64,000 nt of DNA from Kineosporia babensis (lineage in GTDB: Bacteria > Actinomycetota > Actinomycetes > Actinomycetales > Kineosporiaceae): assembly GCF_021129305.1 (NCBI RefSeq), contig NZ_JAJOMB010000001.1, positions 248,001 to 312,000 of the forward strand, written 5' to 3'. The first letter of the stretch is position 1. Each line of letters begins with the position of its first letter. A program made the position numbers and the translations under genes. Shown here piece after piece: positions 1 through 64,000 of the stretch. The notes under the pieces were generated by a model. That model did no database searches and was not told the origin of the DNA. It saw only the letters and a program-made list of their open reading frames with translations.

Positions 1-267
1 GGCGGCCTCCAGCGCGGCGCCGAGCAGCACGGCCAGCAGCGGGGAAACCGTCACCCCGGCCGCGCTCATCCGCTGCTGCACCCGGATCAGCTCGCTGTCG
101 TCGCGGAACCGGCTGCATGCCTCGTCCACCTCGCTCAGCTGCTCGGCCACCAGCTCGGCGGCGGCATCGGCAATCTCCGGATCGGTCACGACGATCCGCG
201 CGGTGGTGCTCCAGACCGACCACTGGCGAACGGTGGGCAGCACGGGCAGGGTCTCCAGCAGTGGCAT
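1..267 (-). CDS. apbE: FAD:protein FMN transferase (ApbE-like), partial
   Basis: Only the N-terminal 89 residues lie in the window; the gene runs off the left edge. ApbE enzymes transfer FMN from FAD to a threonine of extracytoplasmic redox proteins. Visible here are the N-terminal strand pair (WSVWSTTARIVVTD) and the family's typical ACSRFRDDSEL stretch, followed by a VSPLLAVLLGAALEAA helix, all in the order expected of ApbE. The ATG at 265-267 overlaps the TGA of the upstream small gene (TGATG), so the two are probably translationally coupled. The catalytic C-terminal half is not visible, so activity cannot be judged. Confidence 0.8.
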   Translation of the reverse strand, partial: MPLLETLPVLPTVRQWSVWSTTARIVVTDPEIADAAAELVAEQLSEVDEACSRFRDDSELIRVQQRMSAAGVTVSPLLAVLLGAALEAA

Positions 268-518
268 CACGAACCTCCAGAAGTGGCGTCGGCGGAACCG
301 CTGCCGGGGCTCATGCCCGCGCTGCCGGAACTGCCGGAATTGGACTGATCGGTGCTGGAGGAAGAACTGCCGGAGTCCACGGTCGAGCCGGTGGCCGCGT
401 CGGCGTTCTCGCTCCGGGCGACCACCAGGCCCACCGTCACCGTGGTCGCGATCGCGGCCACGGCCAGGCCCGAAGTGACCGCCATCGTGGTGCGCCGGGC
501 TTCGTCACGAGCGTTCAT
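267..518 (-). CDS. Small membrane-anchored Ser/Gly-rich protein upstream of apbE
   Basis: This is an 83-residue protein with a short basic N-terminus, one hydrophobic segment at about residues 13-34, and a low-complexity outer tail made almost only of Ser, Gly, Ala, Asp and Thr. It looks like a single-pass anchor with an unstructured extracytoplasmic tail. Its stop overlaps the apbE start, so it is likely the first gene of a flavinylation operon. In related operons this position is held by an FMN-binding or ferric-reductase-like protein. I see no canonical (S/T)GAT flavinylation motif here, so its role is unknown. An AGGAGA-type Shine-Dalgarno (complement of 523-531) supports the ATG start. 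Confidence 0.6.
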   Translation of the reverse strand: MNARDEARRTTMAVTSGLAVAAIATTVTVGLVVARSENADAATGSTVDSGSSSSSTDQSNSGSSGSAGMSPGSGSADATSGGS

Positions 519-661
519 CCGTCGTTCTCCTCCAAGGTCGTGGCACCACTGTGGGCCGCCTGGCTGGGAGGGTTCGGCGCGCTGTCTGAGGATCCGCTGT
601 ACGCCTCTTTGGGCTGAACAGACGAGGTCAGTCGACCCCGCCGGATGCCGATCCAGAGTCC

Positions 662-2794
662 GTGAGCAATGTCGAGATCAGGTCGATCCCGGCCAAAGGC
701 CTGCGCATCACCACGCCGGCGCCGGATCAGCCCTCGCCGCGCCCGGGCTTCCGGCCGGACATCGAGGGCCTGCGCGCGCTGGCCGTGCTGCTGGTAGTTC
801 TCTACCACTGCGGGGTAAGCACTTTCACCGGTGGATACATCGGGGTCGACGTCTTCTTCGTGATCTCCGGGTTCCTGATCACCTCGCACCTGGCCCGCGA
901 GGTGGCCGAGACCGGGCGCCTGCGGATCGGCCGGTTCTACGCCCGCCGGGCCCTACGCCTGCTGCCGGCCGCCACCTTGGTCCTGGTTTCCACCCTGATC
1001 GCGGCCTGGGTCTGGCTGCCGCCGCTACGGCTGCGGGCGATCGCCTACGACGCGGTGACCGCGGCCGGGTACGTGATCAACATCCGGCTGATCCAGTCGG
1101 GCAACGACTACCGCGAGGCCGGCACCTCCCCTTCTCCGCTGCAGCACTTCTGGTCACTGGCCGTGGAGGAGCAGTTCTACCTGTTCATCCCGTTGCTGGT
1201 CCTGATCGGCCTGGTCCTGCTGCGCCGCCGCGCGGCCTTCGCGGCACTGTTGATCGCGCTGGTCGCGGTCTCCTTCGCCACCTCAGTGGCGAGCAGCCAA
1301 TCGTCCTCCATCTCGGCATACTTCGGGGCTCCCACGCGAGTGTGGGAGCTCGGCGCCGGGGCGCTGCTCGGGGTTGCCGTGCTCTGGGGCGAGAACTTCC
1401 GGCCAGGACAGGCCCTGGGGTCCCTCAGTCGCTGGGTGCCTCTGGTGCGGTGGGCGGGCCTGGGCGCGATCGCCTACGCCGCACTGTTCTTCGATGCCCA
1501 CACTCCCTTCCCGAGCTGGTACGCGGCGGTTCCGGTGCTGGGTACGGTCGCGGTGATCGGCGCCGGGTGCCTTCGCCCGACCAGCGCCCTGAAACTGCCC
1601 TTTCTGCAGTTCATCGGCGCCCGCTCGTACTCCTGGTACCTGTGGCACTGGCCGGTCCTGGTGATCGCGCCCTACGTCCTGGGCCACGAGTTCGACACCA
1701 CCGAAAAGCTTCTGGCCGCCCTGGTCGCCCTCGGCCTGGCCTGCATCGGGTACAGCATGGTCGAGCAACCTCTGCGCAATCACGATCAGCTGCGAGCAAA
1801 GCCGCTCCAGGCCGGTACTTTCGCCGTCGCCCTGACCGCACTCACCGTGGGGCTGGCCCTGCTGGTTCCCGCTCTACCGGCCCGACAGTCCCAAGGTGAG
1901 GGCCTGGCCACCAGTCTCACTCTGGACGGCCCGGCCTCGGCCAACTACGAACTCCTCAGCAGCCGCCTGAGAACGGCCGCCCAGGCCTCGAAGCTGCCCA
2001 AGAACCTGGAGCCGGCCTTGGACCAGGCCGCCGACGACGAGCCCGCGATCAGCAGCAACGGCTGCTTCGTGGCCGTGCTGGAGAGCCGCTCCCCGCAGCA
2101 CTGCGAGAAGCTCGGCGCCCCGAAGGGCAAGGGCAAGAAGCGCTCGACGGTGGTGCTGTTCGGCGATTCGCACGCCGCGCAGTGGTATCCGGCGATGGAG
2201 GTGCTGGCCCGCAAACACCGCTGGCGGCTGGCCGTGTTCACCAAGGTGATGTGCACCCCGGCCGAGGTGGATCTGTACGCCGAGGCGTTCCGGGGCAGCT
2301 ACCGCACCTGCAACGCCTGGCGGCAGGACTCGATCCGGCGGATCAACGCCCTGAAACCGGCTCTGGTGGTGATGACCTCGATCGCCGACCACATGGACCT
2401 GGTCGAGGGCAACGACGACGTGGACGGCACCTGGGCCGAGGGCTGGGCCGCCACCACGCAGCGGTTCAAGGGCACCGACCTGGTGTTCCTGGCCGACACC
2501 CCGGCCGCCCAGGAGAACGTGCCGGAATGCCTTTCCCAGCACCCGAAGAAGGTCAGCGCCTGCGCCCAGAGCCCGCAGCAGGCGGCCGGGTCGCAGCAAC
2601 GCGAACGGATCGCCGAGGCGGTGGGCCGGGCCGGGGCCCGGGTGGTGGATCCGCTGCCCTGGTTCTGCGGCGACACCACCTGCCCGGTGGTGGTGGGCAA
2701 CACGCTGATCTACCGCGACGACAACCACATCACCGGTGCCTACGCCCGACTGGTGGCCCCGCTCCTGGCCGAGGAGTTGCTCAGGCGCAGGTGA
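662..2794 (+). CDS. Acyltransferase-3 / SGNH-hydrolase fusion membrane protein (OafA/YrhL family)
   Basis: This 710-residue integral membrane protein probably O-acylates a cell-surface glycan. Residues about 28-400 form the acyltransferase-3 domain: the N-terminal GFRPDIEGLRALAV motif, the conserved His in LYHCG (H49), the GGYIGVDVFFVISGF segment and about ten membrane helices. The C-terminal 220 residues are an SGNH domain with GDSH at 501-504 (nucleophile S503) and the closing catalytic DDNH at 686-689. Two-domain proteins of this kind move an acyl group across the membrane and then attach it to a carbohydrate. The start is GTG with no clear Shine-Dalgarno, so a later start cannot be excluded. 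The stop abuts the stop of the convergent next gene. Confidence 0.88.
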   Translation: MSNVEIRSIPAKGLRITTPAPDQPSPRPGFRPDIEGLRALAVLLVVLYHCGVSTFTGGYIGVDVFFVISGFLITSHLAREVAETGRLRIGRFYARRALRLLPAATLVLVSTLIAAWVWLPPLRLRAIAYDAVTAAGYVINIRLIQSGNDYREAGTSPSPLQHFWSLAVEEQFYLFIPLLVLIGLVLLRRRAAFAALLIALVAVSFATSVASSQSSSISAYFGAPTRVWELGAGALLGVAVLWGENFRPGQALGSLSRWVPLVRWAGLGAIAYAALFFDAHTPFPSWYAAVPVLGTVAVIGAGCLRPTSALKLPFLQFIGARSYSWYLWHWPVLVIAPYVLGHEFDTTEKLLAALVALGLACIGYSMVEQPLRNHDQLRAKPLQAGTFAVALTALTVGLALLVPALPARQSQGEGLATSLTLDGPASANYELLSSRLRTAAQASKLPKNLEPALDQAADDEPAISSNGCFVAVLESRSPQHCEKLGAPKGKGKKRSTVVLFGDSHAAQWYPAMEVLARKHRWRLAVFTKVMCTPAEVDLYAEAFRGSYRTCNAWRQDSIRRINALKPALVVMTSIADHMDLVEGNDDVDGTWAEGWAATTQRFKGTDLVFLADTPAAQENVPECLSQHPKKVSACAQSPQQAAGSQQRERIAEAVGRAGARVVDPLPWFCGDTTCPVVVGNTLIYRDDNHITGAYARLVAPLLAEELLRRR

Positions 2795-4849
2795 CTACTG
2801 GTGGAAGGGCATCCGCTTCTTGACCCACTTGGCCAGTTCGTCGGCCGAGTGCTCCGGCCACTGGGCCTGCACCGCGTAGGAGGGGGCCGAGTCGTAGGCC
2901 ATCCAGCGCCAGGGCGAGTCCTTGGGGCCACCGGTGAGCAGCCGGCCGGACGCCTCGACGCCCTTGCGCAGGTCCACCGTCCAGGTGCCGGTCTTGACGC
3001 CCTTGCTCTCGCTCAGGTCGTTGTAGCGGTGGTCGGTGCCGGTCTGCGAGCCGTAGTGGTAGACCGTGAGCATCAGGCCGTCGGGGTAGCGGCAGACGAT
3101 CCGGGCCTTGGAGCCGGCCAGTTTGTTGGTCTTGGGCTCGCAGACCTGGCCGGCGCTGCCCTTGCGCTTTGGCTGCTGCGGCACGATCCCGGTCCAGTCG
3201 CTGGCGATGTACTGCAGCTTGCCGTACGGGGTGGCCGCTTTCGCCTTCACCTCGCTGCCCGGCTCGCCCTCGTTCTCGTCCTCGTCCAGCGCGAACACGG
3301 TGTAGCTGTGACGCACCCCGTCGCCCGGCCGGTCGGTGAGCTTGGTGCCGATCGTGGTGCGGATCTTCTCGTCCTCGGTGCCGGCATCGCGGTAGACCGC
3401 GTACCGGTCCGCGCCGGCGACCTCGTCCCAGGTCAGCGCGATCGCGATGCCGACCTTCTTGGCCTTCAGCCCCTCCACCGCGGGCAGGGCGACCACCGCC
3501 GGAGTGGGCTCCAGGGTGGCGGTGGCGCTCGGGGTAGCGATGCTGGCCGCGCTCAGCGACACGTCGTCGGGAGCCTGAGCGCCCGGGTCGGCCGGGCTGT
3601 CGTTGCGGACCAGGCCGACCACGATCAGCGAGGCGGCGACCATCACGGCCACGCCGCCGAACACCGGCACCAGCACCTTGCGGCGTTTCTTGCCGGGGGC
3701 GGTGGTGCCGTCGATCCGGCCCTCGTCGAAGCCGTCGCCCTCGTCCCGCAGCAGGCGCAGCGAACCGGTGTCGGTCAACTCCTCCGGCTTGGGCCGGCCC
3801 GGCGCAACAGCCTCAGCCTCGGATGCAGCGGCCTTCGGCGGGCCGGCCTTGGGCGCGGCCGCCGGCCCGGCATCACGGGCTTTGCCCCTGGTTGGCTTGG
3901 TCTTCTTGCCCTTTGAGGCAGGCTCCGGCGCCGAAGCGGCCGCGGCAACCACGCCGTCTGCTTCGGCGTCGGGCCGGTACACCTCGGCATCGTCCGGATC
4001 CACGCTGGCCGAGGCGGCCGGCTTGGGCGTGGTCGTCCCGGGCACCACCACGCGCGCGCCCTTGGGCTTGGGCGGGGTGGGACGCAGGCTGAGCCCCTGC
4101 GCCGGCGAGACCGGCGTGCTCTGGCCCGGCACCGGAATCGGCCCGGTGATCTGCCGAACCCCGTTCGCCGGCGACAGCTGCGCCGCGGGCTCGGTGCCCA
4201 CCTGCGGACTGACCCCGAGCACGTCGTACACCGAGCGCACGATCAGTGGCATCCGCGCGTCGCCGAGCAGGTAGATCCCGTTCAGCAGGGCCGGCCGGTG
4301 CCCCGAGTCCTCGATCGTGGTGGCGAACTCGCGGGCCATCTGCAGCGCGTACGAGCGCAGCGCGTTGTCCAGCTCGATCCGGTCCAGCCGCAGCGGGCCG
4401 TCCGGGGCCAGGCCCGGGATGTCGGCCACCTCGACCGTGGCGCTGTGCCAGGCGGTCAGTTCCTCACGGGCCCGGCGCACCTGGCCCACCAACTGCTCGC
4501 GCAGCCCGCGCCAGGGCTTGCCCTTGGCCGCGCGCAATCTCTCGACCAGCGCCTCGTCCGCCCCGGGGACCTCGCCGATCCGCACCAGGGCGCGCTCCAG
4601 CAGCAGCCCGTCGAACAGCTCGCCGCCGACCCCGTCCAGCTCCCGCTCGGACAGCACGACCGGGCGGCCCGACACCGGGGCCGGTTCTCCGGAAACCTGA
4701 GCGGGGGCGTCACCGATGGCCTCGGACTCCAGCACCCACATGCGGGTCTGGGAGTGACCCACCGCAAGTACCCCGACCACGGCTCCCCCTGGGAACCGGT
4801 TCCCCGTTCGCAGCGCAGCGGCTACGGCGGACGGGTCCCAGTCGGTCAC
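2795..4849 (-). CDS. Single-pass membrane protein with fibronectin-III-like domain, unknown function
   Basis: I do not recognise this 684-residue protein. Its layout is clear: a soluble N-terminal region (about 1-215), a Pro/Ala/Lys-rich linker (about 220-390), a basic KKRRK stretch followed by one membrane helix (about 393-415), a Thr/Ala-rich spacer, an Fn3-like sandwich (about 455-540, LTWDEVAGADRYAVYRD) and a C-terminal domain of about 145 residues ending in KKRMPFHQ. The helix placement suggests a cytoplasmic N-half and an outer C-half. The GTG start at 4847-4849 has AAGGAG upstream. An anchored cell-surface sensor or scaffold is possible, but nothing in the sequence shows a reaction. 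Confidence 0.7.
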   Translation of the reverse strand: MTDWDPSAVAAALRTGNRFPGGAVVGVLAVGHSQTRMWVLESEAIGDAPAQVSGEPAPVSGRPVVLSERELDGVGGELFDGLLLERALVRIGEVPGADEALVERLRAAKGKPWRGLREQLVGQVRRAREELTAWHSATVEVADIPGLAPDGPLRLDRIELDNALRSYALQMAREFATTIEDSGHRPALLNGIYLLGDARMPLIVRSVYDVLGVSPQVGTEPAAQLSPANGVRQITGPIPVPGQSTPVSPAQGLSLRPTPPKPKGARVVVPGTTTPKPAASASVDPDDAEVYRPDAEADGVVAAAASAPEPASKGKKTKPTRGKARDAGPAAAPKAGPPKAAASEAEAVAPGRPKPEELTDTGSLRLLRDEGDGFDEGRIDGTTAPGKKRRKVLVPVFGGVAVMVAASLIVVGLVRNDSPADPGAQAPDDVSLSAASIATPSATATLEPTPAVVALPAVEGLKAKKVGIAIALTWDEVAGADRYAVYRDAGTEDEKIRTTIGTKLTDRPGDGVRHSYTVFALDEDENEGEPGSEVKAKAATPYGKLQYIASDWTGIVPQQPKRKGSAGQVCEPKTNKLAGSKARIVCRYPDGLMLTVYHYGSQTGTDHRYNDLSESKGVKTGTWTVDLRKGVEASGRLLTGGPKDSPWRWMAYDSAPSYAVQAQWPEHSADELAKWVKKRMPFHQ

Positions 4850-5077
4850 GTGCGCACTCCTTGATATCCGACTCGGGGTTTACAAGGCCTAGACAGTAGT
4901 CGAGCCGGAACGCAGCTTCGAGGCTAAAGCGGGGGACATCACGTAACGGTTCGCCAACCGACCACGACGGGTGACCGGTCCGGCACTCCCCGGGCCTGCG
5001 CCACCGGCGTAATCCCTGGTGCGCCCGGCCCGAGCCGAACTACTCTCGGGAACCCCAGCCCTGAGGAGCCCCTGCCG

Positions 5078-6733
5078 GTGAGCAAGCCGATCCTTCTCAC
5101 GGTCGACGACGACCCGTCCGTGTCCCGGGCCGTGGCCCGTGACCTGCGACGTCGTTACGCCGAGAACTACCGCGTGGTGCGCGCCGACTCCGGCGCCCAG
5201 GCCCTGGAGTCGCTGCAGGAGATCCGGCTGCGCGGCGACCGGGTGGCGGTCCTGCTGGCCGACTACCGGATGCCCGGGATGAACGGCATCGAGTTCCTGG
5301 AGCAGGCGATGGACCTGTTCCCCCGGGCCCGCCGCGCACTGCTGACCGCCTACGCCGACACGGATGCGGCGATCGAGGCGATCAACCTCGTCGACGTGGA
5401 CTACTACCTGCTCAAGCCCTGGGAGCCGCCGGAGGAGAAGCTCTACCCGGTGCTCGACCAGATGCTCGAGACCTGGGTCGCCGCCGGTGATCCGGAGGTG
5501 GAGTCCACCCGGATCATCGGTCACCGCTGGTCGGCCCAGGCCCACGAGGTGCGCGACTTCCTGGCCCGCAACGGCATGTCCTACCACTGGTACACGGTGG
5601 AGGAGGCCGAGGGCGGCAAGCTGCTGCAGGCTGCCGGAGCAACCGCCGCCGACGTGCCGGTGGTGCTCACGGCCGGCGGCGACGTCCTGCTGAATCCCAC
5701 CCTCAGCGAGCTGGCCGACAAGATCGGCCTGTCCACCACCCCGGCCGAGCAGTTCTACGACCTGGTCATCGTCGGCGGCGGTCCGGCCGGGCTGGGCGCG
5801 GCGGTGTACGGCGCGTCCGAGGGCCTGCGCACGGTGCTGGTCGAGAGCCGGGCCACCGGAGGGCAGGCCGGGCAGAGCTCCCGCATCGAGAACTACCTAG
5901 GTTTCCCCGACGGAGTCAGCGGGGGTCAGCTGACCGACCGGGCGCGGCGCCAGGCCACCCGCCTGGGGGCCGAACTGCTCACTGCCCGCCGGGTGGTCGG
6001 ACTGGAGACGCACGGGCCCAAGCGGGTGCTGGAACTGGACGACGGCAGCCGGATCGCCGCCCACGCCGTGCTCCTGGCCACCGGGGTCTCCTATCGCCGA
6101 CTGGGGGCCGACGGCGCCGACGACATGGTGGGCAAGGGCGTGTTCTACGGCTCGGCCGCCACCGAGGCCGAGGCCTGCGCGGACCAGCACGTGGTCATCG
6201 TCGGGGGCGCGAACTCGGCGGGGCAGGCCGCGATGTTCTTCTCCCGTCAGGCCGCCAAGGTCACCCTCGCGGTGCGCGGGCCCGACCTGGAACGCTCGAT
6301 GTCGCACTACCTGATCCAGCAGATCGCCGGGAACGACCGGATCGAGGTGCGCACCTGCACCGAGGTGATCGCCTGCCAGGGCGAGGGGCACCTGCAGAAA
6401 CTGGTGCTGCGCGACAGCACCAGCGGCGCCACCGAGGACGTGGACTGCGGGCACCTGTTCGTGTTCATCGGGGCCGCCCCGATGACGGACTGGCTGCCCG
6501 AGGAGCTGATCCGGGACGACGCCGGGTTCCTGGTGACCGGCACCGATCTGCTCGACTCCGGCCAGCGCCCGGCGGGCTGGGCGCCCAGTCGCGACCCCTT
6601 CCACCTGGAGACCAGCATCCCCGGGGTTTTCGTGGCCGGGGACGTGCGGGCCGCCTCGGTCAAACGGGTCGCCTCCGCGGTGGGCGAGGGTGCGATGGCG
6701 GTCACCTTGGTGCATCAGTACCTGGCTACCTGA
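5078..6733 (+). CDS. Response-regulator receiver fused to thioredoxin-reductase-like flavoprotein
   Basis: This 551-residue protein joins a CheY-like receiver to an FAD/NAD(P)H oxidoreductase. The receiver (about 1-130) has the acidic cluster VDDDP, phosphoacceptor D62 in LLADYRMPGMNG, T90 and K113. Residues about 145-215 form a thioredoxin/glutaredoxin-like segment without an active-site CxxC. From 227 on comes a thioredoxin-reductase fold: GGGPAGLG, ATGGQAGQSSRIENY and a second nucleotide-binding motif VIVGGANSAG. The redox CxxC of true thioredoxin reductase is replaced (GSAATEAEAC region, about 350), so electrons must leave by another route. The partner kinase follows 151 bp downstream. 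The fused family is known from genomes, but its output is poorly understood. Confidence 0.88.
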   Translation: MSKPILLTVDDDPSVSRAVARDLRRRYAENYRVVRADSGAQALESLQEIRLRGDRVAVLLADYRMPGMNGIEFLEQAMDLFPRARRALLTAYADTDAAIEAINLVDVDYYLLKPWEPPEEKLYPVLDQMLETWVAAGDPEVESTRIIGHRWSAQAHEVRDFLARNGMSYHWYTVEEAEGGKLLQAAGATAADVPVVLTAGGDVLLNPTLSELADKIGLSTTPAEQFYDLVIVGGGPAGLGAAVYGASEGLRTVLVESRATGGQAGQSSRIENYLGFPDGVSGGQLTDRARRQATRLGAELLTARRVVGLETHGPKRVLELDDGSRIAAHAVLLATGVSYRRLGADGADDMVGKGVFYGSAATEAEACADQHVVIVGGANSAGQAAMFFSRQAAKVTLAVRGPDLERSMSHYLIQQIAGNDRIEVRTCTEVIACQGEGHLQKLVLRDSTSGATEDVDCGHLFVFIGAAPMTDWLPEELIRDDAGFLVTGTDLLDSGQRPAGWAPSRDPFHLETSIPGVFVAGDVRAASVKRVASAVGEGAMAVTLVHQYLAT

Positions 6734-6884
6734 GGACGTTTCGGCGCGCCTTGAGCGGTCCGGCTTACGGACGTCCTTTGGTTTACGGACGCTTGCGGCA
6801 CCCAAGGCGAGCCGCTCACCTCCCTGAGGGCAAACGTCCCCAGTTCGAAGGCATTAACCAGACGGCGAGAGCGTTGGAGTACGG
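6734..6884 (+). other. Structured intergenic region with nested inverted and direct repeats
   Basis: This 151-bp spacer lies between the receiver-flavoprotein gene and the kinase gene. It holds an 8-bp inverted repeat GGACGTTT (6734-6741) / AAACGTCC (6832-6839), an inner pair GAGCGG (6753-6758) / CCGCTC (6812-6817), and two copies of TTACGGACG (6765-6773 and 6783-6791) 18 bp apart. It could be a partial terminator, an attenuator or an operator that sets the kinase-to-flavoprotein ratio. No promoter is obvious. Confidence 0.35.
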
Positions 6885-8366
6885 GTGACCACCACGGAGC
6901 AACCGATGGAACGGCTCACTCCGGCTGAGCTGTCCCGCTTCTTCCTGTTCGAGAAGCTGAACGAGGACCAGCTGCAGTGGATGTCCGAGCACGGCGAGGT
7001 GGTGCGCTACCCGCCGGGCGCAGTCGTCTACAGCGCCGACGAGCCCGCGACCTGCTTCTACATGCTGGTCGAGGGCCGTCAGGCCCTGCTCAAGCAGGTC
7101 GGCGACCACGAGGTCGAGGTCTCGCGCACCGACCGTCCGGGGGTGTACAGCGGTGCCACCTGGGCCTGGCTGACCTCGGCGCGGGAGGCCACCAAGAGCC
7201 CGTTCTACGGCGGCTCGATGCGGACCCTGGACGAGTCGGTGTTCTTCCGGATCCCCGGGGAAGAGCTCTCTGAGGTGCTCAAAGAGTGGTTCCCGATGGC
7301 CATTCACCTGCTCGACGGCCTGTTCACCGGGATGCGCAACTCCGAGGCGGTGGTCGGTCAGCGGGAGCGGCTCAGCGCCCTGGGCCGGCTCACCGCCGGG
7401 CTCACCCACGAGCTGAACAACCCGGCCTCGGCAGCTGTGCGGGCCACGGCCACGCTGCGCGAACGGGTCGCCGCGATGCGCGGCAAGCTCAAGCACCTGG
7501 CCTCCGGCAAGGTCGACCCGGACACCCTGGTCAAGCTGACCGGGCTGCAGGAAGAGGCGATCGAGCAGTCCGCCAAGGCCAAGTCGGGCAAGACCAAGCA
7601 CCTCACCCCGCTGCAGGCCAACGACCTGGAGGACGAGTTCAGCGACTGGTGCGACGAGCACGGGGTCTCGGCCGGCTGGCACCTCGCGCCGATCTGGGTG
7701 GCCGCCGGGCTGGACCTGGAATGGCTGGAGGGCCTGGCCGAGTCGATTCCCCAGACGCACCTCGAGGCCGGGCTGAAGTGGATCACCTACGCCCTCGAGA
7801 GCGAACAGCTGATGGCCGAGATCGAGGACGCCACCGACCGGATCGCCACCCTGATCACCGCGGCCAAGCAGTACTCCCAGATGGACCGGGCCGAGTACCA
7901 GCAGGTCGACGTGCACGAGGGGATCAACAGCACGCTGGTGATGCTCGGTGAGAAGGTACGTAACGGGCTGACCCTGGAGAAGCACTACGACAAGTCGCTG
8001 CCGCAGATCCCGGCCTACCCGGCCGAGCTGAACCAGGTCTGGACCAACCTGCTGGACAACGCCGTGCACGCGATGCAGCCCGGCGGCGGCACGCTCTCGA
8101 TCAGCACCCGCGCCGACGGTGAGTTCGCGCTGGTCACGATCAAGGACACCGGGCCCGGGATGCCGGCCGACGTGCAGCGGCGGATCTTCGAGCCGTTCTT
8201 CACCACCAAGCCGATCGGTGAGGGCACCGGGCTGGGCCTGGACATCGTCTGGCGGATCGTGGTCAACCGGCACGGTGGCGACATCCGGGTGCACAGCAAG
8301 CCGGGTGAGGGCGCGGCTTTCGAGATCCGGCTGCCGCTGACCGCGCCCCCGCCGGTCGTCAGTTAA
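6885..8366 (+). CDS. Cyclic-nucleotide-binding-domain histidine kinase
   Basis: This 493-residue soluble sensor kinase has an N-terminal cNMP/Crp-type beta-barrel (about 14-130: FFLFEKLNEDQLQW, then YPPGAVVYSADEPATCFYMLVEG). A dimerisation/phosphoacceptor region carries H175 in LTAGLTHELNNP, and the C-terminal HATPase_c domain has the N-box NQVWTNLLDNAVHAM, G1 DTGPGM, F-box EPFFTTK and G2 GTGLGL. There is no membrane segment. Its position directly after the receiver-flavoprotein gene makes that protein the likely phosphorylation partner, which would link an intracellular ligand or redox cue to flavoenzyme activity. The insert between the H-box and the ATPase domain (about 180-340) is long. 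The stop overlaps the convergent regulator by 8 bp. The ligand of the cNMP domain is unknown. Confidence 0.87.
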   Translation: MTTTEQPMERLTPAELSRFFLFEKLNEDQLQWMSEHGEVVRYPPGAVVYSADEPATCFYMLVEGRQALLKQVGDHEVEVSRTDRPGVYSGATWAWLTSAREATKSPFYGGSMRTLDESVFFRIPGEELSEVLKEWFPMAIHLLDGLFTGMRNSEAVVGQRERLSALGRLTAGLTHELNNPASAAVRATATLRERVAAMRGKLKHLASGKVDPDTLVKLTGLQEEAIEQSAKAKSGKTKHLTPLQANDLEDEFSDWCDEHGVSAGWHLAPIWVAAGLDLEWLEGLAESIPQTHLEAGLKWITYALESEQLMAEIEDATDRIATLITAAKQYSQMDRAEYQQVDVHEGINSTLVMLGEKVRNGLTLEKHYDKSLPQIPAYPAELNQVWTNLLDNAVHAMQPGGGTLSISTRADGEFALVTIKDTGPGMPADVQRRIFEPFFTTKPIGEGTGLGLDIVWRIVVNRHGGDIRVHSKPGEGAAFEIRLPLTAPPPVVS

Positions 8367-11300
8367 GGACGTGGTGGCCGGCTTCGGTCAGATCGATCAG
8401 CCGGGTTTTCACCTGCTTTTCGCTCGTTTCGGCCGGGGCCAGGCGCAGCACGCCGATCAGCGAGCCGAACGGTACGGCGGCGCCGCGGGCGGCTGAACGG
8501 CGGATGCTGCCGGAGGTTCGGGCGGCCCGGTTCAGGGCGGTCTCGGCCTCGCTGATCAGGGCTCGTTCGCGACGGCCGGTGATCACGATCGAACGCTGGG
8601 CGCTCCAGGCCGTGGCCGTGGCCAGCGCCGCCGCAGCGCGTTCCGGGTGCTGGTGGCGATAGGCCACTCCCAGCAGGGCGACGATCCTCGGCAACGTGAA
8701 GAACCGGCCCGCGCGGTGAGCTTCCTGGAGCGCAATGTGCAGCGCGGCCAACGCCTTCCGGTCGTCGCCACCACGTAGTTCCAGCAACGCCCCGGCCACT
8801 TCCACCGCCGCTTTGGCCGCCGAACTGCCGGCCGCCGAACGGGCCTGGGTGATCAGCACTTCGGCCAGCGCGTCCTCACCCCGGTCCTGCCCGGCCAAGG
8901 CCAGCCGCGCCAAAGGGTAGGCCAGGCGCGCCGAGTCGCCCCCAGCCGCTGCGCGATGCCGGCTGCGCTGCCAGTACCCGATCGCCTGAGCAGTGCGACC
9001 CTGGTCATCGAGCACGTCGGCCAGGGTGTTGAACACCGCGTGCCAGAGCGGGTCCGGCAGGTGGCGCACCAGACGCATTCGCTCCAGCGCCGCCTCCAGT
9101 TCCTTCTGTGCTTCTTCGCTACGGCCAAGGGTGCGCGCGGCCACGGCCTTCATCAGCGCGGCCCGGATCGCGTTGGGCTCGCCGGCCGGGACCCGGGCCA
9201 GGATGTCGGCCGCGGCCAGCGGATTCCCGCCGAACAGGGCCAGACTCCCGCCCGCCAGCAGCAGCCTCGCCCCGGTCCGGGCCGTCGGGCGCTGCTCCTG
9301 GGCCCGGTTCAGCCAGGCCGGTGCGTCGCCGAGTTCCCAGCGCCCGGTGGCCATGCCCTGATCCAGCAGAGCCACCACCACCCGCGCGAATGCTTCCCCG
9401 TCAAGGCCTTCCGCGTGGGCGGCGGCCGCAGCCAGGTTGTCGTACTCCGCGGCTCGACCGCCCAGATGCGCCACAATGCCGTTGCTGGACGTACTTTCGG
9501 ATTCCTCGATCCAGCGATCGGTCATCGGCGGCAGGGCATCGGCGACCTCCGCGAAGTAGGCCGCGTGCCGGTCGGCGCTGGCCGCCTCCTCCGCCGGATC
9601 TTCGGCGAGAATCCGGCGCGCGTGTTCCCGCACCGGCGACAACATGCCCAGCCGGCCGGTCTCGTCGATGAGCAGCAGATTCTTCTCGGCCAGGCGACCG
9701 ATCACGTCGATCACCTGCCCGGGACCAGGAACCGGCCCGCAGACCCGCTCGGCCGCTTCGAGCGTGGCTCCGCCGACGAAAATCGAAAGCTGGCTCAGCA
9801 CAAGCCGTTCGGTGTCCTCCAGCAGGTTGATCGTCCAGGCCAGCACGTTTTCCAGGACAGACCCGGGCCGCGGCGACACCTGACCACGAAGCGCCGCCAG
9901 CTCCTCGCCGATCTGCTCGGGGGCAGTGCCCCGGCTCCGAGCAGCGGCCAGTTCCAGGGCCAGCGGCAACCCGTCCAGAGCGCGACACAGTTCGCTCACC
10001 GCCCCAGCATTCTGCGGCGTGACCTCGAAGGCCGGCAACACTGCCCGCGCCCGGTCCCGGAACAACCGCACCGCCTCGGCCGAGCGCACAGTCTGCACAT
10101 CGCCCGCCCCCGAGCAGGCCCAGGGCATGGGCAACGGTGACAAGCCGATCACTTGCTCCCCCGCCACTCCCAGCGCCTGCCGCGAGGTGGCCAGCACGCG
10201 AAGCCCGCCGACCCGCGTGATCAGAGTCAGCACGGTAGACAGTGGTTCGGTCTCCCGAGCGTTGCTTTCCGCCAGATCCAGATCGTCAAGGAGCAACAGA
10301 CACGGCACCGCCGCCAGCGCCCGGCAGACCGTGTCGATCGGTGCCTCCCCCGGCGTGTCCGGCACCGCCCCCAGAATCCGCCGCAGCCTGGCTGCCAGCC
10401 CCGCCCCCGGCTCCGCACCCGAGTTCTGCCCCGCAGGCGTACCGCTCAACGGAATCACCAGCACCCGAGCCTGAGCCATTCCAGCCTGCCCGAACTCCGG
10501 CTGGCTGCTTCTGCCGATCTCGGCCAGCCGCCGCGCCACCACCTGCGCCGCGAGCCTGGTCTTACCGGCCCCACCCGGACCCACGATCGTCACCAATCGA
10601 ACATCCGGACGGCGCAGCAACTCCAAAGCCGAACTCAGTTCTCCGGCGCGCCCCACCGTCCCCGCGCCGAACGCCGCTCCAAACGGCGTGCGCTTGGCCC
10701 CCACCGAAGGAGCCGGACCAGGCCCGGCCGGCATCGTCTGAGGCACCGGAAGATCGACCGGGCTCGCCTGCTGAGGCAAGAACCCGGTCACACCACCGGG
10801 AACGACCGGCGGCGTGGGCAGTTCGGCATGCGGCTGAAACAGGCCCCCCGACGGGCCCGGACTGAACACTGCCGGCGCCACCCGCTTGCCCTGGGCCGCC
10901 TGTCGATGGATGGAGGTGCTGGTCAGCCCAGCAACGTCCCGGCCTCGAGCACCCCGCCCCTGGCCGGCCCGGCCTTCGACAACCCGACCTCCATGCTCAC
11001 CATCTACCTCGCAGTCGCCATCCCCTTCGCGACCTCCATCCACCCGGCGGGCACCCCCGCGCTGGCCTGCACCATCCCCTTCGCCAGACCGCTGCCCCGG
11101 AATCCGCCCCAGGCCAGACAAGCCCGCCCTCCCCAAGTTCCCCGAACTCTCCATCGCCCCAAGAGGCCCCGCTGAACCTGAATCACCAAAACCCCCAGGC
11201 GCCCCAGAGTCCGGCGCCGCAACAGATTCCCCAAGCGAATCCGAATCCCAAACCACCCCGAAGTTCCCACCGGCCCGCACAGCCTCGACCGACGGATAGA

Positions 11301-12186
11301 TCCGCCGCCCTCGGATCGTGGGCGCCACCAGGCGTTCCGCGGAAACCTTAGATTCAGATTCTGCTTTCAATAAGCCATCGGAAGCGTCATCGCTGAACGC
11401 GGTGGCCACCAGCCCGACCTCTTGACGCAGCAACCGGCCGTGCAGTTCCCGCAGCGCCGGGCAGGGGTCGATACCGAGCTCGTCGCCCAGCCGACCGGCC
11501 GCCGCGGCATAGGCCGCCAAGGCCTCGGCCTGACGCCCCTCCCAGTACAACGAGGTCATCAGCTGACCCACGAATCGTTCGTTCAGAGGATGTTTGCGCA
11601 CCAGGTCCTGCAGCTCCGGGATCAGCCGGGAATGGCGTCCCAGCAGGGATTCCGCATCGATCCGGTCGGCCAGCGTGGAGAGCCGCAGCGACTGCAGCCG
11701 GGCCACCGAGGCCACCGCCCCGGGCACCCCTTTCAAGTCCGGCAGGCCGGAACCGCGCCACAACTGCAGTGCAGAACGCAATTCGTGAGCAGCCCCGACC
11801 GGATCCCCAGCTGCGAGCCGCGCTCGGCCCGACTCGCTGGCCTCCTCGAACCGGCGCGCGTCAATCGCTTCCGGGGGCAGATCGAGGAGATACATTCCGG
11901 ATACCGTACGTAATGCAGGCAGCTCACCGGGCCCGGCCAGGAGCCGCCGCAGCCGTGAAACGTATACCTGCACAGTATTTCCGGCGGCCGGCGGCGGGCT
12001 TTCGCCCCACAGCAGATCGACCAGGCGGGACGGCGGGACGGCAACCCCGACCGAGAGAGCGAGCAAGGCGAGCAGCGCGCGCTGACGGGGGCTGCCGGCC
12101 GGAACCGGCTGGCCCGCCCGCACGATTTCCACCGGCCCCAGCACCCGAATCTGTTCACTTACGTCCGGCCGAGATGCGTGTGCCAC
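8359..12186 (-). CDS. AfsR/SARP-family transcriptional regulator (BTAD, NB-ARC, TPR)
   Basis: This is a 1275-residue STAND-type activator. The N-terminal OmpR-like winged helix (about 12-95) is followed by the bacterial transcriptional activation domain (about 105-260). After a long Gly/Ser/Pro-rich linker (about 265-505) comes an NB-ARC ATPase with Walker A GPGGAGKT near 534 and Walker B CLLLLDDLD near 632, then a helical TPR-like C-terminal half. Such proteins switch on secondary-metabolite or stress genes when ATP-bound. An in-frame TAG just upstream makes the GTG at 12184-12186 the earliest possible start; no good Shine-Dalgarno is seen. The likely target is the divergent MFS gene, though no biosynthetic cluster is visible. 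The linker is unusually long and simple in composition. Confidence 0.9.
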   Translation of the reverse strand: MAHASRPDVSEQIRVLGPVEIVRAGQPVPAGSPRQRALLALLALSVGVAVPPSRLVDLLWGESPPPAAGNTVQVYVSRLRRLLAGPGELPALRTVSGMYLLDLPPEAIDARRFEEASESGRARLAAGDPVGAAHELRSALQLWRGSGLPDLKGVPGAVASVARLQSLRLSTLADRIDAESLLGRHSRLIPELQDLVRKHPLNERFVGQLMTSLYWEGRQAEALAAYAAAAGRLGDELGIDPCPALRELHGRLLRQEVGLVATAFSDDASDGLLKAESESKVSAERLVAPTIRGRRIYPSVEAVRAGGNFGVVWDSDSLGESVAAPDSGAPGGFGDSGSAGPLGAMESSGNLGRAGLSGLGRIPGQRSGEGDGAGQRGGARRVDGGREGDGDCEVDGEHGGRVVEGRAGQGRGARGRDVAGLTSTSIHRQAAQGKRVAPAVFSPGPSGGLFQPHAELPTPPVVPGGVTGFLPQQASPVDLPVPQTMPAGPGPAPSVGAKRTPFGAAFGAGTVGRAGELSSALELLRRPDVRLVTIVGPGGAGKTRLAAQVVARRLAEIGRSSQPEFGQAGMAQARVLVIPLSGTPAGQNSGAEPGAGLAARLRRILGAVPDTPGEAPIDTVCRALAAVPCLLLLDDLDLAESNARETEPLSTVLTLITRVGGLRVLATSRQALGVAGEQVIGLSPLPMPWACSGAGDVQTVRSAEAVRLFRDRARAVLPAFEVTPQNAGAVSELCRALDGLPLALELAAARSRGTAPEQIGEELAALRGQVSPRPGSVLENVLAWTINLLEDTERLVLSQLSIFVGGATLEAAERVCGPVPGPGQVIDVIGRLAEKNLLLIDETGRLGMLSPVREHARRILAEDPAEEAASADRHAAYFAEVADALPPMTDRWIEESESTSSNGIVAHLGGRAAEYDNLAAAAAHAEGLDGEAFARVVVALLDQGMATGRWELGDAPAWLNRAQEQRPTARTGARLLLAGGSLALFGGNPLAAADILARVPAGEPNAIRAALMKAVAARTLGRSEEAQKELEAALERMRLVRHLPDPLWHAVFNTLADVLDDQGRTAQAIGYWQRSRHRAAAGGDSARLAYPLARLALAGQDRGEDALAEVLITQARSAAGSSAAKAAVEVAGALLELRGGDDRKALAALHIALQEAHRAGRFFTLPRIVALLGVAYRHQHPERAAAALATATAWSAQRSIVITGRRERALISEAETALNRAARTSGSIRRSAARGAAVPFGSLIGVLRLAPAETSEKQVKTRLIDLTEAGHHVLN

Positions 12187-12566
12187 GTGCCGAATCTATG
12201 CGCAAGTGGCTCCCGATGCTTCGCCATTCGCCTCGTTCATGCGTTCTGCCAGGGCGTTCAGTAGTCATTAAGTGGCTTGTCGGACCTTCGGCGCAGATTT
12301 GTCGTCATCGAAGCCCGGGCATCCGCTCCGGGCGCCGGACGACAGCTCGGGAGGTGCACGATGCGCGGTCAGACCTGGGGCTGAATTCCCGAGATGGGCC
12401 GATGTGCACCCGCCGGCGGATCCGCAAATTTTCCAGTCGGCGGCTCAGTGCAATAGACATGGCCTTACCAGTTTTACGCGTACTGCCCCCAGCCTCACGG
12501 CGTGGGGGCCGGTCGCGGTTTTGGTCCGGGCGGGATTCGACAGGTTGACGGGGGAGCAGACAACGC
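12187..12566. other. Divergent intergenic region between AfsR-like regulator and MFS gene
   Basis: This 380-bp region has no convincing gene. It must hold the promoters of the regulator (leftward) and the transporter (rightward). I looked for the short direct repeats typical of SARP sites and for palindromes and found none I would defend. The least G+C-rich stretch is around 12425-12480. Confidence 0.4.
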
Positions 12567-14141
12567 GTGTCGACACAGCAGGCAGACCCACTGACCGAGC
12601 TGAACGAACAGACCGAACTGAACGAGCCGGGCCCCGGGCCGATCGGCATCCCATCAACAGAACCAGATTCGCAACCGGATCCGGAAACCGGTTCTGGGCC
12701 ACCGGACCGGCCGGCCGGATACCGAGACGTGTTCGCAGTGCCGCAGTTCCGCACGGTCTTCGCTGCAGACCTGCTCTCTTTGATCGGTGACCAGGTGGCT
12801 GCGGTCGCCGTGGCCGTGATGCTCTACCAGGACAGCGGCTCTCCCCTGCTGGCCGCCGCCGGATACGCAACCGCCTACGTCCCTTGGCTTCTCGGTGGAC
12901 CGCTGCTCGCGACCTGGGCCGAACGCTTTTCGGGTCGCTCGGTCCTGGTGGCCTGCGACCTGGCCCGCGCCCTGCTGATCGCGGTCGCCGCCCTGTCCGG
13001 GGCCTCGCCCCTGGTGGTGGCCGCGCTGGTCTTCCTCTCGGCCATGCTCGCCCCACCGTTCGATGCCGCCCGCTCGGCCCTGCTCGCCCAGATCCTCACC
13101 GGCAATCGCTATCCGGTCGGAATGTCGTTACGGCAGGCGGTTCACCAGATCGCCCAGCTCTGCGGCTTCGCTCTGGGCGGCGCGCTGGTCCTGGCTATCA
13201 GTGCGCCCGGTGTACTCGCGCTGAACTGCCTGACCTTCCTGGCCTCGGCCGGACTACTGAGGCTGGGCCTGAAAGTTCGGTCGGAGCCCAAGAAGCACAA
13301 GCCAACGGACGGTGTGCTCACCGATTCCGGCAAGGCCAAGTCGGGCGCGCAGTCGGGTGGCGCACCAGGCGTTCCTGCGCAGCGGCGGATCGGCAACCGA
13401 ACCAGACTCCGCACTCAGGGGCGCCGGGTCGCCGCGGCGACGCGCCTGCGCGGGAACTCCTCGGTCTGGCAGGACATGCTCGCCGGAGCCCAGGTGGTGC
13501 GCGGCGATTCGCAAATCTGGTTCCCCCTGGTGCTGGGCATCGTGGGTGCCGCCTACGCCATCGTCCCCGAAGCCATCGCCGTCGCCTACGCAGCCGAGCT
13601 CGGCCATGGCTCCAGCGCAGTCGGCCTGATCATGGCCGCCGCCGCGGCCGGCAGCGTGATCGGCGGACTGGCCATCGGCCGCTTCGCTGCCCCCCACACC
13701 GCCGCTCGCCTGATGTATCCGCTGGCCCTGATCGGCACCCTTCCCCTGCTGATCATCGCGCTACGCCCAGGCCTGCTGGTGAGCCTGATCCTGTTCGTCC
13801 TCTGCGGCCTCGGCCAGGCGTTCCAGGTAGTGGCCAACACCCAGTTCGCCGCCCACGTACCCGCCGAGATGCGCACCCGGGCCTTCGGCCTCGCAATCGC
13901 CGGACTGTACGCCGGTCAAAGCCTGGCGATCCTGCTCGGCGGCGCCGCGGCCCAATGGCTGGCCCCCTCCACCGTGATCGCCGGTTCCGGCCTGATCGGT
14001 GCCCTCGGAGTGCTACTACTCCTGCCCCGGCTACGCCCCACCGCAGGCCGCCGGATGCCGGGCAGGGCCGTCGGACGAGCAGCCGCCCGACGAGCCCGGC
14101 GCACCGTCCAACTGCTGCGCGGACGGCACTGCTACCGCTGA
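12567..14141 (+). CDS. MFS transporter (DHA3-type drug/siderophore exporter)
   Basis: This 524-residue major facilitator has an unusual hydrophilic N-terminal tail of about 50 residues rich in Glu, Pro and Thr, then about twelve membrane helices beginning at FRTVFAADLLSLIGDQVAAVA. The loop between helices 2 and 3 (GGPLLATWAERFSGR) matches the MFS signature. A basic central loop (about 230-300) separates the two halves. Helices resume at WFPLVLGIVGAAYAIVPEA. Its head-to-head arrangement with an AfsR-type activator suggests regulated efflux of a metabolite or drug; the substrate cannot be told from sequence. The start is GTG at 12567. Confidence 0.85.
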   Translation: MSTQQADPLTELNEQTELNEPGPGPIGIPSTEPDSQPDPETGSGPPDRPAGYRDVFAVPQFRTVFAADLLSLIGDQVAAVAVAVMLYQDSGSPLLAAAGYATAYVPWLLGGPLLATWAERFSGRSVLVACDLARALLIAVAALSGASPLVVAALVFLSAMLAPPFDAARSALLAQILTGNRYPVGMSLRQAVHQIAQLCGFALGGALVLAISAPGVLALNCLTFLASAGLLRLGLKVRSEPKKHKPTDGVLTDSGKAKSGAQSGGAPGVPAQRRIGNRTRLRTQGRRVAAATRLRGNSSVWQDMLAGAQVVRGDSQIWFPLVLGIVGAAYAIVPEAIAVAYAAELGHGSSAVGLIMAAAAAGSVIGGLAIGRFAAPHTAARLMYPLALIGTLPLLIIALRPGLLVSLILFVLCGLGQAFQVVANTQFAAHVPAEMRTRAFGLAIAGLYAGQSLAILLGGAAAQWLAPSTVIAGSGLIGALGVLLLLPRLRPTAGRRMPGRAVGRAAARRARRTVQLLRGRHCYR

Positions 14142-14180
14142 TCCGCCGAAGCCACCTCCCGCCGGATCAGCCCATCGACA

Positions 14181-15452
14181 TCACTTCTGGCTCATCCCCG
14201 CTCCCACTCCGGCGCCACCGTCACCGCTGGGCCGGCCGCGCGGATCCAGCGGCTCTGCGTCCTCGTCGTCGTCCGCTGCATGGTTGGGCATCTGCAGGTC
14301 GAGATGTGCGGTCTGGGGGTCGGGCATCACCGGGGCATCGTGGCGCGAGCGCGGCGGCCGGATCTTCTGCTTGGCGCCGTTGCGGCCGGTCTCCTCAGAA
14401 GTGACCACGCCGTCGCGGAAGCCCAGTTCGCCCGGGGTGCCGATGTTGCGCTGCACCGGCAGGGCCTGCGGGTGGTGGGTCTGCAGCCAGGTCAGCAGGG
14501 CCTCGCGGATGTCGCAGCGCAGGTCCCAGGCGCTCGGGCCGTCGTGCGCCGAGGCCAGGACCCGCACCAGCATGGTGGTCTCGGTGGTGTCCACGACCTG
14601 CAGCACCCAGGCCTGGCGGTCCCACAGCGGGTTGGCGTCGATCACCTTCTGGGCGTACTCCCGCAGCTCGGTCAGCGGGGTGGCGTAGTCCAGGTAGAGC
14701 ATCACCGAGCCCAGGATCCGGGCCTGGTTGCGGGTCCAGTTCTGGAACGGCGTGGTGACGAAGTAGCTGGTCGGCAGCACCAGCCGGCGCTCGTCCCAGA
14801 GGTGCACCACCACGTAGGTCAGGGTGATCTCCTCGATCCAGCCCCACTCGCCCTCGACCACCACCACGTCGTCGATCCGGACCGCGTCGGTGAAGGCCAA
14901 CTGCAGCCCGGCGAACATGTTGCCCAGCGTGGTCTGCGCGGCCAGACCGGCGATGATCCCCGCCACCCCGGCCGAGGCCAGCAGCGAGGCGCCGAAGGTG
15001 CGCATCTGCGGGAACGACATCAGCACGGCCGCCACCCCGAGCACGATCACCACCACGCCCAGCACCCGCCGGACCAGGGTGATCTGGGTGCGGGCGCGAC
15101 GGATCCGGCGGTTGTCGGCCACGTCCATCCGCAGCCGCCAGAACACGATCTCCTCACCGGCCTGCAGCAGCCGGACGATCAGCCAGCAGGCCGAGAGGAT
15201 GACGGCGATCCCGGCGGCCCGGGTGAATCCGGCCGAGACACTGGGCAGGGCCTGCAACGACACCTGCAGCGCGATCATCGCCACGGTGACGATCGCCGGC
15301 CTGCGGCAGAGCCGGTGCAGGGCTATCACCGCCCCGGCATCGTGCCGGTGGGCGAGCCGTAGGGCGAGCCAGGCGATGCTCCAGGCGAGCAGACCCGCCG
15401 CAATCGCTATCGCCAGCGCGATCAGCAGGCTGGTCCAGAGGTCGAGGTCCAC
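14181..15452 (-). CDS. Mechanosensitive ion channel (MscS family)
   Basis: This 423-residue MscS-type channel has four or five membrane helices in residues 1-185. The pore helix (ASAGVAGIIAGLAAQTTLGNMFAGLQL) has the expected Gly/Ala packing, and a beta domain follows with VVEGEWGWIEEITLTYVVVHLWDERRLVLP, typical of the family. Cytoplasmic alpha/beta domain and a disordered basic/acidic tail complete the protein. It would vent solutes on hypo-osmotic shock. The GTG start at 15450-15452 is backed by AAAGGAG at a good distance. It converges on the MFS gene with only 39 bp between the stops. Confidence 0.92.
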   Translation of the reverse strand: MDLDLWTSLLIALAIAIAAGLLAWSIAWLALRLAHRHDAGAVIALHRLCRRPAIVTVAMIALQVSLQALPSVSAGFTRAAGIAVILSACWLIVRLLQAGEEIVFWRLRMDVADNRRIRRARTQITLVRRVLGVVVIVLGVAAVLMSFPQMRTFGASLLASAGVAGIIAGLAAQTTLGNMFAGLQLAFTDAVRIDDVVVVEGEWGWIEEITLTYVVVHLWDERRLVLPTSYFVTTPFQNWTRNQARILGSVMLYLDYATPLTELREYAQKVIDANPLWDRQAWVLQVVDTTETTMLVRVLASAHDGPSAWDLRCDIREALLTWLQTHHPQALPVQRNIGTPGELGFRDGVVTSEETGRNGAKQKIRPPRSRHDAPVMPDPQTAHLDLQMPNHAADDDEDAEPLDPRGRPSGDGGAGVGAGMSQK

Positions 15453-15714
15453 TGAGCTCCTTTCCGCGGCCGCGCGCAGGGGAACGCACGGATCAGGTCA
15501 GGTGGTTTTCGGGTTCTCGGTCTGCGGTCGTCGGACATCCTCGGGGGACCGGCACCGTCGTCACGGTCCGTCCGAGACCTTTTGACGACGTTATCGAGCA
15601 CCCGGGCACCATGCGGCTCGACATTCACTCGCCGGGCCCCCTGCGGAAGAAAACCGCAGGTCGAAACGCCAGGCTGAGAGGCGTGTCACGTCGGCGACCG
15701 ATAGAAAGGGCGTC

Positions 15715-17091
15715 GTGACCGACTCTGCCCGCACGTCCATCGTTCTTTTCACCAGAGACCTGCGGGTGCACGACAACCCGGCCCTGAACGCGGCCGCCCG
15801 CGAGGGCGCGGTGGTGCCGCTGTTCGTGCTCGACCCGAAGATCCTGAACGGCTCGTTCAACCGGCCCAACCGCGCCCGGTTCCTCCTCGAGAGCCTGACC
15901 GATCTGGCCGCGGCCCTGGAGAAGCGGGGCGCCGGGCTGGTGATCCGCCGGGGCCCGGTGGCCGAAGAGGTGGCCAAGCTGGCCAAGGCGGTGAAGGCGA
16001 GCTCGGTGCACATGGCCGGCGACGTGAGCGCCTTCTCGCACCGCCGCGAGGACGCCCTTCGGGAGGCTCTGGACCCGCTGGACTGTGAGCTGCACGTGCA
16101 CGACGACTCGTTGTTCGTGGTGCCGCCCGGGCAGGTCACGGCCACCGGCAAGACCCACATGTCGGTGTTCTCGCCGTACCACCGCAAGTGGGAGAAGGAG
16201 CACCGCCGGGCGCCGCTGAGCCCGCCCCGCAAGTTGTCACTGCCCTCCGGCGTCAAGACCGGGAAGCTGCCGACCGCCGGTGAGATCAGTAAGGGCAAGA
16301 CCGCGCCGCACATGTCCGAGGGTGGGGAAACGGCCGGCCGCAAGCTGTTCAGCAAATGGCTGGAGCAGCGGGCCGAGGGCTACGCCGACGATCATGACGA
16401 CCTGGCCGGCGACCGCACCAGCCGGATCTCGCCCTACCTGCACTTCGGCTGTCTGTCCCCGCTCGAGGTGGTCACCAAGGCCTGGGACATCGCCCCGGCG
16501 TTCACCCGGCAGATGGCCTGGCGCGACTTCCATGCTCAGGTGCTGGCCGCCAACCCCAGGTCCACCCGGGACGATCTGCGGCCCCGGCACGATCGCTGGC
16601 GCACCGGTAAGGACGCCGAGCGGGAGTTCAAGGCCTGGCAAGAGGGACGTACGGGCTGGCCTCTGGTCGACGCGTGCATGCGGCAGCTGGTGGACGAGGG
16701 GTGGATGCACAACCGGGGACGCCTGGTGGTCGGGCACTTCCTGTGCAAGACGCTCTACCTGGACTGGCGCTGGGGAGCCCAGTTCTTCGTCGACCACCTG
16801 ATCGACGGCGACACCGCGAACAACACGATGAACTGGCAGTGGGTGGCCGGGACCGGGACGGACTCCCGGTTCAACCGGATCCTGAGCGTCAGCTCGCAGG
16901 CCGAGCGCTACGACTCCAACGGCGACTACGTGCGGCGCTACGTGCCCGAACTGGCCGACGTGGACGGCCCGAAGGTGCACGCTCCCTGGAAGCTGCCCCC
17001 GGACGTCCGTAAGAAGCTGGACTACCCCGAACCAATTGTGGACGTCCGTGAGGGCAACGAGCGCTTTCTCGCCGCTCGCGGCAAGCGGTAA
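15715..17091 (+). CDS. phr: Deoxyribodipyrimidine photolyase (class I)
   Basis: This 458-residue photolyase uses blue light and reduced FAD to split cyclobutane pyrimidine dimers. The N-terminal Rossmann-like antenna domain starts at FTRDLRVHDNPAL. The FAD-binding C-terminal half shows HFGCLSPLEV, the signature GWPLVDACMRQLVDEG and WMHNRGRLVVGHFL, and the ending WQWVAGTGTDSRFNR. All point to CPD photolyase rather than a plant-type cryptochrome. The length is normal for class I enzymes. The GTG start has AAAGGG upstream. The TAA stop lies inside a strong hairpin. The gene is isolated; a BLUF photoreceptor gene lies elsewhere in the window. Confidence 0.93.
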   Translation: MTDSARTSIVLFTRDLRVHDNPALNAAAREGAVVPLFVLDPKILNGSFNRPNRARFLLESLTDLAAALEKRGAGLVIRRGPVAEEVAKLAKAVKASSVHMAGDVSAFSHRREDALREALDPLDCELHVHDDSLFVVPPGQVTATGKTHMSVFSPYHRKWEKEHRRAPLSPPRKLSLPSGVKTGKLPTAGEISKGKTAPHMSEGGETAGRKLFSKWLEQRAEGYADDHDDLAGDRTSRISPYLHFGCLSPLEVVTKAWDIAPAFTRQMAWRDFHAQVLAANPRSTRDDLRPRHDRWRTGKDAEREFKAWQEGRTGWPLVDACMRQLVDEGWMHNRGRLVVGHFLCKTLYLDWRWGAQFFVDHLIDGDTANNTMNWQWVAGTGTDSRFNRILSVSSQAERYDSNGDYVRRYVPELADVDGPKVHAPWKLPPDVRKKLDYPEPIVDVREGNERFLAARGKR

Positions 17092-17131
17092 TTCGTTCGG
17101 CGACTGCTCTTTGGTCGTCGAACGAATTACC
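17087..17131. terminator. Bidirectional terminator between phr and serA
   Basis: A near-perfect 18-bp stem (17087-17104 with 17114-17131, one G-U pair in RNA) closes a 9-nt loop. The left arm overlaps the phr stop codon. There is no long U-tract, as is common in high-GC actinomycetes. It sits between two convergent genes and should work in both directions. Confidence 0.8.
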
Positions 17132-17176
17132 CCCTCGGTTCAGCCAGCAGAGACTCCGCTCGTTGCCCTCGGCCGT

Positions 17177-18406
17177 CTAGCCGAGCTTGAGTTCGCGTAC
17201 CCGAATGGTGTCGGGCAGGCTGCGCAGCGCCTCGATCACCGAGGCGTTCGGCGTGGCGCCGATGTCGGTGATCACGTAGCCGACCTCGCCGCGGGTGCCC
17301 AGGGTCTGGCCGTCGATGTTGACCTTCTCCTCGGCCAGCACGCTGTTGATCGCGGCCAGCACACCCGGGGTGTTGCGGTGGATGTGCACCAGCCGGGTGC
17401 CCTCCGCCTCGGGGGTGGCCAACTGCGGGAAGTTGATGCTCAGCGAGGTGGTGCCGAAGAGCGTGTAGTCGCGCAGCTTGCCCGCCACGAACCGGCCGAT
17501 GTCCTGCTGCGCCTCCTCGGTGGAGCCACCGATGTGCGGGGTCAGGATGACGTTGGGCATGCCCTGCAGCGGGGAGACGAACTTGTCGCCGCGGGCCTTG
17601 GGCTCCTCGGGGAACACGTCGATCGCGGCACCGGCCAGGTGGCCCGACTCCAGGCGCCGGCGCAGCGCCTCCTGGTCGACCACGAAGCCGCGGGAGAGGT
17701 TCAGGAACAGGCTGCCCGGCTTCATCAGGGCGAACTGCTCGTCACCGAAGAAGTCGGCGTTGCCGCGCCGGCCGTCGACGTGCAGGGTGACCACGTCGGA
17801 CTGCGCCAGCAGGGCCTCCAGGCTGGTCACCGGCTTGGCCGTGCCCAGCGGCAGGCGATCGGCGGTGTCGTAGAAGACCACCTGCATGCCCAGGTTCTCG
17901 GCCAGCACCGACAGCTGGGTGCCGATGTTGCCGTAGCCGACGATGCCGAGCTTGCGCCCGCGCACCTCGTGCAGGCCGGTGGCCGACTTGTCCCAGATGC
18001 CCTCGTGCATCCCGCGGTCCTTCTCGGTCAGCCGCCGGGTCATCGCGATGATCTCGGCCAGGGCCAGCTCGACCACGCTGCGGGTGTTGGAGAAGGGGGC
18101 GTTGAACACGGCCACGCCCCGGCTCTGGGCGGCGGCGACCTCGATCTGGTTGGTGCCGATGCAGAAGGCGCCGATGGCCAGCAGGTCGGGCAGCTCGGCC
18201 AGGACCCGCTCGGTGACGTTGGTCTTGGACCGGATGCCGAGCACGTGCACGCCCTGGGCCTGGGCGATCAGCTCGTCCTCGTCCAGGGCTCCGGCCACCG
18301 AGACGACCTCGGCTCCGACGGCCTCGAAGGCGGCGACGGCGTCCGGGTGGATGTTCTCCAGCAGCAGGACGCGCAGGCCGGTGGCGGGGAGGGTCTTGAT
18401 GCTCAC
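17177..18406 (-). CDS. serA: D-3-phosphoglycerate dehydrogenase (E. coli-type, ACT domain)
   Basis: SerA oxidises 3-phosphoglycerate to 3-phosphohydroxypyruvate, the first step of serine synthesis. From the GTG at 18406 the protein is 409 residues, matching the about 410-residue enterobacterial type. Visible are IGAFCIGTNQIE, FNAPFSNTRSV, the NAD-binding GIVGYGNIGTQL, the catalytic His region LTPHIGGSTEEAQ, and a C-terminal ACT domain (LVHIHRNTPGVL...) for serine feedback. The open frame extends upstream to 18607, but the extra residues are unlike the family and a GAGAG lies 10 nt before the chosen GTG. Another GTG, three codons earlier at 18415, is possible. Confidence 0.93.
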   Translation of the reverse strand: MSIKTLPATGLRVLLLENIHPDAVAAFEAVGAEVVSVAGALDEDELIAQAQGVHVLGIRSKTNVTERVLAELPDLLAIGAFCIGTNQIEVAAAQSRGVAVFNAPFSNTRSVVELALAEIIAMTRRLTEKDRGMHEGIWDKSATGLHEVRGRKLGIVGYGNIGTQLSVLAENLGMQVVFYDTADRLPLGTAKPVTSLEALLAQSDVVTLHVDGRRGNADFFGDEQFALMKPGSLFLNLSRGFVVDQEALRRRLESGHLAGAAIDVFPEEPKARGDKFVSPLQGMPNVILTPHIGGSTEEAQQDIGRFVAGKLRDYTLFGTTSLSINFPQLATPEAEGTRLVHIHRNTPGVLAAINSVLAEEKVNIDGQTLGTRGEVGYVITDIGATPNASVIEALRSLPDTIRVRELKLG

Positions 18407-18656
18407 TGCAGTCACGCTCTCAAGCTGTAGGTCGGACCGGGACGGACGAGGCGTAGCTCGGTAGATGCTACGAGCATGTTTCGTGCGCTCTAGAACTCTA
18501 CCCCGGTGGCGGACCGGGCTGTCTTGTGGTTTACCGCTGCGCCCAAGGTGTACAAGACCGGGTGAGCTTGCGGTAATCCCTGAAGTTGCGCCCGTGGCGG
18601 CCGACAAGCTTCAACACACGCCGACCCTCGGCCGTGTCGAAGGGAGAGCCGCCCAC

Positions 18657-19163
18657 ATGCCCGTACCCTCCATCCTCGGCTCGGCCTCGGTGCTGAGCCA
18701 GTACGGGGTGCCGCGACCCGGAAACGTGGTCCTCGACTCCAGCTACGACATCACCAACGAGTCGAGCAATCAGGCCTCGTCGAACCAGACGAACGCCCGC
18801 ACCCCCAGCGACCTGGAGTCCTCCGCCGCCCGGACCGATCTCCGGGAACGGGGGCGGCTGCAGCTCCAGCGCCCCGATGCCGCCCCGGTGGAGCAGCGGC
18901 CCGAACGCCCGGCCCCGGTAGCGCCGGAGCAGCCCCCGGCCCGCCCGGATGCTCCGACCGGCGTGCTCAGCGGCTCGTTGACGCGCGGCCAGCAGGACAC
19001 CCTGAGTTCGCTGAGCTCAGCCCTGGACAAGGACACCGCCACCCTGCTGAACGATCTGCAGAGCGGCACCACCCTGACCGATCTGGCCCAGCAGTCCGGC
19101 GTCGACGCCAATGCCCTGGCCCTGATGAGCCAGGACGGCCTGCTCTACGACGCCACCCTCTGA
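18657..19163 (+). CDS. Hypothetical Pro/Ala/Gln-rich protein
   Basis: I do not recognise this 168-residue protein. It has no signal peptide or membrane helix. Residues 1-45 are rich in Ser and Asn, the middle (about 55-100) is a Pro/Ala/Arg linker (PERPAPVAPEQPPARP), and the last 60 residues form a helical region (GQQDTLSSLSSALDKDTATLL, then TDLAQQSGVDANALALMSQDGLL). The last part could be a small helix-turn-helix-like fold, but that is a guess. The ATG at 18657 has AGGGAGAG 9 nt upstream, so the longer in-frame extension was rejected. It is divergent from serA and ends before a long inverted repeat. Confidence 0.65.
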   Translation: MPVPSILGSASVLSQYGVPRPGNVVLDSSYDITNESSNQASSNQTNARTPSDLESSAARTDLRERGRLQLQRPDAAPVEQRPERPAPVAPEQPPARPDAPTGVLSGSLTRGQQDTLSSLSSALDKDTATLLNDLQSGTTLTDLAQQSGVDANALALMSQDGLLYDATL

Positions 19164-19173
19164 TCCCCCAGCT

Positions 19174-19238
19174 TCACCAGCGTTTGTCCGCACAAAGGAC
19201 CAGGTCACCGAGCCTGAGCCCGCAACAAACGCTGGTGA
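19174..19238. terminator. Inverted repeat, probable bidirectional terminator
   Basis: A perfect 14-bp inverted repeat, TCACCAGCGTTTGT (19174-19187) and its complement (19225-19238), encloses 37 nt. It lies between convergent genes ending at 19163 and 19266. The TTCACCAGCG core recurs in the hairpin after dapA at about 59.3 kb. Confidence 0.6.
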
Positions 19239-19265
19239 GGCAGGGACGAAACCTGGTGGAGCGGC

Positions 19266-19700
19266 TCAGCTGGCCGAGGCGGTGGGCTGGGCGGTGGGGA
19301 CCTCCAGGCCGCAGGCGGTGAGGGCGGCCTGAGCGTCCTCGTCCTGCAGGATCTCGCTCATGCCACCGCCACCCGGACCCCCACCCGCACCGGCCGAGGG
19401 CGCACCGCTGGGCATGTCCGACGGCCTGTCGGTGGGCATCTCGCTGGGGGTGCCGCTGGGCATGTCGGTGGGACGCTCGCCCATGTCCGGCAGTTCGATG
19501 CCGGCGGCGGTGAGGCATTCCTGGATCTGCTGGAACTGCTCGTTGTTCCCACCGCCCGGGCCGCCCGCCCCCTCGGCCGCGGCCGCGCTGGTCGCGGTGG
19601 CGTCCGATTCGGTGTCCGAGGAGGACGAGCCGCCGCACGCAACGAGCGTGAGGGCGAGCAGCGGGGCCACGGCGATCAGAGTTCTGCGATTACGGTTCAT
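19266..19700 (-). CDS. Putative lipoprotein with Met/Pro/Ser repeats, end of MacAB-like operon
   Basis: This 144-residue protein has a lipoprotein signal (basic MNRNRR, hydrophobic stretch, lipobox LVAC at about 18-21 followed by GGSSSS). After a Gly-rich spacer, a conserved-looking FQQIQECLTAAGIELPDMG is followed by imperfect short repeats of the form DMPSGTPSEMPT / DRPSDMPSGAPS, a second Gly-rich run, and ALTACGLEVP. The two remaining Cys (ECL and ACG) may pair. AAGGAG precedes the ATG. It is probably the most distal gene of the export operon. Its Gly/Met-rich tracts resemble those in the other outer proteins of that operon. Function unknown. Confidence 0.7.
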   Translation of the reverse strand: MNRNRRTLIAVAPLLALTLVACGGSSSSDTESDATATSAAAAEGAGGPGGGNNEQFQQIQECLTAAGIELPDMGERPTDMPSGTPSEMPTDRPSDMPSGAPSAGAGGGPGGGGMSEILQDEDAQAALTACGLEVPTAQPTASAS

Positions 19701-19786
19701 TGCGGTGGTGCTCCTTCGAGATCGTCATCCGAGAACGAACTTTCAGACGCTTTCCAGCCCTTTGCGGCGAAAAGCGCACCGGCCGT

Positions 19787-20407
19787 TCAGCCGGCGGTGA
19801 TGCTGGTGGCGGTGATCGTGCCGTCGTCGGCCTTCTCCCCGACCACCGAGACCGAGACCCCCTTGGCCAGGCCCTTGAGCGCCGAGTCGGAGGAGTCCGA
19901 GATCGTCGTGCCCTTGGGCACCTTCACGGTCACCGACTCGTCCGCGAAGTTCTTCACCGTGAGCGTGCGGCCGGAAACCTTGGTCACCGTGCCGACCACC
20001 GCCGGAGCAGCCGAAGCCGCTGAGTCAGCTGAGTCCCCGCCCGCCGACGTCCCCGGTCCGGAAGCGCCGCCGGAACGCCCACCGCCATAACCACCCGGCA
20101 TACCACCGGATTGACCACCGCCGTAGCCAGGCATCCCGCCACCGCCACCCATCGCCGAGGCACCGCCGGGGAAGCCACCGGCCGAGGTGCTGCCGAACTG
20201 CTTCTGCACCACCACCCCGCCGATGAAGGCCAGCCCGACCAGCACGGCCGCGATCAGGAAGACCGTCACCCGGGTCACCCGGCGCCCGCCCTCGGCCAGC
20301 AGGTCCAGATCGTCCTCGGCCGGCGCTGCGGCACTCAGGTCCAGCCCGGCCGGCGCGGTCTGGTCGGCCGGCGCGATCTGGCCGGCGGGGCGGCTGACGT
20401 GATTCAC
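19787..20407 (-). CDS. Membrane-anchored DUF5666 protein
   Basis: From the GTG at 20407 the protein has 206 residues. AGGAG sits 6 nt upstream of it, while the earlier GTG at 20440 only overlaps the previous stop and has no ribosome site. It has a cytoplasmic N-terminus, one helix (about 48-68, VFLIAAVLVGLAFIGGVVV), a long Gly/Met/Tyr tract (GGGMPGYGGG, GGMPGGYGGG) and a C-terminal beta-rich DUF5666-like domain (VGTVTKVSGRTLTVKN, VKVPKGTTISDS). It follows the permease gene closely, so it is part of the same transcript. Role in export unknown. Confidence 0.72.
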   Translation of the reverse strand: MNHVSRPAGQIAPADQTAPAGLDLSAAAPAEDDLDLLAEGGRRVTRVTVFLIAAVLVGLAFIGGVVVQKQFGSTSAGGFPGGASAMGGGGGMPGYGGGQSGGMPGGYGGGRSGGASGPGTSAGGDSADSAASAAPAVVGTVTKVSGRTLTVKNFADESVTVKVPKGTTISDSSDSALKGLAKGVSVSVVGEKADDGTITATSITAG

Positions 20408-20436
20408 GGAGTTCTCCTGTTGCGCCACTTGATCTC

Positions 20437-21708
20437 TCACTCGTATCGAAGGGCGTCGATCGGGCGCAGCGAGGCGGCCCGGTTCGCCGGGTAGAGGCCG
20501 AAGAACAGGCCGATCAGCACGGACACCCCGAAGGCGAGGACCACCGAGTAGGGCTCGATCACCGGTTCCACCCCGACGATGGTGAACTGGCTGCCGACCA
20601 CCCCGATCAGCACGCCCATCAGCCCGCCGAACACCGACAGCAGTACCGCCTCGACCAGGAACTGGCTGACGATGTCGAACTTCTGCGCGCCGATCGCCTT
20701 ACGGATACCGATCTCCCGGGTCCGCTCGGTCACCGTCACCAGCATGATGTTCATCACGCCGATCCCGCCGACCAGCAACGAGATCGCCGCCACGGCGCCC
20801 AGCAGTACGGTCAGCGTGTCGGTGGTGCTGGTGGCCGCCTCCAGGAACGAGGAGGCGTTGGAGACGCTGAAATCCGCATCGTCCGAGGTGGTCTTGTGCC
20901 GGGAGTTGAGGATGTCCTCGATCTCGGCCTGAGCCGCGTCGACCGTCTCGGCCGAGGTGGCCTGAACGGTGATCGCATCGACCGAGCCGTAACCGGTCAG
21001 CGTGTCCTGCACCGCGGTCAGCGGCGCGATCACCACGTCGTCCTGATCCTGGTTACCGCTGGTGCCTTTCGAGCTCAGAATCCCGATCACGCTGTACTCG
21101 ACGCCGTTGAACTGCACGGTCTCGTCGAGCAGGTCGCTGCCGTCACCACCGGCCAGTTCCTCGGCCACGGTCACTCCGACCAGGGCCACCCGCTCGCGAT
21201 CGGTGTAGTCGGCGTCCACGAACGCCGAGCCCGCCGAGACCGTCCAGTCGTTGATCGCCAGGTAGCTCGGGGTGGTTCCGGTGAAACTGGAGACGTCGTG
21301 GCTGGCACCGGTGTAGGTGGCAGTTACGGAGCTGGCACTCACGGTCGGGGCGACCGCCTTCACGTCCGGCGCGAGCTCGTCGTCGAGCAGCGCGCCGGCG
21401 TCGTCCACGGTCAGTTCGGCGAGCCGGGTCTGGCTGCCGGAATCGACGCTACCGCCGCCCATTCCGGGGAAGCCCCCACCACCGCCGCGCCCACCGCCAC
21501 CGCCCTGACTGCTGGACACGGTGAGGGTGTTCGAGCCGAGCGAGGAGATCTGCTCGGAAACCGCGGCCGAGGAACCGGTTCCGACCGAGACCAGGATGAT
21601 CACCGCGGCCACCCCGATCAGGATGCCCAAAGTGGTCAGCGCCGAACGCATCTTGTTGCCCAGCACCCCGCGCACGGCGAACCGCGCGGCCTCGGCGAAG
21701 CGGCTCAT
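20437..21708 (-). CDS. MacB-type ABC transporter permease
   Basis: This 423-residue permease has one N-terminal helix (about 20-40, LTTLGILIGVAAVIILVSVG), a large extracytoplasmic MacB_PCD-like domain (about 45-285), then three helices in an FtsX fold ending ANRAASLRPIDALRYE, the classic MacB/FtsX C-terminus. The ERTREIGIRKAIGA coupling helix is present. Just after the first helix it carries a Gly-rich insert (SSSQGGGGGRGGGGGFPGMG). The ATG at 21706-21708 overlaps the ATPase stop (ATGA), so I rejected the longer frame to 21834. It works with the ATPase and adaptor encoded upstream. Confidence 0.9.
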   Translation of the reverse strand: MSRFAEAARFAVRGVLGNKMRSALTTLGILIGVAAVIILVSVGTGSSAAVSEQISSLGSNTLTVSSSQGGGGGRGGGGGFPGMGGGSVDSGSQTRLAELTVDDAGALLDDELAPDVKAVAPTVSASSVTATYTGASHDVSSFTGTTPSYLAINDWTVSAGSAFVDADYTDRERVALVGVTVAEELAGGDGSDLLDETVQFNGVEYSVIGILSSKGTSGNQDQDDVVIAPLTAVQDTLTGYGSVDAITVQATSAETVDAAQAEIEDILNSRHKTTSDDADFSVSNASSFLEAATSTTDTLTVLLGAVAAISLLVGGIGVMNIMLVTVTERTREIGIRKAIGAQKFDIVSQFLVEAVLLSVFGGLMGVLIGVVGSQFTIVGVEPVIEPYSVVLAFGVSVLIGLFFGLYPANRAASLRPIDALRYE

Positions 21709-22439
21709 CGGGCCACTCCCGGCGGTGGCTGGTGGATCCCGGCCACCCGCTCGTCCATCACGATCTGCCCGTCGCGCAGCCGGATCACCCGCTTGGCCCG
21801 GGCCGCCACCTCGTCCTCGTGGGTGATCACGCACAGCGTGCGCCCGGCCCGGCTGAGATCGTCGAACAGGTCCAGGATGTCGGCCGTGCTCTTGCTGTCC
21901 AGCGCCCCGGTCGGCTCGTCGGCCAGCAGCAGCACCGGATTCGTCACGATCGCCCGGGCCACCGCCACCCGCTGCTGCTGACCGCCGGACAGCTGCGAGG
22001 GGATGTGATCCAGCCGCTCGCCCAGCCCGACGCGTTCCAGGGCCGCCTGAGCCCGGGAACGACGGTCGGCCGCCTTCACCCCGGCGTAGGCCATCGGCAG
22101 TTCGACGTTGGCCAGCGCGGTGGTGCGGGCGATCAGGTTGAACGACTGGAAGATGAATCCGATCTTGCGGTTTCGCACCAGGGCCTGGCGGCGCTCGTCC
22201 AGGCGCCGGGTGTCCACGCCGTCGAGCAGGTACTGCCCGGTGGTGGGGACGTCCAGGCAGCCGATGATGTTCATCAGCGTGGACTTACCGGAGCCGGAGG
22301 CGCCCATGATCGCGATGTAGTCGCCCTTTTCGACCACCAGGTCCACCCCGGCCAGGGCGTGCACCTCGGTGTCGCCCAGGCCGTAGGTCTTGCGCAGCGA
22401 GCGCACCTCGATGACCGGCCGGGTAGCCACCACGGTCAC
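21705..22439 (-). CDS. MacB/LolD-type ABC transporter ATP-binding protein
   Basis: This 244-residue ATPase of the MacB/LolD class shows Walker A GASGSGKST, Q-loop FQSFNLI, signature LSGGQQQRVAVARAI, Walker B LLLADEPTGALDS, D-loop and H-loop ITHEDEVAA. The typical IIGCLDVPTTG after Walker A is present. Start and stop overlap the flanking genes by 4 bp each (GTGA upstream, ATGA downstream), indicating a tightly coupled operon with adaptor and permease. The short tail after the H-loop is normal. Confidence 0.95.
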   Translation of the reverse strand: MTVVATRPVIEVRSLRKTYGLGDTEVHALAGVDLVVEKGDYIAIMGASGSGKSTLMNIIGCLDVPTTGQYLLDGVDTRRLDERRQALVRNRKIGFIFQSFNLIARTTALANVELPMAYAGVKAADRRSRAQAALERVGLGERLDHIPSQLSGGQQQRVAVARAIVTNPVLLLADEPTGALDSKSTADILDLFDDLSRAGRTLCVITHEDEVAARAKRVIRLRDGQIVMDERVAGIHQPPPGVAR

Positions 22440-23890
22440 TGCGGGCCACCGCCGCCACCGGGCATCCCGCCGCCGCCCATTCCGCCCCCGCCGCTCAGAC
22501 CGCCGCCCCCGCCGAAGCCGGGAACGCCGCTGCTGGAGGAGGAATCGCTAGTGGTGGGAATCTCCACCTCGTCGCCGGCGGACAGGCCGCTCTTGATCTC
22601 GGTGGTGCTGGAACCCACCAGCCCGACCTCGACCTCGGTGGTGGTGGCCACGCCGTTCTTGAGCAGGCTCACCGTGCTGGTGTTGCCGCTGGTGGTGACC
22701 GCCGAGGACTGCAGAACCAGAACGTCCTGTGCCGAGCCGGTGGTGATCACCGCGCTCACCGAGGCTCCCAGCCGGGCCGAGTCGATCGGGTCGGAGACCG
22801 CGATCGTCACCTCGTACTGCACCACGTTGCTGCTGGTGGTGCCCTCCGGCGAGATCTCGCTGACCGTGCCGGCCATGGTCTCGTCGGTGGCCGAGAGGGT
22901 GATCTCGGCCTCCTGACCGGTCTCCACCGAGCCGATGTCGGCCTCGGCGATGTTCGCGGTGACCGAGAGCTGGGCAGTGCTCGCCATGGTGATGAAGGCG
23001 CTGGAAGAGCTACTGCTGGTGGACGTCTCGGTGCTGTCTGCGCTTTCCGTCTCGGAGCTGCCTGCCGAGTTGGCCGAGGAGGAGCCGGAACTCACGCTGT
23101 CGCCGACCTCACCGCCGACCGTGAGCACGGTGCCGGCGAAGGGGGCCCGCAGTTTGGTGTCGGCCAGGGCGTCCTTCGCCTCCTGCACGGTGACCTCGGC
23201 GGAGGTGATCTTCACGTCCGCCTCGGCGATCTCGGCGCTGCTGGCCCCTTCCTGGTTACCCTCGATCTGCACCTTCTGCTGGGCCAGCTGCGACTTGGCC
23301 GAGGTGAGCTGGGAGCGCGCCTGCTTCAGCGTCTCCTTGTCCTTCTGAATCGTGGCCTTCGGGGCGCCGTCGGCCTTGTCGTCGGCCAGCTGCTCCTTGG
23401 CGTCGTCCACCGCGTCCTGGGCATCGTCCAGGCTGGTCTGGGCGGACTCCAGGGCCAGCGAGTCAACTTCCTTCTCGGCGCTGCTCTGCCCCTCGGTGAG
23501 CTCCGCGTAGGAGGCCTTCGCCGAGGCCAGCGTGGCCCGGGCCGAGGCCAGTTCGCGCTCGGCCGAGGCGGTGTCGACGGTGGCCAGGATCTGGTTCTTC
23601 TTGACCTTGTCGCCGACCTCGACCTTGACCGCGGTCACCGTGCCGGAGGCGCCGAAGGAGAGGGAGGAGCTACGGGAGCTGGCCAGATTGCCCGAGCCGC
23701 TGACCGTGGCGGTCACCGAGCCGGTGCTGACGGTGGCGGTGCGGGTGGCGGTCCCGGTGCTGGCGTCGGACGAGCCGACGGTCAGGTAGGCGATCACCAC
23801 GATCACGATCAGGACGACGAGCAGGCTGAGGTTCAGCCAGTGATTGCGCACAAGGGATCCGGCCTTGGTGCGTGAGGTAACGTCACTCAC
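22436..23890 (-). CDS. HlyD/MacA-type efflux adaptor
   Basis: This 484-residue adaptor has one N-terminal membrane helix (about 19-38), the split biotinyl-lipoyl domain (GTVTAVKVEVGDKVKKNQILATVD and LRAPFAGTVLTVGGEVGDSV), a long Ala/Gln/Lys coiled-coil hairpin (about 110-225), beta-barrel and membrane-proximal domains. A Ser/Thr-rich insert (about 270-295) interrupts the lipoyl part, and the C-terminus is almost pure Gly/Met/Pro (GGGMGGGGMPGGGG). In Gram-positive bacteria such adaptors link a MacB-like permease to the cell wall or substrate. It is the first gene of the operon and divergent from the two-component genes. Confidence 0.9.
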   Translation of the reverse strand: MSDVTSRTKAGSLVRNHWLNLSLLVVLIVIVVIAYLTVGSSDASTGTATRTATVSTGSVTATVSGSGNLASSRSSSLSFGASGTVTAVKVEVGDKVKKNQILATVDTASAERELASARATLASAKASYAELTEGQSSAEKEVDSLALESAQTSLDDAQDAVDDAKEQLADDKADGAPKATIQKDKETLKQARSQLTSAKSQLAQQKVQIEGNQEGASSAEIAEADVKITSAEVTVQEAKDALADTKLRAPFAGTVLTVGGEVGDSVSSGSSSANSAGSSETESADSTETSTSSSSSSAFITMASTAQLSVTANIAEADIGSVETGQEAEITLSATDETMAGTVSEISPEGTTSSNVVQYEVTIAVSDPIDSARLGASVSAVITTGSAQDVLVLQSSAVTTSGNTSTVSLLKNGVATTTEVEVGLVGSSTTEIKSGLSAGDEVEIPTTSDSSSSSGVPGFGGGGGLSGGGGMGGGGMPGGGGGPQ

Positions 23891-23909
23891 CGCACGGCCG
23901 TCCCAGATA

Positions 23910-24003
23910 CTGATTCAACGCGGTTCTCCTCGCTGGCTCCTTGGCGGACGCCACACCGTCCCGGAGAGCTCTGCGCAGCGGCTGTGGCGCCGCTTTGAAT
24001 CAG
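23910..24003. promoter_or_regulatory. Inverted repeat in divergent export-operon/two-component promoter region
   Basis: CTGATTCAA (23910-23918) and its exact complement TTGAATCAG (23995-24003) flank 76 bp between the adaptor gene and the response-regulator gene. Partial symmetry continues outward. It may mark the two divergent promoters or a regulator site. Confidence 0.35.
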
Positions 24004-24060
24004 CTATGGACCGGCGCCAACCGTCCTGACCTGGACATATGCGCCCCTGGCGGGCCCACT

Positions 24061-24080
24061 CACAGGGTTTTCACAGAGTT
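24061..24080. promoter_or_regulatory. 11-bp-spaced direct repeat, candidate response-regulator operator
   Basis: CACAGGGTT (24061-24069) is followed exactly 11 bp later by CACAGAGTT (24072-24080). OmpR/PhoB-family regulators typically bind head-to-tail repeats with an 11-bp period, and such a regulator gene starts about 42 bp downstream. Autoregulation is plausible. Confidence 0.4.
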
Positions 24081-24121
24081 GCCGGGGCTGGGGTTCAGGT
24101 TCGGCCAGCAAGTTGTCTCTC

Positions 24122-24844
24122 GTGACCACCGCTCCCCTACGCCACCCCAACGGTGCGCCCGTTCGCGTGCTCGTGGTGGACGACGAACGCACCCTGACCG
24201 ACCTGCTGACCATGGCCCTGCGGTACGAGGGCTGGCAGGTCCGTTCCGCTCCGGACGGCAACACCGCCGTGCGCGAGGCCCGCGACTGGCGGCCGGACGC
24301 GGTCATCCTGGACGTCATGCTTCCCGACATCGACGGCCTCAACGTGCTGCGTCGTCTGCGCGAGGACGACCGCGACATCCCGGTGCTGTTCCTCACCGCC
24401 CGCGACTCGGTGGAGGACCGGATCGCCGGTATCACCGCCGGCGGCGACGACTACGTGACCAAGCCGTTCAGCCTGGAAGAGGTGGTCGCCCGGCTGCGTG
24501 GGCTGATCCGCCGCACCAGCCTGGCGATCCAGCCCCCGGAGGCCCAGTTGACCGTCGGCGACCTGATCCTGGACGAGGACAGCCACGAGGTGACCCGCGA
24601 CGGCAAGGTGGTCAAGCTGACCGCCACCGAGTTCGAGCTGCTGCGTTACCTGATGCGCAACCCGCGGCGGGTGCTGAGCAAGGCGCAGATCCTGGACCGG
24701 GTCTGGAACTACGACTTCGGCGGTCAGGCGAACGTGGTCGAGCTGTACATCTCGTACCTGCGCAAGAAGATCGACCGGGGCAACACCCCGATGATCCACA
24801 CCGTGCGTGGGGCGGGCTACGTGCTCAAACCGGCCGCCGCCTGA
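24122..24844 (+). CDS. OmpR-family response regulator
   Basis: This two-domain regulator has about 240 residues. The receiver has VVDDE, the phosphoacceptor Asp in VILDVMLPDIDG, the switch Thr in LFLTARD and Lys in YVTKPF. The winged-helix output shows LTATEFELLRYLMRNPRRVLS, then NVVELYISYLRKKID and HTVRGAGYVLKP. I prefer the GTG at 24122; a TTG three codons earlier is also possible, and no clear Shine-Dalgarno decides. The kinase gene follows 15 bp downstream, and the divergent MacAB-like operon is the likely target. Confidence 0.92.
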   Translation: MTTAPLRHPNGAPVRVLVVDDERTLTDLLTMALRYEGWQVRSAPDGNTAVREARDWRPDAVILDVMLPDIDGLNVLRRLREDDRDIPVLFLTARDSVEDRIAGITAGGDDYVTKPFSLEEVVARLRGLIRRTSLAIQPPEAQLTVGDLILDEDSHEVTRDGKVVKLTATEFELLRYLMRNPRRVLSKAQILDRVWNYDFGGQANVVELYISYLRKKIDRGNTPMIHTVRGAGYVLKPAAA

Positions 24845-24859
24845 TCCGATCCTCCTGAG

Positions 24860-26464
24860 GTGAAGCTCCGCACGCGAGGCGGGCGATCGACACTGCGCCG
24901 CCGTCTGGTGCTGCTGTCGATCGCCCTGACCGTCTCCATCAGCATCGTGATCGGGCTGGTCAGCGTGCTGTCGCTGCGGATCTTCCTGGAGGAGCGGCTC
25001 GATGGGCAGCTGACCTCGGCGGTCCGGCGCTCCCGGGACGCCGCCGACCGGCCGCCCGGCAACGGCCTGATCACCTCCACCGACGGCGTGCCGGCCATGC
25101 TCTCCAGCGATCCGCGCCGCCGGAACTTCCCCGGCCCGGCCTTCCTGAACGCCCCCGGCCAGGGCGAGGCCACCCTCGGGGTGGAGATCAGCGCTGGCGG
25201 CGGTGTGGTCCGGGCGGCTGTGCTGGGTTCCACCGGCAGTGGCATCCCGCTCACCGCGCAGCAGAAGGAAGTCGTCAGCGCGGTGCCCGCCGACCGCCTG
25301 CCGCACACCGTCGACCTCGGTGGTGACCTGGGCCGCTACCGGGTGCTCGCGCAGCCCGTCACCGACCCCGACGGCGAGCAGATGGTGCTGGTCACCGGCC
25401 TGCCGCTGAGCTCCGTCCAGGCCGCGATCTGGCGGCTGACCGCCGTGGTCACCGGGGTCAGCGTCTTCGGTCTGCTCACCGTCGCCGTCCTGGGCGGCCT
25501 GATCGTGCGCCGCACATTGCGCCCGCTGAATCGGGTCGCCCAGGTGGCCTCCGGGGTCACCGAACTCCCGCTGCACCAGGGCCAGACCGATCTGCCGGTG
25601 CGGGTGCCCGAGGCCGACACCGATCCGGCCACCGAGGTCGGGCAGGTCGGCGCCGCGCTGAACACCCTGCTCGGGCACGTCGATTCGGCGCTGCAGGCGC
25701 GAAATGCCGCCGATGCCCGGATGCGCCGCTTCGTCGCCGACGCCAGCCACGAACTGCGCACCCCGCTGGCCTCGATCCGGGGCTACGCCGAACTCACCCG
25801 CCGCACCCGGGCCGAGGTCCCGCCGGAGGTGGCGCACGCGCTGAGCCGGGTGGAGTCCGAGGCGATCCGGATGAGCGGCCTGGTCGAGGAACTGCTGCTG
25901 CTGGCCCGGCTGGACGGCGGCCGCGAGATCGAGCGCGAGCCCGTCGACCTGACCGACCTGCTGGTGAACACGATCAGCGACGCGCACGCGGCCGGGCCGG
26001 AACACCGCTGGCAGCTGGATCTTCCCGAGGTTCCGGTGGTGGCCACCGGGGACGAGTCGCAGCTGCACCAGGTCGTGGTCAACCTGCTCGGCAACGCCCG
26101 GGTGCACACCCCGCCGGGCACCACCGTCAAGGCCGCGCTGCGTCTGCTGACCGATCAGCACGGGCGCCCCGAAGCCCTGTTCACGGTCACCGACAACGGT
26201 CCGGGCATCGCCCCCGACCTGCTGCCCGAGGTGTTCGAGCGGTTCGCCCGCGGCGACAATTCGCGCTCCCGGACGGCGGGGAGCACCGGGCTGGGGCTGT
26301 CGATCGTGTCAGCCGTGGTCAGTGCGCACGGCGGCACGGTGGATGTGACCAGCCAGCCCGGGCGCACGTGTTTCTCGGTGCGTCTGCCGGCCGAACCCCC
26401 GGAAGAGCTTTTCGAACCAGAGGACGCGTCGGCAGACGTCTACGAGTCCGCTCCCCCTTTGTAG
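24860..26464 (+). CDS. Sensor histidine kinase
   Basis: This 534-residue membrane kinase has helix 1 (about 14-38), an extracytoplasmic sensor of about 140 residues (Pro/Arg-rich at the start), helix 2 (about 188-213), HAMP linker, HisKA with H297 in FVADASHELRTPLAS, and HATPase_c with N-box LHQVVVNLLGNA, G1 DNGPGI, F-box FERFARGD and G2 GSTGLGLSIV. The acidic C-terminal tail is short. It is the partner of the preceding regulator. The stop lies 4 bp from the stop of the convergent phosphatase gene. Confidence 0.93.
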   Translation: MKLRTRGGRSTLRRRLVLLSIALTVSISIVIGLVSVLSLRIFLEERLDGQLTSAVRRSRDAADRPPGNGLITSTDGVPAMLSSDPRRRNFPGPAFLNAPGQGEATLGVEISAGGGVVRAAVLGSTGSGIPLTAQQKEVVSAVPADRLPHTVDLGGDLGRYRVLAQPVTDPDGEQMVLVTGLPLSSVQAAIWRLTAVVTGVSVFGLLTVAVLGGLIVRRTLRPLNRVAQVASGVTELPLHQGQTDLPVRVPEADTDPATEVGQVGAALNTLLGHVDSALQARNAADARMRRFVADASHELRTPLASIRGYAELTRRTRAEVPPEVAHALSRVESEAIRMSGLVEELLLLARLDGGREIEREPVDLTDLLVNTISDAHAAGPEHRWQLDLPEVPVVATGDESQLHQVVVNLLGNARVHTPPGTTVKAALRLLTDQHGRPEALFTVTDNGPGIAPDLLPEVFERFARGDNSRSRTAGSTGLGLSIVSAVVSAHGGTVDVTSQPGRTCFSVRLPAEPPEELFEPEDASADVYESAPPL

Positions 26465-26468
26465 GGTT

Positions 26469-28648
26469 TTAAGTAGCGACGAGGACCAGCACCGCTACGT
26501 CGTCCCCTTCGGCCGAGAACCCGCTCACCGCGTCCAGTACCGAGTCGGCGATGGCGTCGGCCAGCTGCGTGGCCGGGTGCGGGAACACCGAGGGCTCCAC
26601 GTGGTCGATCCACGGGTCGCGTTCGTACTCGGGGTGCTCGCGGCGCCAGGTCACCGACGGCCAGTCGGTATCCGCCCCGGGCTCGCCTGCGCCCTGTTCC
26701 CGGCCTGCGCTGACCCCCTGCGGCGCGGACGCCAGCACCTCGGCCAGCCGCTTCTCCCCGAACTGTTCTTCCCCGGCCCGCGCCTCGGTGACCCCGTCCG
26801 TGTAGGCGAGCAGGACGTCCCCTGGTTCGAGTTCCACCACCACTTCGTGAACCTCGATGTGCGGCCACATGCCCAGCGCGGTGCCCGGGCGCCCGACCGC
26901 GTGCACCGAACCGTCGCTGCGGCGCAACAACGGCGGCGGGTGACCGCCCAGGGTGAGCGTGACCCGAATCCGCCTGGGCCCCGCACTGTCCGGGCCCGCG
27001 TCGCTGACCAGGCCGTAGACCACGGTGCAGAAGCGTTCCAGGTCGTCCGGGGTCTGCAGGGCGCGGTTGAGCTGGCGCAGCACCTCGCTCGGAGTCCAGC
27101 CCTGGGCGCTGAGAGTACGCACGGTGTAGCGCGCCATCGAGGTGACCACGGCCGCGTGCACCCCTTGCCCGCCACGTCACCGAGCACGAAGGCGGACTCA
27201 CCGCTGCTGCCGGCGGTGTGCACGTCGTAGAAGTCCCCGCCGACTCCCCCACCGCGGGCCGAGGGCACCGAGCGGGCGGCGAAGCGCAGGCCGGGCAGCT
27301 GCGGCAGGTGGGCCGGACGCAGGCTCTGGCTCAGCGTCTCGGACAGCCGGGTCTGCTCGTTCAGCAGTTCGCGCAGCTTCTTCTCGGTGCGATTGCGCTC
27401 GGTGACATCGCGCAGCACCACCAGCCGGGCGATCCGCCGGCCGACCGGGTCGGTCACCCAGGTCATCGAGACGGCTACGTCGCGTGGTGGGCCGAGGACG
27501 AGCTGCTCACCGGAATGCTCCCGGAACCGGTCCTGACCGGTGGGTCCCGAGAGCCCGGAAGGGTCCATGCGGCGGCTGCGCAGGTCGGCGTAGGGACGCT
27601 CGAGCTCGGCCACCCGCATCCGCCCGGGCTGCGGTTTCTTCTGCGGCAGCTCCAGCTCGGGGCGGGTGAACAGGCCGCCCCAGAAACCGGTGAGGACCTC
27701 GTCCACCGGCTCGCCCTCGGGCAGCGGGTAGATCAGCACCTCGTCCTCGACCGTGTCCACGGCCGTGCCGACCTCCTGTTTCTCCAGTACCGAGGCCAGC
27801 GGGGGCACCACGTCCACCACGTAGCGGCCGATCATCGCCCGGCGCGGGTAGCTGATGATCGAGGCCGCGGCCGCATTGACGTCGACCACCCGGCCGTAGA
27901 CGTCCAGCACCAGCACTCCGTCGGCCATCTGCTCGATCACGATGCCGCGGGCCACCGGGGTCAGGTCGAGCAGCCGCAGCCGGAAGAAGCCCCAGACCAG
28001 CACCACCGCGGTGATCCCGAACAGGAACGGCGTGGGGTCGACCATCCCGGTCTCGGCCAGCGCCGAGTTCCACAGCAGGTTGCCGAAACAGGGCAGCACC
28101 GAAGCGGCGATCAGGAGAGCGCCCTGGCGGCGGTAGGGCGGTGCGATCCGGGCCAGGCGGGCCATCAGGACGAAGTCCGCGCCGAGCATCAGGGCGTAGA
28201 CGTAGGCCGCGTGCGGCCAGAACAGCGGGCCTGCGGTGGGGGTCTGGGCGTTGAGGATCTGGTCGGTCTCGGTGTAGTCCTGGATCAGGCCCCGGGTGCC
28301 GGGGATCAGCAGCAGGGTCATCACCAGCACCGGATGAATCGCCAGCAGGGCCACGGATCTTCGGGACATCCGGCCGCGGCCGGTGTAGGCGAACACGAAG
28401 CTCCACAGCGCCGGCGGCAGCGCCACCACACCGAAATACTTCAGCGCCGACCAGAACTGGGCCACCTCGAGATCGGTGCTGCTCAGCTCCAGGGCGTAGC
28501 AGACCGACCAGACCTTGACCGCCAGCAGCATGACCACCAGCGGGCGGCTGCCCACGCCCTGGCGGTTGGCCCAGACGAACCCGGCCAGCGCCAGATACCC
28601 CACGCCACCGGCGACGAGTGCGCAGACCAGCCAGGCCGAGGTAGACAT
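26469..28648 (-). pseudogene. 7TM-PAS-SpoIIE (PP2C) phosphatase, frameshifted
   Basis: The N-terminal part has seven membrane helices of the HisKA_7TM type (about 1-230), then a PAS domain (about 235-300, ADGVLVLDVYGRVVDVNAAAA), a linker and the start of a SpoIIE/PP2C phosphatase domain (GGVGGDFYDVH, FVLGDVAGKG). At 27161-27164 the coding strand reads GGGG where five G would keep the frame. The rest of the phosphatase continues in another frame (HAAVVTSMARYTVRTLS to 26469, including GDVLLAYTDGVTEAR and GDDVAVLVLV). Restoring one G gives one continuous phosphatase, likely acting on an anti-sigma antagonist. A homopolymer sequencing error is as likely as a true mutation. The ATG at 28648 has GGGGAGG upstream. 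Confidence 0.85.
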
Positions 28649-28777
28649 CGTGCCCGACACCTCCCCGCGGCCGCTTCACCCGTCATCGTCCGGCAGACCC
28701 CTACGGAGTCGTAATGCCCATTAATTGCCCAGGTGAACAGGGTATGGGAGCGTCCGGCGGGGCGCAGGGTGATGAGA

Positions 28778-31700
28778 CTATCCGCGGATGATCGCGGCCG
28801 CCGCGCCGGGTCTGCCGAAGTGGAAACCCTGGGCGTAGTCACAGCCGATCTCCCGCAGCCGCCGGGCCTGCCGGCCGGACTCCACCCCCTCGGCCACCAC
28901 CCGCATCCCGTGCGCGTGGGCCAGGTCGACGATCGCCGTGACCACCGCGTCGGCACGCGAGTCCTCACCCACCGGGGCCACGAACGAGCGGTCGATCTTC
29001 ATGAAGTCGAAGCTGTAGCTCTGCAGCGTGCTCAGCGCCGAGGAGCCCGAGCCGTAGTCGTCGATGCCCACCCCGATGCCGGCCGAGATGAGCTGGCGCA
29101 GGGCGTTCTCGACCGCCGGGTCGACGTCGGCGAAGGTCTGCTCGGCCAGTTCGACCTTCAGCTTCTCCGGGCCGAAGTCGCCCCGGCGCACGGCGTCGAT
29201 CAGGTGGAAGGCCAGGCCCGGGTGCTCGGTGGAGCGGGCCGAGAGGTTGATCGACAGCCACGGCGGCTGCACCTGGCCCCGGCCGCTGGGATCCCCGGCC
29301 CGGGCGTCGGCGGCCTGCAGGCGCTCGGCCTTGGCCGACCAGTCGCGCAACTGGCCGATCACCGAGTTGATCACCCAGGTGTCCACGTCCACGATCAGGC
29401 CGGTCTTCTCGGCCACGTCGAGGAACCGGCCGGGGGCCAGCAGGTGCTCGCCGCCCTCCGGGTCCTGCAGCCGGACCAGGGCCTCGGCCCCGACGATCCG
29501 GTTCGAGGCCAGGTCGACGATCGGCTGGTACTCCAGGCTGAGCCCGTCGTCGGCCAGGGCGATCCGCAGCCGCTGCTCGGCCCGGCGACGCTCCCGGGTG
29601 GCCTCGCGCAGCTGCTCGTCGAACAGCACGTAGGCGTCCCGGCCGCTCGCCTTGGCCTGGTGCAGCGCCACGTCGGCCTCGCGCAGCAGGTCCGCGCCGC
29701 TCGAGCCGGGCCGGTTGCGGTTGGAGGCGATGCCCACGCTGCCCGGGCAGATCAGCACCTCTCCGGACTCCGGCAGTACGTACGGCGAGCGCAGGGCCTC
29801 CAGCATGCTCTGGGCCAGGTTCAGCACCGCTTCCTGGGCCAGGCCGGCCGGGGTGAGCACGGTGAACTCGTCACCGCTCATCCGGGCGATCAGCGCGCCG
29901 TCCGGCACCACCGTGACCAGGCGGCGGGCCACCTCGATCAGCAGCCGGTCGCCGGTCTCGTGGCCCAGGCCGTCGTTGACCACCTTGAACCGGTCGAGGT
30001 CGAGAAGCAGCACGCTGAGCGCGTTCTCCTCGGTGCCCGGGGTGGGCCCGGTGGCCCGCAGCACCGCCTGCACCCGGCGTTCGTAGGCCGAGCGGTTGCC
30101 CAGGCCGGTGACCGGGTCGGTGGCGGCGATCCGCTCCAGCTCCATCCGGTCGCGCACCTGCCGGGTCACGTCGATGGTGGCGCCGTAGACCGCGGTGATG
30201 CTGCCGTCCGGAGCCCGGCCCGGGGTGGCCCAGGACTGCACGTGCCGGATCTCGCCGCCGGTGCCGATCAGCCGGAACGTCTCGACGAAACCCTCGTCAC
30301 CCGGACCGGGATCGAGATCGACGTCGACCTGCCGGGCCCGGGCCAGATCGTCCGGGTGTACGAAGGCGTGCCAGCGGGCCAGGTCCGGCGCGAAGGTCTC
30401 CCCGGAAACCCCGACCAGGCGGTACATCTCGTCCGACCAGATCAGCTCCTGGGTCTGCGGACGCCATTCCCAGGTCGCCAGCCCGGCCAGCTCCTGGGCC
30501 GCGCGCAGTCCGGCCAGGCCGGAGCGCAGGGCGTCGGCGTCCCGCTCGAAGGCGGTGATGTCGACGACTCCGCCCCAGGCCCCGGTCAGGTTGTTGCTCT
30601 CGTCGCGGCGCACCTCGCTCCAGGCGTAGGCGTGCTTGGCCTGGCCGTCGCGGGTGCGCAGGCGCAGCGCTCCGGCCACTCCGCGGCCGCTGCGAACGGC
30701 TTGCACGGCCACGTCGAAACGCCCGCGGTCGGCCCCGGCCAGAACCTCACGGACGGTGGACAGGTCGAGTTGGGTATCGGCGGGCAGGCCGAGCAGCCGG
30801 GCGACCGGCGAGGACCAGGTGACGGCGTTGGTCGCGGCATCCCACTGCCACAGGCCCATGCTGTCGGCCGACGGCATGGCGCTGGGCAGAGCAGAACCCG
30901 ATTGGGGACGCTCGCGGCGAGTGCGCGGGGCGGGCCCGCCCCGGCCACCGGTCGGGTTTGCCGGAAAACCGCTGCCGGGCGATGCGAGCAGACCGATCCC
31001 GGCATCGGCCGGGGGTTGCTGAGACCGGCTCAGGGCGCGCGGCGTCTCCCGCATCTCGGCCAGCCGGGCGTGCATGGTGGTGGGAGCGCTGGTGAAGACG
31101 GCTGGGGCTGAGTCGTTCAGCTCGTTGAACACCTGGGCGTCGGCCATGTCCAGGTCGAGAATCTTCTCGCGCACCCAGATCTCACCGGTCTGCTCGGCCC
31201 CGGCTGGTTGCGGGCTCATTGATTCGGCGCTGATTGATTCAGAGCTGACTAATTCGGCGCCGGCTGATTCGGCTTCGGCGACGTCGAGCGTGATGACGGC
31301 CTGCTCTTCGACCTCGCTCTCGTCGACCCCTTCGACCCCGGCCCCTTCGACCCCGGACTCTTCGGCCTCGCGCTCTTCGGTCTCGGCCAGCCGGGCGGCC
31401 CGGTCCCGTTCGCGGCGGGCCCGGCGCTCGCCCCTGGGCACTGCGGTGTTCTCCGGACCGTTCGCCGGCAAGCTGAGTTCTCCTGGACTCAGCGCCTCGT
31501 CCAGTGATTCTTCGGCCGCCCAGTCGAACGCCCTCTCGGCCGGGCTCTGAGCAGTCTGGCGCGGCGCGGCCCGCTGCTCGCGCGGCGAGGTGAACAAGCC
31601 GAACGGGTCGGAATGACTGGGGTTGACGGCCTGATCGCGGTACAACGGCAGACTCGGACCAGCGGGAATCATCGGCGCCGCAGCAGCCAGCGCACCGAAC

Positions 31701-34654
31701 ACGGCCGAAGCAGCAGGATTGTCGGACTCCAAGCGAGTCTCGCGCCCTGCCCCGCCGTCAATCTCGCCAGTGATCGAGCCGAGGCTGCGCCCGGTCGCGC
31801 CGGCGATCCCGCCCGCGACCTCACCCGCAGTCCCGCCGGAGATCTCGCCAATACCCCCGTCCGCAAACTCGCTGTCCTGCTCGCCAGTGACCCCGCCCGC
31901 AACCTCACCGGCAATCCCGCCCGCGGCCTCACCAGCAATCACGTCAGCGCCCCGACGCGCGGCCTGGTCTGTGCTCTGTCCCGCGACCTCGTCCGTGCTC
32001 CGGCCCGCTCCTTCGTACGTCGCATCGGCTACGTACGCCGCTTCGGCCTCGTACAACGTCTCGACATCGGTCTCGTCCAGGCTCGCGGCTGGACCTTCCA
32101 CCATCTCGATCGGTTCGGCCGGAGTGTGCGGAGTGAACCAATCAGCAAAGCTTGAAGGCTGAGTCCGTTGTGGCGTACGGGTCTTCGGCAATGGACGCCC
32201 GACCGTCTCCGGCGTACTCGCCCAAGGCCGGGACCGCCCTCCCTCAGCCACCCCAACAGCGGGAATGCTCCCGGAAACCGTGATCACCCGAGCCCGGTCA
32301 TCATCCGCCGCAAGCACCGACTGAACCAGCTCGTCCTGAATCCCGTCTCCCTGCGCCAAATCACCCCGAGCCAACTCACCCTGAGCCGAAGCGCCCGGCA
32401 CCGATCCACCCTGAGCCATCTCCCCAGGCACTGACTCGGTCTGGCCTGACTCCCCGAGCACTGATTCACCACGACCCGCTCGACCCCGAGCCGATCCACC
32501 GCGAACCGTTCCACCCCAGACCGACTCGTCCAGCGCCGATTCGCCCGACACCAAACTGTTCCGCAGCGATTCATCCTGCCCGGGGGTCTTCACCTCGCCC
32601 AGGCCCCTGGCCGCCGCAGCCGACCTGAACCGACCGAGCGTGGCCTCGTCCCGCTCGCCCTCACCGTGGACGACCTCGCGATAAGCGGTGTCACCGTGCG
32701 CATTTCCGTCGATACCAGGCTCGCCATAACCAGATCCAGCGCGCGCGACCTCGCCTTGCCCAGCCTCGCTCTGGACGGTCTCGCCAAGTCCGGTCTCGTT
32801 CTGAGCGTTCCCGGCCGACAGGCCCGGCACGCCCCATTCCTCCGACAGAGCTCGCCCCCGCATCCGCGAAACCGACTCGTCGTCGCCCTCTTCCAGCGTC
32901 GCGATCCGTTCACCCGCCACCTCGGCCAGGTCGGCCGTGGCCTCGATGTCGGAGTCGGTGAACCAGCCCGGCCGTTGCGCGGTGAAGGCCAGCACCGCCA
33001 GCACCTCACGGGTGACGCTCGCGTGCCGTCCACTCATCGCCGGAGCCGCTCGCAGCAACGGAACCGCCAGCACCGCAGCCGCGCCGCCACAGCACTCGGT
33101 GGTCAGCTCGGCGGAACTACCGGCCAGCGGGATCCCCTCGTTGTCCACCTCAAGGTCGGGCGAGGCCACGTGCTGGATCAGCGCCGTACCCCAGGCTGCG
33201 CCACAGGCAGTGTTCTCCAGCAGGACGGGTGCGCCGAGCTCGACCTGGCCGTCGCCGTACGAGGCGGTCCAGACCAGCTGCTCGTCCACCACCGAGGCGA
33301 TCCGGGTCGGTGCGTCCATCAGAAGACCGGCGTCGCGCACCAGTTCCTCGAGCACGTCAGCGGTGCCCGGCCCGGCGTCGGCGATCCGATGCAGGGCAAC
33401 GTCCAAGGTCAAGGCGCTTTCCACCACCGGCAGGCCCGCCTCGACCAGCGCGCCGCCGGCCGATCCCCCGAAACCGGATTCACCGCGGGGAGAACCATCG
33501 GCCGCTGCCCCAGACGCAACCGGCGCCGGTGAACCGTCCTCAATCAGATCTTCGTCGGCCGAACCCTCGTTTGCACGCTCACCCGCCGCCGCAACGCTGT
33601 CCGGAGCGATGCCGACAGCGGCCATCGGCCGGGTCAGCGGAGCTTCGTCGCCGGCGCGCAGTTCTCCGGCCACCTCCATGACATCGGCGGAGGAGTCCAC
33701 GTAAGACTCGGCGTACCCAACCGTCAGGTCGGGTGTCGCGTTCACTCCAGCCGCGCCGTCACGTACCTCGCCCGGGGCCTGCGAAGCCTCAGAGCTCTCC
33801 TGCGGCGCAAAGTCGTCGTGGGTCATCGGGCCCCCGCCCTGTCCGGAATCCTGGGCAAAGTCCTGCCCCAGATCCCAGCTCGTCTCATCGTCCAGACCCC
33901 AGCCGGTCTCGTCTCCCCCGGGCAACTGCTCATCAGCGAAGCCCTCAGCCCAGTCCGTTGACGAAAGAGCCTCATCCGGGCCTGCCCCCTGGGACCGTTC
34001 TTCCTCCTGCGCCGGCAGTGCATCGTGACGCTGGTGTGACGGCTTATGCGGTGATCCGTTCGGAAGCTCCTCCGGCCGCACTACCCCCGGGGTCTGCGGA
34101 CGCGACCTGCCCAGCCATCCGGTCTGACTGGCCGGCGCGGGCTGACCCGGCCAGCCCGACTGCCGCCCGGACTGCCGAGGCTGCGCGGACCGGGCAAACG
34201 CCGACAGGTCGACCTGCCTACGCCCCATCTGCAAACGAGGAGCTGGCCGCGGCGGACGTCCTTCGGAACGCCCGCTCACCATTTCCGCCCAGGTGAGATC
34301 GCCAGGGGAAGCAGCGGGCCCTGCCCCGGAGCCTTCAACTCCGGCAGGGGCATCAGGATCGTCTGGTTCGACCGACTCAGCCGCCCCAGAACGGTCGGCC
34401 GCGTCCGCAACGCACCCATCGGCGTCCTCAATTTCGTCTTCCCCCTCAACGAACAAGCCGCTCCGCGCCGCGACGTCACCGTCATCACCGAGCTCGCCCG
34501 CGCCCCCACGGGCAGCCTCGCCGTTGTCTTCGGATTCCACCGTGCGGGGTAGAAGAGAACGCAGCAGGGAGCCGGGATCGGCGTCAGGCGTGCGCTGTTT
34601 GTCTCCGCGCCGCCGACCAGCACCCTTGGCACCGCCGCCATGCAGGAGCGTCAT
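28778..34654 (-). CDS. Giant GAF-PAS-PAS-GGDEF-EAL cyclic-di-GMP protein
   Basis: This 1958-residue protein probably makes and/or breaks c-di-GMP. Domains: disordered acidic/Gln/Ser N-terminus (1-430); a GAF-like domain (about 435-585); a very long low-complexity region (about 590-1250) with degenerate Gly-Glu-Ser and Ala-Gly-Glu repeats; PAS 1 (about 1266-1370); PAS 2 with PAC (about 1391-1505); GGDEF (from about 1511) with the signature written SGDEF near 1593, a variant often still active; and EAL with intact EALVR near 1725, DDYGSGSSAL and FMKIDRSFV. No membrane helix is seen. ATG at 34652-34654 follows a purine-rich GGAGGAG. It lies downstream of, and in the same orientation as, the intergenic region described next. 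Confidence 0.9.
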   Translation of the reverse strand: MTLLHGGGAKGAGRRRGDKQRTPDADPGSLLRSLLPRTVESEDNGEAARGGAGELGDDGDVAARSGLFVEGEDEIEDADGCVADAADRSGAAESVEPDDPDAPAGVEGSGAGPAASPGDLTWAEMVSGRSEGRPPRPAPRLQMGRRQVDLSAFARSAQPRQSGRQSGWPGQPAPASQTGWLGRSRPQTPGVVRPEELPNGSPHKPSHQRHDALPAQEEERSQGAGPDEALSSTDWAEGFADEQLPGGDETGWGLDDETSWDLGQDFAQDSGQGGGPMTHDDFAPQESSEASQAPGEVRDGAAGVNATPDLTVGYAESYVDSSADVMEVAGELRAGDEAPLTRPMAAVGIAPDSVAAAGERANEGSADEDLIEDGSPAPVASGAAADGSPRGESGFGGSAGGALVEAGLPVVESALTLDVALHRIADAGPGTADVLEELVRDAGLLMDAPTRIASVVDEQLVWTASYGDGQVELGAPVLLENTACGAAWGTALIQHVASPDLEVDNEGIPLAGSSAELTTECCGGAAAVLAVPLLRAAPAMSGRHASVTREVLAVLAFTAQRPGWFTDSDIEATADLAEVAGERIATLEEGDDESVSRMRGRALSEEWGVPGLSAGNAQNETGLGETVQSEAGQGEVARAGSGYGEPGIDGNAHGDTAYREVVHGEGERDEATLGRFRSAAAARGLGEVKTPGQDESLRNSLVSGESALDESVWGGTVRGGSARGRAGRGESVLGESGQTESVPGEMAQGGSVPGASAQGELARGDLAQGDGIQDELVQSVLAADDDRARVITVSGSIPAVGVAEGGRSRPWASTPETVGRPLPKTRTPQRTQPSSFADWFTPHTPAEPIEMVEGPAASLDETDVETLYEAEAAYVADATYEGAGRSTDEVAGQSTDQAARRGADVIAGEAAGGIAGEVAGGVTGEQDSEFADGGIGEISGGTAGEVAGGIAGATGRSLGSITGEIDGGAGRETRLESDNPAASAVFGALAAAAPMIPAGPSLPLYRDQAVNPSHSDPFGLFTSPREQRAAPRQTAQSPAERAFDWAAEESLDEALSPGELSLPANGPENTAVPRGERRARRERDRAARLAETEEREAEESGVEGAGVEGVDESEVEEQAVITLDVAEAESAGAELVSSESISAESMSPQPAGAEQTGEIWVREKILDLDMADAQVFNELNDSAPAVFTSAPTTMHARLAEMRETPRALSRSQQPPADAGIGLLASPGSGFPANPTGGRGGPAPRTRRERPQSGSALPSAMPSADSMGLWQWDAATNAVTWSSPVARLLGLPADTQLDLSTVREVLAGADRGRFDVAVQAVRSGRGVAGALRLRTRDGQAKHAYAWSEVRRDESNNLTGAWGGVVDITAFERDADALRSGLAGLRAAQELAGLATWEWRPQTQELIWSDEMYRLVGVSGETFAPDLARWHAFVHPDDLARARQVDVDLDPGPGDEGFVETFRLIGTGGEIRHVQSWATPGRAPDGSITAVYGATIDVTRQVRDRMELERIAATDPVTGLGNRSAYERRVQAVLRATGPTPGTEENALSVLLLDLDRFKVVNDGLGHETGDRLLIEVARRLVTVVPDGALIARMSGDEFTVLTPAGLAQEAVLNLAQSMLEALRSPYVLPESGEVLICPGSVGIASNRNRPGSSGADLLREADVALHQAKASGRDAYVLFDEQLREATRERRRAEQRLRIALADDGLSLEYQPIVDLASNRIVGAEALVRLQDPEGGEHLLAPGRFLDVAEKTGLIVDVDTWVINSVIGQLRDWSAKAERLQAADARAGDPSGRGQVQPPWLSINLSARSTEHPGLAFHLIDAVRRGDFGPEKLKVELAEQTFADVDPAVENALRQLISAGIGVGIDDYGSGSSALSTLQSYSFDFMKIDRSFVAPVGEDSRADAVVTAIVDLAHAHGMRVVAEGVESGRQARRLREIGCDYAQGFHFGRPGAAAAIIRG

Positions 34655-35061
34655 GCTCCTCCTCCCCCGCCGTCTCCCGATCGCACCCGATACGGATCGT
34701 GTTCTTTCGAGTGTGGAGAGTAGTCGGTTTCGCCTCGTCGGCGCACCCAGGTTGCGCCCGCGATCACCGCTACGTAGCCGTCACAACCGACCCTGCAGTC
34801 ACTTGTCCCCCAACTTCGGGACGTCGGCGAAGACGCTGGAGCACAACGGTTTCCGTTCGCCGACAAAACCGGCAAGCATTGGCGAAAAGGCCTTGGCAAA
34901 CGCACCGAACCCCGCATCTCAGGCTCGGGCCGAGGATCGCCGGAGCCCGTGACACGGGGCCGTGCTGTTTACGGAACGTTGCCGAAATCATCGGCGGGAC
35001 AAGGCTCGTCCGAACGATCCAGCTCTCGGATCAGGTGGTCGACGGGCGAAAATCCGCCGCT
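34655..35061. other. Intergenic region upstream of the giant GGDEF-EAL gene
   Basis: This 407-bp region has no credible gene. It contains a 9-bp inverted repeat GTCGGCGAA / TTCGCCGAC (34823-34831 / 34856-34864) with an alternative inner hairpin AACGG-TTT-CCGTT (34845-34857), and a 10-bp palindrome GCTACGTAGC (34769-34778). One may end the ABC permease transcript and another may act in the promoter of the GGDEF-EAL gene. Neither can be assigned. Confidence 0.35.
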
Positions 35062-35892
35062 TCAGGCCTTGCGGGGACGGGCATAGACACGCCGGGAGTA
35101 CAGGTAGCCGAGCAAGGTCAACCCGACGCACCAGGCTCCGGCGGCCCACGCGGTACCTGCGCTCAGGTCCGTGTCGAGCATCAGCGAGCGCAGCGTGTCC
35201 ATGATCGGGGTGAACGGCTGGTACTCGGCGAACCAGGCCAGCCCAGCCGGCATCGAGTCGGTGGGGACGAAGCCGCTGCCCAGGAACGGCAGGATCACCA
35301 GCGGCAGGCCGTAGTTGCTGGCCGTCTCGACCGAGCGGGCGAGCAGCCCGCCCACCACCGACAGCCAGGCCACGGCGAGTGAGAGGCCGAGCAGCAGAGC
35401 CGTCGCGCCCAGCCATTCCAGCGGCCCGGCGGCCGGCCGGAACCCGACCGCGAACCCCACCGCGAGCACGATGACCAGCGAGATCACGTTCTGCACGACC
35501 GCCCCGAGGGCATGCCCGGTGAGCACCGATCCGGGCGAGATCGACATCGACCGGAAGCGGTCGGTGATGCCGGTGGTCATGTCCATCGACACCGTGCTCG
35601 AGGTACCGGTGGCCACCGAGGCGACGGTCATGATCAGGATCGCGGGCATGACGTAGTTGGCGTAGTCGGCGCGGTCCCCACCGACCGGTCCCGCCCCCGC
35701 GGCCAGACCGGCACCGAGGGTGTCGCCGAAGACGAAGACGAACAGCAGCAGGAAGATCAGCGGGATCGCCACGACGATGACGGTGAGCTCGGGGTAGCGC
35801 CGCAGCCGCCGGATCTGGCGGCCCAGCATGGTCAGCGAGTCCCGGAGGGGCTCGGGCCGGGCGGCCCTGGTCATCGGGAATGCGGTACTCAT
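35062..35892 (-). CDS. ABC-2 type transporter permease (DrrB-like)
   Basis: This 276-residue permease has six predicted helices, starting after a basic N-terminus at LTVIVVAIPLIFLLLFVFVFG. It contains the family's typical SMSISPGSVLTGHALGAVVQN and the late SGFVPTDSMPAGLAWFAEYQPFTPIMDTLR motif of daunorubicin-resistance permeases. It works with the ATPase encoded just upstream; start and stop overlap in ATGA. Substrate unknown; the DrrAB class exports drugs, lipids or peptides. Confidence 0.92.
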   Translation of the reverse strand: MSTAFPMTRAARPEPLRDSLTMLGRQIRRLRRYPELTVIVVAIPLIFLLLFVFVFGDTLGAGLAAGAGPVGGDRADYANYVMPAILIMTVASVATGTSSTVSMDMTTGITDRFRSMSISPGSVLTGHALGAVVQNVISLVIVLAVGFAVGFRPAAGPLEWLGATALLLGLSLAVAWLSVVGGLLARSVETASNYGLPLVILPFLGSGFVPTDSMPAGLAWFAEYQPFTPIMDTLRSLMLDTDLSAGTAWAAGAWCVGLTLLGYLYSRRVYARPRKA

Positions 35893-36860
35893 CGAACGGC
35901 CTCCTTACCGGTGAGCGCGAGGAACACGTCGTCCAGATCGGGCGTGTGCAGGGCGATGTCGTCGACCGGGATGTCCTGACCGTGCAGACGGTTGAGCAGC
36001 TCGCGCAGATCGGAGACGCTGGCCCGCCCGGAGACCTCCAGGCTCAGTTCCGCCGGCCGAACCTGGGCGCCGGTGAGCACGTCCTCGGCCTTGGCCAGGG
36101 CGACCTGGTCGGCGAAACGCAGGGTGATCCGGCCTCCGGGGATGAGCCGCTTGAGCTCGGCCTCGGTGCCCTCGGCCACGATCCGCCCGCCGTCGAGCAG
36201 CGCGATGCGGTCGGCCAGCTGGTCGGCCTCTTCCAGGTACTGCGTGGTGAGCAGAATGGTGACGCCGTCGCTCACCAGCTCGCGCACCACCTCCCACATC
36301 TCCCGGCGACTGCGCGGGTCCAGGCCGGTGGTGGGTTCGTCCAGGAAGAGCACGTGCGGCCGGCCCACCAGGCCCATGGCCAGATCGAGCTTTCTCCGCA
36401 TGCCGCCGGAGTAGGCGCTCGGCAGCTGGTCCGCGGCCCCGCTCAGCCCGAACTGGTTCAGCAAAGTCTCGGTGCGCTGCCGGTTCTCGCTACGCCCGAG
36501 GTGGTGCAGCCGGCCCATCAGGGTCAGGTTCTCGGCACCGGTCAGCAGATCGTCGATCGCGGCGAACTGCCCGGTCAGCCCGATCGCGGTACGCACCCGG
36601 TCCGGATGAGCGGCCAGATCGTGGCCCGCGATGTGCACCTGGCCGGCGTCGGGGGCCAGCAGGGTGGCCAGAATGTTCACGGTGGTGGTCTTGCCTGCGC
36701 CGTTCGGGCCCAGCAGGGCGAAGACCGTACCCCGTTCGACGGCGAGGTCGATCCCGTTGAGGACGCTGTGCTCGCCGAAACTCTTGTGCAGTCCCCGAAC
36801 GTCGATGGCGAGTTCGCGGGGGTGGTTCGCGTGACCGTTCGGAACGTCTTGCCGTGGCAT
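35889..36860 (-). CDS. DrrA-type ABC transporter ATP-binding protein
   Basis: This 323-residue ATPase of the daunorubicin-resistance class has Walker A GPNGAGKTTT, the Q-loop region GLTGQFAAIDDLLTG, signature YSGGMRRKLDLAMGL, Walker B VLFLDEPTTGLDP, and the H-loop variant LLTTQYLEEADQLAD, where Gln stands where most ABC ATPases have His (usual in DrrA). The C-terminal extension (about 235-320) with a closing TPDLDDVFLALTG is typical. It is co-transcribed with the permease and with the DUF4097 and HicB-like genes upstream. Confidence 0.94.
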   Translation of the reverse strand: MPRQDVPNGHANHPRELAIDVRGLHKSFGEHSVLNGIDLAVERGTVFALLGPNGAGKTTTVNILATLLAPDAGQVHIAGHDLAAHPDRVRTAIGLTGQFAAIDDLLTGAENLTLMGRLHHLGRSENRQRTETLLNQFGLSGAADQLPSAYSGGMRRKLDLAMGLVGRPHVLFLDEPTTGLDPRSRREMWEVVRELVSDGVTILLTTQYLEEADQLADRIALLDGGRIVAEGTEAELKRLIPGGRITLRFADQVALAKAEDVLTGAQVRPAELSLEVSGRASVSDLRELLNRLHGQDIPVDDIALHTPDLDDVFLALTGKEAVR

Positions 36861-36909
36861 CAGTGCGCTCCCGGTTCTGTAGGTGTCTGGCGAGTGCTCA
36901 AAACACGAC

Positions 36910-37764
36910 CTAGGCGCGACGCAACAAGATGTCGCCGTAGGTGACCGCCGCGTGGATCCTTACCGTGAGTTCCGCTTCGCCCGGCCCGTCGGTGCTTTCG
37001 AGCGAGCTACGTACCGCCCCGTGCCGGGTGTTCACGTCCAACCAGGCCGCGCTGCCGTGGGCCACCCCGATCTCCAGCTGCCCGTAACTCGTCCGGGCAT
37101 CGATCAGGCCGGTGCAGACCGAGCTGAGCACGATGTCGCCGGCCGGCGTGCTGGCCGTGACCCCGGCCAGGGCCCGCTGCACCCGCACGCTGCCGGTGGA
37201 GGTGGAAAGCCGCAGCTCGCCCCCGCCTTCCTCGATCCGGATGTCGCCCAGCGAGGACTTGGCGGTGACGTCGGACCCGGTGCGCCCGACCGTGATCGAC
37301 CCCATCGAGCTGTACAGCTCGACCGGGCCGGTGGCCGCCTCCAGCCGGACCTCACCCATCCCGGACTTGGCCCGCACGTCCTCGGTCTGCTCCAGCGTGA
37401 TGTCGCCCATCCCGGTGTCGATGTCCACCGGGCCCAGCGGGCCGTCGGTGCGTACATCGCCCCAGCCGCGCATCTCCAGCCGGGAACCGGCAGGCACGGT
37501 GATGACCAGATCCGCTCGCTCACTACCGCCGAAAAGGCTGCGCAGGCGGCTCTTCGGGGTGCGCGGGGCCCGGATGGACAGCCGTGCCCCGACCAGCTCG
37601 GCGGTGATCCGCTCGGCGTGCTGAACGTCGGCCGAGCGGTTGGCGCTGTGCGGAGCGACCTCGACCGTGGTGGTGCGGGCGCGTTCCACCGCATGCACGG
37701 TGAGCTGGACCCCGCCGGCATCGACGAGCACGTGAATCGGCTCGGGCGTATCGAATTCGGGCAT
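36910..37764 (-). CDS. DUF4097 beta-helix protein
   Basis: This 284-residue protein is built of about 20-residue beta-strand repeats alternating GxVxLxxxTG and GDIxL/xIxxxxG patterns (GPVDIDTGMGDITLEQ, GEVRLEAATGPVELY, GSVRVQRALAGV). It has no signal peptide or helix. DUF4097/DUF4098 proteins often sit beside DrrAB-type transporters and HicB-like proteins in actinomycetes. ATG at 37764 has GGGAG upstream; the longer frame to 37842 is unlikely. The role is unknown, perhaps an adaptor or envelope sensor. Confidence 0.82.
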   Translation of the reverse strand: MPEFDTPEPIHVLVDAGGVQLTVHAVERARTTTVEVAPHSANRSADVQHAERITAELVGARLSIRAPRTPKSRLRSLFGGSERADLVITVPAGSRLEMRGWGDVRTDGPLGPVDIDTGMGDITLEQTEDVRAKSGMGEVRLEAATGPVELYSSMGSITVGRTGSDVTAKSSLGDIRIEEGGGELRLSTSTGSVRVQRALAGVTASTPAGDIVLSSVCTGLIDARTSYGQLEIGVAHGSAAWLDVNTRHGAVRSSLESTDGPGEAELTVRIHAAVTYGDILLRRA

Positions 37765-37827
37765 GACGACTCCCAGAAGGAATGATGATGAGGAACCAAG
37801 AATTTGCGCCGCGGGTGCACAGACCAT

Positions 37828-37878
37828 CCACCCCTGGTGCAACCACCGCAGGGGCGCGCAGAAGCACCCACCCCTGGT
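37828..37878. repeat. Direct repeat CCACCCCTGGT, 40 bp apart, upstream of DUF4097 gene
   Basis: An exact 11-mer occurs at 37828-37838 and 37868-37878, with similar flanks. On the coding strand this reads ACCAGGGGTGG, about 65 and 105 nt before the DUF4097 start. The spacing is near four helical turns. It may be a second control point inside the operon. The rest of the 235-bp gap shows no gene. Confidence 0.4.
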
Positions 37879-37999
37879 ACAGCTCAGATCACCCGGTCTG
37901 GCCCACCCACCCGGCCAAGCCTTCGAAACTCATTCAGCCAAGCCGGTCCACCTCAATGACCGGCCGCTTCACCTGATCCTGATCAGACTCGCCCCGCCC

Positions 38000-38548
38000 T
38001 CAGCGCACCCAGCCGGTGATGTGCTGACCCGTAACGATCTTGACCGTCGGAGACGGCGTCGACGGCGCAGCGGGCGGCGGCTGCACGGTAGGCGCCTCGA
38101 GCACCTGGGCAATCGATCGGACCAGCCAGGCGTTGACCGAGAGCCCGGCCGCCCCGGCCGCCTCCTCGACCCGTCCCTTGAGCCGCTCCGGAAGCCGCAG
38201 GCTCAAGCGCGCCGTGCCCCCGTCGGCCTCGGACTCTTCGGAACCGGTTGCCGCCGGCGGCTGAACCGCAGGCGCCGCCGTACCGGGCTGGATCGGCTCG
38301 GCCACAGCGGGGGGCGTCACCGCGAACTGAACCTCCCGCCCGGCCAGCCGAACCTCGACCGCGCCGGGCGCCAGGCCTTCGGTGATCTCGCCCGCCGCCT
38401 CGACCATCGCGTCCAGCAGCACCAGACGGATCGACGGGTCCAGGGCGTTCGCCATCTTCTCGGCCAGGACCAGGGCATCTTCGCCACCCAGCTGACCGGC
38501 GGCGTACAGGTCCCGGTGCAGACGGGCCGAGTAAGCGTTGATGTCCAT
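38000..38548 (-). CDS. HicB-like / ribbon-helix-helix protein
   Basis: This 182-residue protein has an N-terminal helical domain (about 1-80, INAYSARLHRDLYAAGQLGGEDAL, then IRLVLLDAMVEAAGEITEGLAPG), a Pro/Ala linker, and a C-terminal ribbon-helix-helix (about 113-150: RLSLRLPERLKGRVEEAAGAAG then LSVNAWLVRSIAQVL). RHH proteins bind short palindromes as dimers and often control their own operon. Three TGACGTCA palindromes lie directly upstream. Homologues usually start MDL..., hence the ATG at 38548 rather than 38557 or 38560. No HicA toxin gene is next to it, so it is a regulator of the DUF4097-DrrAB operon rather than a toxin-antitoxin partner. Confidence 0.8.
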   Translation of the reverse strand: MDINAYSARLHRDLYAAGQLGGEDALVLAEKMANALDPSIRLVLLDAMVEAAGEITEGLAPGAVEVRLAGREVQFAVTPPAVAEPIQPGTAAPAVQPPAATGSEESEADGGTARLSLRLPERLKGRVEEAAGAAGLSVNAWLVRSIAQVLEAPTVQPPPAAPSTPSPTVKIVTGQHITGWVR

Positions 38549-38570
38549 GCCCACCATCATGACGCCACGA

Positions 38571-38622
38571 TGACGTCAAAGTCCAGAGTGGTGACGTCAT
38601 CGGTGACAACTCGATGACGTCA
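38571..38622. promoter_or_regulatory. Three TGACGTCA palindromes, candidate RHH operator
   Basis: Perfect 8-bp palindromes TGACGTCA occur at 38571-38578, 38592-38599 and 38615-38622, centre spacings 21 and 23 bp, about two helical turns. Flanks extend the consensus to GATGACGTCATC. They lie 23-75 bp before the start of the RHH gene, where an autoregulatory operator is expected. Confidence 0.65.
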
Positions 38623-38637
38623 TCCGGCAAAACCACA

Positions 38638-38667
38638 GCGCCCCCGGACCACCAGGTCCAGGGGCGC
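38638..38667 (-). terminator. Terminator of secreted LolA-like gene
   Basis: Stem GCGCCCC/GGGGCGC, one mismatch, then GGACC/GGTCC, closing an ACCA loop (38638-38667). It lies 26 nt past the stop of the leftward gene ending at 38693 and shields the RHH operon promoter from read-through. Confidence 0.6.
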
Positions 38668-38692
38668 AGCCGGAAGAAACGGCCGGAAGTGC

Positions 38693-39490
38693 TTAGGAGA
38701 TGCTCGAGGCGCTCAGCGGACGAGCCGGGGCCTTGACCGTGACCTTCTTGTTCCACTCGGAGAACACGAAGTTGATGCCCTTCTCCTGGTACCCGGCCAG
38801 GCGGTTCGTGCCGTCGGCGGCGATCAGGAGCGTGCCCTGGTAGCCCTTCTCCTTCAGGCCGACCGTCTTCTTGTAGCCCTTGACCTTCTTGCCCTTGACC
38901 TTGGTCAGGCCCTTCTGCGGCCCGGACAGCTTGAAGACGTCCTGGGTGTAGGTCTTCATCGAGGCCAGCTCGAAGATGTCGTCCAGGCCCTCACCCTTCT
39001 TGAAGGTGATCCAGCGCCCGGCCAGCACGTCCTCCATCGCCGGGTCGCCGCCGGTGATCTCCTCGAGCATGTCCTTGCCGGGCTTGAAGTAGCCCTTCTT
39101 CTTGCTGACCAGGATCAGCTTCATCGAGCCTTCCCCGGGAACGGTGAGGCTGCCGGTGGCCTTGCCGTCCTTGGTCATCCGCAGGTCCAGGCGGCTGGTG
39201 CTGCCACCATCCTTGAACGTGGCCTGCACCCGCACGGTCTTGGCCTTCTTGGCCTTCGCGCGGGAGGCCTTCCAGATCTGGACCGGCGTCTTCGCAGCCG
39301 CCGGGCGGATCTGCGTCAGATCGGCAGCCGGGGCCGCGGCCTGGGCCAGCGGCGCGGAAACGGGCTGCGCGGCGAGCGCCTGGCCGCTCTCGGCGCCGGT
39401 ACCGGCGACCAGCACGGCAGCGCCCAGAAGGGCGGCGCCCACGGCAGAGAAGAAACGGACGCGAGGAGCTCGCGAGGCACTGGCGGACAT
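38693..39490 (-). CDS. Secreted LolA/LppX-like protein
   Basis: This 265-residue protein has a Sec signal peptide (RVRFFSAVGAALLGAAVLVAGTG, cleavage near ALAA about residue 41). The mature part has many Lys and alternating beta-strand patterns (KTVRVQATFKDGGSTSRLDLRM, GSMKLILVSKKKGYFKPGKDMLEE, TLLIAADGTNRLAGYQ) like the half-barrel of LolA, LppX and LprG lipid-binding proteins. There is no lipobox, so it is probably released or wall-associated. Function is inferred only from fold-like pattern; weak similarity. Confidence 0.65.
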   Translation of the reverse strand: MSASASRAPRVRFFSAVGAALLGAAVLVAGTGAESGQALAAQPVSAPLAQAAAPAADLTQIRPAAAKTPVQIWKASRAKAKKAKTVRVQATFKDGGSTSRLDLRMTKDGKATGSLTVPGEGSMKLILVSKKKGYFKPGKDMLEEITGGDPAMEDVLAGRWITFKKGEGLDDIFELASMKTYTQDVFKLSGPQKGLTKVKGKKVKGYKKTVGLKEKGYQGTLLIAADGTNRLAGYQEKGINFVFSEWNKKVTVKAPARPLSASSIS

Positions 39491-39680
39491 GGCGAATCCG
39501 TTCGCTGAGTTCGAAGCTCGCCTACTGCGACGGCAGAGGCGGCGGGCGGTCCGGAAGTGCCCGGCCGCCGCGCAAGCTTAGAGTCAGCTGTGAACGGTGG
39601 GGATGGTTTTCGCCGGATTCGATGGTGCTTCTTCTCAGGAATCACTCAGCTGGCGGTCTTTACGACGATCGACCGCAAAT

Positions 39681-39706
39681 GGGGTGATCGGCGCACCGAT
39701 CACCCC
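39681..39706 (-). terminator. Intrinsic terminator of DUF1540 gene
   Basis: A perfect 11-bp stem GGGGTGATCGG/CCGATCACCCC with a 4-nt loop (39681-39706) begins 20 nt after the leftward gene's stop. In that direction the stem is followed by ATTT. Confidence 0.8.
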
Positions 39707-39726
39707 ACCGCAGAACCGGCCGAAGC

Positions 39727-40020
39727 TCAGGCCGGCTGGTACGTCAGGCAGTTGGCGCCCGCGCTGCCGGATCCCGGGCCGATCCGGACGTCCTTGGCGG
39801 AGCACTCCAGGTTGCTGTTGAAGCTGCAGTCGGTGCGCTGGCAGGCGCCGACCTGGGCGACCACCTTGTCCAGGCCACCCTTGCGGGCGAGCGGGATGAA
39901 GGTGCCGCAGTCGGCACTGCCGTTGTTGCCCGCCACCGTGATGGCGAAGGCGTGGCAGCCGTCGTGGTTGTAGCCGCAGCCGTCGACCGAGCACTCACTC
40001 ACCGCGGGCATCGTGGTCAT
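39727..40020 (-). CDS. DUF1540 cysteine-rich protein
   Basis: From the ATG at 40020 (AAGAGG upstream) this is a 97-residue protein with two DUF1540-like Cys units. The first is CSVDGCGYNHDGCHAF followed by a lone Cys (ADCGTF); the second is CQRTDCSFNSNLECSA followed by ANCLTY. Each unit has a CxxxxC-x(6)-C-x(n)-C spacing that suggests a small metal (Zn or Fe) site. It has no signal peptide. DUF1540 proteins are short, stress-associated proteins of unknown role. The neighbouring region to the right is AT-rich and gene-free. Confidence 0.82.
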   Translation of the reverse strand: MTTMPAVSECSVDGCGYNHDGCHAFAITVAGNNGSADCGTFIPLARKGGLDKVVAQVGACQRTDCSFNSNLECSAKDVRIGPGSGSAGANCLTYQPA

Positions 40021-40391
40021 GGCGAACCTCTTCTCAAGCGAATCCGAATATCTGCTCCGCCCAAAGAGCATCAGCTATTTCCCAGCCGCGCAATTCAGAA
40101 ATAGTAAGGTAATGCTTTCCTCAAAGTCTGAGCAAAGCATTACCTTTCTCTACCTGCCCACTAGTCATTGCAGCTCAGACGGGCCGTGCGAATATCGTCA
40201 GCACAATCGCACGCAATTCATATCGGTCATTCGCGCCAAGTTGATCGGCGAAATTTCTTGCTCCGTCGCGGGCCCGCGCGTGTCGTTCGGATTCGCAGGG
40301 CGGCCGACCCGTAACTCGTCCTGGCCGGCGATCCGGTCACCTTTCGCCGGGCGGCCCGGGGTGTGTCGCAGGCGTTGGCTATCCTGGCTCG
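40021..40391. other. AT-rich gene-free island with strong hairpin
   Basis: This 371-bp divergent region is about half G+C over 40021-40260 (120 of 240 bases by count), far below the surrounding genes. A 13-bp perfect stem AAGGTAATGCTTT (40106-40118) / AAAGCATTACCTT (40134-40146) encloses CTCA/TGAG (40120-40123 / 40129-40132) with a 5-nt loop. Rightward the stem is followed by TCTCT. It may be a terminator of a short RNA, an operator, or a remnant of foreign DNA. It must also contain the DUF1540 promoter. No open frame is convincing. Confidence 0.5.
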
Positions 40392-41033
40392 GTGAGTGCG
40401 CGGGCTGCCGAGCTTCAGCTCGTTCAGGGCAAACTCCGTGTGCTTCGCGCCGGAGTCTTCTCGGCCTGCGCAGTTTCTCTCGCCGCCCTCGCCCACGCAC
40501 TGGCCGGGGGCGCGGCCCCGTCACCGTTCCTGCTGCTGGCGCTGGGCCTGCTGCTGGCCTCACCGGCGGCGATGGCCGCGGGCAAGCTGCGCGGCGCGGT
40601 GCCGGTCGGGGCCACGATGATTGCCGTGCAGTACGGCCTGCACTCGCTGTTCGGGCTTTTCGACGGCGCGATGGGCACCACCTGTACCCAGATGTCCACC
40701 CACTTGGGCCATCCGGGTGAATCGAGCAGCCTGCTGTGCCACGACGGCGCCGGTACCGTGATGACCGCGATGCCGATGAGCTCGCCGCTGATGACGCTGG
40801 CCCACCTGGGCGCCGCCGGGGTGCTCGGCCTGCTGCTCAGCCGGGGCGAAACCGCACTTTGGCGGATGCTTTCGTGGATCCTGCCGAAGCTGCCCGGGCG
40901 CCTGCCGACCTTCCTGATCGTCGCTCGTCAACGCCGGGCCCAGGCGCCGCAGGTTCTTCCGCTGCGCCCCGAGCCGCTGGTCGGAGCAGCCGGACGGCGC
41001 GGACCACCGCGGCCCGTCCTGGCTTTCGCCTGA
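40392..41033 (+). CDS. Integral membrane protein of copper locus
   Basis: This 213-residue protein has four to five membrane helices (about 19-40, 45-62, 68-90, 130-150). Between helices 3 and 4 lies a loop with potential metal ligands: MGTTCTQMSTHLGH, then LLCHDG and VMTAMPMSSP. That gives two Cys, three His and five Met in about 40 residues, in the position expected to face outside. The C-terminus is basic and cytoplasmic. A PCu(A)C chaperone gene follows 190 bp on, so a role in copper uptake or sensing is likely but unproven. Start GTG at 40392. Confidence 0.7.
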   Translation: MSARAAELQLVQGKLRVLRAGVFSACAVSLAALAHALAGGAAPSPFLLLALGLLLASPAAMAAGKLRGAVPVGATMIAVQYGLHSLFGLFDGAMGTTCTQMSTHLGHPGESSSLLCHDGAGTVMTAMPMSSPLMTLAHLGAAGVLGLLLSRGETALWRMLSWILPKLPGRLPTFLIVARQRRAQAPQVLPLRPEPLVGAAGRRGPPRPVLAFA

Positions 41034-41087
41034 TCACTGAGTGATCCGTTCTCAACCTCAAGGGCCCGGTCCTAGAACCCAGCCCGC

Positions 41088-41129
41088 GCGCTGACCGAAT
41101 CCGCGCTGACCGATCCAGGTGCGCTGACG
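41088..41129. repeat. GCGCTGACCGA tandem repeats before copper chaperone gene
   Basis: GCGCTGACCGA occurs at 41088-41098 and 41103-41113, with a shortened GCGCTGACG at 41121-41129. They lie 94-135 nt before the chaperone ATG. A regulator binding array is possible; the motif is not a classic CsoR or CueR site. Confidence 0.4.
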
Positions 41130-41222
41130 CGTCCTCAATCAGGCCCGTAAGCCGAACCGACCTGCGTCGGCGCGCCCCCACGTCTCACATTTCGCTTCAG
41201 ACTTTCAAGGAGTTCCATCGCC

Positions 41223-41831
41223 ATGCCCGCAAACCTCAAGCGCTCCCGCCGTTTCGCCTTCGCTGCCTCCGCGCTCGTCGCCGTGGCCGCCCTTTCGGCC
41301 TGCTCCAGCGACTCGGCCACCGACAGCGACGCGGCCGCCGACAACGTCAAGGTGGTCGGGGGCGACGCGAGCGCAACCGCCGCCGACCGCCTGAACATCG
41401 CCGACCAGTGGGTGAAGACGGCCGACGCGAAGGCCGGGATGACCGCGATCTTCGGCACGATCACCAACACCGGCGACCAGGACGTGGTGGTGGAGTCGGC
41501 CAAGACCTCCGCCTCGGACACCACCGAGCTGCACGAGATGGTGATGAAGGGCAACGAGATGATCATGCAGGAGAAGGAGGGCGGCTTCACCGTTCCGGCC
41601 GGGGGCGAGCACGAACTGGCTCCGGGCGGCGACCACCTGATGGTGCTGAACATGACCGAGCCGATCGAGGCCGGCGACGAGGTCACCGTGCGCCTGACCC
41701 TCGGCGACGGTTCCACCCAGGAGTTCACCGCGCTGGCCAAGGAGACCACCGCCGGTGAAGAGAAGTACGACACCGAGATGGACATGGGCGACTCGGACGA
41801 GATGGGCGAGATGGAAGACGCCGCCAAGTGA
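41223..41831 (+). CDS. PCu(A)C copper chaperone lipoprotein (ECuC-like)
   Basis: This 202-residue lipoprotein (lipobox LSAC at about 25-28) carries Cu(I) outside the membrane. The PCu(A)C domain shows the ligands: His and Met in TELHEMVMKGNEMIM and, later, GGDHLMVLNM. The C-terminal tail is acidic and Met-rich (DTEMDMGDSDEMGEME), an extra likely copper site. AAGGAG lies 10 nt before the ATG. The stop overlaps the start of the peroxidase gene (GTGA), so both are co-translated. In Streptomyces lividans an ECuC chaperone and a DtpA peroxidase serve maturation of a copper oxidase; the same logic may hold here, although no GlxA-like gene is in the window. Confidence 0.92.
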   Translation: MPANLKRSRRFAFAASALVAVAALSACSSDSATDSDAAADNVKVVGGDASATAADRLNIADQWVKTADAKAGMTAIFGTITNTGDQDVVVESAKTSASDTTELHEMVMKGNEMIMQEKEGGFTVPAGGEHELAPGGDHLMVLNMTEPIEAGDEVTVRLTLGDGSTQEFTALAKETTAGEEKYDTEMDMGDSDEMGEMEDAAK

Positions 41832-43045
41832 GCCAGCCTCCGTTGAGCCGGCGCCGCCTCCTGCTCGGGGGCGGCGCCACCCTCGCCGGCGGTGGGCTGG
41901 CCGGCGCGGCGGCCGGCCTGGCGCTGTCGGGAAATGACTCCCCTGCTGTCAGCCAGGTCGTAGAGGAAGCAAAAGGCTCGGAGAACGTCGCGTTCTACGG
42001 CGTTCACCAGCCCGGTATCGAAGACGCTGCTCAGGCCCACGTGCGGTTCCTCGCGCTGGACCTGAAGCCGGGCTCGGACGTGGAGCACGTGCGCCGGCTG
42101 CTCCGCCTGCTCACCGACGACGCAGCCCGGATGATGCGCGGTGAGGTTCCTCTGGCCGCCAACGATCCGGAACTGCCCGCGTTGCCGTCGCGGCTGACCG
42201 TGACATTCGGCTTCGGCCCGGGGCTGTTCGACGCAATCGGACGGCCCGACGACTGCCCCGACGTGATCCGCAACCTACCCACGTTCGCCACCGACCAGCT
42301 CGAAGACCGCTGGTCCGGAGGGGATCTGCTGATCCAGGTGTGCAGCGACGACGCCGTACCCCTGTCGTACGCCCTACGTCGCCTGACTCGTGACGCCCGG
42401 AGCTTGGCCACGGTGCGCTGGTGCCAGAGCGGCTTCAACCCCGCCCGGGGCAGCGAGCCGGCCGGGACCACCCACCGCAACCTGTTCGGCCAGCGGGACG
42501 GCACGGCCAACCCGCCCGGCGCCACCACCGAGTTCACCGACACGGTGTTCTCGACCGGCCCGGACTGGCTGAAGGGCGGCAGCATGCTGGTCTTCCGCCG
42601 GATCCGGATGGACCTCGACGACTGGGACGACCTGGGCCGCCCCGCCAAGGAAATGGCGATGGCCCGGAAAATGAGTGACGGCAGTCCGGTCACCGGGGGT
42701 AGCGAGCAGGACGATCCAGATACCGCTGCGGTGGACCAGAACGGCTTCCCCATCGTCGCCCAGGAGGCCCACGTCGTGCAGGCCACGGCCCGGGTGCCGG
42801 AAGAACGCATGCTCCGGCGCGCGTTCAGCTACGACGACGGCCCTTCGGCCGACGGAAAACCGGACTGCGGTCTGCTTTTCGCGGCGTACCAGGCCGATGC
42901 CGCCAAGGCCTTCGTGGCCGTGCAGACCCGGCTGGCCGAGGCGGACGCGATGAACGAGTGGATCACGCACATCGGCTCAGCCACCTTCGTGGTGCCGCCG
43001 GGATGCGCCGAGGGCGAGTTCATCGGCCAGGCGCTGGTGGGCTGA
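41828..43045 (+). CDS. Tat-exported DyP-type heme peroxidase
   Basis: This 405-residue dye-decolourising peroxidase starts with a twin-arginine signal (SRRRLLLGGG, then Ala/Gly-rich stretch). It has the distal-site GxxDG motif in FGQRDGTANP and the proximal His in QEAHVVQATARVPEERMLRR, as in EfeB/DtpA. The gene overlaps the copper chaperone by 4 bp. In actinomycetes the pair is tied to copper handling and morphological development, whereas EfeB partners (EfeU, EfeO) are absent here, so I favour the DtpA-like role over iron uptake. Length is normal. Confidence 0.93.
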   Translation: MSQPPLSRRRLLLGGGATLAGGGLAGAAAGLALSGNDSPAVSQVVEEAKGSENVAFYGVHQPGIEDAAQAHVRFLALDLKPGSDVEHVRRLLRLLTDDAARMMRGEVPLAANDPELPALPSRLTVTFGFGPGLFDAIGRPDDCPDVIRNLPTFATDQLEDRWSGGDLLIQVCSDDAVPLSYALRRLTRDARSLATVRWCQSGFNPARGSEPAGTTHRNLFGQRDGTANPPGATTEFTDTVFSTGPDWLKGGSMLVFRRIRMDLDDWDDLGRPAKEMAMARKMSDGSPVTGGSEQDDPDTAAVDQNGFPIVAQEAHVVQATARVPEERMLRRAFSYDDGPSADGKPDCGLLFAAYQADAAKAFVAVQTRLAEADAMNEWITHIGSATFVVPPGCAEGEFIGQALVG

Positions 43046-43056
43046 AAGTACGGACG

Positions 43057-43093
43057 GTGCTGGGTGGCGGTCGTTACGACCGGCACCCAGCAC
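43057..43093 (+). terminator. Terminator of copper/DyP operon
   Basis: Stem GTGCTGGGTG/CACCCAGCAC (43057-43066 / 43084-43093), one G-G mismatch, then CGGTCG/CGACCG with a 3-nt loop. It starts 11 nt after the DyP stop. Confidence 0.8.
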
Positions 43094-43115
43094 CCAATCC
43101 CTACAATGCGGACTC

Positions 43116-43862
43116 ATGGCAGATTTCGTGCACCTGACCCCGGAGCGGAACGCGGCCCGCGTCGTCCGTTCGGGAATCGCTGCGCGCAGTCGCCGCCTCA
43201 ACGGCGAACGTGGCGTCTACTGCATGCCGGTCCTGCCGTCCTTCGTCCAGACCCATCAGTGGGCTCGCGAACTGCGCAGGTGGCAGCCCGGGCCGCTGGC
43301 CGCGGTGCAGTTCCGGCTGCCCGACCACACCCCGGTCACGGTTGGCCGGTACACCGCCGAGCCGCAGCACCTCAGCGCAGCACAGGCCGCGGCCCTCCTC
43401 CGGGGCATGCCGGACAGCAGCGGTCAGGAAGTCTTCGTTCTCCGTGCCGTCACGGCACAAGAGGTCAGGCACGTCCGGGCCATCCCCCAGGGGATCGGCT
43501 GGCGCTACTTACCGGGCGCGCATGGCACCGCACCCTGCGCCTGCCCGGTCTGCCTGCAACCCGGAACGCCCGGCGCAGCCCGGATCCGCCGGCGCTTCTC
43601 CCGGGACGACCGCAGACCCACCAAACCCGAGCTGATGAGACAGCTTCGGGACGCCACCACCGACGACGAGATCATTCTGGCACTCATGGCCCTCGGCACC
43701 CGCTCGCGCGGCGACAGCCACGAGTTGGCGTACCTGGCCGATCATCCCGATCCGGACGTCCGCGAGGTCCTGGCCGATGCTCTGGCGGCTTACCGCGGTA
43801 GACCTGCTCGGGAACTTCGGACCCGGATCCTGGCCGGGCTGCCACCGGCAGATGCCTCCTGA
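43116..43862 (+). CDS. HEAT-repeat protein with possible ART-like N-terminal domain
   Basis: I do not recognise this 248-residue protein as a named family. The N-terminal 130 residues begin VHLTPERNAARVVRSGI, followed by RGVYCMPVLPSF, AVQFRLPDHTPV and VGRY. That order is reminiscent of compact ADP-ribosyltransferase-like folds (H at the first strand, RGVY at the second), which is a guess from pattern. A CACPVC cluster (about 146-151) could bind zinc. The C-terminal about 70 residues hold two HEAT-like helices pairs (DDEIILALMALGTRS, DPDVREVLADALAAYRG). It follows the DyP terminator and appears monocistronic. Confidence 0.65.
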   Translation: MADFVHLTPERNAARVVRSGIAARSRRLNGERGVYCMPVLPSFVQTHQWARELRRWQPGPLAAVQFRLPDHTPVTVGRYTAEPQHLSAAQAAALLRGMPDSSGQEVFVLRAVTAQEVRHVRAIPQGIGWRYLPGAHGTAPCACPVCLQPGTPGAARIRRRFSRDDRRPTKPELMRQLRDATTDDEIILALMALGTRSRGDSHELAYLADHPDPDVREVLADALAAYRGRPARELRTRILAGLPPADAS

Positions 43863-44025
43863 GCGTCAGCGGGCCGTCACGGAAACCGTCCCGATTTAAC
43901 CAAGAACCCCAACTGCACCTTAAGTTTCACCGATGCGCCGGGCGGGCGCGTGTACGGGCTCGTAGCGCCAGCGATCTGGGCAATGATGAGCGGGCCACAT
44001 CGTCGTCTTCCGTTTGGACCCGCGC

Positions 44026-44925
44026 ATGCGAACTCGTCCACTCATCCTTGCCCTCGGTGCTGCCACGGCCCTGACTGTCGGGCTGCTCGCCCCCGCCGGG
44101 GCAGCCAGCGCCGCCAGTTCCGGCACTCCTGAGCCGCTGGAGAAAATCGTCAAGTCCGCCGAGAGAGCAGCCACGGACGGCGACGACTGCAAGATCACCG
44201 GCACCACCCCGCAGAAACTCACGCTCGGCATCGCGCCGAAGACCGTGCAGTTCGGCGTGAGCACCAGCTGCGACGACGCCGACCACGCGATGAAGTGGGC
44301 GGTGACCGGGGATCTGGTCGGCACCAGCGCGCACGCCACCTGGTTCGGCGCCTGCACCTACACCTACACCGGCCCGGCCACCCTGAAGTGCCCGGCCGGG
44401 CAGGACACGCTCGACCTGATCGGCACCGGCGAGTTCCAGGGCAACGCGATGGCGGGCAAGCAGAACGCCTACGTGTACGCCTTCGACGACGCCAACGGCA
44501 ACAACCGCGACGACGACACCGAGCTGGAGTGCGACGCCGACGGCAACTGCACCAAGACCTCGAGCGGCCGCGACAACATCACCACCGAGCTGCAGCTGCT
44601 GCGCCGGACCAGCTGGGGCAAGAACAACGACCGGGTCTCGAAGGACAAGGTGAAGTCGGGCGCCAAGATCACCTTGACCTCGCAGCTCACCCGGGCCAGC
44701 TGGGACACCGGCAAGAACGAGAAGTTCGGGCCGACGGTGAAGCTGCAGTTCAAGCCGAACACCCAGTCCACCTTCAAGACGGTCCGCACGGTGCCGTCCA
44801 CCGGGGACAGCACCAGCGTCACGGTCACCGCCAAGCGCTCGGGCGTGTTCCGGTTCGCCTACCGCGGCGACGAGACCAGCGCCCCGAGCATCTCCTGGGG
44901 AGTCGGCGTCACCGTCACCAAGTAG
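44026..44925 (+). CDS. Secreted protein, unknown function
   Basis: This 299-residue protein has a Sec signal (MRTRPLILALGAATALTVGLL, cleavage near ASA about residue 31). The mature part is mostly beta, with two Cys pairs (DDCK...SCDD and GACT...KCPAG) and an Asp/Asn-rich DDANGNNRDDDTELECDADG stretch (about 153-172) that looks like a calcium-binding loop. The C-terminal about 100 residues resemble a surface Ig-like domain (VKLQFKPNTQSTFKTV, GVFRFAYRGD). The TTG four codons earlier is less likely. No enzyme motif. A strong terminator follows. Confidence 0.7.
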   Translation: MRTRPLILALGAATALTVGLLAPAGAASAASSGTPEPLEKIVKSAERAATDGDDCKITGTTPQKLTLGIAPKTVQFGVSTSCDDADHAMKWAVTGDLVGTSAHATWFGACTYTYTGPATLKCPAGQDTLDLIGTGEFQGNAMAGKQNAYVYAFDDANGNNRDDDTELECDADGNCTKTSSGRDNITTELQLLRRTSWGKNNDRVSKDKVKSGAKITLTSQLTRASWDTGKNEKFGPTVKLQFKPNTQSTFKTVRTVPSTGDSTSVTVTAKRSGVFRFAYRGDETSAPSISWGVGVTVTK

Positions 44926-44959
44926 CGCAGTCGTAGCGCCGAAGTCAATGGAAGACGTT

Positions 44960-44993
44960 GTGGCCGGCCGATCTTGATCGATCGGCCGGCCAC
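44960..44993. terminator. Bidirectional terminator
   Basis: A perfect 14-bp stem GTGGCCGGCCGATC/GATCGGCCGGCCAC with a 6-nt loop (44960-44993) between convergent genes ending at 44925 and 45002. Confidence 0.85.
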
Positions 44994-45001
44994 TCCAGCA
45001 C

Positions 45002-45610
45002 TCACCCGACGAGGGCCCGGCGCGACGGCAGGCCGCGCACGATCAGCAGCAGCGGGAAGACCACCTCGAACACCGAACCCGGCGCCAGGAAAAGGAAGCC
45101 GGCGTTGGAGTCGAGGTCGACGCCACCGGCGAACTCGGTGACGACCCCGGCCAGCAGCACCAGGTAGCCGACCAGCCCCAGCCCACTGAGCCAGTTCGGC
45201 ACCGCGCCCGCGCTGCGCAACAGGCTGCAAAGCACCACCCCGCCGACTCCGGTGAAGGCGTAAATCGTTGCCTGGTAACCGGAGAAGGCCTCCAGCGAGA
45301 TGATGAAGTACAGCCCGAACGCCACGATCACCACGCCTTCGGCCACCCGCAACCCCAGGTAGGTGGCCGCCTGTCGGGGCCCGGTAGGCGCCAGCAGATC
45401 CCGCAGGATCACCCCGATGACAACGACGGCGATCGCGCACACCGTCTGGAACAGCACGCCGAACAGTAGTTTTCCGTTCCGGGCGCCCTGATCGAGTGCC
45501 TCGGTGAGCAGAGAGTTGCCGATCGCGAAACTGATCGTGGCCACGATGAAAAGGCTGCCGGCGAGTGCCGCCGGACGACGCGCGGTGGTGCGACCCCCAA
45601 CACTGGACAT
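45002..45610 (-). CDS. DUF4386 integral membrane protein
   Basis: This 202-residue protein has six predicted helices, the first beginning PAALAGSLFIVATISFAIGNSLL. It matches the DUF4386 pattern (Gly-rich last two helices with LAGVVTEFAGG and LFLAPGSVFEVVFPLLLIVRG). Function unknown; the family is often controlled by stress regulators. ATG at 45610 is preferred over an upstream in-frame start at 45655, which adds a basic soluble tail not typical of the family. Confidence 0.75.
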   Translation of the reverse strand: MSSVGGRTTARRPAALAGSLFIVATISFAIGNSLLTEALDQGARNGKLLFGVLFQTVCAIAVVVIGVILRDLLAPTGPRQAATYLGLRVAEGVVIVAFGLYFIISLEAFSGYQATIYAFTGVGGVVLCSLLRSAGAVPNWLSGLGLVGYLVLLAGVVTEFAGGVDLDSNAGFLFLAPGSVFEVVFPLLLIVRGLPSRRALVG

Positions 45611-45673
45611 GCTGCCAAGATCCCGCCCCGGCCGGCCCCGAACCATCCGGGGCAACCCTGAGACGCCCCCGAT

Positions 45674-47464
45674 TCACTGCCGGGTTCGGGCCCGCCGCAG
45701 GTTGTCCTCGAATTTGCGGGTCACCGAATGGGTCTCGCCGAGCGTGCCCTGGGCACCCCGGAACGCCTCCTCGAAAAGCGCCAGGGCCGCGGACCGCTCG
45801 CCCAGCGCCTGATGGGCGAAGGCCAGGTTGTTCATCGAGGCCAGGGTGTCCTGATGGGTCGGGCCGAGGATCCGGCGGCGCCCGGCCAGAGCCTGCTCGT
45901 GCAGCGGCCGGGCGTCGGCCGGGTGGCCGGCCCGGTTCAGCGCCGAGGCCAGGTTGTTCATCGAGGCCAGGGTGTCCAGGTGGTCGGCGCCGAGCAGGGC
46001 GCTGCGGTCGCTGAGCACCCGGGCGTGCAGGTTCAGCGCGGCCTTGGTCCGGCCGACCGCGAGGTGGGCCTGGGCCAGGTTGTTCATCGAGAGCAGGGTG
46101 TCGGGGTGGCGCTCGCCCAGGGTCACCCGGCGGCCGGCCACCACCTTGCGGCACATCCGGTAGCCGCGCAGCACCTTGCCCGAGTCGGCGTAGGCGGCGC
46201 TGAGGTTGCTCATCACGGTGAGCGTGTCCGGGTGCTGGGGGCCGAGTTTGGCCCGGCGCAGCCGGAGAACCTCCTTCATCAGCGTGATCGCCTGCGGCAG
46301 GTCGCCGGCCCGCTGATGGGCGCTGGCCAGGTTGCTCTGCGAGATCAGGGTGCTGGGGTGGTCGGCGCCGAGCACCCGGGCCCGGCTGGTGTAGATCTTC
46401 TCGAACACGCTGACCGGGACCGCGGTGCCGTCCAGGTCGCTGTACGCCCCGATCAGGTTGTTGGCCGCGGTCAGGGTGTCGGGGTGATCGAGGCCGAGGT
46501 TGTCCTGGCGCTCCTCCAGCACCTGGCGCAGCAGCGGGACGGCCCGGCCGTAGTCGCCGACGGCACGGTAGCTCTCGGCCAGATTCCCCAGGATGGTCAG
46601 GCTGGTGGGGTGCCCGTCGCCGTACACCGAGCAACTGGCGGCGAAGGCCTTCTCGTACAGCGGGATCGCCTCGGCCACCTGACCGGCCGCGCCGCGGGCG
46701 TAGGCCAGGTTGTGCGTCATGGTGATCATCTCGGGCCGGGCCAGATCGTCGGGGCCCGGAAGGTCCGACCCGAACCCGGCCACGAACACCGGGGCCAGAA
46801 GATCGGCAGCCCGCGCAACGTCTCCCATCGAGAGCAACAAGCTGCCCAGCCGGCTGGCCGCCAGCAGGGTGACCCGATGCCCGTCGCCCAGAACCCGGCG
46901 ACAGCCGCCGAGAACGTCCTCGGTCGCCTCGATGGCCCGTTCCAGATCACCGACCGTCTGCAGGTGCGAGACTGCCTGAATCGCCACCCGGCTGACCGGC
47001 TCGATCGCCCCGCGGTGCCCCCATTCGGCCACCTCCAGCGCGCGATTCCAGAGCGTGAGCGCGTGGCCCACCAACTCCAGGCCGAGCCGGCGGGACTCGG
47101 CCGGATCGGCATCCTCACCGGGATCGGCGCTGACCAGCCCGTGAATCACCCCGGCGAGCCGGTCGAGCCGGCCGGCCGTGGTGGCGTCGCGGACGTCTCG
47201 GTCGCGAACCGTGCGGGCGGCGCGGGGAGTCAAACAAAGGACGTTGTGGCCGGCCGGGCGGTTGACCGCCCCGGTGGCGGCGAGGGCCTGGGCGGCCGGG
47301 GCGAGATCGGGCAGCCGCGCCAGTAGTTCGACGCCGACCCCGTCCGGGTGAAAGTACGCCAGAACGCCCAGCAAAGCGTCGACCGGCGCCCGGCCGGCCA
47401 GCTCCTCGGCCGCCTCCCGGGCCGCTTCGAAGCCCTCCGTGCAGCCGTCTTCACCCGGTGTCAT
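45674..47464 (-). CDS. Kinesin-light-chain-type TPR protein
   Basis: This 596-residue cytoplasmic protein has an N-terminal domain (about 1-165) unlike known families, then about ten 42-residue TPR_10/TPR_12 repeats with the consensus HPDTL-x-x-MNNLA-x-A (HPTSLTILGNLAESY, HPDTLTAANNLIGAY, HPSTLISQSNLASAH, HPDTLTVMSNLSAAY, HPDTLLSMNNLAQAH). These form a protein-binding superhelix. In actinomycetes such modules usually end STAND/NB-ARC proteins; here no ATPase domain is present. It is divergent from the sigma-factor gene. I chose ATG at 47464; a GTG six codons earlier is also open. Confidence 0.85.
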   Translation of the reverse strand: MTPGEDGCTEGFEAAREAAEELAGRAPVDALLGVLAYFHPDGVGVELLARLPDLAPAAQALAATGAVNRPAGHNVLCLTPRAARTVRDRDVRDATTAGRLDRLAGVIHGLVSADPGEDADPAESRRLGLELVGHALTLWNRALEVAEWGHRGAIEPVSRVAIQAVSHLQTVGDLERAIEATEDVLGGCRRVLGDGHRVTLLAASRLGSLLLSMGDVARAADLLAPVFVAGFGSDLPGPDDLARPEMITMTHNLAYARGAAGQVAEAIPLYEKAFAASCSVYGDGHPTSLTILGNLAESYRAVGDYGRAVPLLRQVLEERQDNLGLDHPDTLTAANNLIGAYSDLDGTAVPVSVFEKIYTSRARVLGADHPSTLISQSNLASAHQRAGDLPQAITLMKEVLRLRRAKLGPQHPDTLTVMSNLSAAYADSGKVLRGYRMCRKVVAGRRVTLGERHPDTLLSMNNLAQAHLAVGRTKAALNLHARVLSDRSALLGADHLDTLASMNNLASALNRAGHPADARPLHEQALAGRRRILGPTHQDTLASMNNLAFAHQALGERSAALALFEEAFRGAQGTLGETHSVTRKFEDNLRRARTRQ

Positions 47465-47577
47465 CGCCCCCGATTCCCCCACGCCCCGATTTTGCCAGAG
47501 GAGGGGGATCCGCCCCAGAGCACGACACCACTGCTACATGCACTTAGCAGCGGCAAAACATAATTTCCCGGCGGAGC

Positions 47578-47605
47578 GGGCAACCTTTGCTGGTTCTCAC
47601 CCGAC
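47578..47605 (+). promoter_or_regulatory. Predicted ECF promoter of the sigma-factor operon
   Basis: The sequence reads GGGCAACCTTTGC (47578-47590) with CGAC at 47602-47605, i.e. GCAACC-N16-CGAC, the shape of ECF -35/-10 elements. The identical 13-mer with the same spacing to CGAC recurs at 49280-49307. The start codon lies about 85 nt downstream. This suggests the sigma factor drives its own gene. Confidence 0.65.
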
Positions 47606-47689
47606 CTAGAGCGCGTACGGGAGGCGCCCGCGGGCATTCGGGCGCTTTTCGTACGGCTCTTGAACCAGGACAAGGAGACGGCTCCACGG

Positions 47690-48280
47690 ATGAGCAAACC
47701 CCCGGCGACGGGAAGCAGCGCGGTCCGGCCCGGCAAAGCGAGTGCCAAGGCCGAGTTCGAGGACTTCTTCCGTCGCCATCACCGTGAGCTGGCCCGGCTG
47801 GCGTACAGCATGACCGGTAACCGGACCGAGGCCGACGACGTGGTCGGGGAAGCCCTGGCCTCGGCCTGGGAACGCTGGGACCGGGTGCAGGCGGCGGACA
47901 GCCCGCTGGCCTATGTGCGCAAGATCGTGGTCAACCTGTCGGTGGAGCGCGTTCGGACGGCGGTCCGCGACCGGCAGCGGCATCGCCTGATGGCGCCGCT
48001 GACCCGGTGGTTCTACCACTCTCCGGATGTGGGTGGCGCGGTCGACCTACAGGCTGCGGTGCTTTCGCTCCCACCGGGACGCAGAGCCTGCGTGGTGATG
48101 CGCCACGTCCTCGACCTACCTGAGGAGGAGGTCGCCCGCACCCTGGGCATCAGCCTGGGGACGGTCAAGAGTCAGACCTCGAAAGGCCTTGCCCAGCTGC
48201 GCAGTCAGCTGGCCCCGGGCGAGCTGGCCGCTGCCGCGAGCAGTGCCCGAGCCACCCGGACGACCAGGAAGGAGGCGTGA
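47690..48280 (+). CDS. SigE-family ECF RNA polymerase sigma factor
   Basis: This 196-residue sigma factor has a basic N-terminal tail (1-20), region 2 (about 22-95: EFEDFFRRHHRELARLAYSMTGN, ADDVVGEALASAWERWD) and region 4 (about 125-185: LQAAVLSLPPGRRACVVMRHV, EEEVARTLGISLGTVKSQTSKGLAQLR). It matches the actinomycete SigE-like subfamily, which has a long linker between regions 2 and 4. ATG at 47690 has AAGGAG 12 nt upstream; a TTG ten codons earlier also is open. A single-helix membrane protein encoded 3 bp downstream is probably its anti-sigma or partner. Two promoter-like motifs sharing a 13-mer bracket the pair. Confidence 0.92.
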   Translation: MSKPPATGSSAVRPGKASAKAEFEDFFRRHHRELARLAYSMTGNRTEADDVVGEALASAWERWDRVQAADSPLAYVRKIVVNLSVERVRTAVRDRQRHRLMAPLTRWFYHSPDVGGAVDLQAAVLSLPPGRRACVVMRHVLDLPEEEVARTLGISLGTVKSQTSKGLAQLRSQLAPGELAAAASSARATRTTRKEA

Positions 48281-48283
48281 TCC

Positions 48284-49252
48284 GTGCCCGAGGATGAACT
48301 GCTCGAAGCTCTGCGTGGACTGGGTGCGGATCACGAGCCCGACGTGGCCGCGATCCGGCGCCGGATCGACGGTGAGCGCACCAACGTGGTGCCGCTGCGC
48401 CGTCGCCCGGACCAGCTGCCGCGGCGCCGTCCGGTACTGCTGTCGGCCGCGGCCGCGATCCTGATCGGCGGTGGGGTCACCGTCGCTGTGTCGCAGCTGG
48501 GCCCTTCCGAAAGCGGTACGCCGGCCAAGGATCTTCCCGTTCTGGTGCCGGCCGTACCCACCCCGAGCGACAGCCCGACCTCACCGACCCCCAGCCCCAG
48601 CCGTTCTGACCCGGAGGAGTCCCGGACCAAGCAGCCGGCCCCGGACGGGACCAGTAGCGCCAAGGGTGACGAAGAAACCGAGAGCAACCAGCCCAGGACA
48701 CCCTCGACCAGTTCCACCAAGAACGGGTCCGCGAACAGGCCCGCGGGTGAACAGGCGGCCTCCAGCACGGTCAGCGCCCTGGCCAACGGCCAGCAGATCG
48801 AACTGGGCGCGGCCAACGAGGACTGGCTGGCGATCGGCACCCGCAACGACATGAAGACGATCCGCAAGAAGGCCGCCTCGGCCGCGCCGCTGCTCAACTT
48901 CGTGGCGCCGGACTCCGCCGCCAGTGTCGACGGGCCGTTCCAGCTCTCGTTCAGCGGTGGCCTGCCCGAGCAGGACAACGAGGGCATCACCCGCTGGATG
49001 CAGACCAACGGAGCGGTGGTCACGGTGACCGCCTCGCCGCGGGCCCGCACGGTGACCCTGTACACCGGGAACGCGATGAACATCGTGGTCAAGGGCAAGG
49101 GGCTGGAGGATCACCGGGTGACGCTGCCCGACCAGGCCCCGGGGTTCGTCACCACCCTGCAGATCCCCTCGCACGGGGGTGACACCACGATCGAGCTGCA
49201 GAGCGGAAGGGGCCCGGTCCACCTGGTGGCAGCCACCGCCACCTCCGGGTAA
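48284..49252 (+). CDS. Membrane-bound partner (probable anti-sigma factor)
   Basis: This 322-residue protein has a cytoplasmic N-terminus of about 47 residues (LLEALRGLGADHEPDVAAIRRRID, an anti-sigma-like helix), one membrane helix (about 51-70), a disordered Ser/Pro/Thr spacer (about 75-165) and an outer domain (about 170-320) with beta patterns. It has no zinc-binding HxxxCxxC motif, so anti-sigma function is inferred from position and layout alone. GGAGG precedes the GTG start. It follows the sigma gene by 3 bp and ends 28 bp before the second promoter-like motif. Confidence 0.82.
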   Translation: MPEDELLEALRGLGADHEPDVAAIRRRIDGERTNVVPLRRRPDQLPRRRPVLLSAAAAILIGGGVTVAVSQLGPSESGTPAKDLPVLVPAVPTPSDSPTSPTPSPSRSDPEESRTKQPAPDGTSSAKGDEETESNQPRTPSTSSTKNGSANRPAGEQAASSTVSALANGQQIELGAANEDWLAIGTRNDMKTIRKKAASAAPLLNFVAPDSAASVDGPFQLSFSGGLPEQDNEGITRWMQTNGAVVTVTASPRARTVTLYTGNAMNIVVKGKGLEDHRVTLPDQAPGFVTTLQIPSHGGDTTIELQSGRGPVHLVAATATSG

Positions 49253-49279
49253 GCGCCTCAGAAAAATCTTTGGCAACGT

Positions 49280-49307
49280 GGGCAACCTTTGCCCCGGGCC
49301 GGACGAC
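49280..49307 (+). promoter_or_regulatory. Second predicted ECF promoter
   Basis: An exact copy of GGGCAACCTTTGC (49280-49292) is followed at the same 16-nt spacing by CGAC (49304-49307). The match to the element before the sigma gene, including spacing, predicts transcription from about 49313-49316 under the same sigma factor. Confidence 0.65.
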
Positions 49308-49312
49308 TGATG

Positions 49313-49478
49313 CGCTGAGGAGATGCGGATCCGTCGGCCACGAGAGCCGCATCGAATCCTGCTCAGGGCGTCAGTTCCATGACTGAGGCCCTGGGCAGCC
49401 TGGTCCCGTCGAGTCCCTCCCTCGACGGGGCCCCTGGATCGCCTCTCTCCCGGCTGGTCGGAGCCGGGAGAGAGGTTT
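49313..49478 (+). ncRNA. Candidate ECF-dependent structured small RNA
   Basis: Four consecutive hairpins follow the predicted promoter. Hairpin 1: GATGCGG/CCGCATC (49322-49328 / 49347-49353). Hairpin 2: CAGGGC/GCCCTG with inner TCAGT/ACTGA (49364-49375 / 49382-49393) and a 6-nt loop. Hairpin 3: CCCGTCGAG/CTCGACGGG (49405-49413 / 49421-49429) with loop TCCCTCC. Hairpin 4: a 14-bp perfect stem (49442-49475) followed by TTT. The only start codon inside (49323) opens a 19-codon frame without a well-placed ribosome site. The C-rich loop could pair with Shine-Dalgarno sequences, as in other bacterial sRNAs; it recalls one of the two loops of actinobacterial 6C RNA. Transcription itself is unproven. 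Confidence 0.5.
49442..49478 (+). terminator. Intrinsic terminator of the candidate RNA
   Basis: A perfect 14-bp stem CCTCTCTCCCGGCT/AGCCGGGAGAGAGG with a 6-nt loop is followed by TTT. It lies between the anti-sigma gene and the next small gene. Confidence 0.75.
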
Positions 49479-49553
49479 CGCAGATTCTGCCGCAGATCGG
49501 GTGACACTCGTGCGGCCGGACATCCGCCCGCGCGCCCGCCGCCGATGCTTCGA

Positions 49554-49577
49554 TTCCCCCTTCGCACGAAGGGGGAA
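49554..49577 (+). promoter_or_regulatory. Hairpin sequestering the ribosome binding site
   Basis: TTCCCCCTTCG (49554-49564) pairs with CGAAGGGGGAA (49567-49577), realistically a 9-bp stem with a 6-nt loop. The right arm contains the AAGGGGG Shine-Dalgarno of the GTG at 49582. Translation may therefore depend on melting or on a competing RNA. Confidence 0.55.
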
Positions 49578-49581
49578 CGGC

Positions 49582-49767
49582 GTGACGGCGCTGCTGATGA
49601 GCGTGCTGTTCGGGGTCAGCAGTGCGCTGATCCTGACCGGCTTCCTGATCTGCGCGGAGTACCGCTGGGTGGGCCGCTGCGAGTATCGGCTGCGCTGCCG
49701 GTGGCGGACCTGGGACGCCTACTGGCCGATCGAGGTACCGGCCGAGCTGAGCGTCCCGTTGTACTGA
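49582..49767 (+). CDS. Small single-helix membrane protein
   Basis: From the GTG at 49582 (AAGGGGG upstream) this is a 61-residue protein: one hydrophobic helix (about 3-25, ALLMSVLFGVSSALILTGFLI) and a cytoplasm- or outside-facing tail rich in Arg, Tyr and Trp (EYRWVGRCEYRLRCRWRTWDAYW). An in-frame GTG at 49501 would add a basic leader without a ribosome site. It follows the candidate small RNA. Its start region is buried in a hairpin. Function unknown. Confidence 0.6.
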   Translation: MTALLMSVLFGVSSALILTGFLICAEYRWVGRCEYRLRCRWRTWDAYWPIEVPAELSVPLY

Positions 49768-49785
49768 GTCGCCTGGTCCTGAGTC

Positions 49786-49809
49786 GCCGGCTGAGAGGTC
49801 TCAGCCGGC
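49786..49809. terminator. Bidirectional terminator
   Basis: A perfect 10-bp stem GCCGGCTGAG/CTCAGCCGGC with loop AGGT (49786-49809) between two convergent small genes ending at 49767 and 49817. Confidence 0.75.
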
Positions 49810-49816
49810 GGCCCGT

Positions 49817-50005
49817 TCAGTTCTGCTGACCGGCGAACCAGTCGTAGTTCTGCTGCGGCTGCTTGACCTCGAGCCTCAGCACTTCCTGCTCGTGCCAGGC
49901 CCGCAGGCGGTACACGAACTCGTACGGCAGATCATCGGGTCTGGCCGCCGCGAGGACGGCCATCGCCTGCTCGATCTGCTCCATGCCCGGTGACGACTCA
50001 CTCAT
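49817..50005 (-). CDS. Small hypothetical protein
   Basis: A 62-residue acidic, helical protein (MEQIEQAMAVLAAARPDDLPYEFVYRLRAWHEQEVLRLEV) with no signal or membrane helix. I do not recognise it. The first 45 residues could form two amphipathic helices. ATG at 50005; an upstream TTG adds three residues. It has its own terminator and lies between unrelated small genes. Confidence 0.55.
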   Translation of the reverse strand: MSESSPGMEQIEQAMAVLAAARPDDLPYEFVYRLRAWHEQEVLRLEVKQPQQNYDWFAGQQN

Positions 50006-50083
50006 GCCGGGCAAGCCTAGAGCAGCTACCTGAGTGGTGCCCGGCCGGTCACTCCCGGTCCCGGGGCGGATGAGCCGGACGGG

Positions 50084-50533
50084 CTACTCGGGCCAGGCGA
50101 GCGGGACGGTGAACGGGTCGCCCCGGGAGTACTCGATGTGCATCATCCAGACCCAGGGGTCGTAGCGGATCCAGGCCGGTTCGGTGAATTCACCGATCCG
50201 CTCGGCGAACCGGTGAATCTCGGCGGACGTGGTGAACTCGTCCCAGAACGAACGGGTCACCGCCACCACCTCCAGGTGCGGCACGTACAGGGCCCAGGTG
50301 TGCGGCACCAGTTCATGCCCGGTGACCCGGCGCGAAGCGGTGCCGTGGACGTCGTGCACCCCGAAGACGCTGTGGACCGGCGCGTGCACCCGGAAGCCCG
50401 GATCAAGCTCCAGCGCCTTCACGCCGTAGCGGATCGCGTCGGCCTGGTTGCCGTCCTCGAGAGCCGCCTGGGCTCTGCTCCAGGCGGCGGTAACGGCCTG
50501 CGCATCTACCTGCTCGGTCTGCCCGTTAGCCAT
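50084..50533 (-). CDS. Hypothetical protein
   Basis: A 149-residue soluble protein, not recognised. Residues about 8-40 look like a TPR-type helix pair (VTAAWSRAQAALEDGNQADAIRYGVKALELDPG); the rest is a mixed domain rich in His, Trp and Tyr (HELVPHTWALYVPHLEVVAV, WIRYDPWVWMMHIEYSRG). The longer frame to 50605 adds 24 residues that look non-coding. ATG at 50533 chosen. Confidence 0.55.
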   Translation of the reverse strand: MANGQTEQVDAQAVTAAWSRAQAALEDGNQADAIRYGVKALELDPGFRVHAPVHSVFGVHDVHGTASRRVTGHELVPHTWALYVPHLEVVAVTRSFWDEFTTSAEIHRFAERIGEFTEPAWIRYDPWVWMMHIEYSRGDPFTVPLAWPE

Positions 50534-50620
50534 GAAGCCCAAGGCTAGGCAGGTGCCGGGCCCGGGCGTAGGGCCGTCCGGGTCACGCCAGCACCTCCGG
50601 GCCACGCCACCGCATCGGGT

Positions 50621-51400
50621 TTACGCCACCACGTCGGTCAGCCAGCGTTCGCACAGCCCGGTCCAGCTCGCGGTGTGCGGAATGCTGGTCATCGGGGGCA
50701 TCCGCTCCCCCTCGGGTGCCTCGCCCCACGACACGCCGTCGGCCAGCCCGATGCCGTGATAGCCCTCGGGAAAGATGTGCAGCTCGCAGCTCACTCCGGC
50801 CGCCGCGCAGGCCCGGGCCAGTTCCAGGGTGTTGGGCAGGCCCGGCGGATCGTTCAGCGGGCACCAGGCGAAGACCGGGCCCATCCCGGCCGAGATGTGC
50901 CGGGCCGGTGAGAACTCGTCCCGCAGGTGCAGACGTCCGTTGGTCATCGTCTCGACCGGCGCCTCCGGCAGCAGCCGGACATCCGCCACGGTGTAGGCCA
51001 GGATGCTGAAATCTGGCTTCTCCGGCTGCGTCTGGAGCTCCTCGAAGCTCAGCACCGCGCCGGCCGCGAGCAGCCCGGCCAGATGCCCACCGGCGCTGGA
51101 TCCGTAGACGCCGACCTTGCCGATGTCCAGCCCGCTGTCGAGGTCGTGCGCACGCACCCAGCTGAGCGCCTGCCGGGCCGCCACCAGGGGCCCGGGCCAG
51201 TCGAATTCGGACGGGAAGGGGTAGCGGAAATGGAACGCGTGCACCCCGATCGAGGCCAGCCAGTGCGCGATACCAAGGCCCTCGTGCGGAGCGTGGAAGC
51301 GGTACGCCCCGCCCGGGAACACGATGACGGCCGGGCGTGCACCGGTGAACTCAGGTGCCGCGGGCACCACGTCGATCCGGGTGGAGATCTCGAAAGTCAA
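50621..51400 (-). CDS. Alpha/beta hydrolase (esterase/lipase family)
   Basis: This 259-residue esterase shows the oxyanion motif FPGGAY (an HGG variant), the nucleophile elbow GSSAGGH (Ser about 101) and the late His region FPEGYHGIGLADG, typical of the BD-FAE/acetyl-esterase group. It is cytoplasmic, with no signal peptide. The start is TTG with AAGGTC upstream, which is weak. Substrate unknown, probably a short acyl ester of a sugar or aromatic compound. Confidence 0.85.
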   Translation of the reverse strand: MTFEISTRIDVVPAAPEFTGARPAVIVFPGGAYRFHAPHEGLGIAHWLASIGVHAFHFRYPFPSEFDWPGPLVAARQALSWVRAHDLDSGLDIGKVGVYGSSAGGHLAGLLAAGAVLSFEELQTQPEKPDFSILAYTVADVRLLPEAPVETMTNGRLHLRDEFSPARHISAGMGPVFAWCPLNDPPGLPNTLELARACAAAGVSCELHIFPEGYHGIGLADGVSWGEAPEGERMPPMTSIPHTASWTGLCERWLTDVVA

Positions 51401-51463
51401 TGCTGACCTTACGGTTCGACCCCTCCATGCCTGACGCAGTCCGCCAGCGGCACGCGAAGCTGT

Positions 51464-52300
51464 TCAGGACACTACCTGAGGTGTCAAGCGCCGGCGAAGC
51501 CCGGCCAGGGCGAGGGCGGCCAGCAAAAGGTAAGCCAGCACCAGCAGTTCGGCACCGGCCTCGGCGCTGACCCCGATGCCGGTGTCACGGTCGTCGCTGA
51601 ACACGATCCGGTTGACGGTGAGGAAACTCAGGTGCAGCCCGACCGCGGTCCAGATCGATCCGGTCGCCTCGCGAGCCAGCAGCAGCACCGCACCGAAGCA
51701 GGTCAGCAGCATTGCGTACGAAATCGGGTCCTGCCCGCCCGGTGCAAAGGTGACCGGTTCCGTGACAACTCCGAACGCCTTACCGGCCGCGGCAGCAAGC
51801 GCGATGGACGCCCCGGGCGCCAGCACGAAGCTTGCCGTCGCCACAACACCGGCCCAGCGAGGACGCAGGGCGCCCCGCAGCGAGCCGTAGACCGAACCCC
51901 GGAAAGCCAGTTCTTCGGGCACCGCCTCCAGCGCCAGCGCCACCAGGCTGTTGACCACCAGAAAGCCCAGGAGCGCCGCCCCGTCCAGCGAGGTGAAGCT
52001 GATCCAACCGGCCAGCCAGGCCGGCCCGATCACCACGGCCGCCGCCGCGAACGTGACCAGGATGCCGGTGAGCGCCTGCCCCGGGCGGGCCAGCGCCAGC
52101 ACCGACCGGTCCCGCCGATGCACCAGCAGCACCGCGGGTACGGCAATCGCCAGGACGATCACCGCCGGAACGGCCTTGGCTAGCAGGTCCGGCGGATCGG
52201 CGACCGACTGCTCCAGGACCTCGACGGCAAAACCGGCCGTGGCCAGGGCGACGACGAAACTGCACCAGCCCAGGAGCGCCGGGCCCCAGTGATCCCGCAT
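51464..52300 (-). CDS. CPBP family intramembrane metalloprotease
   Basis: A 278-residue membrane protein with about eight helices and the CPBP/Abi motif 1 EAVPEELAFRGSVYGSL (paired Glu plus Arg). Motifs 2 and 3 of the family are less clear: HLSFLTVNRIVFS supplies a His near the usual position. These proteins are prenyl-protease-like and often act in stress or bacteriocin immunity. ATG at 52300 chosen over an upstream frame extension. Confidence 0.78.
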   Translation of the reverse strand: MRDHWGPALLGWCSFVVALATAGFAVEVLEQSVADPPDLLAKAVPAVIVLAIAVPAVLLVHRRDRSVLALARPGQALTGILVTFAAAAVVIGPAWLAGWISFTSLDGAALLGFLVVNSLVALALEAVPEELAFRGSVYGSLRGALRPRWAGVVATASFVLAPGASIALAAAAGKAFGVVTEPVTFAPGGQDPISYAMLLTCFGAVLLLAREATGSIWTAVGLHLSFLTVNRIVFSDDRDTGIGVSAEAGAELLVLAYLLLAALALAGLRRRLTPQVVS

Positions 52301-52452
52301 GCCCACATGATCACCGGCCGGACAGCGCGGGCTCAATGGAACTTAAGGCTAGGCCGGCAGCCACTTTGGTCGCCGCAGCGATCGCTCGGAAATAGTTCAA
52401 CATTCAAGTACGCTACTGGGAGAACGCCACCCTCCGTCCCCGGGAGCCCGCC

Positions 52453-53319
52453 ATGTCCGATCCGTTCAATCCGAAGGTGCCCGCCGGCGCCTACGACGAC
52501 CTGCTCGCCGACGTGCTCCCGCAGGCCCGGGCGCAGCGGCTCTGGGAACCCTCCGACGGCCCGCTGCCCTCGTTGTTCGTCAGCCACGGGGCGCCGCCCA
52601 CCCTGGACGACGCGGCCTGGCTGCGCGATCTGTACACCTGGGGGCAGTCGATGCCCAAGCCCCGGGGCATCGTGATCGTTTCGGCGCACTGGGAGAACGC
52701 GCCGCTGGCGATCTCGGCCTCGGAGGCCGGCACCGAGCTGTACTACGACTTCGGCGGCTTCCATCCGCGCTACTACCAGCTGAAGTACCGCTCGCCCGAC
52801 GCCACCGCACTGGCCCGGCAGGTGGCGGGCACGCTGGCCGACACCGAGCCGCTGCACCAGTTCGTCAACCGCGGCCTCGATCACGGTGCGTTCATCCCGA
52901 TGATGGCCATGTACCCCGCCGCCGACGTCCCGGTGATCCAGCTGAGCATGCCCAGCATGAACCCGTCGGCCCTGCTCAGGCTGGGTGAGCGGATCCGGTC
53001 GCTGCGCTCGGAGGGAATCCTGGTGATCGGCTCCGGCTTCATGACGCACAGTTTCGCGGTGTTCCGGCAGCCCGAACTGATCGGGCACAACCAGGCCTTC
53101 GATGCCTGGGCCGAGGACGCGATGGCCCGCGGCGACGTGGACGCCCTGGTCGACTACCGGGTCAAGGCCCCCGGCGCCCAGGTCGCGCACCCCACGGCGG
53201 ACCACTTCGTACCCCTGCTGCTCACCCTCGGCGCGGCATCCGCCCCAGGTCAGGGCATCGAAACTGCTTTCGGCAGAATGGTGATGGGCAACTCGATCCG
53301 CTCGGTCCAGATGGCGTAG
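52453..53319 (+). CDS. Class III extradiol ring-cleavage dioxygenase (DODA/YgiD type)
   Basis: This 288-residue protein shows all expected metal ligands and catalytic His: SHGAPP, SAHW, LDHGAF, THSF and HPTADHF. DODA-type enzymes use Fe(II) or Zn and open catechols such as DOPA or act as quinone-related dioxygenases. The upstream gap carries TTCAAC ATTCAAG (about 52396-52409), a direct repeat that could be a MarR-family site; no such regulator gene is adjacent. ATG at 52453. Confidence 0.88.
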   Translation: MSDPFNPKVPAGAYDDLLADVLPQARAQRLWEPSDGPLPSLFVSHGAPPTLDDAAWLRDLYTWGQSMPKPRGIVIVSAHWENAPLAISASEAGTELYYDFGGFHPRYYQLKYRSPDATALARQVAGTLADTEPLHQFVNRGLDHGAFIPMMAMYPAADVPVIQLSMPSMNPSALLRLGERIRSLRSEGILVIGSGFMTHSFAVFRQPELIGHNQAFDAWAEDAMARGDVDALVDYRVKAPGAQVAHPTADHFVPLLLTLGAASAPGQGIETAFGRMVMGNSIRSVQMA

Positions 53320-53487
53320 CAGCAACGGACGGGCCTCGGCGCGCCTTGGGCAGGTCGTCCCCCGCCCGAATTTTCCATCGTTGCAAATTTTTGCCCCGAT
53401 CCTCTTGCCTGACGAAATTCGGCTGACATAGCGTCTTCACACGGCAGGGCAGCGTTGTCCTGCGCAGGCGAAGGAGGTCGTGGATCA

Positions 53488-54837
53488 ATGACCGGATTCG
53501 GTGACGGGCTGAAGGTGGGCCGCCGGGGACTCCTCGGAGGTGCGGCCGGGGTGCTCGGAGCAGCGGCTTTGCCGGCCGCCTCGGCTTCGGCAGCTTCAGC
53601 GGCCCCGGCGGTTTCGGGAGCCCTGGCCGCGCCCAGGCCGCCGAAGGGCAAGTACCCGGAGAACTGGCCCGACCCGCAGCCCTACGGCCTGGCCGACCCC
53701 CGGCCGGAACTGTGGCCCACGAAGGAGAACTCCTTCGTCATGCCGCTCGAACTGCGCCCGCGCGACGAGGAACTCGGGCGGGTCTGGATCCGCGACACCT
53801 ACGTGAACTGCTTCATCGTGGACGGCAAGCCGCTGTACGTGGCCACCGGTACCACCAACGCCGAGGGCCTGCCCGGCCCGGGCCCGTACAACGACGGCAT
53901 CTTCGTCTGGACCTCACGTTCGGTGAAGGGCCCGTGGAAGCTGGCCGAAACCACCAAGATCCGGCCCAAGGCCGACAAGGGCAAGGTCTGGTCGCCCGAG
54001 TTCGCCAGTGAGAACACCTCCGACACCACGTACGTGGCCCCCTGGCAGGAGTGGTGGGAGGACGACGGCCAGTTCGGCAAGCGCGGTAACGTCTGGGCAC
54101 CGGAAATCCACTACCACCGCGGCGTCTGGTACATCATGGCCTGCATGGGCGACCATTCGGCCAAGGTTGGCTCGTTCCTGCTGATCAGCGAGGGCGGCGT
54201 GGAGGGCCCGTACCGGGTGGCCAAGGGCAACCTGGAAAAGCCCTTCGGCGACCTGGCGCCCGGCCCCGACTGGGTGGACAAGGAGCGCTACCACTTCATC
54301 GACGGCAGCATGTACTCCGAGGGCAAGAACGCCTGGCTGGTGCTGCACAGCCACCTGTACGCCAAGTTCACCGACGACATGGAAGACATCGTCACCCCGA
54401 CGAATCTGCCCAAGTTCCAGGAGAAACCGTACAACCAGGAGCCCTACCTGGAGGGCGCCTTCGTGATCAAGTACGAGAAGAAGTACTACCACCTGCTGGC
54501 CGCCTGGAACCGCACCACGCTGGATGCGGACGGCAGCCCCCGCTTCTCCCGGGAGCCGCTCAGCGGGCACAAGCAATACCAGTACGACACGGTGGTGGCG
54601 GTGTCGGACAAGTTCGAAGGCCCTTACTCAGAGCGCTATACCGCCGGGGTGGGCATCGGGCACAACAACTTCTTCGTCGACCACACCGGCAAGCTGTGGG
54701 CCACGTTCTTCCTGAACCCGGCCAGCGGCTACTACTCCAACCCGGCCCGGGTGGACGACGCCGCGGTGGCCGGTCTGGTCGAACTGGAGTGGACCGGCCC
54801 GAAGGGCAACCGCCTTCAGGTCAAACGGCCCGGCTGA
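53488..54837 (+). CDS. Tat-secreted glycoside hydrolase family 43-like protein
   Basis: A 449-residue protein with a twin-arginine signal (GRRGLLGG, Ala-rich to about residue 45). The mature part has the five-bladed beta-propeller pattern of GH43/GH32-related enzymes: FIVDGKPLYVATG, APEIHYHRGVWYIMACMG (Glu in the place of the catalytic-base region), HFIDGSMYSEGKNAWLVLHS, LEGAFVIKYEKKYYHLLAAWN (Glu), and GHNNFFVDHTGKLWATFFLNP. AAGGAGG precedes the ATG. It probably releases arabinose, xylose or fructose-type sugars outside the cell; substrate not predictable. Confidence 0.82.
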   Translation: MTGFGDGLKVGRRGLLGGAAGVLGAAALPAASASAASAAPAVSGALAAPRPPKGKYPENWPDPQPYGLADPRPELWPTKENSFVMPLELRPRDEELGRVWIRDTYVNCFIVDGKPLYVATGTTNAEGLPGPGPYNDGIFVWTSRSVKGPWKLAETTKIRPKADKGKVWSPEFASENTSDTTYVAPWQEWWEDDGQFGKRGNVWAPEIHYHRGVWYIMACMGDHSAKVGSFLLISEGGVEGPYRVAKGNLEKPFGDLAPGPDWVDKERYHFIDGSMYSEGKNAWLVLHSHLYAKFTDDMEDIVTPTNLPKFQEKPYNQEPYLEGAFVIKYEKKYYHLLAAWNRTTLDADGSPRFSREPLSGHKQYQYDTVVAVSDKFEGPYSERYTAGVGIGHNNFFVDHTGKLWATFFLNPASGYYSNPARVDDAAVAGLVELEWTGPKGNRLQVKRPG

Positions 54838-54841
54838 CCGT

Positions 54842-54888
54842 TGGTTCCTGGTCGAGGGCCAGCTCCAGCAGTCCTCGACCAGGAACCA
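54842..54888. terminator. Bidirectional terminator between GH43 gene and thyA
   Basis: A perfect 16-bp stem, TGGTTCCTGGTCGAGG (54842-54857) with its complement (54873-54888), closes a 15-nt loop. It lies 5 nt after one stop and 12 nt before the other. Confidence 0.85.
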
Positions 54889-54899
54889 CCAGCCGAACC

Positions 54900-55796
54900 T
54901 CAGGTGGCAACCGGAATGCCGCGAATGCCGGGATGCGGCTGGTAGTCGGTGACCTCGAAGTGCTCGGCCCGGAAGTCGTGAATGTCGGCGACCGCGCGGC
55001 CGGCCTCGGTGAGGTGCACGGTCGGGAAGGGCAGGGGCTCGCGCTGCAGCATCGTCTCGACCGCTTCCTTCTGGTCGAGGTAGATGTGGGCGTCCGAAAT
55101 GGTGTGGTAGTACGTGTCGGCCGGGTAGCCGGTGAGCTGCTCCAGCATCAGGGTCAGCGCCGCGTACTGCACGATGTTCGAGGGCACGCCCACCGGCACG
55201 TCGCCCGAGCGCTGGAACATGTGCAGGTGCAGCCGGCCGCCGAGCACACGCACGTGAACCCAGCCGTGGCAGGGCGCGATCGTGGTCCTGGGCAGCTTGC
55301 CCTCGCCCCGGATCTGGTACTGCGGGATCCACGGCGAGACGAAATGCGTTCGGTCGCCCGGCAGTTCGCGCAACTGCTCGACCAGGTGCCGGAACTGGTC
55401 GAATCCCGGTCCCTCAGCGGTGGGGAAGTCGTGGAAGGCGCCGCCGTACGAGCCGGGGCCGAGTGTGCCCGGCTCGATGCCCTTCTTGATGGTTTTTTCC
55501 GGGGTGGCCCACGCCCCCCACCAGTCGCAACCGAACTCAGCGAACTCGTCCATAGTTGTTGCGCCGTTGATGAAGGCGCACAGCTCGCCGATGGCCTTAC
55601 GCCAGAACGCCTTGACGCTGCGCTCGGTGATCAGCGGGAAGCCCTGGTTCAGGGGGAACCTCATGGTCTGCTGCATCAGGGTCAGCGCGCCGACACCCTG
55701 ACGGGTGGGTACCTCGATGCCGTCCTTGAGGATGTTCCCGAGCACGTTCCGGTACTCGGAAGAGGGCTGACGCTGGTCGAAAGGCAGGTACTCCAC
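54900..55796 (-). CDS. thyA: Thymidylate synthase
   Basis: This 298-residue enzyme methylates dUMP to dTMP using methylene-tetrahydrofolate. Visible are the active-site Cys in TTIAPCHGW, QRSGDVPVGVPSNIVQYAAL, ITERSVKAFWRKAIGEL and HIYLDQ...H near the end. The protein is longer than the 264-residue E. coli form by about 30 residues, as in some actinomycetes. The frame upstream of the GTG at 55796 overlaps the next gene and was rejected; the ribosome site is weak. No thyX or dfrA is in the window. Confidence 0.93.
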   Translation of the reverse strand: MEYLPFDQRQPSSEYRNVLGNILKDGIEVPTRQGVGALTLMQQTMRFPLNQGFPLITERSVKAFWRKAIGELCAFINGATTMDEFAEFGCDWWGAWATPEKTIKKGIEPGTLGPGSYGGAFHDFPTAEGPGFDQFRHLVEQLRELPGDRTHFVSPWIPQYQIRGEGKLPRTTIAPCHGWVHVRVLGGRLHLHMFQRSGDVPVGVPSNIVQYAALTLMLEQLTGYPADTYYHTISDAHIYLDQKEAVETMLQREPLPFPTVHLTEAGRAVADIHDFRAEHFEVTDYQPHPGIRGIPVAT

Positions 55797-55806
55797 GCGG
55801 GTCAGG

Positions 55807-56286
55807 TTACCTGCCGAGTTGCTCGGCCCGATCCTCCCGCTCTTCCTCCTGCTTGATCTCACGGAAGTTCAGGTACGAGTAGACGACGGTGGCCGCGGCG
55901 ATCAGTCCCGACACAATCAGGGACGCTCCCACTCCCCACCCGCCTTTGAGCCACCAAGCGTCGTCGACGGGCCACCAGGACGGCACCGGCGTGCCGACAC
56001 CCCAGACCACCCCTGTGGCCATCAACGCCGCGATCCCCACCACCGACATCGCAATGCGCAGCGGGTTGGCCACACTGTCCGCCGCCGTCCGCAGCGCCGC
56101 CTTCTTGACCGGCTCCAGCCGCTGCTCAGCCCATTCGTACTGGGTGGCCAGCACGGCCATGCCGGCGAACAGCGCCAGCAGACCCGGCCCGGGCAGCACC
56201 AGCGCCGCAATTCCGGCCAGCACCAGAGCCCAGCCGACGACCTGCAGCGCGATGCTCTTCAGGGCGTTCGTCCCGGGCACTCTCAT
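55807..56286 (-). CDS. PGPGW family transmembrane protein
   Basis: This 159-residue protein has four predicted helices in two pairs: IALQVVGWALVLAGIAALVLPGPGLLALFAG contains the conserved PGPG turn (GPGLL), followed by TQYEWAEQRLEP and two C-terminal helices. PGPGW proteins are small membrane proteins of unknown role. AGGAGA precedes the ATG. It is divergent from the BLUF gene and lies 10 bp before thyA in the same direction. Confidence 0.8.
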   Translation of the reverse strand: MRVPGTNALKSIALQVVGWALVLAGIAALVLPGPGLLALFAGMAVLATQYEWAEQRLEPVKKAALRTAADSVANPLRIAMSVVGIAALMATGVVWGVGTPVPSWWPVDDAWWLKGGWGVGASLIVSGLIAAATVVYSYLNFREIKQEEEREDRAEQLGR

Positions 56287-56493
56287 CGCCGTCTCCTGCC
56301 GCCGTTCGTCCTGTCCTGCCCATTCCACCGCGCTCTCGCCGAGCCTGCGCGGCCATGCTGCCCAACGGGCGAAAGGGCTGGGAGGGTTCCGGCCGGTATC
56401 CACCTCAGCGTGCGATTTCTTCTGCGCCTGGCGGCTCAACCCCGGCCGCCCGGATGCCGAAGACGCAGGCGAGCGGAGAGGCAGGGACCCACC

Positions 56494-56940
56494 GTGTTCG
56501 AACTGATCTACGCCAGCCGGGCCGTGATGGATCTGAGCGAGTCCGAGATGGAGGCGTTCCTCGGCACCAGCCGGGACAACAACGCCGAGGTCGACGTCAC
56601 CGGCTGCCTGCTGCACGTGCACGACGTGCCGCGGGACCGGTCGTACTTCGTCCAGTTGCTGGAAGGACCGGAGGGCGCGGTGGAGCATACCTACGCCCGG
56701 ATCCGCCGGGACTCCCTGCACCGCGACGTCACCGCCGTGCACCGCGGCCACCGCGACGGCCGGGCCTTCGAGGCCTGGCGGATGCGGCTGGCCACCATCA
56801 CCACCGACACCGTCTTCAGCCTGATCTCGGTCGACCCGGTGCGGCTGAGCGATGCCCGGCCCACCTTCGACCTGCTGATGAACCCCTCGATGGCCCGGGC
56901 TCTGCTGGAACTCGAGGCCGGCGTCGCGACCCCGGGGTGA
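56494..56940 (+). CDS. BLUF-domain blue-light photoreceptor
   Basis: This 148-residue single-domain BLUF protein binds FAD. The key residues are present: Tyr in FELIYASRA (Tyr about 6), Asn in SRDNNAEVDVTG, and Gln in SYFVQLLEG; the C-terminal cap helices continue to about residue 140. There is no attached effector domain, so it must signal by protein contact. GTG at 56494 is preceded by AGGGA. The next gene encodes a deaminase 71 bp away; the photolyase in this window is 40 kb apart. Confidence 0.9.
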   Translation: MFELIYASRAVMDLSESEMEAFLGTSRDNNAEVDVTGCLLHVHDVPRDRSYFVQLLEGPEGAVEHTYARIRRDSLHRDVTAVHRGHRDGRAFEAWRMRLATITTDTVFSLISVDPVRLSDARPTFDLLMNPSMARALLELEAGVATPG

Positions 56941-57011
56941 CCCGTATGGCCGAACCCGGTGAAGTGGTGTTGGCTCTGACCAGGATCTGCTGAACCGGCG
57001 GGAGCGTGGTC

Positions 57012-57488
57012 ATGAGCGGTGTTCTGGAGTTCGAGGGTCACCTCCGGCGTTCCATCGAGCTGGCCCACCTGGCCGTGCAGCGCGGAGACCATCCGTTCGG
57101 CGCGGTGCTGCTCTCGGCCGAGGGCGAGATGATCGCCGAGGGGATGAACGCGGTCCCGAGCACCGGCGACGTGCGCGCCCACGCCGAACTGGAGGCCGTG
57201 GTCAACGCCCGGCGCCTGGGCCCGGCCGAGCGGGTACCGGGCGGGATCATGATCGCCAGCGGTGAGCCCTGCCCGATGTGCGCCACCGGCATGGTCTGGG
57301 CCGGGCTCTCCCGCATCGTCTTCGCCGCTGCTGTAACGGACTTCACACAGTACCTGGCACCGGGTCCGCGTTTCGGCCTGCGCTGCAAGGACATCCTCGA
57401 CAGCGCCTCGGTGGACATCCAGCTGGAAGGCCCGGTCGACGGCGTCGGAGCGCTCGAGCCGTTCCAGGTCTTCGCCGCCCGGAACTAA
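57012..57488 (+). CDS. Nucleoside deaminase (cytidine/guanine deaminase family)
   Basis: A 158-residue zinc deaminase with HAE in RAHAELEAVV and the PCPMC motif in SGEPCPMCATG, as in guanine and tRNA-adenosine deaminase relatives. Motifs around FGLRCKDIL suggest the small-molecule branch. ATG at 57012 has GGGAG upstream. The stop overlaps the stop of the convergent epimerase gene by 4 bp. Confidence 0.9.
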   Translation: MSGVLEFEGHLRRSIELAHLAVQRGDHPFGAVLLSAEGEMIAEGMNAVPSTGDVRAHAELEAVVNARRLGPAERVPGGIMIASGEPCPMCATGMVWAGLSRIVFAAAVTDFTQYLAPGPRFGLRCKDILDSASVDIQLEGPVDGVGALEPFQVFAARN

Positions 57489-58339
57489 CGACGCCAGGTG
57501 TGCTCCGGCGCGTAACCCAGTACCCGGCGGGCCTTGTCGATCGACAGCAGGGTCTCGTGCTCGCCCAGGTCCTTGCGGATCTCCACGTCCGGAAAGACCT
57601 CGGCCATCAGCGAGGCACTGGAGCGAGACATCACGGTGTCGGAGTTGGCGATGATGAACACCTCGCGCCCGGTGCCCTGGTGCTCCAGCGAGCGCCGCAC
57701 GGCCTGGGCGCCGTCGCGGGCATCGATGTAGCCCCACAGGTTCCACTTGCGCTTCCTGGGATCGGCGTCGAACGAGGGGAATTCGGCGTAGTCCTCGGGG
57801 TACATGACATTGGAGAAGCGCAGGCCGATCATGCTCAACTGCGGGTCCCAGCGGCAGAACTGCGTCGCCATCTCCTCTTCTAGCGTCTTCACCAGGGAGT
57901 ACGTCGATTCGGGACGCGGTGCGTAGTTTTCGTCGACGGGCACGTAGGGCGGTGGAGCGTCGAAGGGCAGACCCAGAACGGTTTCGCTGGAGGCCCAGAC
58001 CACCTTGTGCACCCCGGCGCTGCGGGCGGCGTTGAACACGTTCCAGGTGGCCGGGGCGTTGTTGGCGAACGTGGCCGAGTTCGGGATCAGACCCGGAGCG
58101 GGTACGGCAGCCAGGTGCACCACTGCCTGCGGACGCGGACCCCGTTCGTCCACTGCTCCTGAGACGATCTCCAGCACTTGGCCGTAATCGGTCAGATCGG
58201 CGCGGACGAAGTCCCCGCTCCAGCCGGGCACCGGCACCCGGTCCACCGCCAGCACGTCCCAGCCGTGGGCGGCCAGGTCGTCCACCACCACCCGGCCCAG
58301 CTTGCCCGCGGCTCCAGTGACAACAACGCGTCCGGTCAT
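57485..58339 (-). CDS. NAD-dependent epimerase/dehydratase (SDR)
   Basis: A 284-residue extended SDR: Gly motif TGAAGKLG at the N-terminus, HLAAVPAPG, the catalytic Ser/Tyr/Lys set in WASSETV and STYSLVK (YxxxK), and a C-terminal substrate lobe. Substrate is likely a nucleotide sugar or uronate. The long N-terminal extension of the open frame overlaps the opposite gene and is not credible; ATG at 58339 fits the family. Confidence 0.88.
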   Translation of the reverse strand: MTGRVVVTGAAGKLGRVVVDDLAAHGWDVLAVDRVPVPGWSGDFVRADLTDYGQVLEIVSGAVDERGPRPQAVVHLAAVPAPGLIPNSATFANNAPATWNVFNAARSAGVHKVVWASSETVLGLPFDAPPPYVPVDENYAPRPESTYSLVKTLEEEMATQFCRWDPQLSMIGLRFSNVMYPEDYAEFPSFDADPRKRKWNLWGYIDARDGAQAVRRSLEHQGTGREVFIIANSDTVMSRSSASLMAEVFPDVEIRKDLGEHETLLSIDKARRVLGYAPEHTWRR

Positions 58340-58384
58340 GCCTGCGAATCTAGCCGCCGCGTCAATGCCCTCTAACCTGGCCTG

Positions 58385-58984
58385 GTGAAACCGTTCGAGA
58401 TCCCGTGGCCCGCCGGAGAGTCCTGGCTGTTCGTCTGCCTGGTGCCCGACCTGGAGCGAGACACCGCTGCGGCCAGGCTGTTCCAGGACTGCCGCGAGGC
58501 GATGGCCGGATTCCCCATCGCCACCGTGCCCGACCACGCAATGCGGATCACCCTGGCCAAGGTCGGGGACGCCCCGGCGGCCCAGGTCACCGCCGACGAA
58601 CGGACTGGCCTGCTCAAGGCGCTGGGCGAACAACTGAAGGCCGTGGAGCCGTTCCAGATCACCGCCGGCAGCCCACTGGCCTACGCCACCGGCGCCCTGT
58701 GCGACCTCGAGGACGAGCCCCTGCAGGCGCTGATCACCGTGATCCGCTCCGCTATTCGCGAGTTACGGGGCCCCGAGGCCGACACCTTCCACCCCGGCGT
58801 CACCCACCTGACCCTCGGTTACGCCTACGACGAGGCATCCACCGACGAACTGGCCCGCAAGCTACGGCGAGTGCGGCCCAGTCACGCACCCCTGCACGTC
58901 GACGCCGTGCACCTGCTCGAGGTCAGCACCAAGGCCGGGGGCTTCGAACTCGCTTCGGTGGGCCGGGCGCCGCTAGGCCATTGA
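58385..58984 (+). CDS. 2H phosphoesterase (LigT-like), first His motif degenerate
   Basis: This 199-residue protein has the fold of the 2'-5' RNA ligase/cyclic phosphodiesterase family. The second motif is intact (GVTHLTLGYAY), but the first reads MRITLA where HxTL is expected, so Arg replaces the His. It may be inactive on RNA or use another residue, possibly DHA just before. GTG at 58385 is the start. It overlaps the leftward neighbour by 12 bp. Confidence 0.75.
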   Translation: MKPFEIPWPAGESWLFVCLVPDLERDTAAARLFQDCREAMAGFPIATVPDHAMRITLAKVGDAPAAQVTADERTGLLKALGEQLKAVEPFQITAGSPLAYATGALCDLEDEPLQALITVIRSAIRELRGPEADTFHPGVTHLTLGYAYDEASTDELARKLRRVRPSHAPLHVDAVHLLEVSTKAGGFELASVGRAPLGH

Positions 58985-59233
58985 GGCGGCCATCGCAGAG
59001 GCGTGCGGGCCGATGAGAATCAGCAGGCCGTCCGGCGAGAGCGCGACCGGCTGGTCCGGGTAGGTCCGCCGGGCGGCCTCCACGTCCTGCTCGTCCCAGA
59101 CCGCCTTCACCCCGACCCCTTCGATCGGGAAGATCAGCGTGCCCTCGATCATCTCGATGCCGCCCACCGCCAGCCCGGGCCAGCGCCACTGCCACGCAGC
59201 CGCGCTCCTCAAAGCCTGATCCTGATCATCCAC
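58973..59233 (-). CDS. Small hypothetical protein
   Basis: An 86-residue protein with no recognised domain: short acidic N-terminus, then a beta-rich part (GLAVGGIEMIEGTLIFPIEGVGV) and VALSPDGLLILIGPHA. No signal peptide. GTG at 59233 is preferred to 59242. It overlaps the 2H phosphoesterase end by 12 bp. Existence is supported by its even codon pattern only. Confidence 0.5.
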   Translation of the reverse strand: MDDQDQALRSAAAWQWRWPGLAVGGIEMIEGTLIFPIEGVGVKAVWDEQDVEAARRTYPDQPVALSPDGLLILIGPHASAMAASMA

Positions 59234-59266
59234 GCCACCCACCCTACGGCCGCGCGTTCGACCACC

Positions 59267-59335
59267 GGTTCACCAGCGCTGGTGACGGCAATTGCGGCTT
59301 TGGAACGCTTCCAGCGCCACTAACGCTGGTGAACC
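59267..59335 (-). terminator. Terminator of dapA, related repeat element
   Basis: GGTTCACCAGCG (59267-59278) pairs with CGCTGGTGAACC (59324-59335); inside the left arm is a 16-bp palindrome TCACCAGCGCTGGTGA (59270-59285). It starts 14 nt after the dapA stop. The same core occurs at 19174-19238. Confidence 0.6.
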
Positions 59336-59348
59336 CGGGTCGGTGAGA

Positions 59349-60260
59349 TCAGGGGACGGGGGTGGCGATGGTGAGGAGGGCGGCGCGGAGCTTGCGCAGG
59401 TCCTCGTCGGGGGATTCGAGGAGGGGCATCCGTACCGCGGCGCTCGGGATGACGCCCAGTTCGGTGAGGGCGGCCTTGGCCATGATCGCGCCGGACGAGG
59501 TCCGCATGATCGCGTCGGTCAGCGGGATCAGCGCGGCAGCCACCTCCTGGGCCCGGTCCAGATCGTGCTTGCGCACCGCCCGGATCAGCTCTTCGTTGCG
59601 GTCGGCCACCACGTTGCCGACGACGCTGACCACTCCGGTGGCGCCGCTGGCGAGGTAGGGCAGGTTCAGTTCGTCGATGCCGCTGTAGTAGGCCAGCCCG
59701 GTGCGCGCCATCACCGTCATCGCCTCGAACAGGTCGCCCTTCGCGTCCTTGATCGCCTGGATCCGGGGGTGCGCCGCCAGTTCGACGATCGTGGACGCGG
59801 CCAGCGCCAGTCCGGTACGGGCCGGCACGTCGTAGAGCATGATCGGCAGCCCGGTCGAGTCGGCGACCGCGCGGCTGTGGGCCACCACCCCGGCCTGGGT
59901 GGGACGGTTGTAATACGGCGTGACCAGCAGCAGGGCGTCCGCGCCGGCCGCCTCGGCCTCGCGCGCCTTGGCGATCGTCGCCTTCGTGTCGTAGGTGCCG
60001 ACCCCGGCGATCACCTTGGCCTGGCCCTGCACCTGGGCCTTGACCGTGCGGATCAGCTCCATCGCCTCGGCGTCGGACAGCGTGGCCGACTCGCCGGTGG
60101 TGCCGTTGACCACGATGCCGTCGCAGCCGGTGCTCAGCAGGTGCTCGACCAGGCTGGTCACGGCCGCGGAGTCGATCGAGCCGTCCGGCTTCATCGGGCT
60201 CACCATGGCCACCAGGTTGGAGCCGAAGAGCAGGTCAGCAGGCACGGGCGTGGAGGTCAT
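59349..60260 (-). CDS. dapA: 4-hydroxy-tetrahydrodipicolinate synthase
   Basis: A 303-residue DapA (lysine and cell-wall diaminopimelate synthesis: pyruvate plus aspartate semialdehyde). Features: GTTGES pyruvate-binding motif, YYNRPTQAG, the catalytic-triad Tyr in LYDVPARTG, the Schiff-base Lys in IKDAKGD, and SGIDEL. The length is normal. ATG at 60258-60260 has GG-rich upstream sequence. It faces a LysR gene across 72 bp, which suggests control by that regulator. Catabolic DapA-like enzymes have the same motifs, so a biosynthetic role is likely, not certain. Confidence 0.9.
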   Translation of the reverse strand: MTSTPVPADLLFGSNLVAMVSPMKPDGSIDSAAVTSLVEHLLSTGCDGIVVNGTTGESATLSDAEAMELIRTVKAQVQGQAKVIAGVGTYDTKATIAKAREAEAAGADALLLVTPYYNRPTQAGVVAHSRAVADSTGLPIMLYDVPARTGLALAASTIVELAAHPRIQAIKDAKGDLFEAMTVMARTGLAYYSGIDELNLPYLASGATGVVSVVGNVVADRNEELIRAVRKHDLDRAQEVAAALIPLTDAIMRTSSGAIMAKAALTELGVIPSAAVRMPLLESPDEDLRKLRAALLTIATPVP

Positions 60261-60332
60261 GGGGCCATCCTGACGAATCCGATGCCCACGGTCCAGCAAA
60301 GCATTCTTGGCGGTATTGCGTAGCCTGGCTTC
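60261..60332. promoter_or_regulatory. Divergent dapA/LysR promoter region
   Basis: The 72-bp gap contains GCAA (60296-60299) and TTGC (60316-60319) in inverted order around AT-richer sequence, the loose shape of a LysR-type box. It must hold both promoters. Confidence 0.4.
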
Positions 60333-61232
60333 ATGATCGATGTGACCGCCCTGCGCGCCCTGCGTTCCGTGGCCACGCTGGGCACCCTGGCCCGGGCCGC
60401 CGACGAGCTGGGCTTCACCGCCTCGGCCGTGTCCCAGCAGATCAAACGCCTGGAACGCGAGGTCGGCGTGCCCGTCCTGGCCCCGGCCGGTCGCGGCGTG
60501 GTCCTGACCCCGGCCGGGCAGGCCATCGTCGACACCGCCCCCTCGGTCTTCCAGGCCCTCGAGCACTGCGCCGAGGCCGCCCGTTCGGTGGCCGACGGCG
60601 CCCCCAGCGGAACCCTGCGCGTAGTCGCCTTCTCCACCGGCGTCCGCGGCCTGCTCGCCCCCGTCGTCCCTGCGCTCTCCACCCACGCCCCCGAACTACG
60701 GCTGCACATCTCCGAAGAAGACCCCGAACAAGCCCTCCGCAGCGTGGACGCCGGCACTGCCGACCTGGCGCTCACCCACGACGCCGACGGACTCCCGGTA
60801 GCCCTCTCCCCCTCCATGCTGCAGCGGCACATCCACACAGACGTCGGTGACGTCGTCCTCCATCGCTCCCACCCCCTCGCCGAACTGGATCGCCCCCTGG
60901 CGGTCTCCGACCTGGCCGGCCACGCCTGGGTCACCTCTCCCCCGGGAACCGTGTGCCACCAATGGTTTCGACGTCTGTTCGCCGGTGCCGGAGTAGAACC
61001 AGACGTCCGCCACCTGATCGACGACTTCAGCACCCAACTCTCCCTCGTAGCCTCCGGCGACGTCATAGCCTTGATCCCCCGCCTGGCCCGCCCCCCGCTA
61101 CGCGAAGACCTGCTGTCACTCCCCCTGAAGCGAGCCCCCAAGCGAGAGGTCTACGCCGCCTGGCGCCGCAGCGCCAACGCCAGCCCCGCAATCCAGGCCG
61201 TCCTCCGGGAACTGAGCAAGACAGACGCCTGA
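60333..61232 (+). CDS. LysR-family transcriptional regulator
   Basis: A 299-residue LysR regulator. The N-terminal winged helix is standard (LRALRSVATLGTLARAADELGFTASAVSQQIKRLEREVGVPVL, then VVLTPAG). The C-terminal periplasmic-binding-like domain includes LRVVAFSTG and ISEEDPEQALRSVDAGTADLAL. It is divergent from dapA, its probable target; effector unknown. The 3' part of the gene is unusually C-rich in codon third positions. ATG at 60333. Confidence 0.9.
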   Translation: MIDVTALRALRSVATLGTLARAADELGFTASAVSQQIKRLEREVGVPVLAPAGRGVVLTPAGQAIVDTAPSVFQALEHCAEAARSVADGAPSGTLRVVAFSTGVRGLLAPVVPALSTHAPELRLHISEEDPEQALRSVDAGTADLALTHDADGLPVALSPSMLQRHIHTDVGDVVLHRSHPLAELDRPLAVSDLAGHAWVTSPPGTVCHQWFRRLFAGAGVEPDVRHLIDDFSTQLSLVASGDVIALIPRLARPPLREDLLSLPLKRAPKREVYAAWRRSANASPAIQAVLRELSKTDA

Positions 61233-61286
61233 CGTGGCCCTAACGGACCTCTAGGCAAGAACCGGCGACGCGACTACCCTCAGGAC

Positions 61287-61302
61287 ATACCAAGGAAGGT
61301 AT
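61287..61302. promoter_or_regulatory. Candidate HigA operator
   Basis: An imperfect palindrome with arms ATACC (61287-61291) and GGTAT (61298-61302) lies 12 bp before the toxin gene start, where a HigA-type antitoxin normally binds to repress its operon. Confidence 0.5.
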
Positions 61303-61313
61303 ATCGTTCATAT

Positions 61314-61702
61314 GTGACGAGACACCACGTCATCGAGCTCGAGCCGGAGGTCCGCGAGTGGCTCGGGACGTTGACGCTCATTGAATATGCCAAGGTCGAG
61401 GCGATGGCCGACATCCTCTCCGAACGCGCCGAGACGTTGGGTGAGCCCTATTCGCGCCACCTGCGAGGCAAGACCCGGGAATTGCGTTCCACTTGGCTCG
61501 GGACGCCGTCCGGATCAGCTACTGGCTGGCACCAGGCGCACGCGTGGTTCTCCTGACCGTCTTTCGGAAAACGAGACAGGTGGAACGGGCAGAGGTGGAG
61601 CGAGCTGTGGCAGCGCAGCAGGCGTGCGCGGAAGGCCACGAGGCCCATGCGCCTGCGACCGAGGTATACGAGCGTAAGTGGTTCTCCGGATTGGGGAAAT
61701 GA
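61314..61702 (+). pseudogene. higB: HigB-like (RelE fold) toxin, frameshifted
   Basis: The first part (61314 on) reads VIELEPEVREWLGTLTLIEYAKVEAMADILSERAETLGEPYSRHLRGKTRELR, a RelE/HigB-type toxin. The frame is then lost at about 61487-61488. One extra base there would continue as HLARDAVRISYWLAPGARVVLLTVFRKTRQVERAEV to the TGA at 61702, the usual HigB C-terminus. The sequence around CGTTCC is not a long homopolymer, so a real mutation is plausible. The toxin would be truncated or altered, leaving the antitoxin alone. GTG start. Confidence 0.75.
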
Positions 61703-61992
61703 TGACGAACGGCCACAGCCGGTGGGAGCGCACCGGAGCAGACGAGCACGCCGAAGCATATGCAGAGGCACGCGCGGCCCTCATGCTCGGGCAACTGGTC
61801 CATGACCGGCGAGCTGCCCTCGGCCTGACTCAGGCAGAACTTGCCGATCGAGCTGGGATGACTCAGCCTCAGCTCTCCCGTCTGGAGTCCGGGGGTGCCA
61901 CTCCCACTGTGCCACTCCTGGCTCGCCTGGCCGCAGCACTGGATGCCGACCTCGACATCTCGTTCCGTCCACACAGTCCGTTGGTAGCCTGA
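61699..61992 (+). CDS. higA: HigA-like XRE antitoxin
   Basis: A 97-residue antitoxin with an XRE helix-turn-helix (about 27-80: VHDRRAALGLTQAELADRAGMTQPQLSRLESGGATPTVPLLARLAAALDADLDI). The ATG at 61699 overlaps the toxin stop in ATGA, the usual arrangement for higBA with the toxin first. Because the toxin frame is broken, this may now act as a stand-alone repressor. Confidence 0.85.
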   Translation: MMTNGHSRWERTGADEHAEAYAEARAALMLGQLVHDRRAALGLTQAELADRAGMTQPQLSRLESGGATPTVPLLARLAAALDADLDISFRPHSPLVA

Positions 61993-62028
61993 CCGACACT
62001 CATCCCCGTCACTGAGACAATTGCATTC

Positions 62029-62631
62029 ATGGGGAATGAGGCACCCGCCTGGCACAACACCACGCATGACTGGGCGCGAGCGGTGGATGCCGCTCACCTG
62101 GCCGAAATCCGCGGCAAGCCGACGGCGTTCGCGCCCACCGGCGTCCTCCATCTGGTTCTCGAGGTGCTGGCGTATGCGGCCGACGAGGCGGAAAGCAAGG
62201 GACGAGTGGGGAACTGCTCGGTGGAATGGCACGCCGATGGTTCGGTGTCGGTGAGCGATGACGGGCGGGGCACCGACACCCGGTACGACGAGGCCGGCGA
62301 ACCGGTGAAGAAGCCGGTGATGAGCACGAAAGATCTGCGTTTCTTCGATTTTCCGCAGGCGCAGACGCTGCCGGACGGCCATCCGCGCCGAGGGATGTCG
62401 GTGGTGGCTGCGTTGAGCACGTGGCTGGTGCACACCAATCGGCGTCACGACCGGTCGTGGACGCAGCGCTACGAACACGGGATTCCGGTGACCGGGCTGG
62501 TGCCGCTCGAAGAGCAGGGCAGTACCGGGACGACCGTTCACTTCCGGCCGGATCCGGCGCTGTTCAGCTCGCCCCCGATGTTTCCCGCGCTGCAGATCAG
62601 GGTGGGTGCGGCTCACCCTGGAACGTCGTAG
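62029..62631 (+). CDS. Stand-alone GyrB/ParE-like GHKL ATPase domain
   Basis: This 200-residue protein resembles only the N-terminal ATPase domain of gyrase B: AFAPTGVLHLVLEVLAYAADEA (cf. the E..N...DE box, but the Mg-ligand Asn is Tyr), DDGRGTDTR (cf. DNGRGIP), RGMSVVAALSTWL (cf. GASVVNALS) and GTTVHFRPDPALF. There is no transducer, TOPRIM or C-terminal domain. ATP hydrolysis is doubtful; it may bind nucleotide or compete with gyrase. ATG at 62029. It is followed by an SDR gene after 23 bp. Confidence 0.75.
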   Translation: MGNEAPAWHNTTHDWARAVDAAHLAEIRGKPTAFAPTGVLHLVLEVLAYAADEAESKGRVGNCSVEWHADGSVSVSDDGRGTDTRYDEAGEPVKKPVMSTKDLRFFDFPQAQTLPDGHPRRGMSVVAALSTWLVHTNRRHDRSWTQRYEHGIPVTGLVPLEEQGSTGTTVHFRPDPALFSSPPMFPALQIRVGAAHPGTS

Positions 62632-62654
62632 GGCCACTGCGTAGCGTCGAGGAC

Positions 62655-63614
62655 ATGGTTTCTTATCAGCGTCCGACCGGATCGGGCTTCGGTCCGGAAA
62701 CGACTACGGCAGAGGTGCTCAGCGGTATCGATCTGACCGGCCAGGTGGCGATCGTGACCGGCGGGTACTCGGGGATCGGCATCTCGACCACGCAGGCGCT
62801 GGCCGCCGCCGGGGCCACGGTGGTGGTGCCCGCGAGACGTCCGGATGTCGCGGCGCAGCAGCTGGGCGGTATCAAGGGAGTGGAGGTGGCCGAGCTGGAC
62901 CTGGCCGACCTCGGCAGTGTGCGGGCCTTCACCGAGTCCTTCCTGACCGGCCGGAAGAGCCTGGACCTGCTGATCAACAACGCCGCCGTCATGGCTACGC
63001 CGCTGACCCGGGTGGGACCGGGCTGGGAGGCGCAGTTCGCCACCAATCACCTCGGGCACTTCGCCCTGACCGCACTGCTGTGGCCTGCGCTGGTCCGGGC
63101 CGAGGGAGCACGGGTGATCAGCCTGAGCTCCTGGGGGCACAAGGCTTCGGACATCCGGTGGGACGACCTGCAGTTCCACAACGGCTACGAGAAGTGGCAG
63201 GCGTACGGGCAGGCCAAGACCGCCAACGTGCTGTTCGCCCGCCACCTGGACAAGCTGGGCGAACCGGTTGGCGTACGGGCGTTCTCAGTGTTCCCCGGCG
63301 GCATCCGCACCCCGCTGCAGCGCCACCTTCCGGACCGCGAAATGGTCGCCCTGGGCTGGATCGATGAGGCGGGTAACGACATCTACCCCTGGAAGACTCC
63401 GGACCAGGGGGCAGCCACCACCGTCTGGGCAGCCACCTCACCACAACTCGACGGCATGGGCGGCGTCTACTGCGAGGACGTGGACGTAGCGGCGATCGCC
63501 GACCTGGGCACCGAAGAGGGCCACGCACGCGGCGTGAACCCCTACGCCATCGATCCCGTTTCTGCCGAGCGGCTTTGGACCCTGTCGGCCGGTCTGACCG
63601 GTACCAACCTCTAG
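62655..63614 (+). CDS. Short-chain dehydrogenase/reductase
   Basis: A 319-residue classical SDR of the retinol-dehydrogenase-like type: TGGYSGIG cofactor motif, NNAAV, the active-site Ser in VISLSSWGHKASD and YGQAK (YxxxK). NADP(H)-dependent oxidation or reduction of an alcohol or ketone is likely; substrate unknown. ATG at 62655 has GAGGAC upstream. The longer upstream frame overlaps the GyrB-like gene. Ends overlapping the next leftward gene by 4 bp. Confidence 0.9.
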   Translation: MVSYQRPTGSGFGPETTTAEVLSGIDLTGQVAIVTGGYSGIGISTTQALAAAGATVVVPARRPDVAAQQLGGIKGVEVAELDLADLGSVRAFTESFLTGRKSLDLLINNAAVMATPLTRVGPGWEAQFATNHLGHFALTALLWPALVRAEGARVISLSSWGHKASDIRWDDLQFHNGYEKWQAYGQAKTANVLFARHLDKLGEPVGVRAFSVFPGGIRTPLQRHLPDREMVALGWIDEAGNDIYPWKTPDQGAATTVWAATSPQLDGMGGVYCEDVDVAAIADLGTEEGHARGVNPYAIDPVSAERLWTLSAGLTGTNL

Positions 63615-64000
63615 GACCGGCGTGCAGTGCCGGTGCGGCCGCTCAGGTTGTGCACCCAGCCGTCCTCGGCCGGAAGCGCGGCGGTGAGGTCTTCGAAGTA
63701 AGTTCGGGCCAGCCGGTCGTTCTGCGCGGTGAACTGCACTGTCACCTTCGGGTGCTGGGCCAGCGCGGTGCCCAGCCGGGCGCCCAGCAGACCTCGCAGC
63801 CGACTGCCGTCGCCGAACCCGATTCGCCGCGCGACGTGGTTGTTCAGGATGACCAGGAGCTGATCGCCCTCGGCCCGGATGTCAGCCCCGATCAGCGCCC
63901 GCGGGTCGTCGGCACTGAACAGCACTCGGTCGAAGGTGTGCACCGCTCGCCAGCCCACCACCGCCATGACCAGGGCGTAGGCCACCAGCACGGCCGCCAG
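63611..64000 (-). CDS. Membrane-anchored protein, partial
   Basis: The gene enters from the right edge; the visible part reads LVAYALVMAVVGWRAVHTFDRVLF (one helix), then a soluble domain of about 100 residues ending in NLSGRTGTARRS. The frame is open to base 64000 without a clear start, so it is probably partial. The family is unknown. Confidence 0.6.
   Translation of the reverse strand: MAAVLVAYALVMAVVGWRAVHTFDRVLFSADDPRALIGADIRAEGDQLLVILNNHVARRIGFGDGSRLRGLLGARLGTALAQHPKVTVQFTAQNDRLARTYFEDLTAALPAEDGWVHNLSGRTGTARRS

Follow-up and report, generated by a model that had tools for sequence, protein, structure and literature searches.

A four-hairpin element in the 64,000-nucleotide stretch of Kineosporia babensis DNA analysed here (the window) was found, by comparison of sequences among six Kineosporia genomes, to be conserved in structure and in place and to share its promoter-like element with the adjacent gene for an ECF sigma factor. 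Our best reading is that this element represents an ECF-driven small RNA which is restricted to, and new in, Kineosporia, a genus of soil bacteria. We infer that it is transcribed, that this sigma factor controls it, and that it acts by pairing and repression; to the whole proposal, i.e., a free-standing RNA of approx. 165 nt with an ECF promoter of its own, made by the adjacent sigma factor and serving in trans, through hairpins 3 and 1, as the repressing arm of a regulon, we would assign a probability of roughly 0.55. The features of the locus are listed in Table 1, where G001 to G005 denote five Kineosporia relatives of the window's genome (G000).

Table 1. Sigma factor locus and candidate small RNA (positions in the window)
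Feature	Position	Strand	Remarks
Promoter-like element of sigma gene, GCAACC-N16-CGAC	47580-47605	+	In 6/6 Kineosporia; presumed autoregulation
ECF sigma factor, SigE family	47690-48280	+	TIGR02983, 161 bits (cut-off 141.55)
Presumed anti-sigma factor	48284-49252	+	Assigned by position and by conservation (59-69% identical to proteins of five relatives)
Promoter-like element of RNA, GCAACC-N16-CGAC	49282-49307	+	In 6/6 Kineosporia; spacing equal to that of the sigma element
Candidate small RNA, approx. 165 nt	49314-49478	+	Start inferred from promoter element
Hairpin 1, with invariant segment TCCGTCGGCCACGA	49317-49358	+	14/14 columns invariant in six genomes
Hairpin 2, apical part variable	49359-49398	+	CCUCC in G002-G005, not in window or G001
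Hairpin 3	49402-49432	+	Loop UCCCUCC at 49414-49420
Hairpin 4, terminator-like stem, then TTT (49476-49478)	49441-49478	+	20-nt invariant core
Small protein, family without Pfam match (window copy)	49501-49767		Apparently membrane-bound, by eye

Structure of the hairpin element

The predicted fold of positions 49314-49478 has a free energy of -107.3 kcal/mol, as compared to -75.0 ± 4.75 kcal/mol in 200 dinucleotide shuffles (z = -6.79), and none of the 200 shuffles was as low. When the + strand of the window was scanned in 166-base tiles (step 110, 30 shuffles each), the RNA stretch (z = -6.86) fell below all 581 tiles, the lowest of which reached -5.34. Other very stable tiles on this strand start at 17051 (z = -5.3), 40041 (z = -4.6) and 47521 (z = -5.2), the last of which overlaps the sigma mRNA leader. 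Opposite the RNA, the minus strand folds well too (z = -5.53), as is usual for inverted repeats; the promoter element and the T-run are present on the + strand only.

An earlier note on this DNA had described four stems plus a terminator at this place. The hairpins, which occupy positions 49317-49475, are indeed well formed, but there are four in all, including the terminator, together with a small nested stem in hairpin 1. The note was right about the 14-bp terminator stem followed by TTT, to which the MFE structure adds a fifteenth pair (G-U) that uses the first T, and the UCCCUCC loop that it placed in hairpin 3 was found there as well. The CCCUCC portion of this loop is kept in all six genomes and was unpaired in each of the six predicted ensembles, with a probability of at least 0.96 at every one of the six bases. 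The invariant core of hairpin 4 (CCCGGCTGGTCGGAGCCGGG, 49449-49468; 20/20 columns) has a single occurrence in the window when up to three mismatches are allowed. By eye, a loop-loop contact between hairpins 1 and 4 (CGGCC with GGUCG) also appears possible and may be due to chance; as both loops are invariant, this contact lies beyond a test by covariation.

Conservation and covariation within Kineosporia

When 58 genomes were searched at the DNA level (G000 and 57 relatives, with ranks according to GTDB; NCBI places Kineosporia in Kineosporiales), strong matches appeared in the five other Kineosporia genomes (E = 1.7e-46 to 3.7e-31); matches from the 52 genomes of other genera had E values of 0.0066 at best. 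The RNA is thus present in all six Kineosporia genomes examined, in each of which it lies between the anti-sigma gene and the small-protein gene; all five relatives retain the arrangement of the window (sigma, anti-sigma, RNA, small protein). The same four hairpins were obtained when each of the six sequences was folded alone. Paired changes on both sides of a stem were observed in 11 of the 54 base pairs, as compared to 4.8 ± 1.4 in shuffled data, and this number was reached in none of 500 shuffles. The earlier note had regarded the region as a structured element and had suggested a covariance search for compensatory changes among relatives; with the fold statistics given above, conservation in 6/6 genomes and these two-sided changes, the structured element is real, and changes of the kind sought do occur within Kineosporia.

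These counts rest on six sequences and on an alignment (A7) that was fitted to the model; an alignment made by MAFFT without the model gave 12 pairs with two-sided changes. The two-sided changes are found in hairpin 2 (3 pairs), hairpin 3 (2 pairs) and hairpin 4 (6 pairs), and there are none in hairpin 1. Overall, 98.8% of 322 cells were paired, 38-48% with slid partners. For one of the five covariation measures, i.e., further pair types, 17 of 500 shuffles reached the observed value. We also considered a reading frame in hairpin 1 and rejected it, as frames and lengths vary between genomes: the frame that begins with ATG in this hairpin encodes 19 aa in the window, 25 in G001, 229 in G002, 136 in G003, 20 in G004 and 63 in G005. 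Among the six genomes the structure is conserved and the reading frame is not.

The longest stretches of invariant columns in the six genomes are those in hairpin 1 (14 columns) and in the core of hairpin 4 (20 columns). Complete invariance of these two segments would also be expected if the RNA bound a protein through one of them, rather than pairing with ribosome sites. We consider such a protein-binding role rather unlikely, as the CCCUCC loop is conserved too and the invariance is seen among only six related sequences. Invariance of a loop is in any case weak evidence of function here, because there are only six sequences and two of them (G002 and G005) are close.

Promoter element and sigma operon

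The promoter-like element upstream of the RNA consists of GCAACC (49282-49287), 16 bases and CGAC (49304-49307), at the positions reported in the earlier note. GCAACC-N16-CGAC is present upstream of both the sigma gene and the RNA in all six genomes, i.e., in 12 of 12 places. A connection of the RNA to the adjacent sigma factor, as had been proposed from the window alone, is strengthened by this ECF-type element being common to the two in 6/6 genomes. Preceded by the type of promoter element that the sigma gene itself has, the RNA is a candidate ECF-dependent RNA, and this sigma factor presumably uses the element; the arrangement supports co-expression of the RNA with the sigma operon.

The sigma gene probably starts with the ATG at 47690 (the listed open reading frame begins with the TTG at 47660), and its product is 87-94% identical to those of the five relatives. 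Its mRNA leader (47606-47689 in the window) contains a conserved hairpin of its own, with an invariant CCGCGGGCATTCGG in all six Kineosporia genomes and two-sided changes in two pairs. The presumed anti-sigma protein has a hydrophobic segment, recognized by eye; it matched no Pfam family at E ≤ 1, and among NCBIfam models an anti-sigma model matched only below its cut-off (18.3 of 100 bits). Its structure model is weak (mean pLDDT 54) with a beta-rich C-terminal part, in which residues 241-320 reach pLDDT values of 71 to 90 in blocks of ten. No PDB structure matched this fold at E = 0.001, and among the 50 matches listed, some carbohydrate-binding modules stand beside unrelated beta folds; the fold being too uncertain, we did not call the protein a carbohydrate-binding module.

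Since the RNA would start approx. 60 nt past the stop codon of the anti-sigma gene (at 49252) and has a terminator-like hairpin at its end, the hairpins could instead form the 3' end of the sigma/anti-sigma mRNA, which they would protect and terminate, and any small RNA would be a processed piece of that mRNA. This explanation appears improbable in view of the complete ECF promoter element between the anti-sigma gene and the RNA in 6/6 genomes; moreover, a 3' end would presumably have no need of the invariant 14-nt segment in hairpin 1.

On the other side of the RNA, homologues of the small protein are encoded 3' of it in all six genomes, as would be expected if the hairpins formed a leader or attenuator of its gene, which begins at about 49501. 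The T-run behind hairpin 4 varies in quality: it is poor in G001 and G004, where it would permit transcription to read on into that gene, fair in G002, G005 and the window, and good in G003. In G003, however, the RNA and this gene are separated by a 279-aa open reading frame, so that the two are not tied together there, and a leader function is therefore unlikely. We favor an RNA that is made from its own ECF promoter and ends at hairpin 4.

Comparison with known small RNAs

No Rfam family reached its gathering score in the window, and eight weaker matches, among them minus-strand matches to sodF sRNA and Antizyme FSE and a match to the Magnesium-II riboswitch, were taken as chance. A 6C RNA is defined by two hairpins, each with at least six C in the loop; the Kineosporia RNA has one C-rich loop, CCCUCC. 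In the comparison with the Rfam 6C model (RF01066) that the earlier note had called for, the RNA turned out not to be 6C (19.7 bits, E = 2.2; cut-off 47). A divergent 6C RNA might still be considered, as hairpins 2-3, one of which carries the C-rich loop, can be aligned to the 6C model, but we regard this as very improbable given a score well under the cut-off and a separate 6C RNA above the cut-off elsewhere in all six Kineosporia genomes. Among the 13 genomes of the family, 11 have a 6C RNA above the cut-off elsewhere (the copy of G000 lies in locus L079). The two RNAs are alike as actinobacterial hairpin RNAs with unpaired, C-rich loops, and differ in that the Kineosporia RNA has a single CCCUCC loop, four hairpins and an ECF promoter element.

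Excerpts of PMC9130861 report Ms1, another widespread actinobacterial small RNA, for Kineosporia and describe a HAD hydrolase gene as its neighbor in most species. Ms1 was rejected on gene context, the neighbors of the RNA described here being the genes for the sigma factor, the anti-sigma factor and the small protein. In searches of the open-access literature for Kineosporia small RNAs and for actinobacterial or Streptomyces ECF-sRNA systems, no title among the matches listed dealt with this RNA; that it is unpublished is thereby unproven.

Distribution outside the genus

A covariance model of the RNA (R1) was run on 13 genomes of the family and matched all six Kineosporia genomes at E below 1e-33. 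In the seven other genomes of the family there was no convincing copy, the only matches being in G006 (E = 0.02) and G010 (E = 0.54). Weak additional matches of up to 28.9 bits were found inside Kineosporia. In a background test on the six true loci, 11 of the 17 matches obtained at E = 0.01 lay elsewhere or on the wrong strand and scored up to 28.6 bits, so scores under approx. 30 bits mean little. When R1 was applied to 12 sigma paralogue loci from other genera, the best match had 26.4 bits; it lies directly after an anti-sigma gene (L062), was absent in a repeat with default filters, and revealed no common motif by eye.

Among 394 genomes of the class, R1 found only G000 and G352 (31.9 bits), which is a weak negative result, obtained with stricter filters and few candidates scored per genome (seven in the cases listed); the G352 match is without the hairpin 1 sequence and mainly has the terminator stem in common. 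An exact pattern from hairpin 1 to hairpin 4, of a kind that overlooks diverged copies, matched 6/6 Kineosporia genomes and none of the 390 other genomes sampled from the order. A plasmid collection gave no match to the RNA at E = 1e-5. Overall, no convincing copy of the RNA was found beyond Kineosporia in the genomes sampled.

Candidate regulon of the sigma factor

The pattern GCAACCTT-N14-CGAC had 32 matches in the six genomes as compared to one for the reversed pattern, a control that leaves coding bias in; several of the 32 matches look intragenic. The sites in front of the sigma gene and the RNA account for 12 of them, and 18 of the other 20 were read. The element precedes the gene for a lectin/beta-helix protein at four sites (G002-G005), for a DUF6055 protein at three (G002, G003 and G005) and for a CBM2-cellulase at three (G003, G004 and G005; two identified by Pfam, the third only by its similar N-terminus); each of the remaining eight of the 18 either appears to be intragenic or is without a clear partner. 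By eye, the N-termini of all three kinds of protein resemble export signals. The lectin gene is found in 4/6 genomes at E = 1e-60, with the element 76-79 bases before the start of the best copy in each of the four; a second copy in G005 has no element. The DUF6055 gene is likewise present in four of the six genomes and is preceded by the element in three, the gene in G004 being without it.

Neither the lectin gene nor the DUF6055 gene was found at E = 1e-60 in G001 or in the window's genome, and the wider regulon is thus not seen in the latter. Four sites of a looser promoter pattern in G000, and a second site with a spacer of 14, had no convincing regulon gene; the looser pattern was swamped by coding-like matches and was left unused. 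An element like that of the CBM2-cellulase occurs in G000 (C23:287103-287128, L108) and in G001 (C11:4024-4049, L105) without being followed immediately by that gene, as though its loss or replacement had occurred there.

Taken together, the members of the putative regulon look like export-type, in part polysaccharide-related proteins, some of which apparently bind or degrade plant material. The earlier note had called the RNA stress-induced; nothing seen here supports this, and the other conserved sites precede export-type, partly polysaccharide-related proteins. As the fold of the anti-sigma factor is uncertain, a polysaccharide signal is suggested by the regulon only. It is possible, though doubtful, that the locus is a polysaccharide-sensing ECF switch, in which a surface-sensing anti-sigma factor would free the sigma factor to express itself, secreted enzymes for plant polymers and the RNA, and the RNA would silence competing mRNAs through its two conserved loops. 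A comparable system, likened here by description, is SigI/RsgI of Clostridium thermocellum, where excerpts of PMC10766802 describe a sigma factor that controls secreted polysaccharide enzymes and a membrane anti-sigma sensor; in Kineosporia the sensor domain is without a demonstrated carbohydrate-binding fold.

Proposed mode of action

In the reading that we prefer, release of the sigma factor, encoded approx. 1 kb upstream, by its anti-sigma factor would lead to synthesis of the RNA from a start some 5-10 nt past its own ECF promoter to an end at hairpin 4. The RNA would be made alongside the sigma operon and a few export-type, partly polysaccharide-related proteins, and would most likely act in trans as the repressing arm of the sigma regulon. 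By analogy with 6C/B11, we propose that repression is mediated by the exposed CCCUCC loop of hairpin 3, which may pair with G-rich ribosome-binding sites, and that hairpin 1 may provide a second, specific contact. The mycobacterial 6C RNA B11 is described, in excerpts of PMC10470900, as repressing by pairing of C-rich loops to ribosome-binding sites, and a CCCUCC loop that is both conserved and unpaired fits pairing of this kind. The loop matches nearly any strong Shine-Dalgarno site; when target pairing was assessed for the sigma leader only, no site was common to all six genomes.

Small RNAs (MicA, RybB and MicL) serve as the repressing arm of the sigma-E regulon of E. coli, according to excerpts of PMC8103513. 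The arm proposed for Kineosporia would be similar to these as far as descriptions can be compared; in Kineosporia the RNA adjoins the sigma operon, and the host is Gram-positive. In another actinobacterium, Streptomyces coelicolor, sigma-E binds near some small RNA genes, as described in part of PMC10771440; that system involves another sigma factor, and its sites have a -35 element like GGAACTT and mostly an 18-bp spacer.

Within 2 kb, the locus described here combines the RNA with the sigma gene and the promoter element of that gene, all of them conserved in six Kineosporia genomes. To our knowledge, few actinobacterial small RNAs have a known regulator. To the association of ECF sites with small RNAs reported for Streptomyces (excerpts of PMC10771440), the Kineosporia locus would add a case in which the candidate RNA lies within the sigma locus itself and the apparent regulon resembles one for polymer use.
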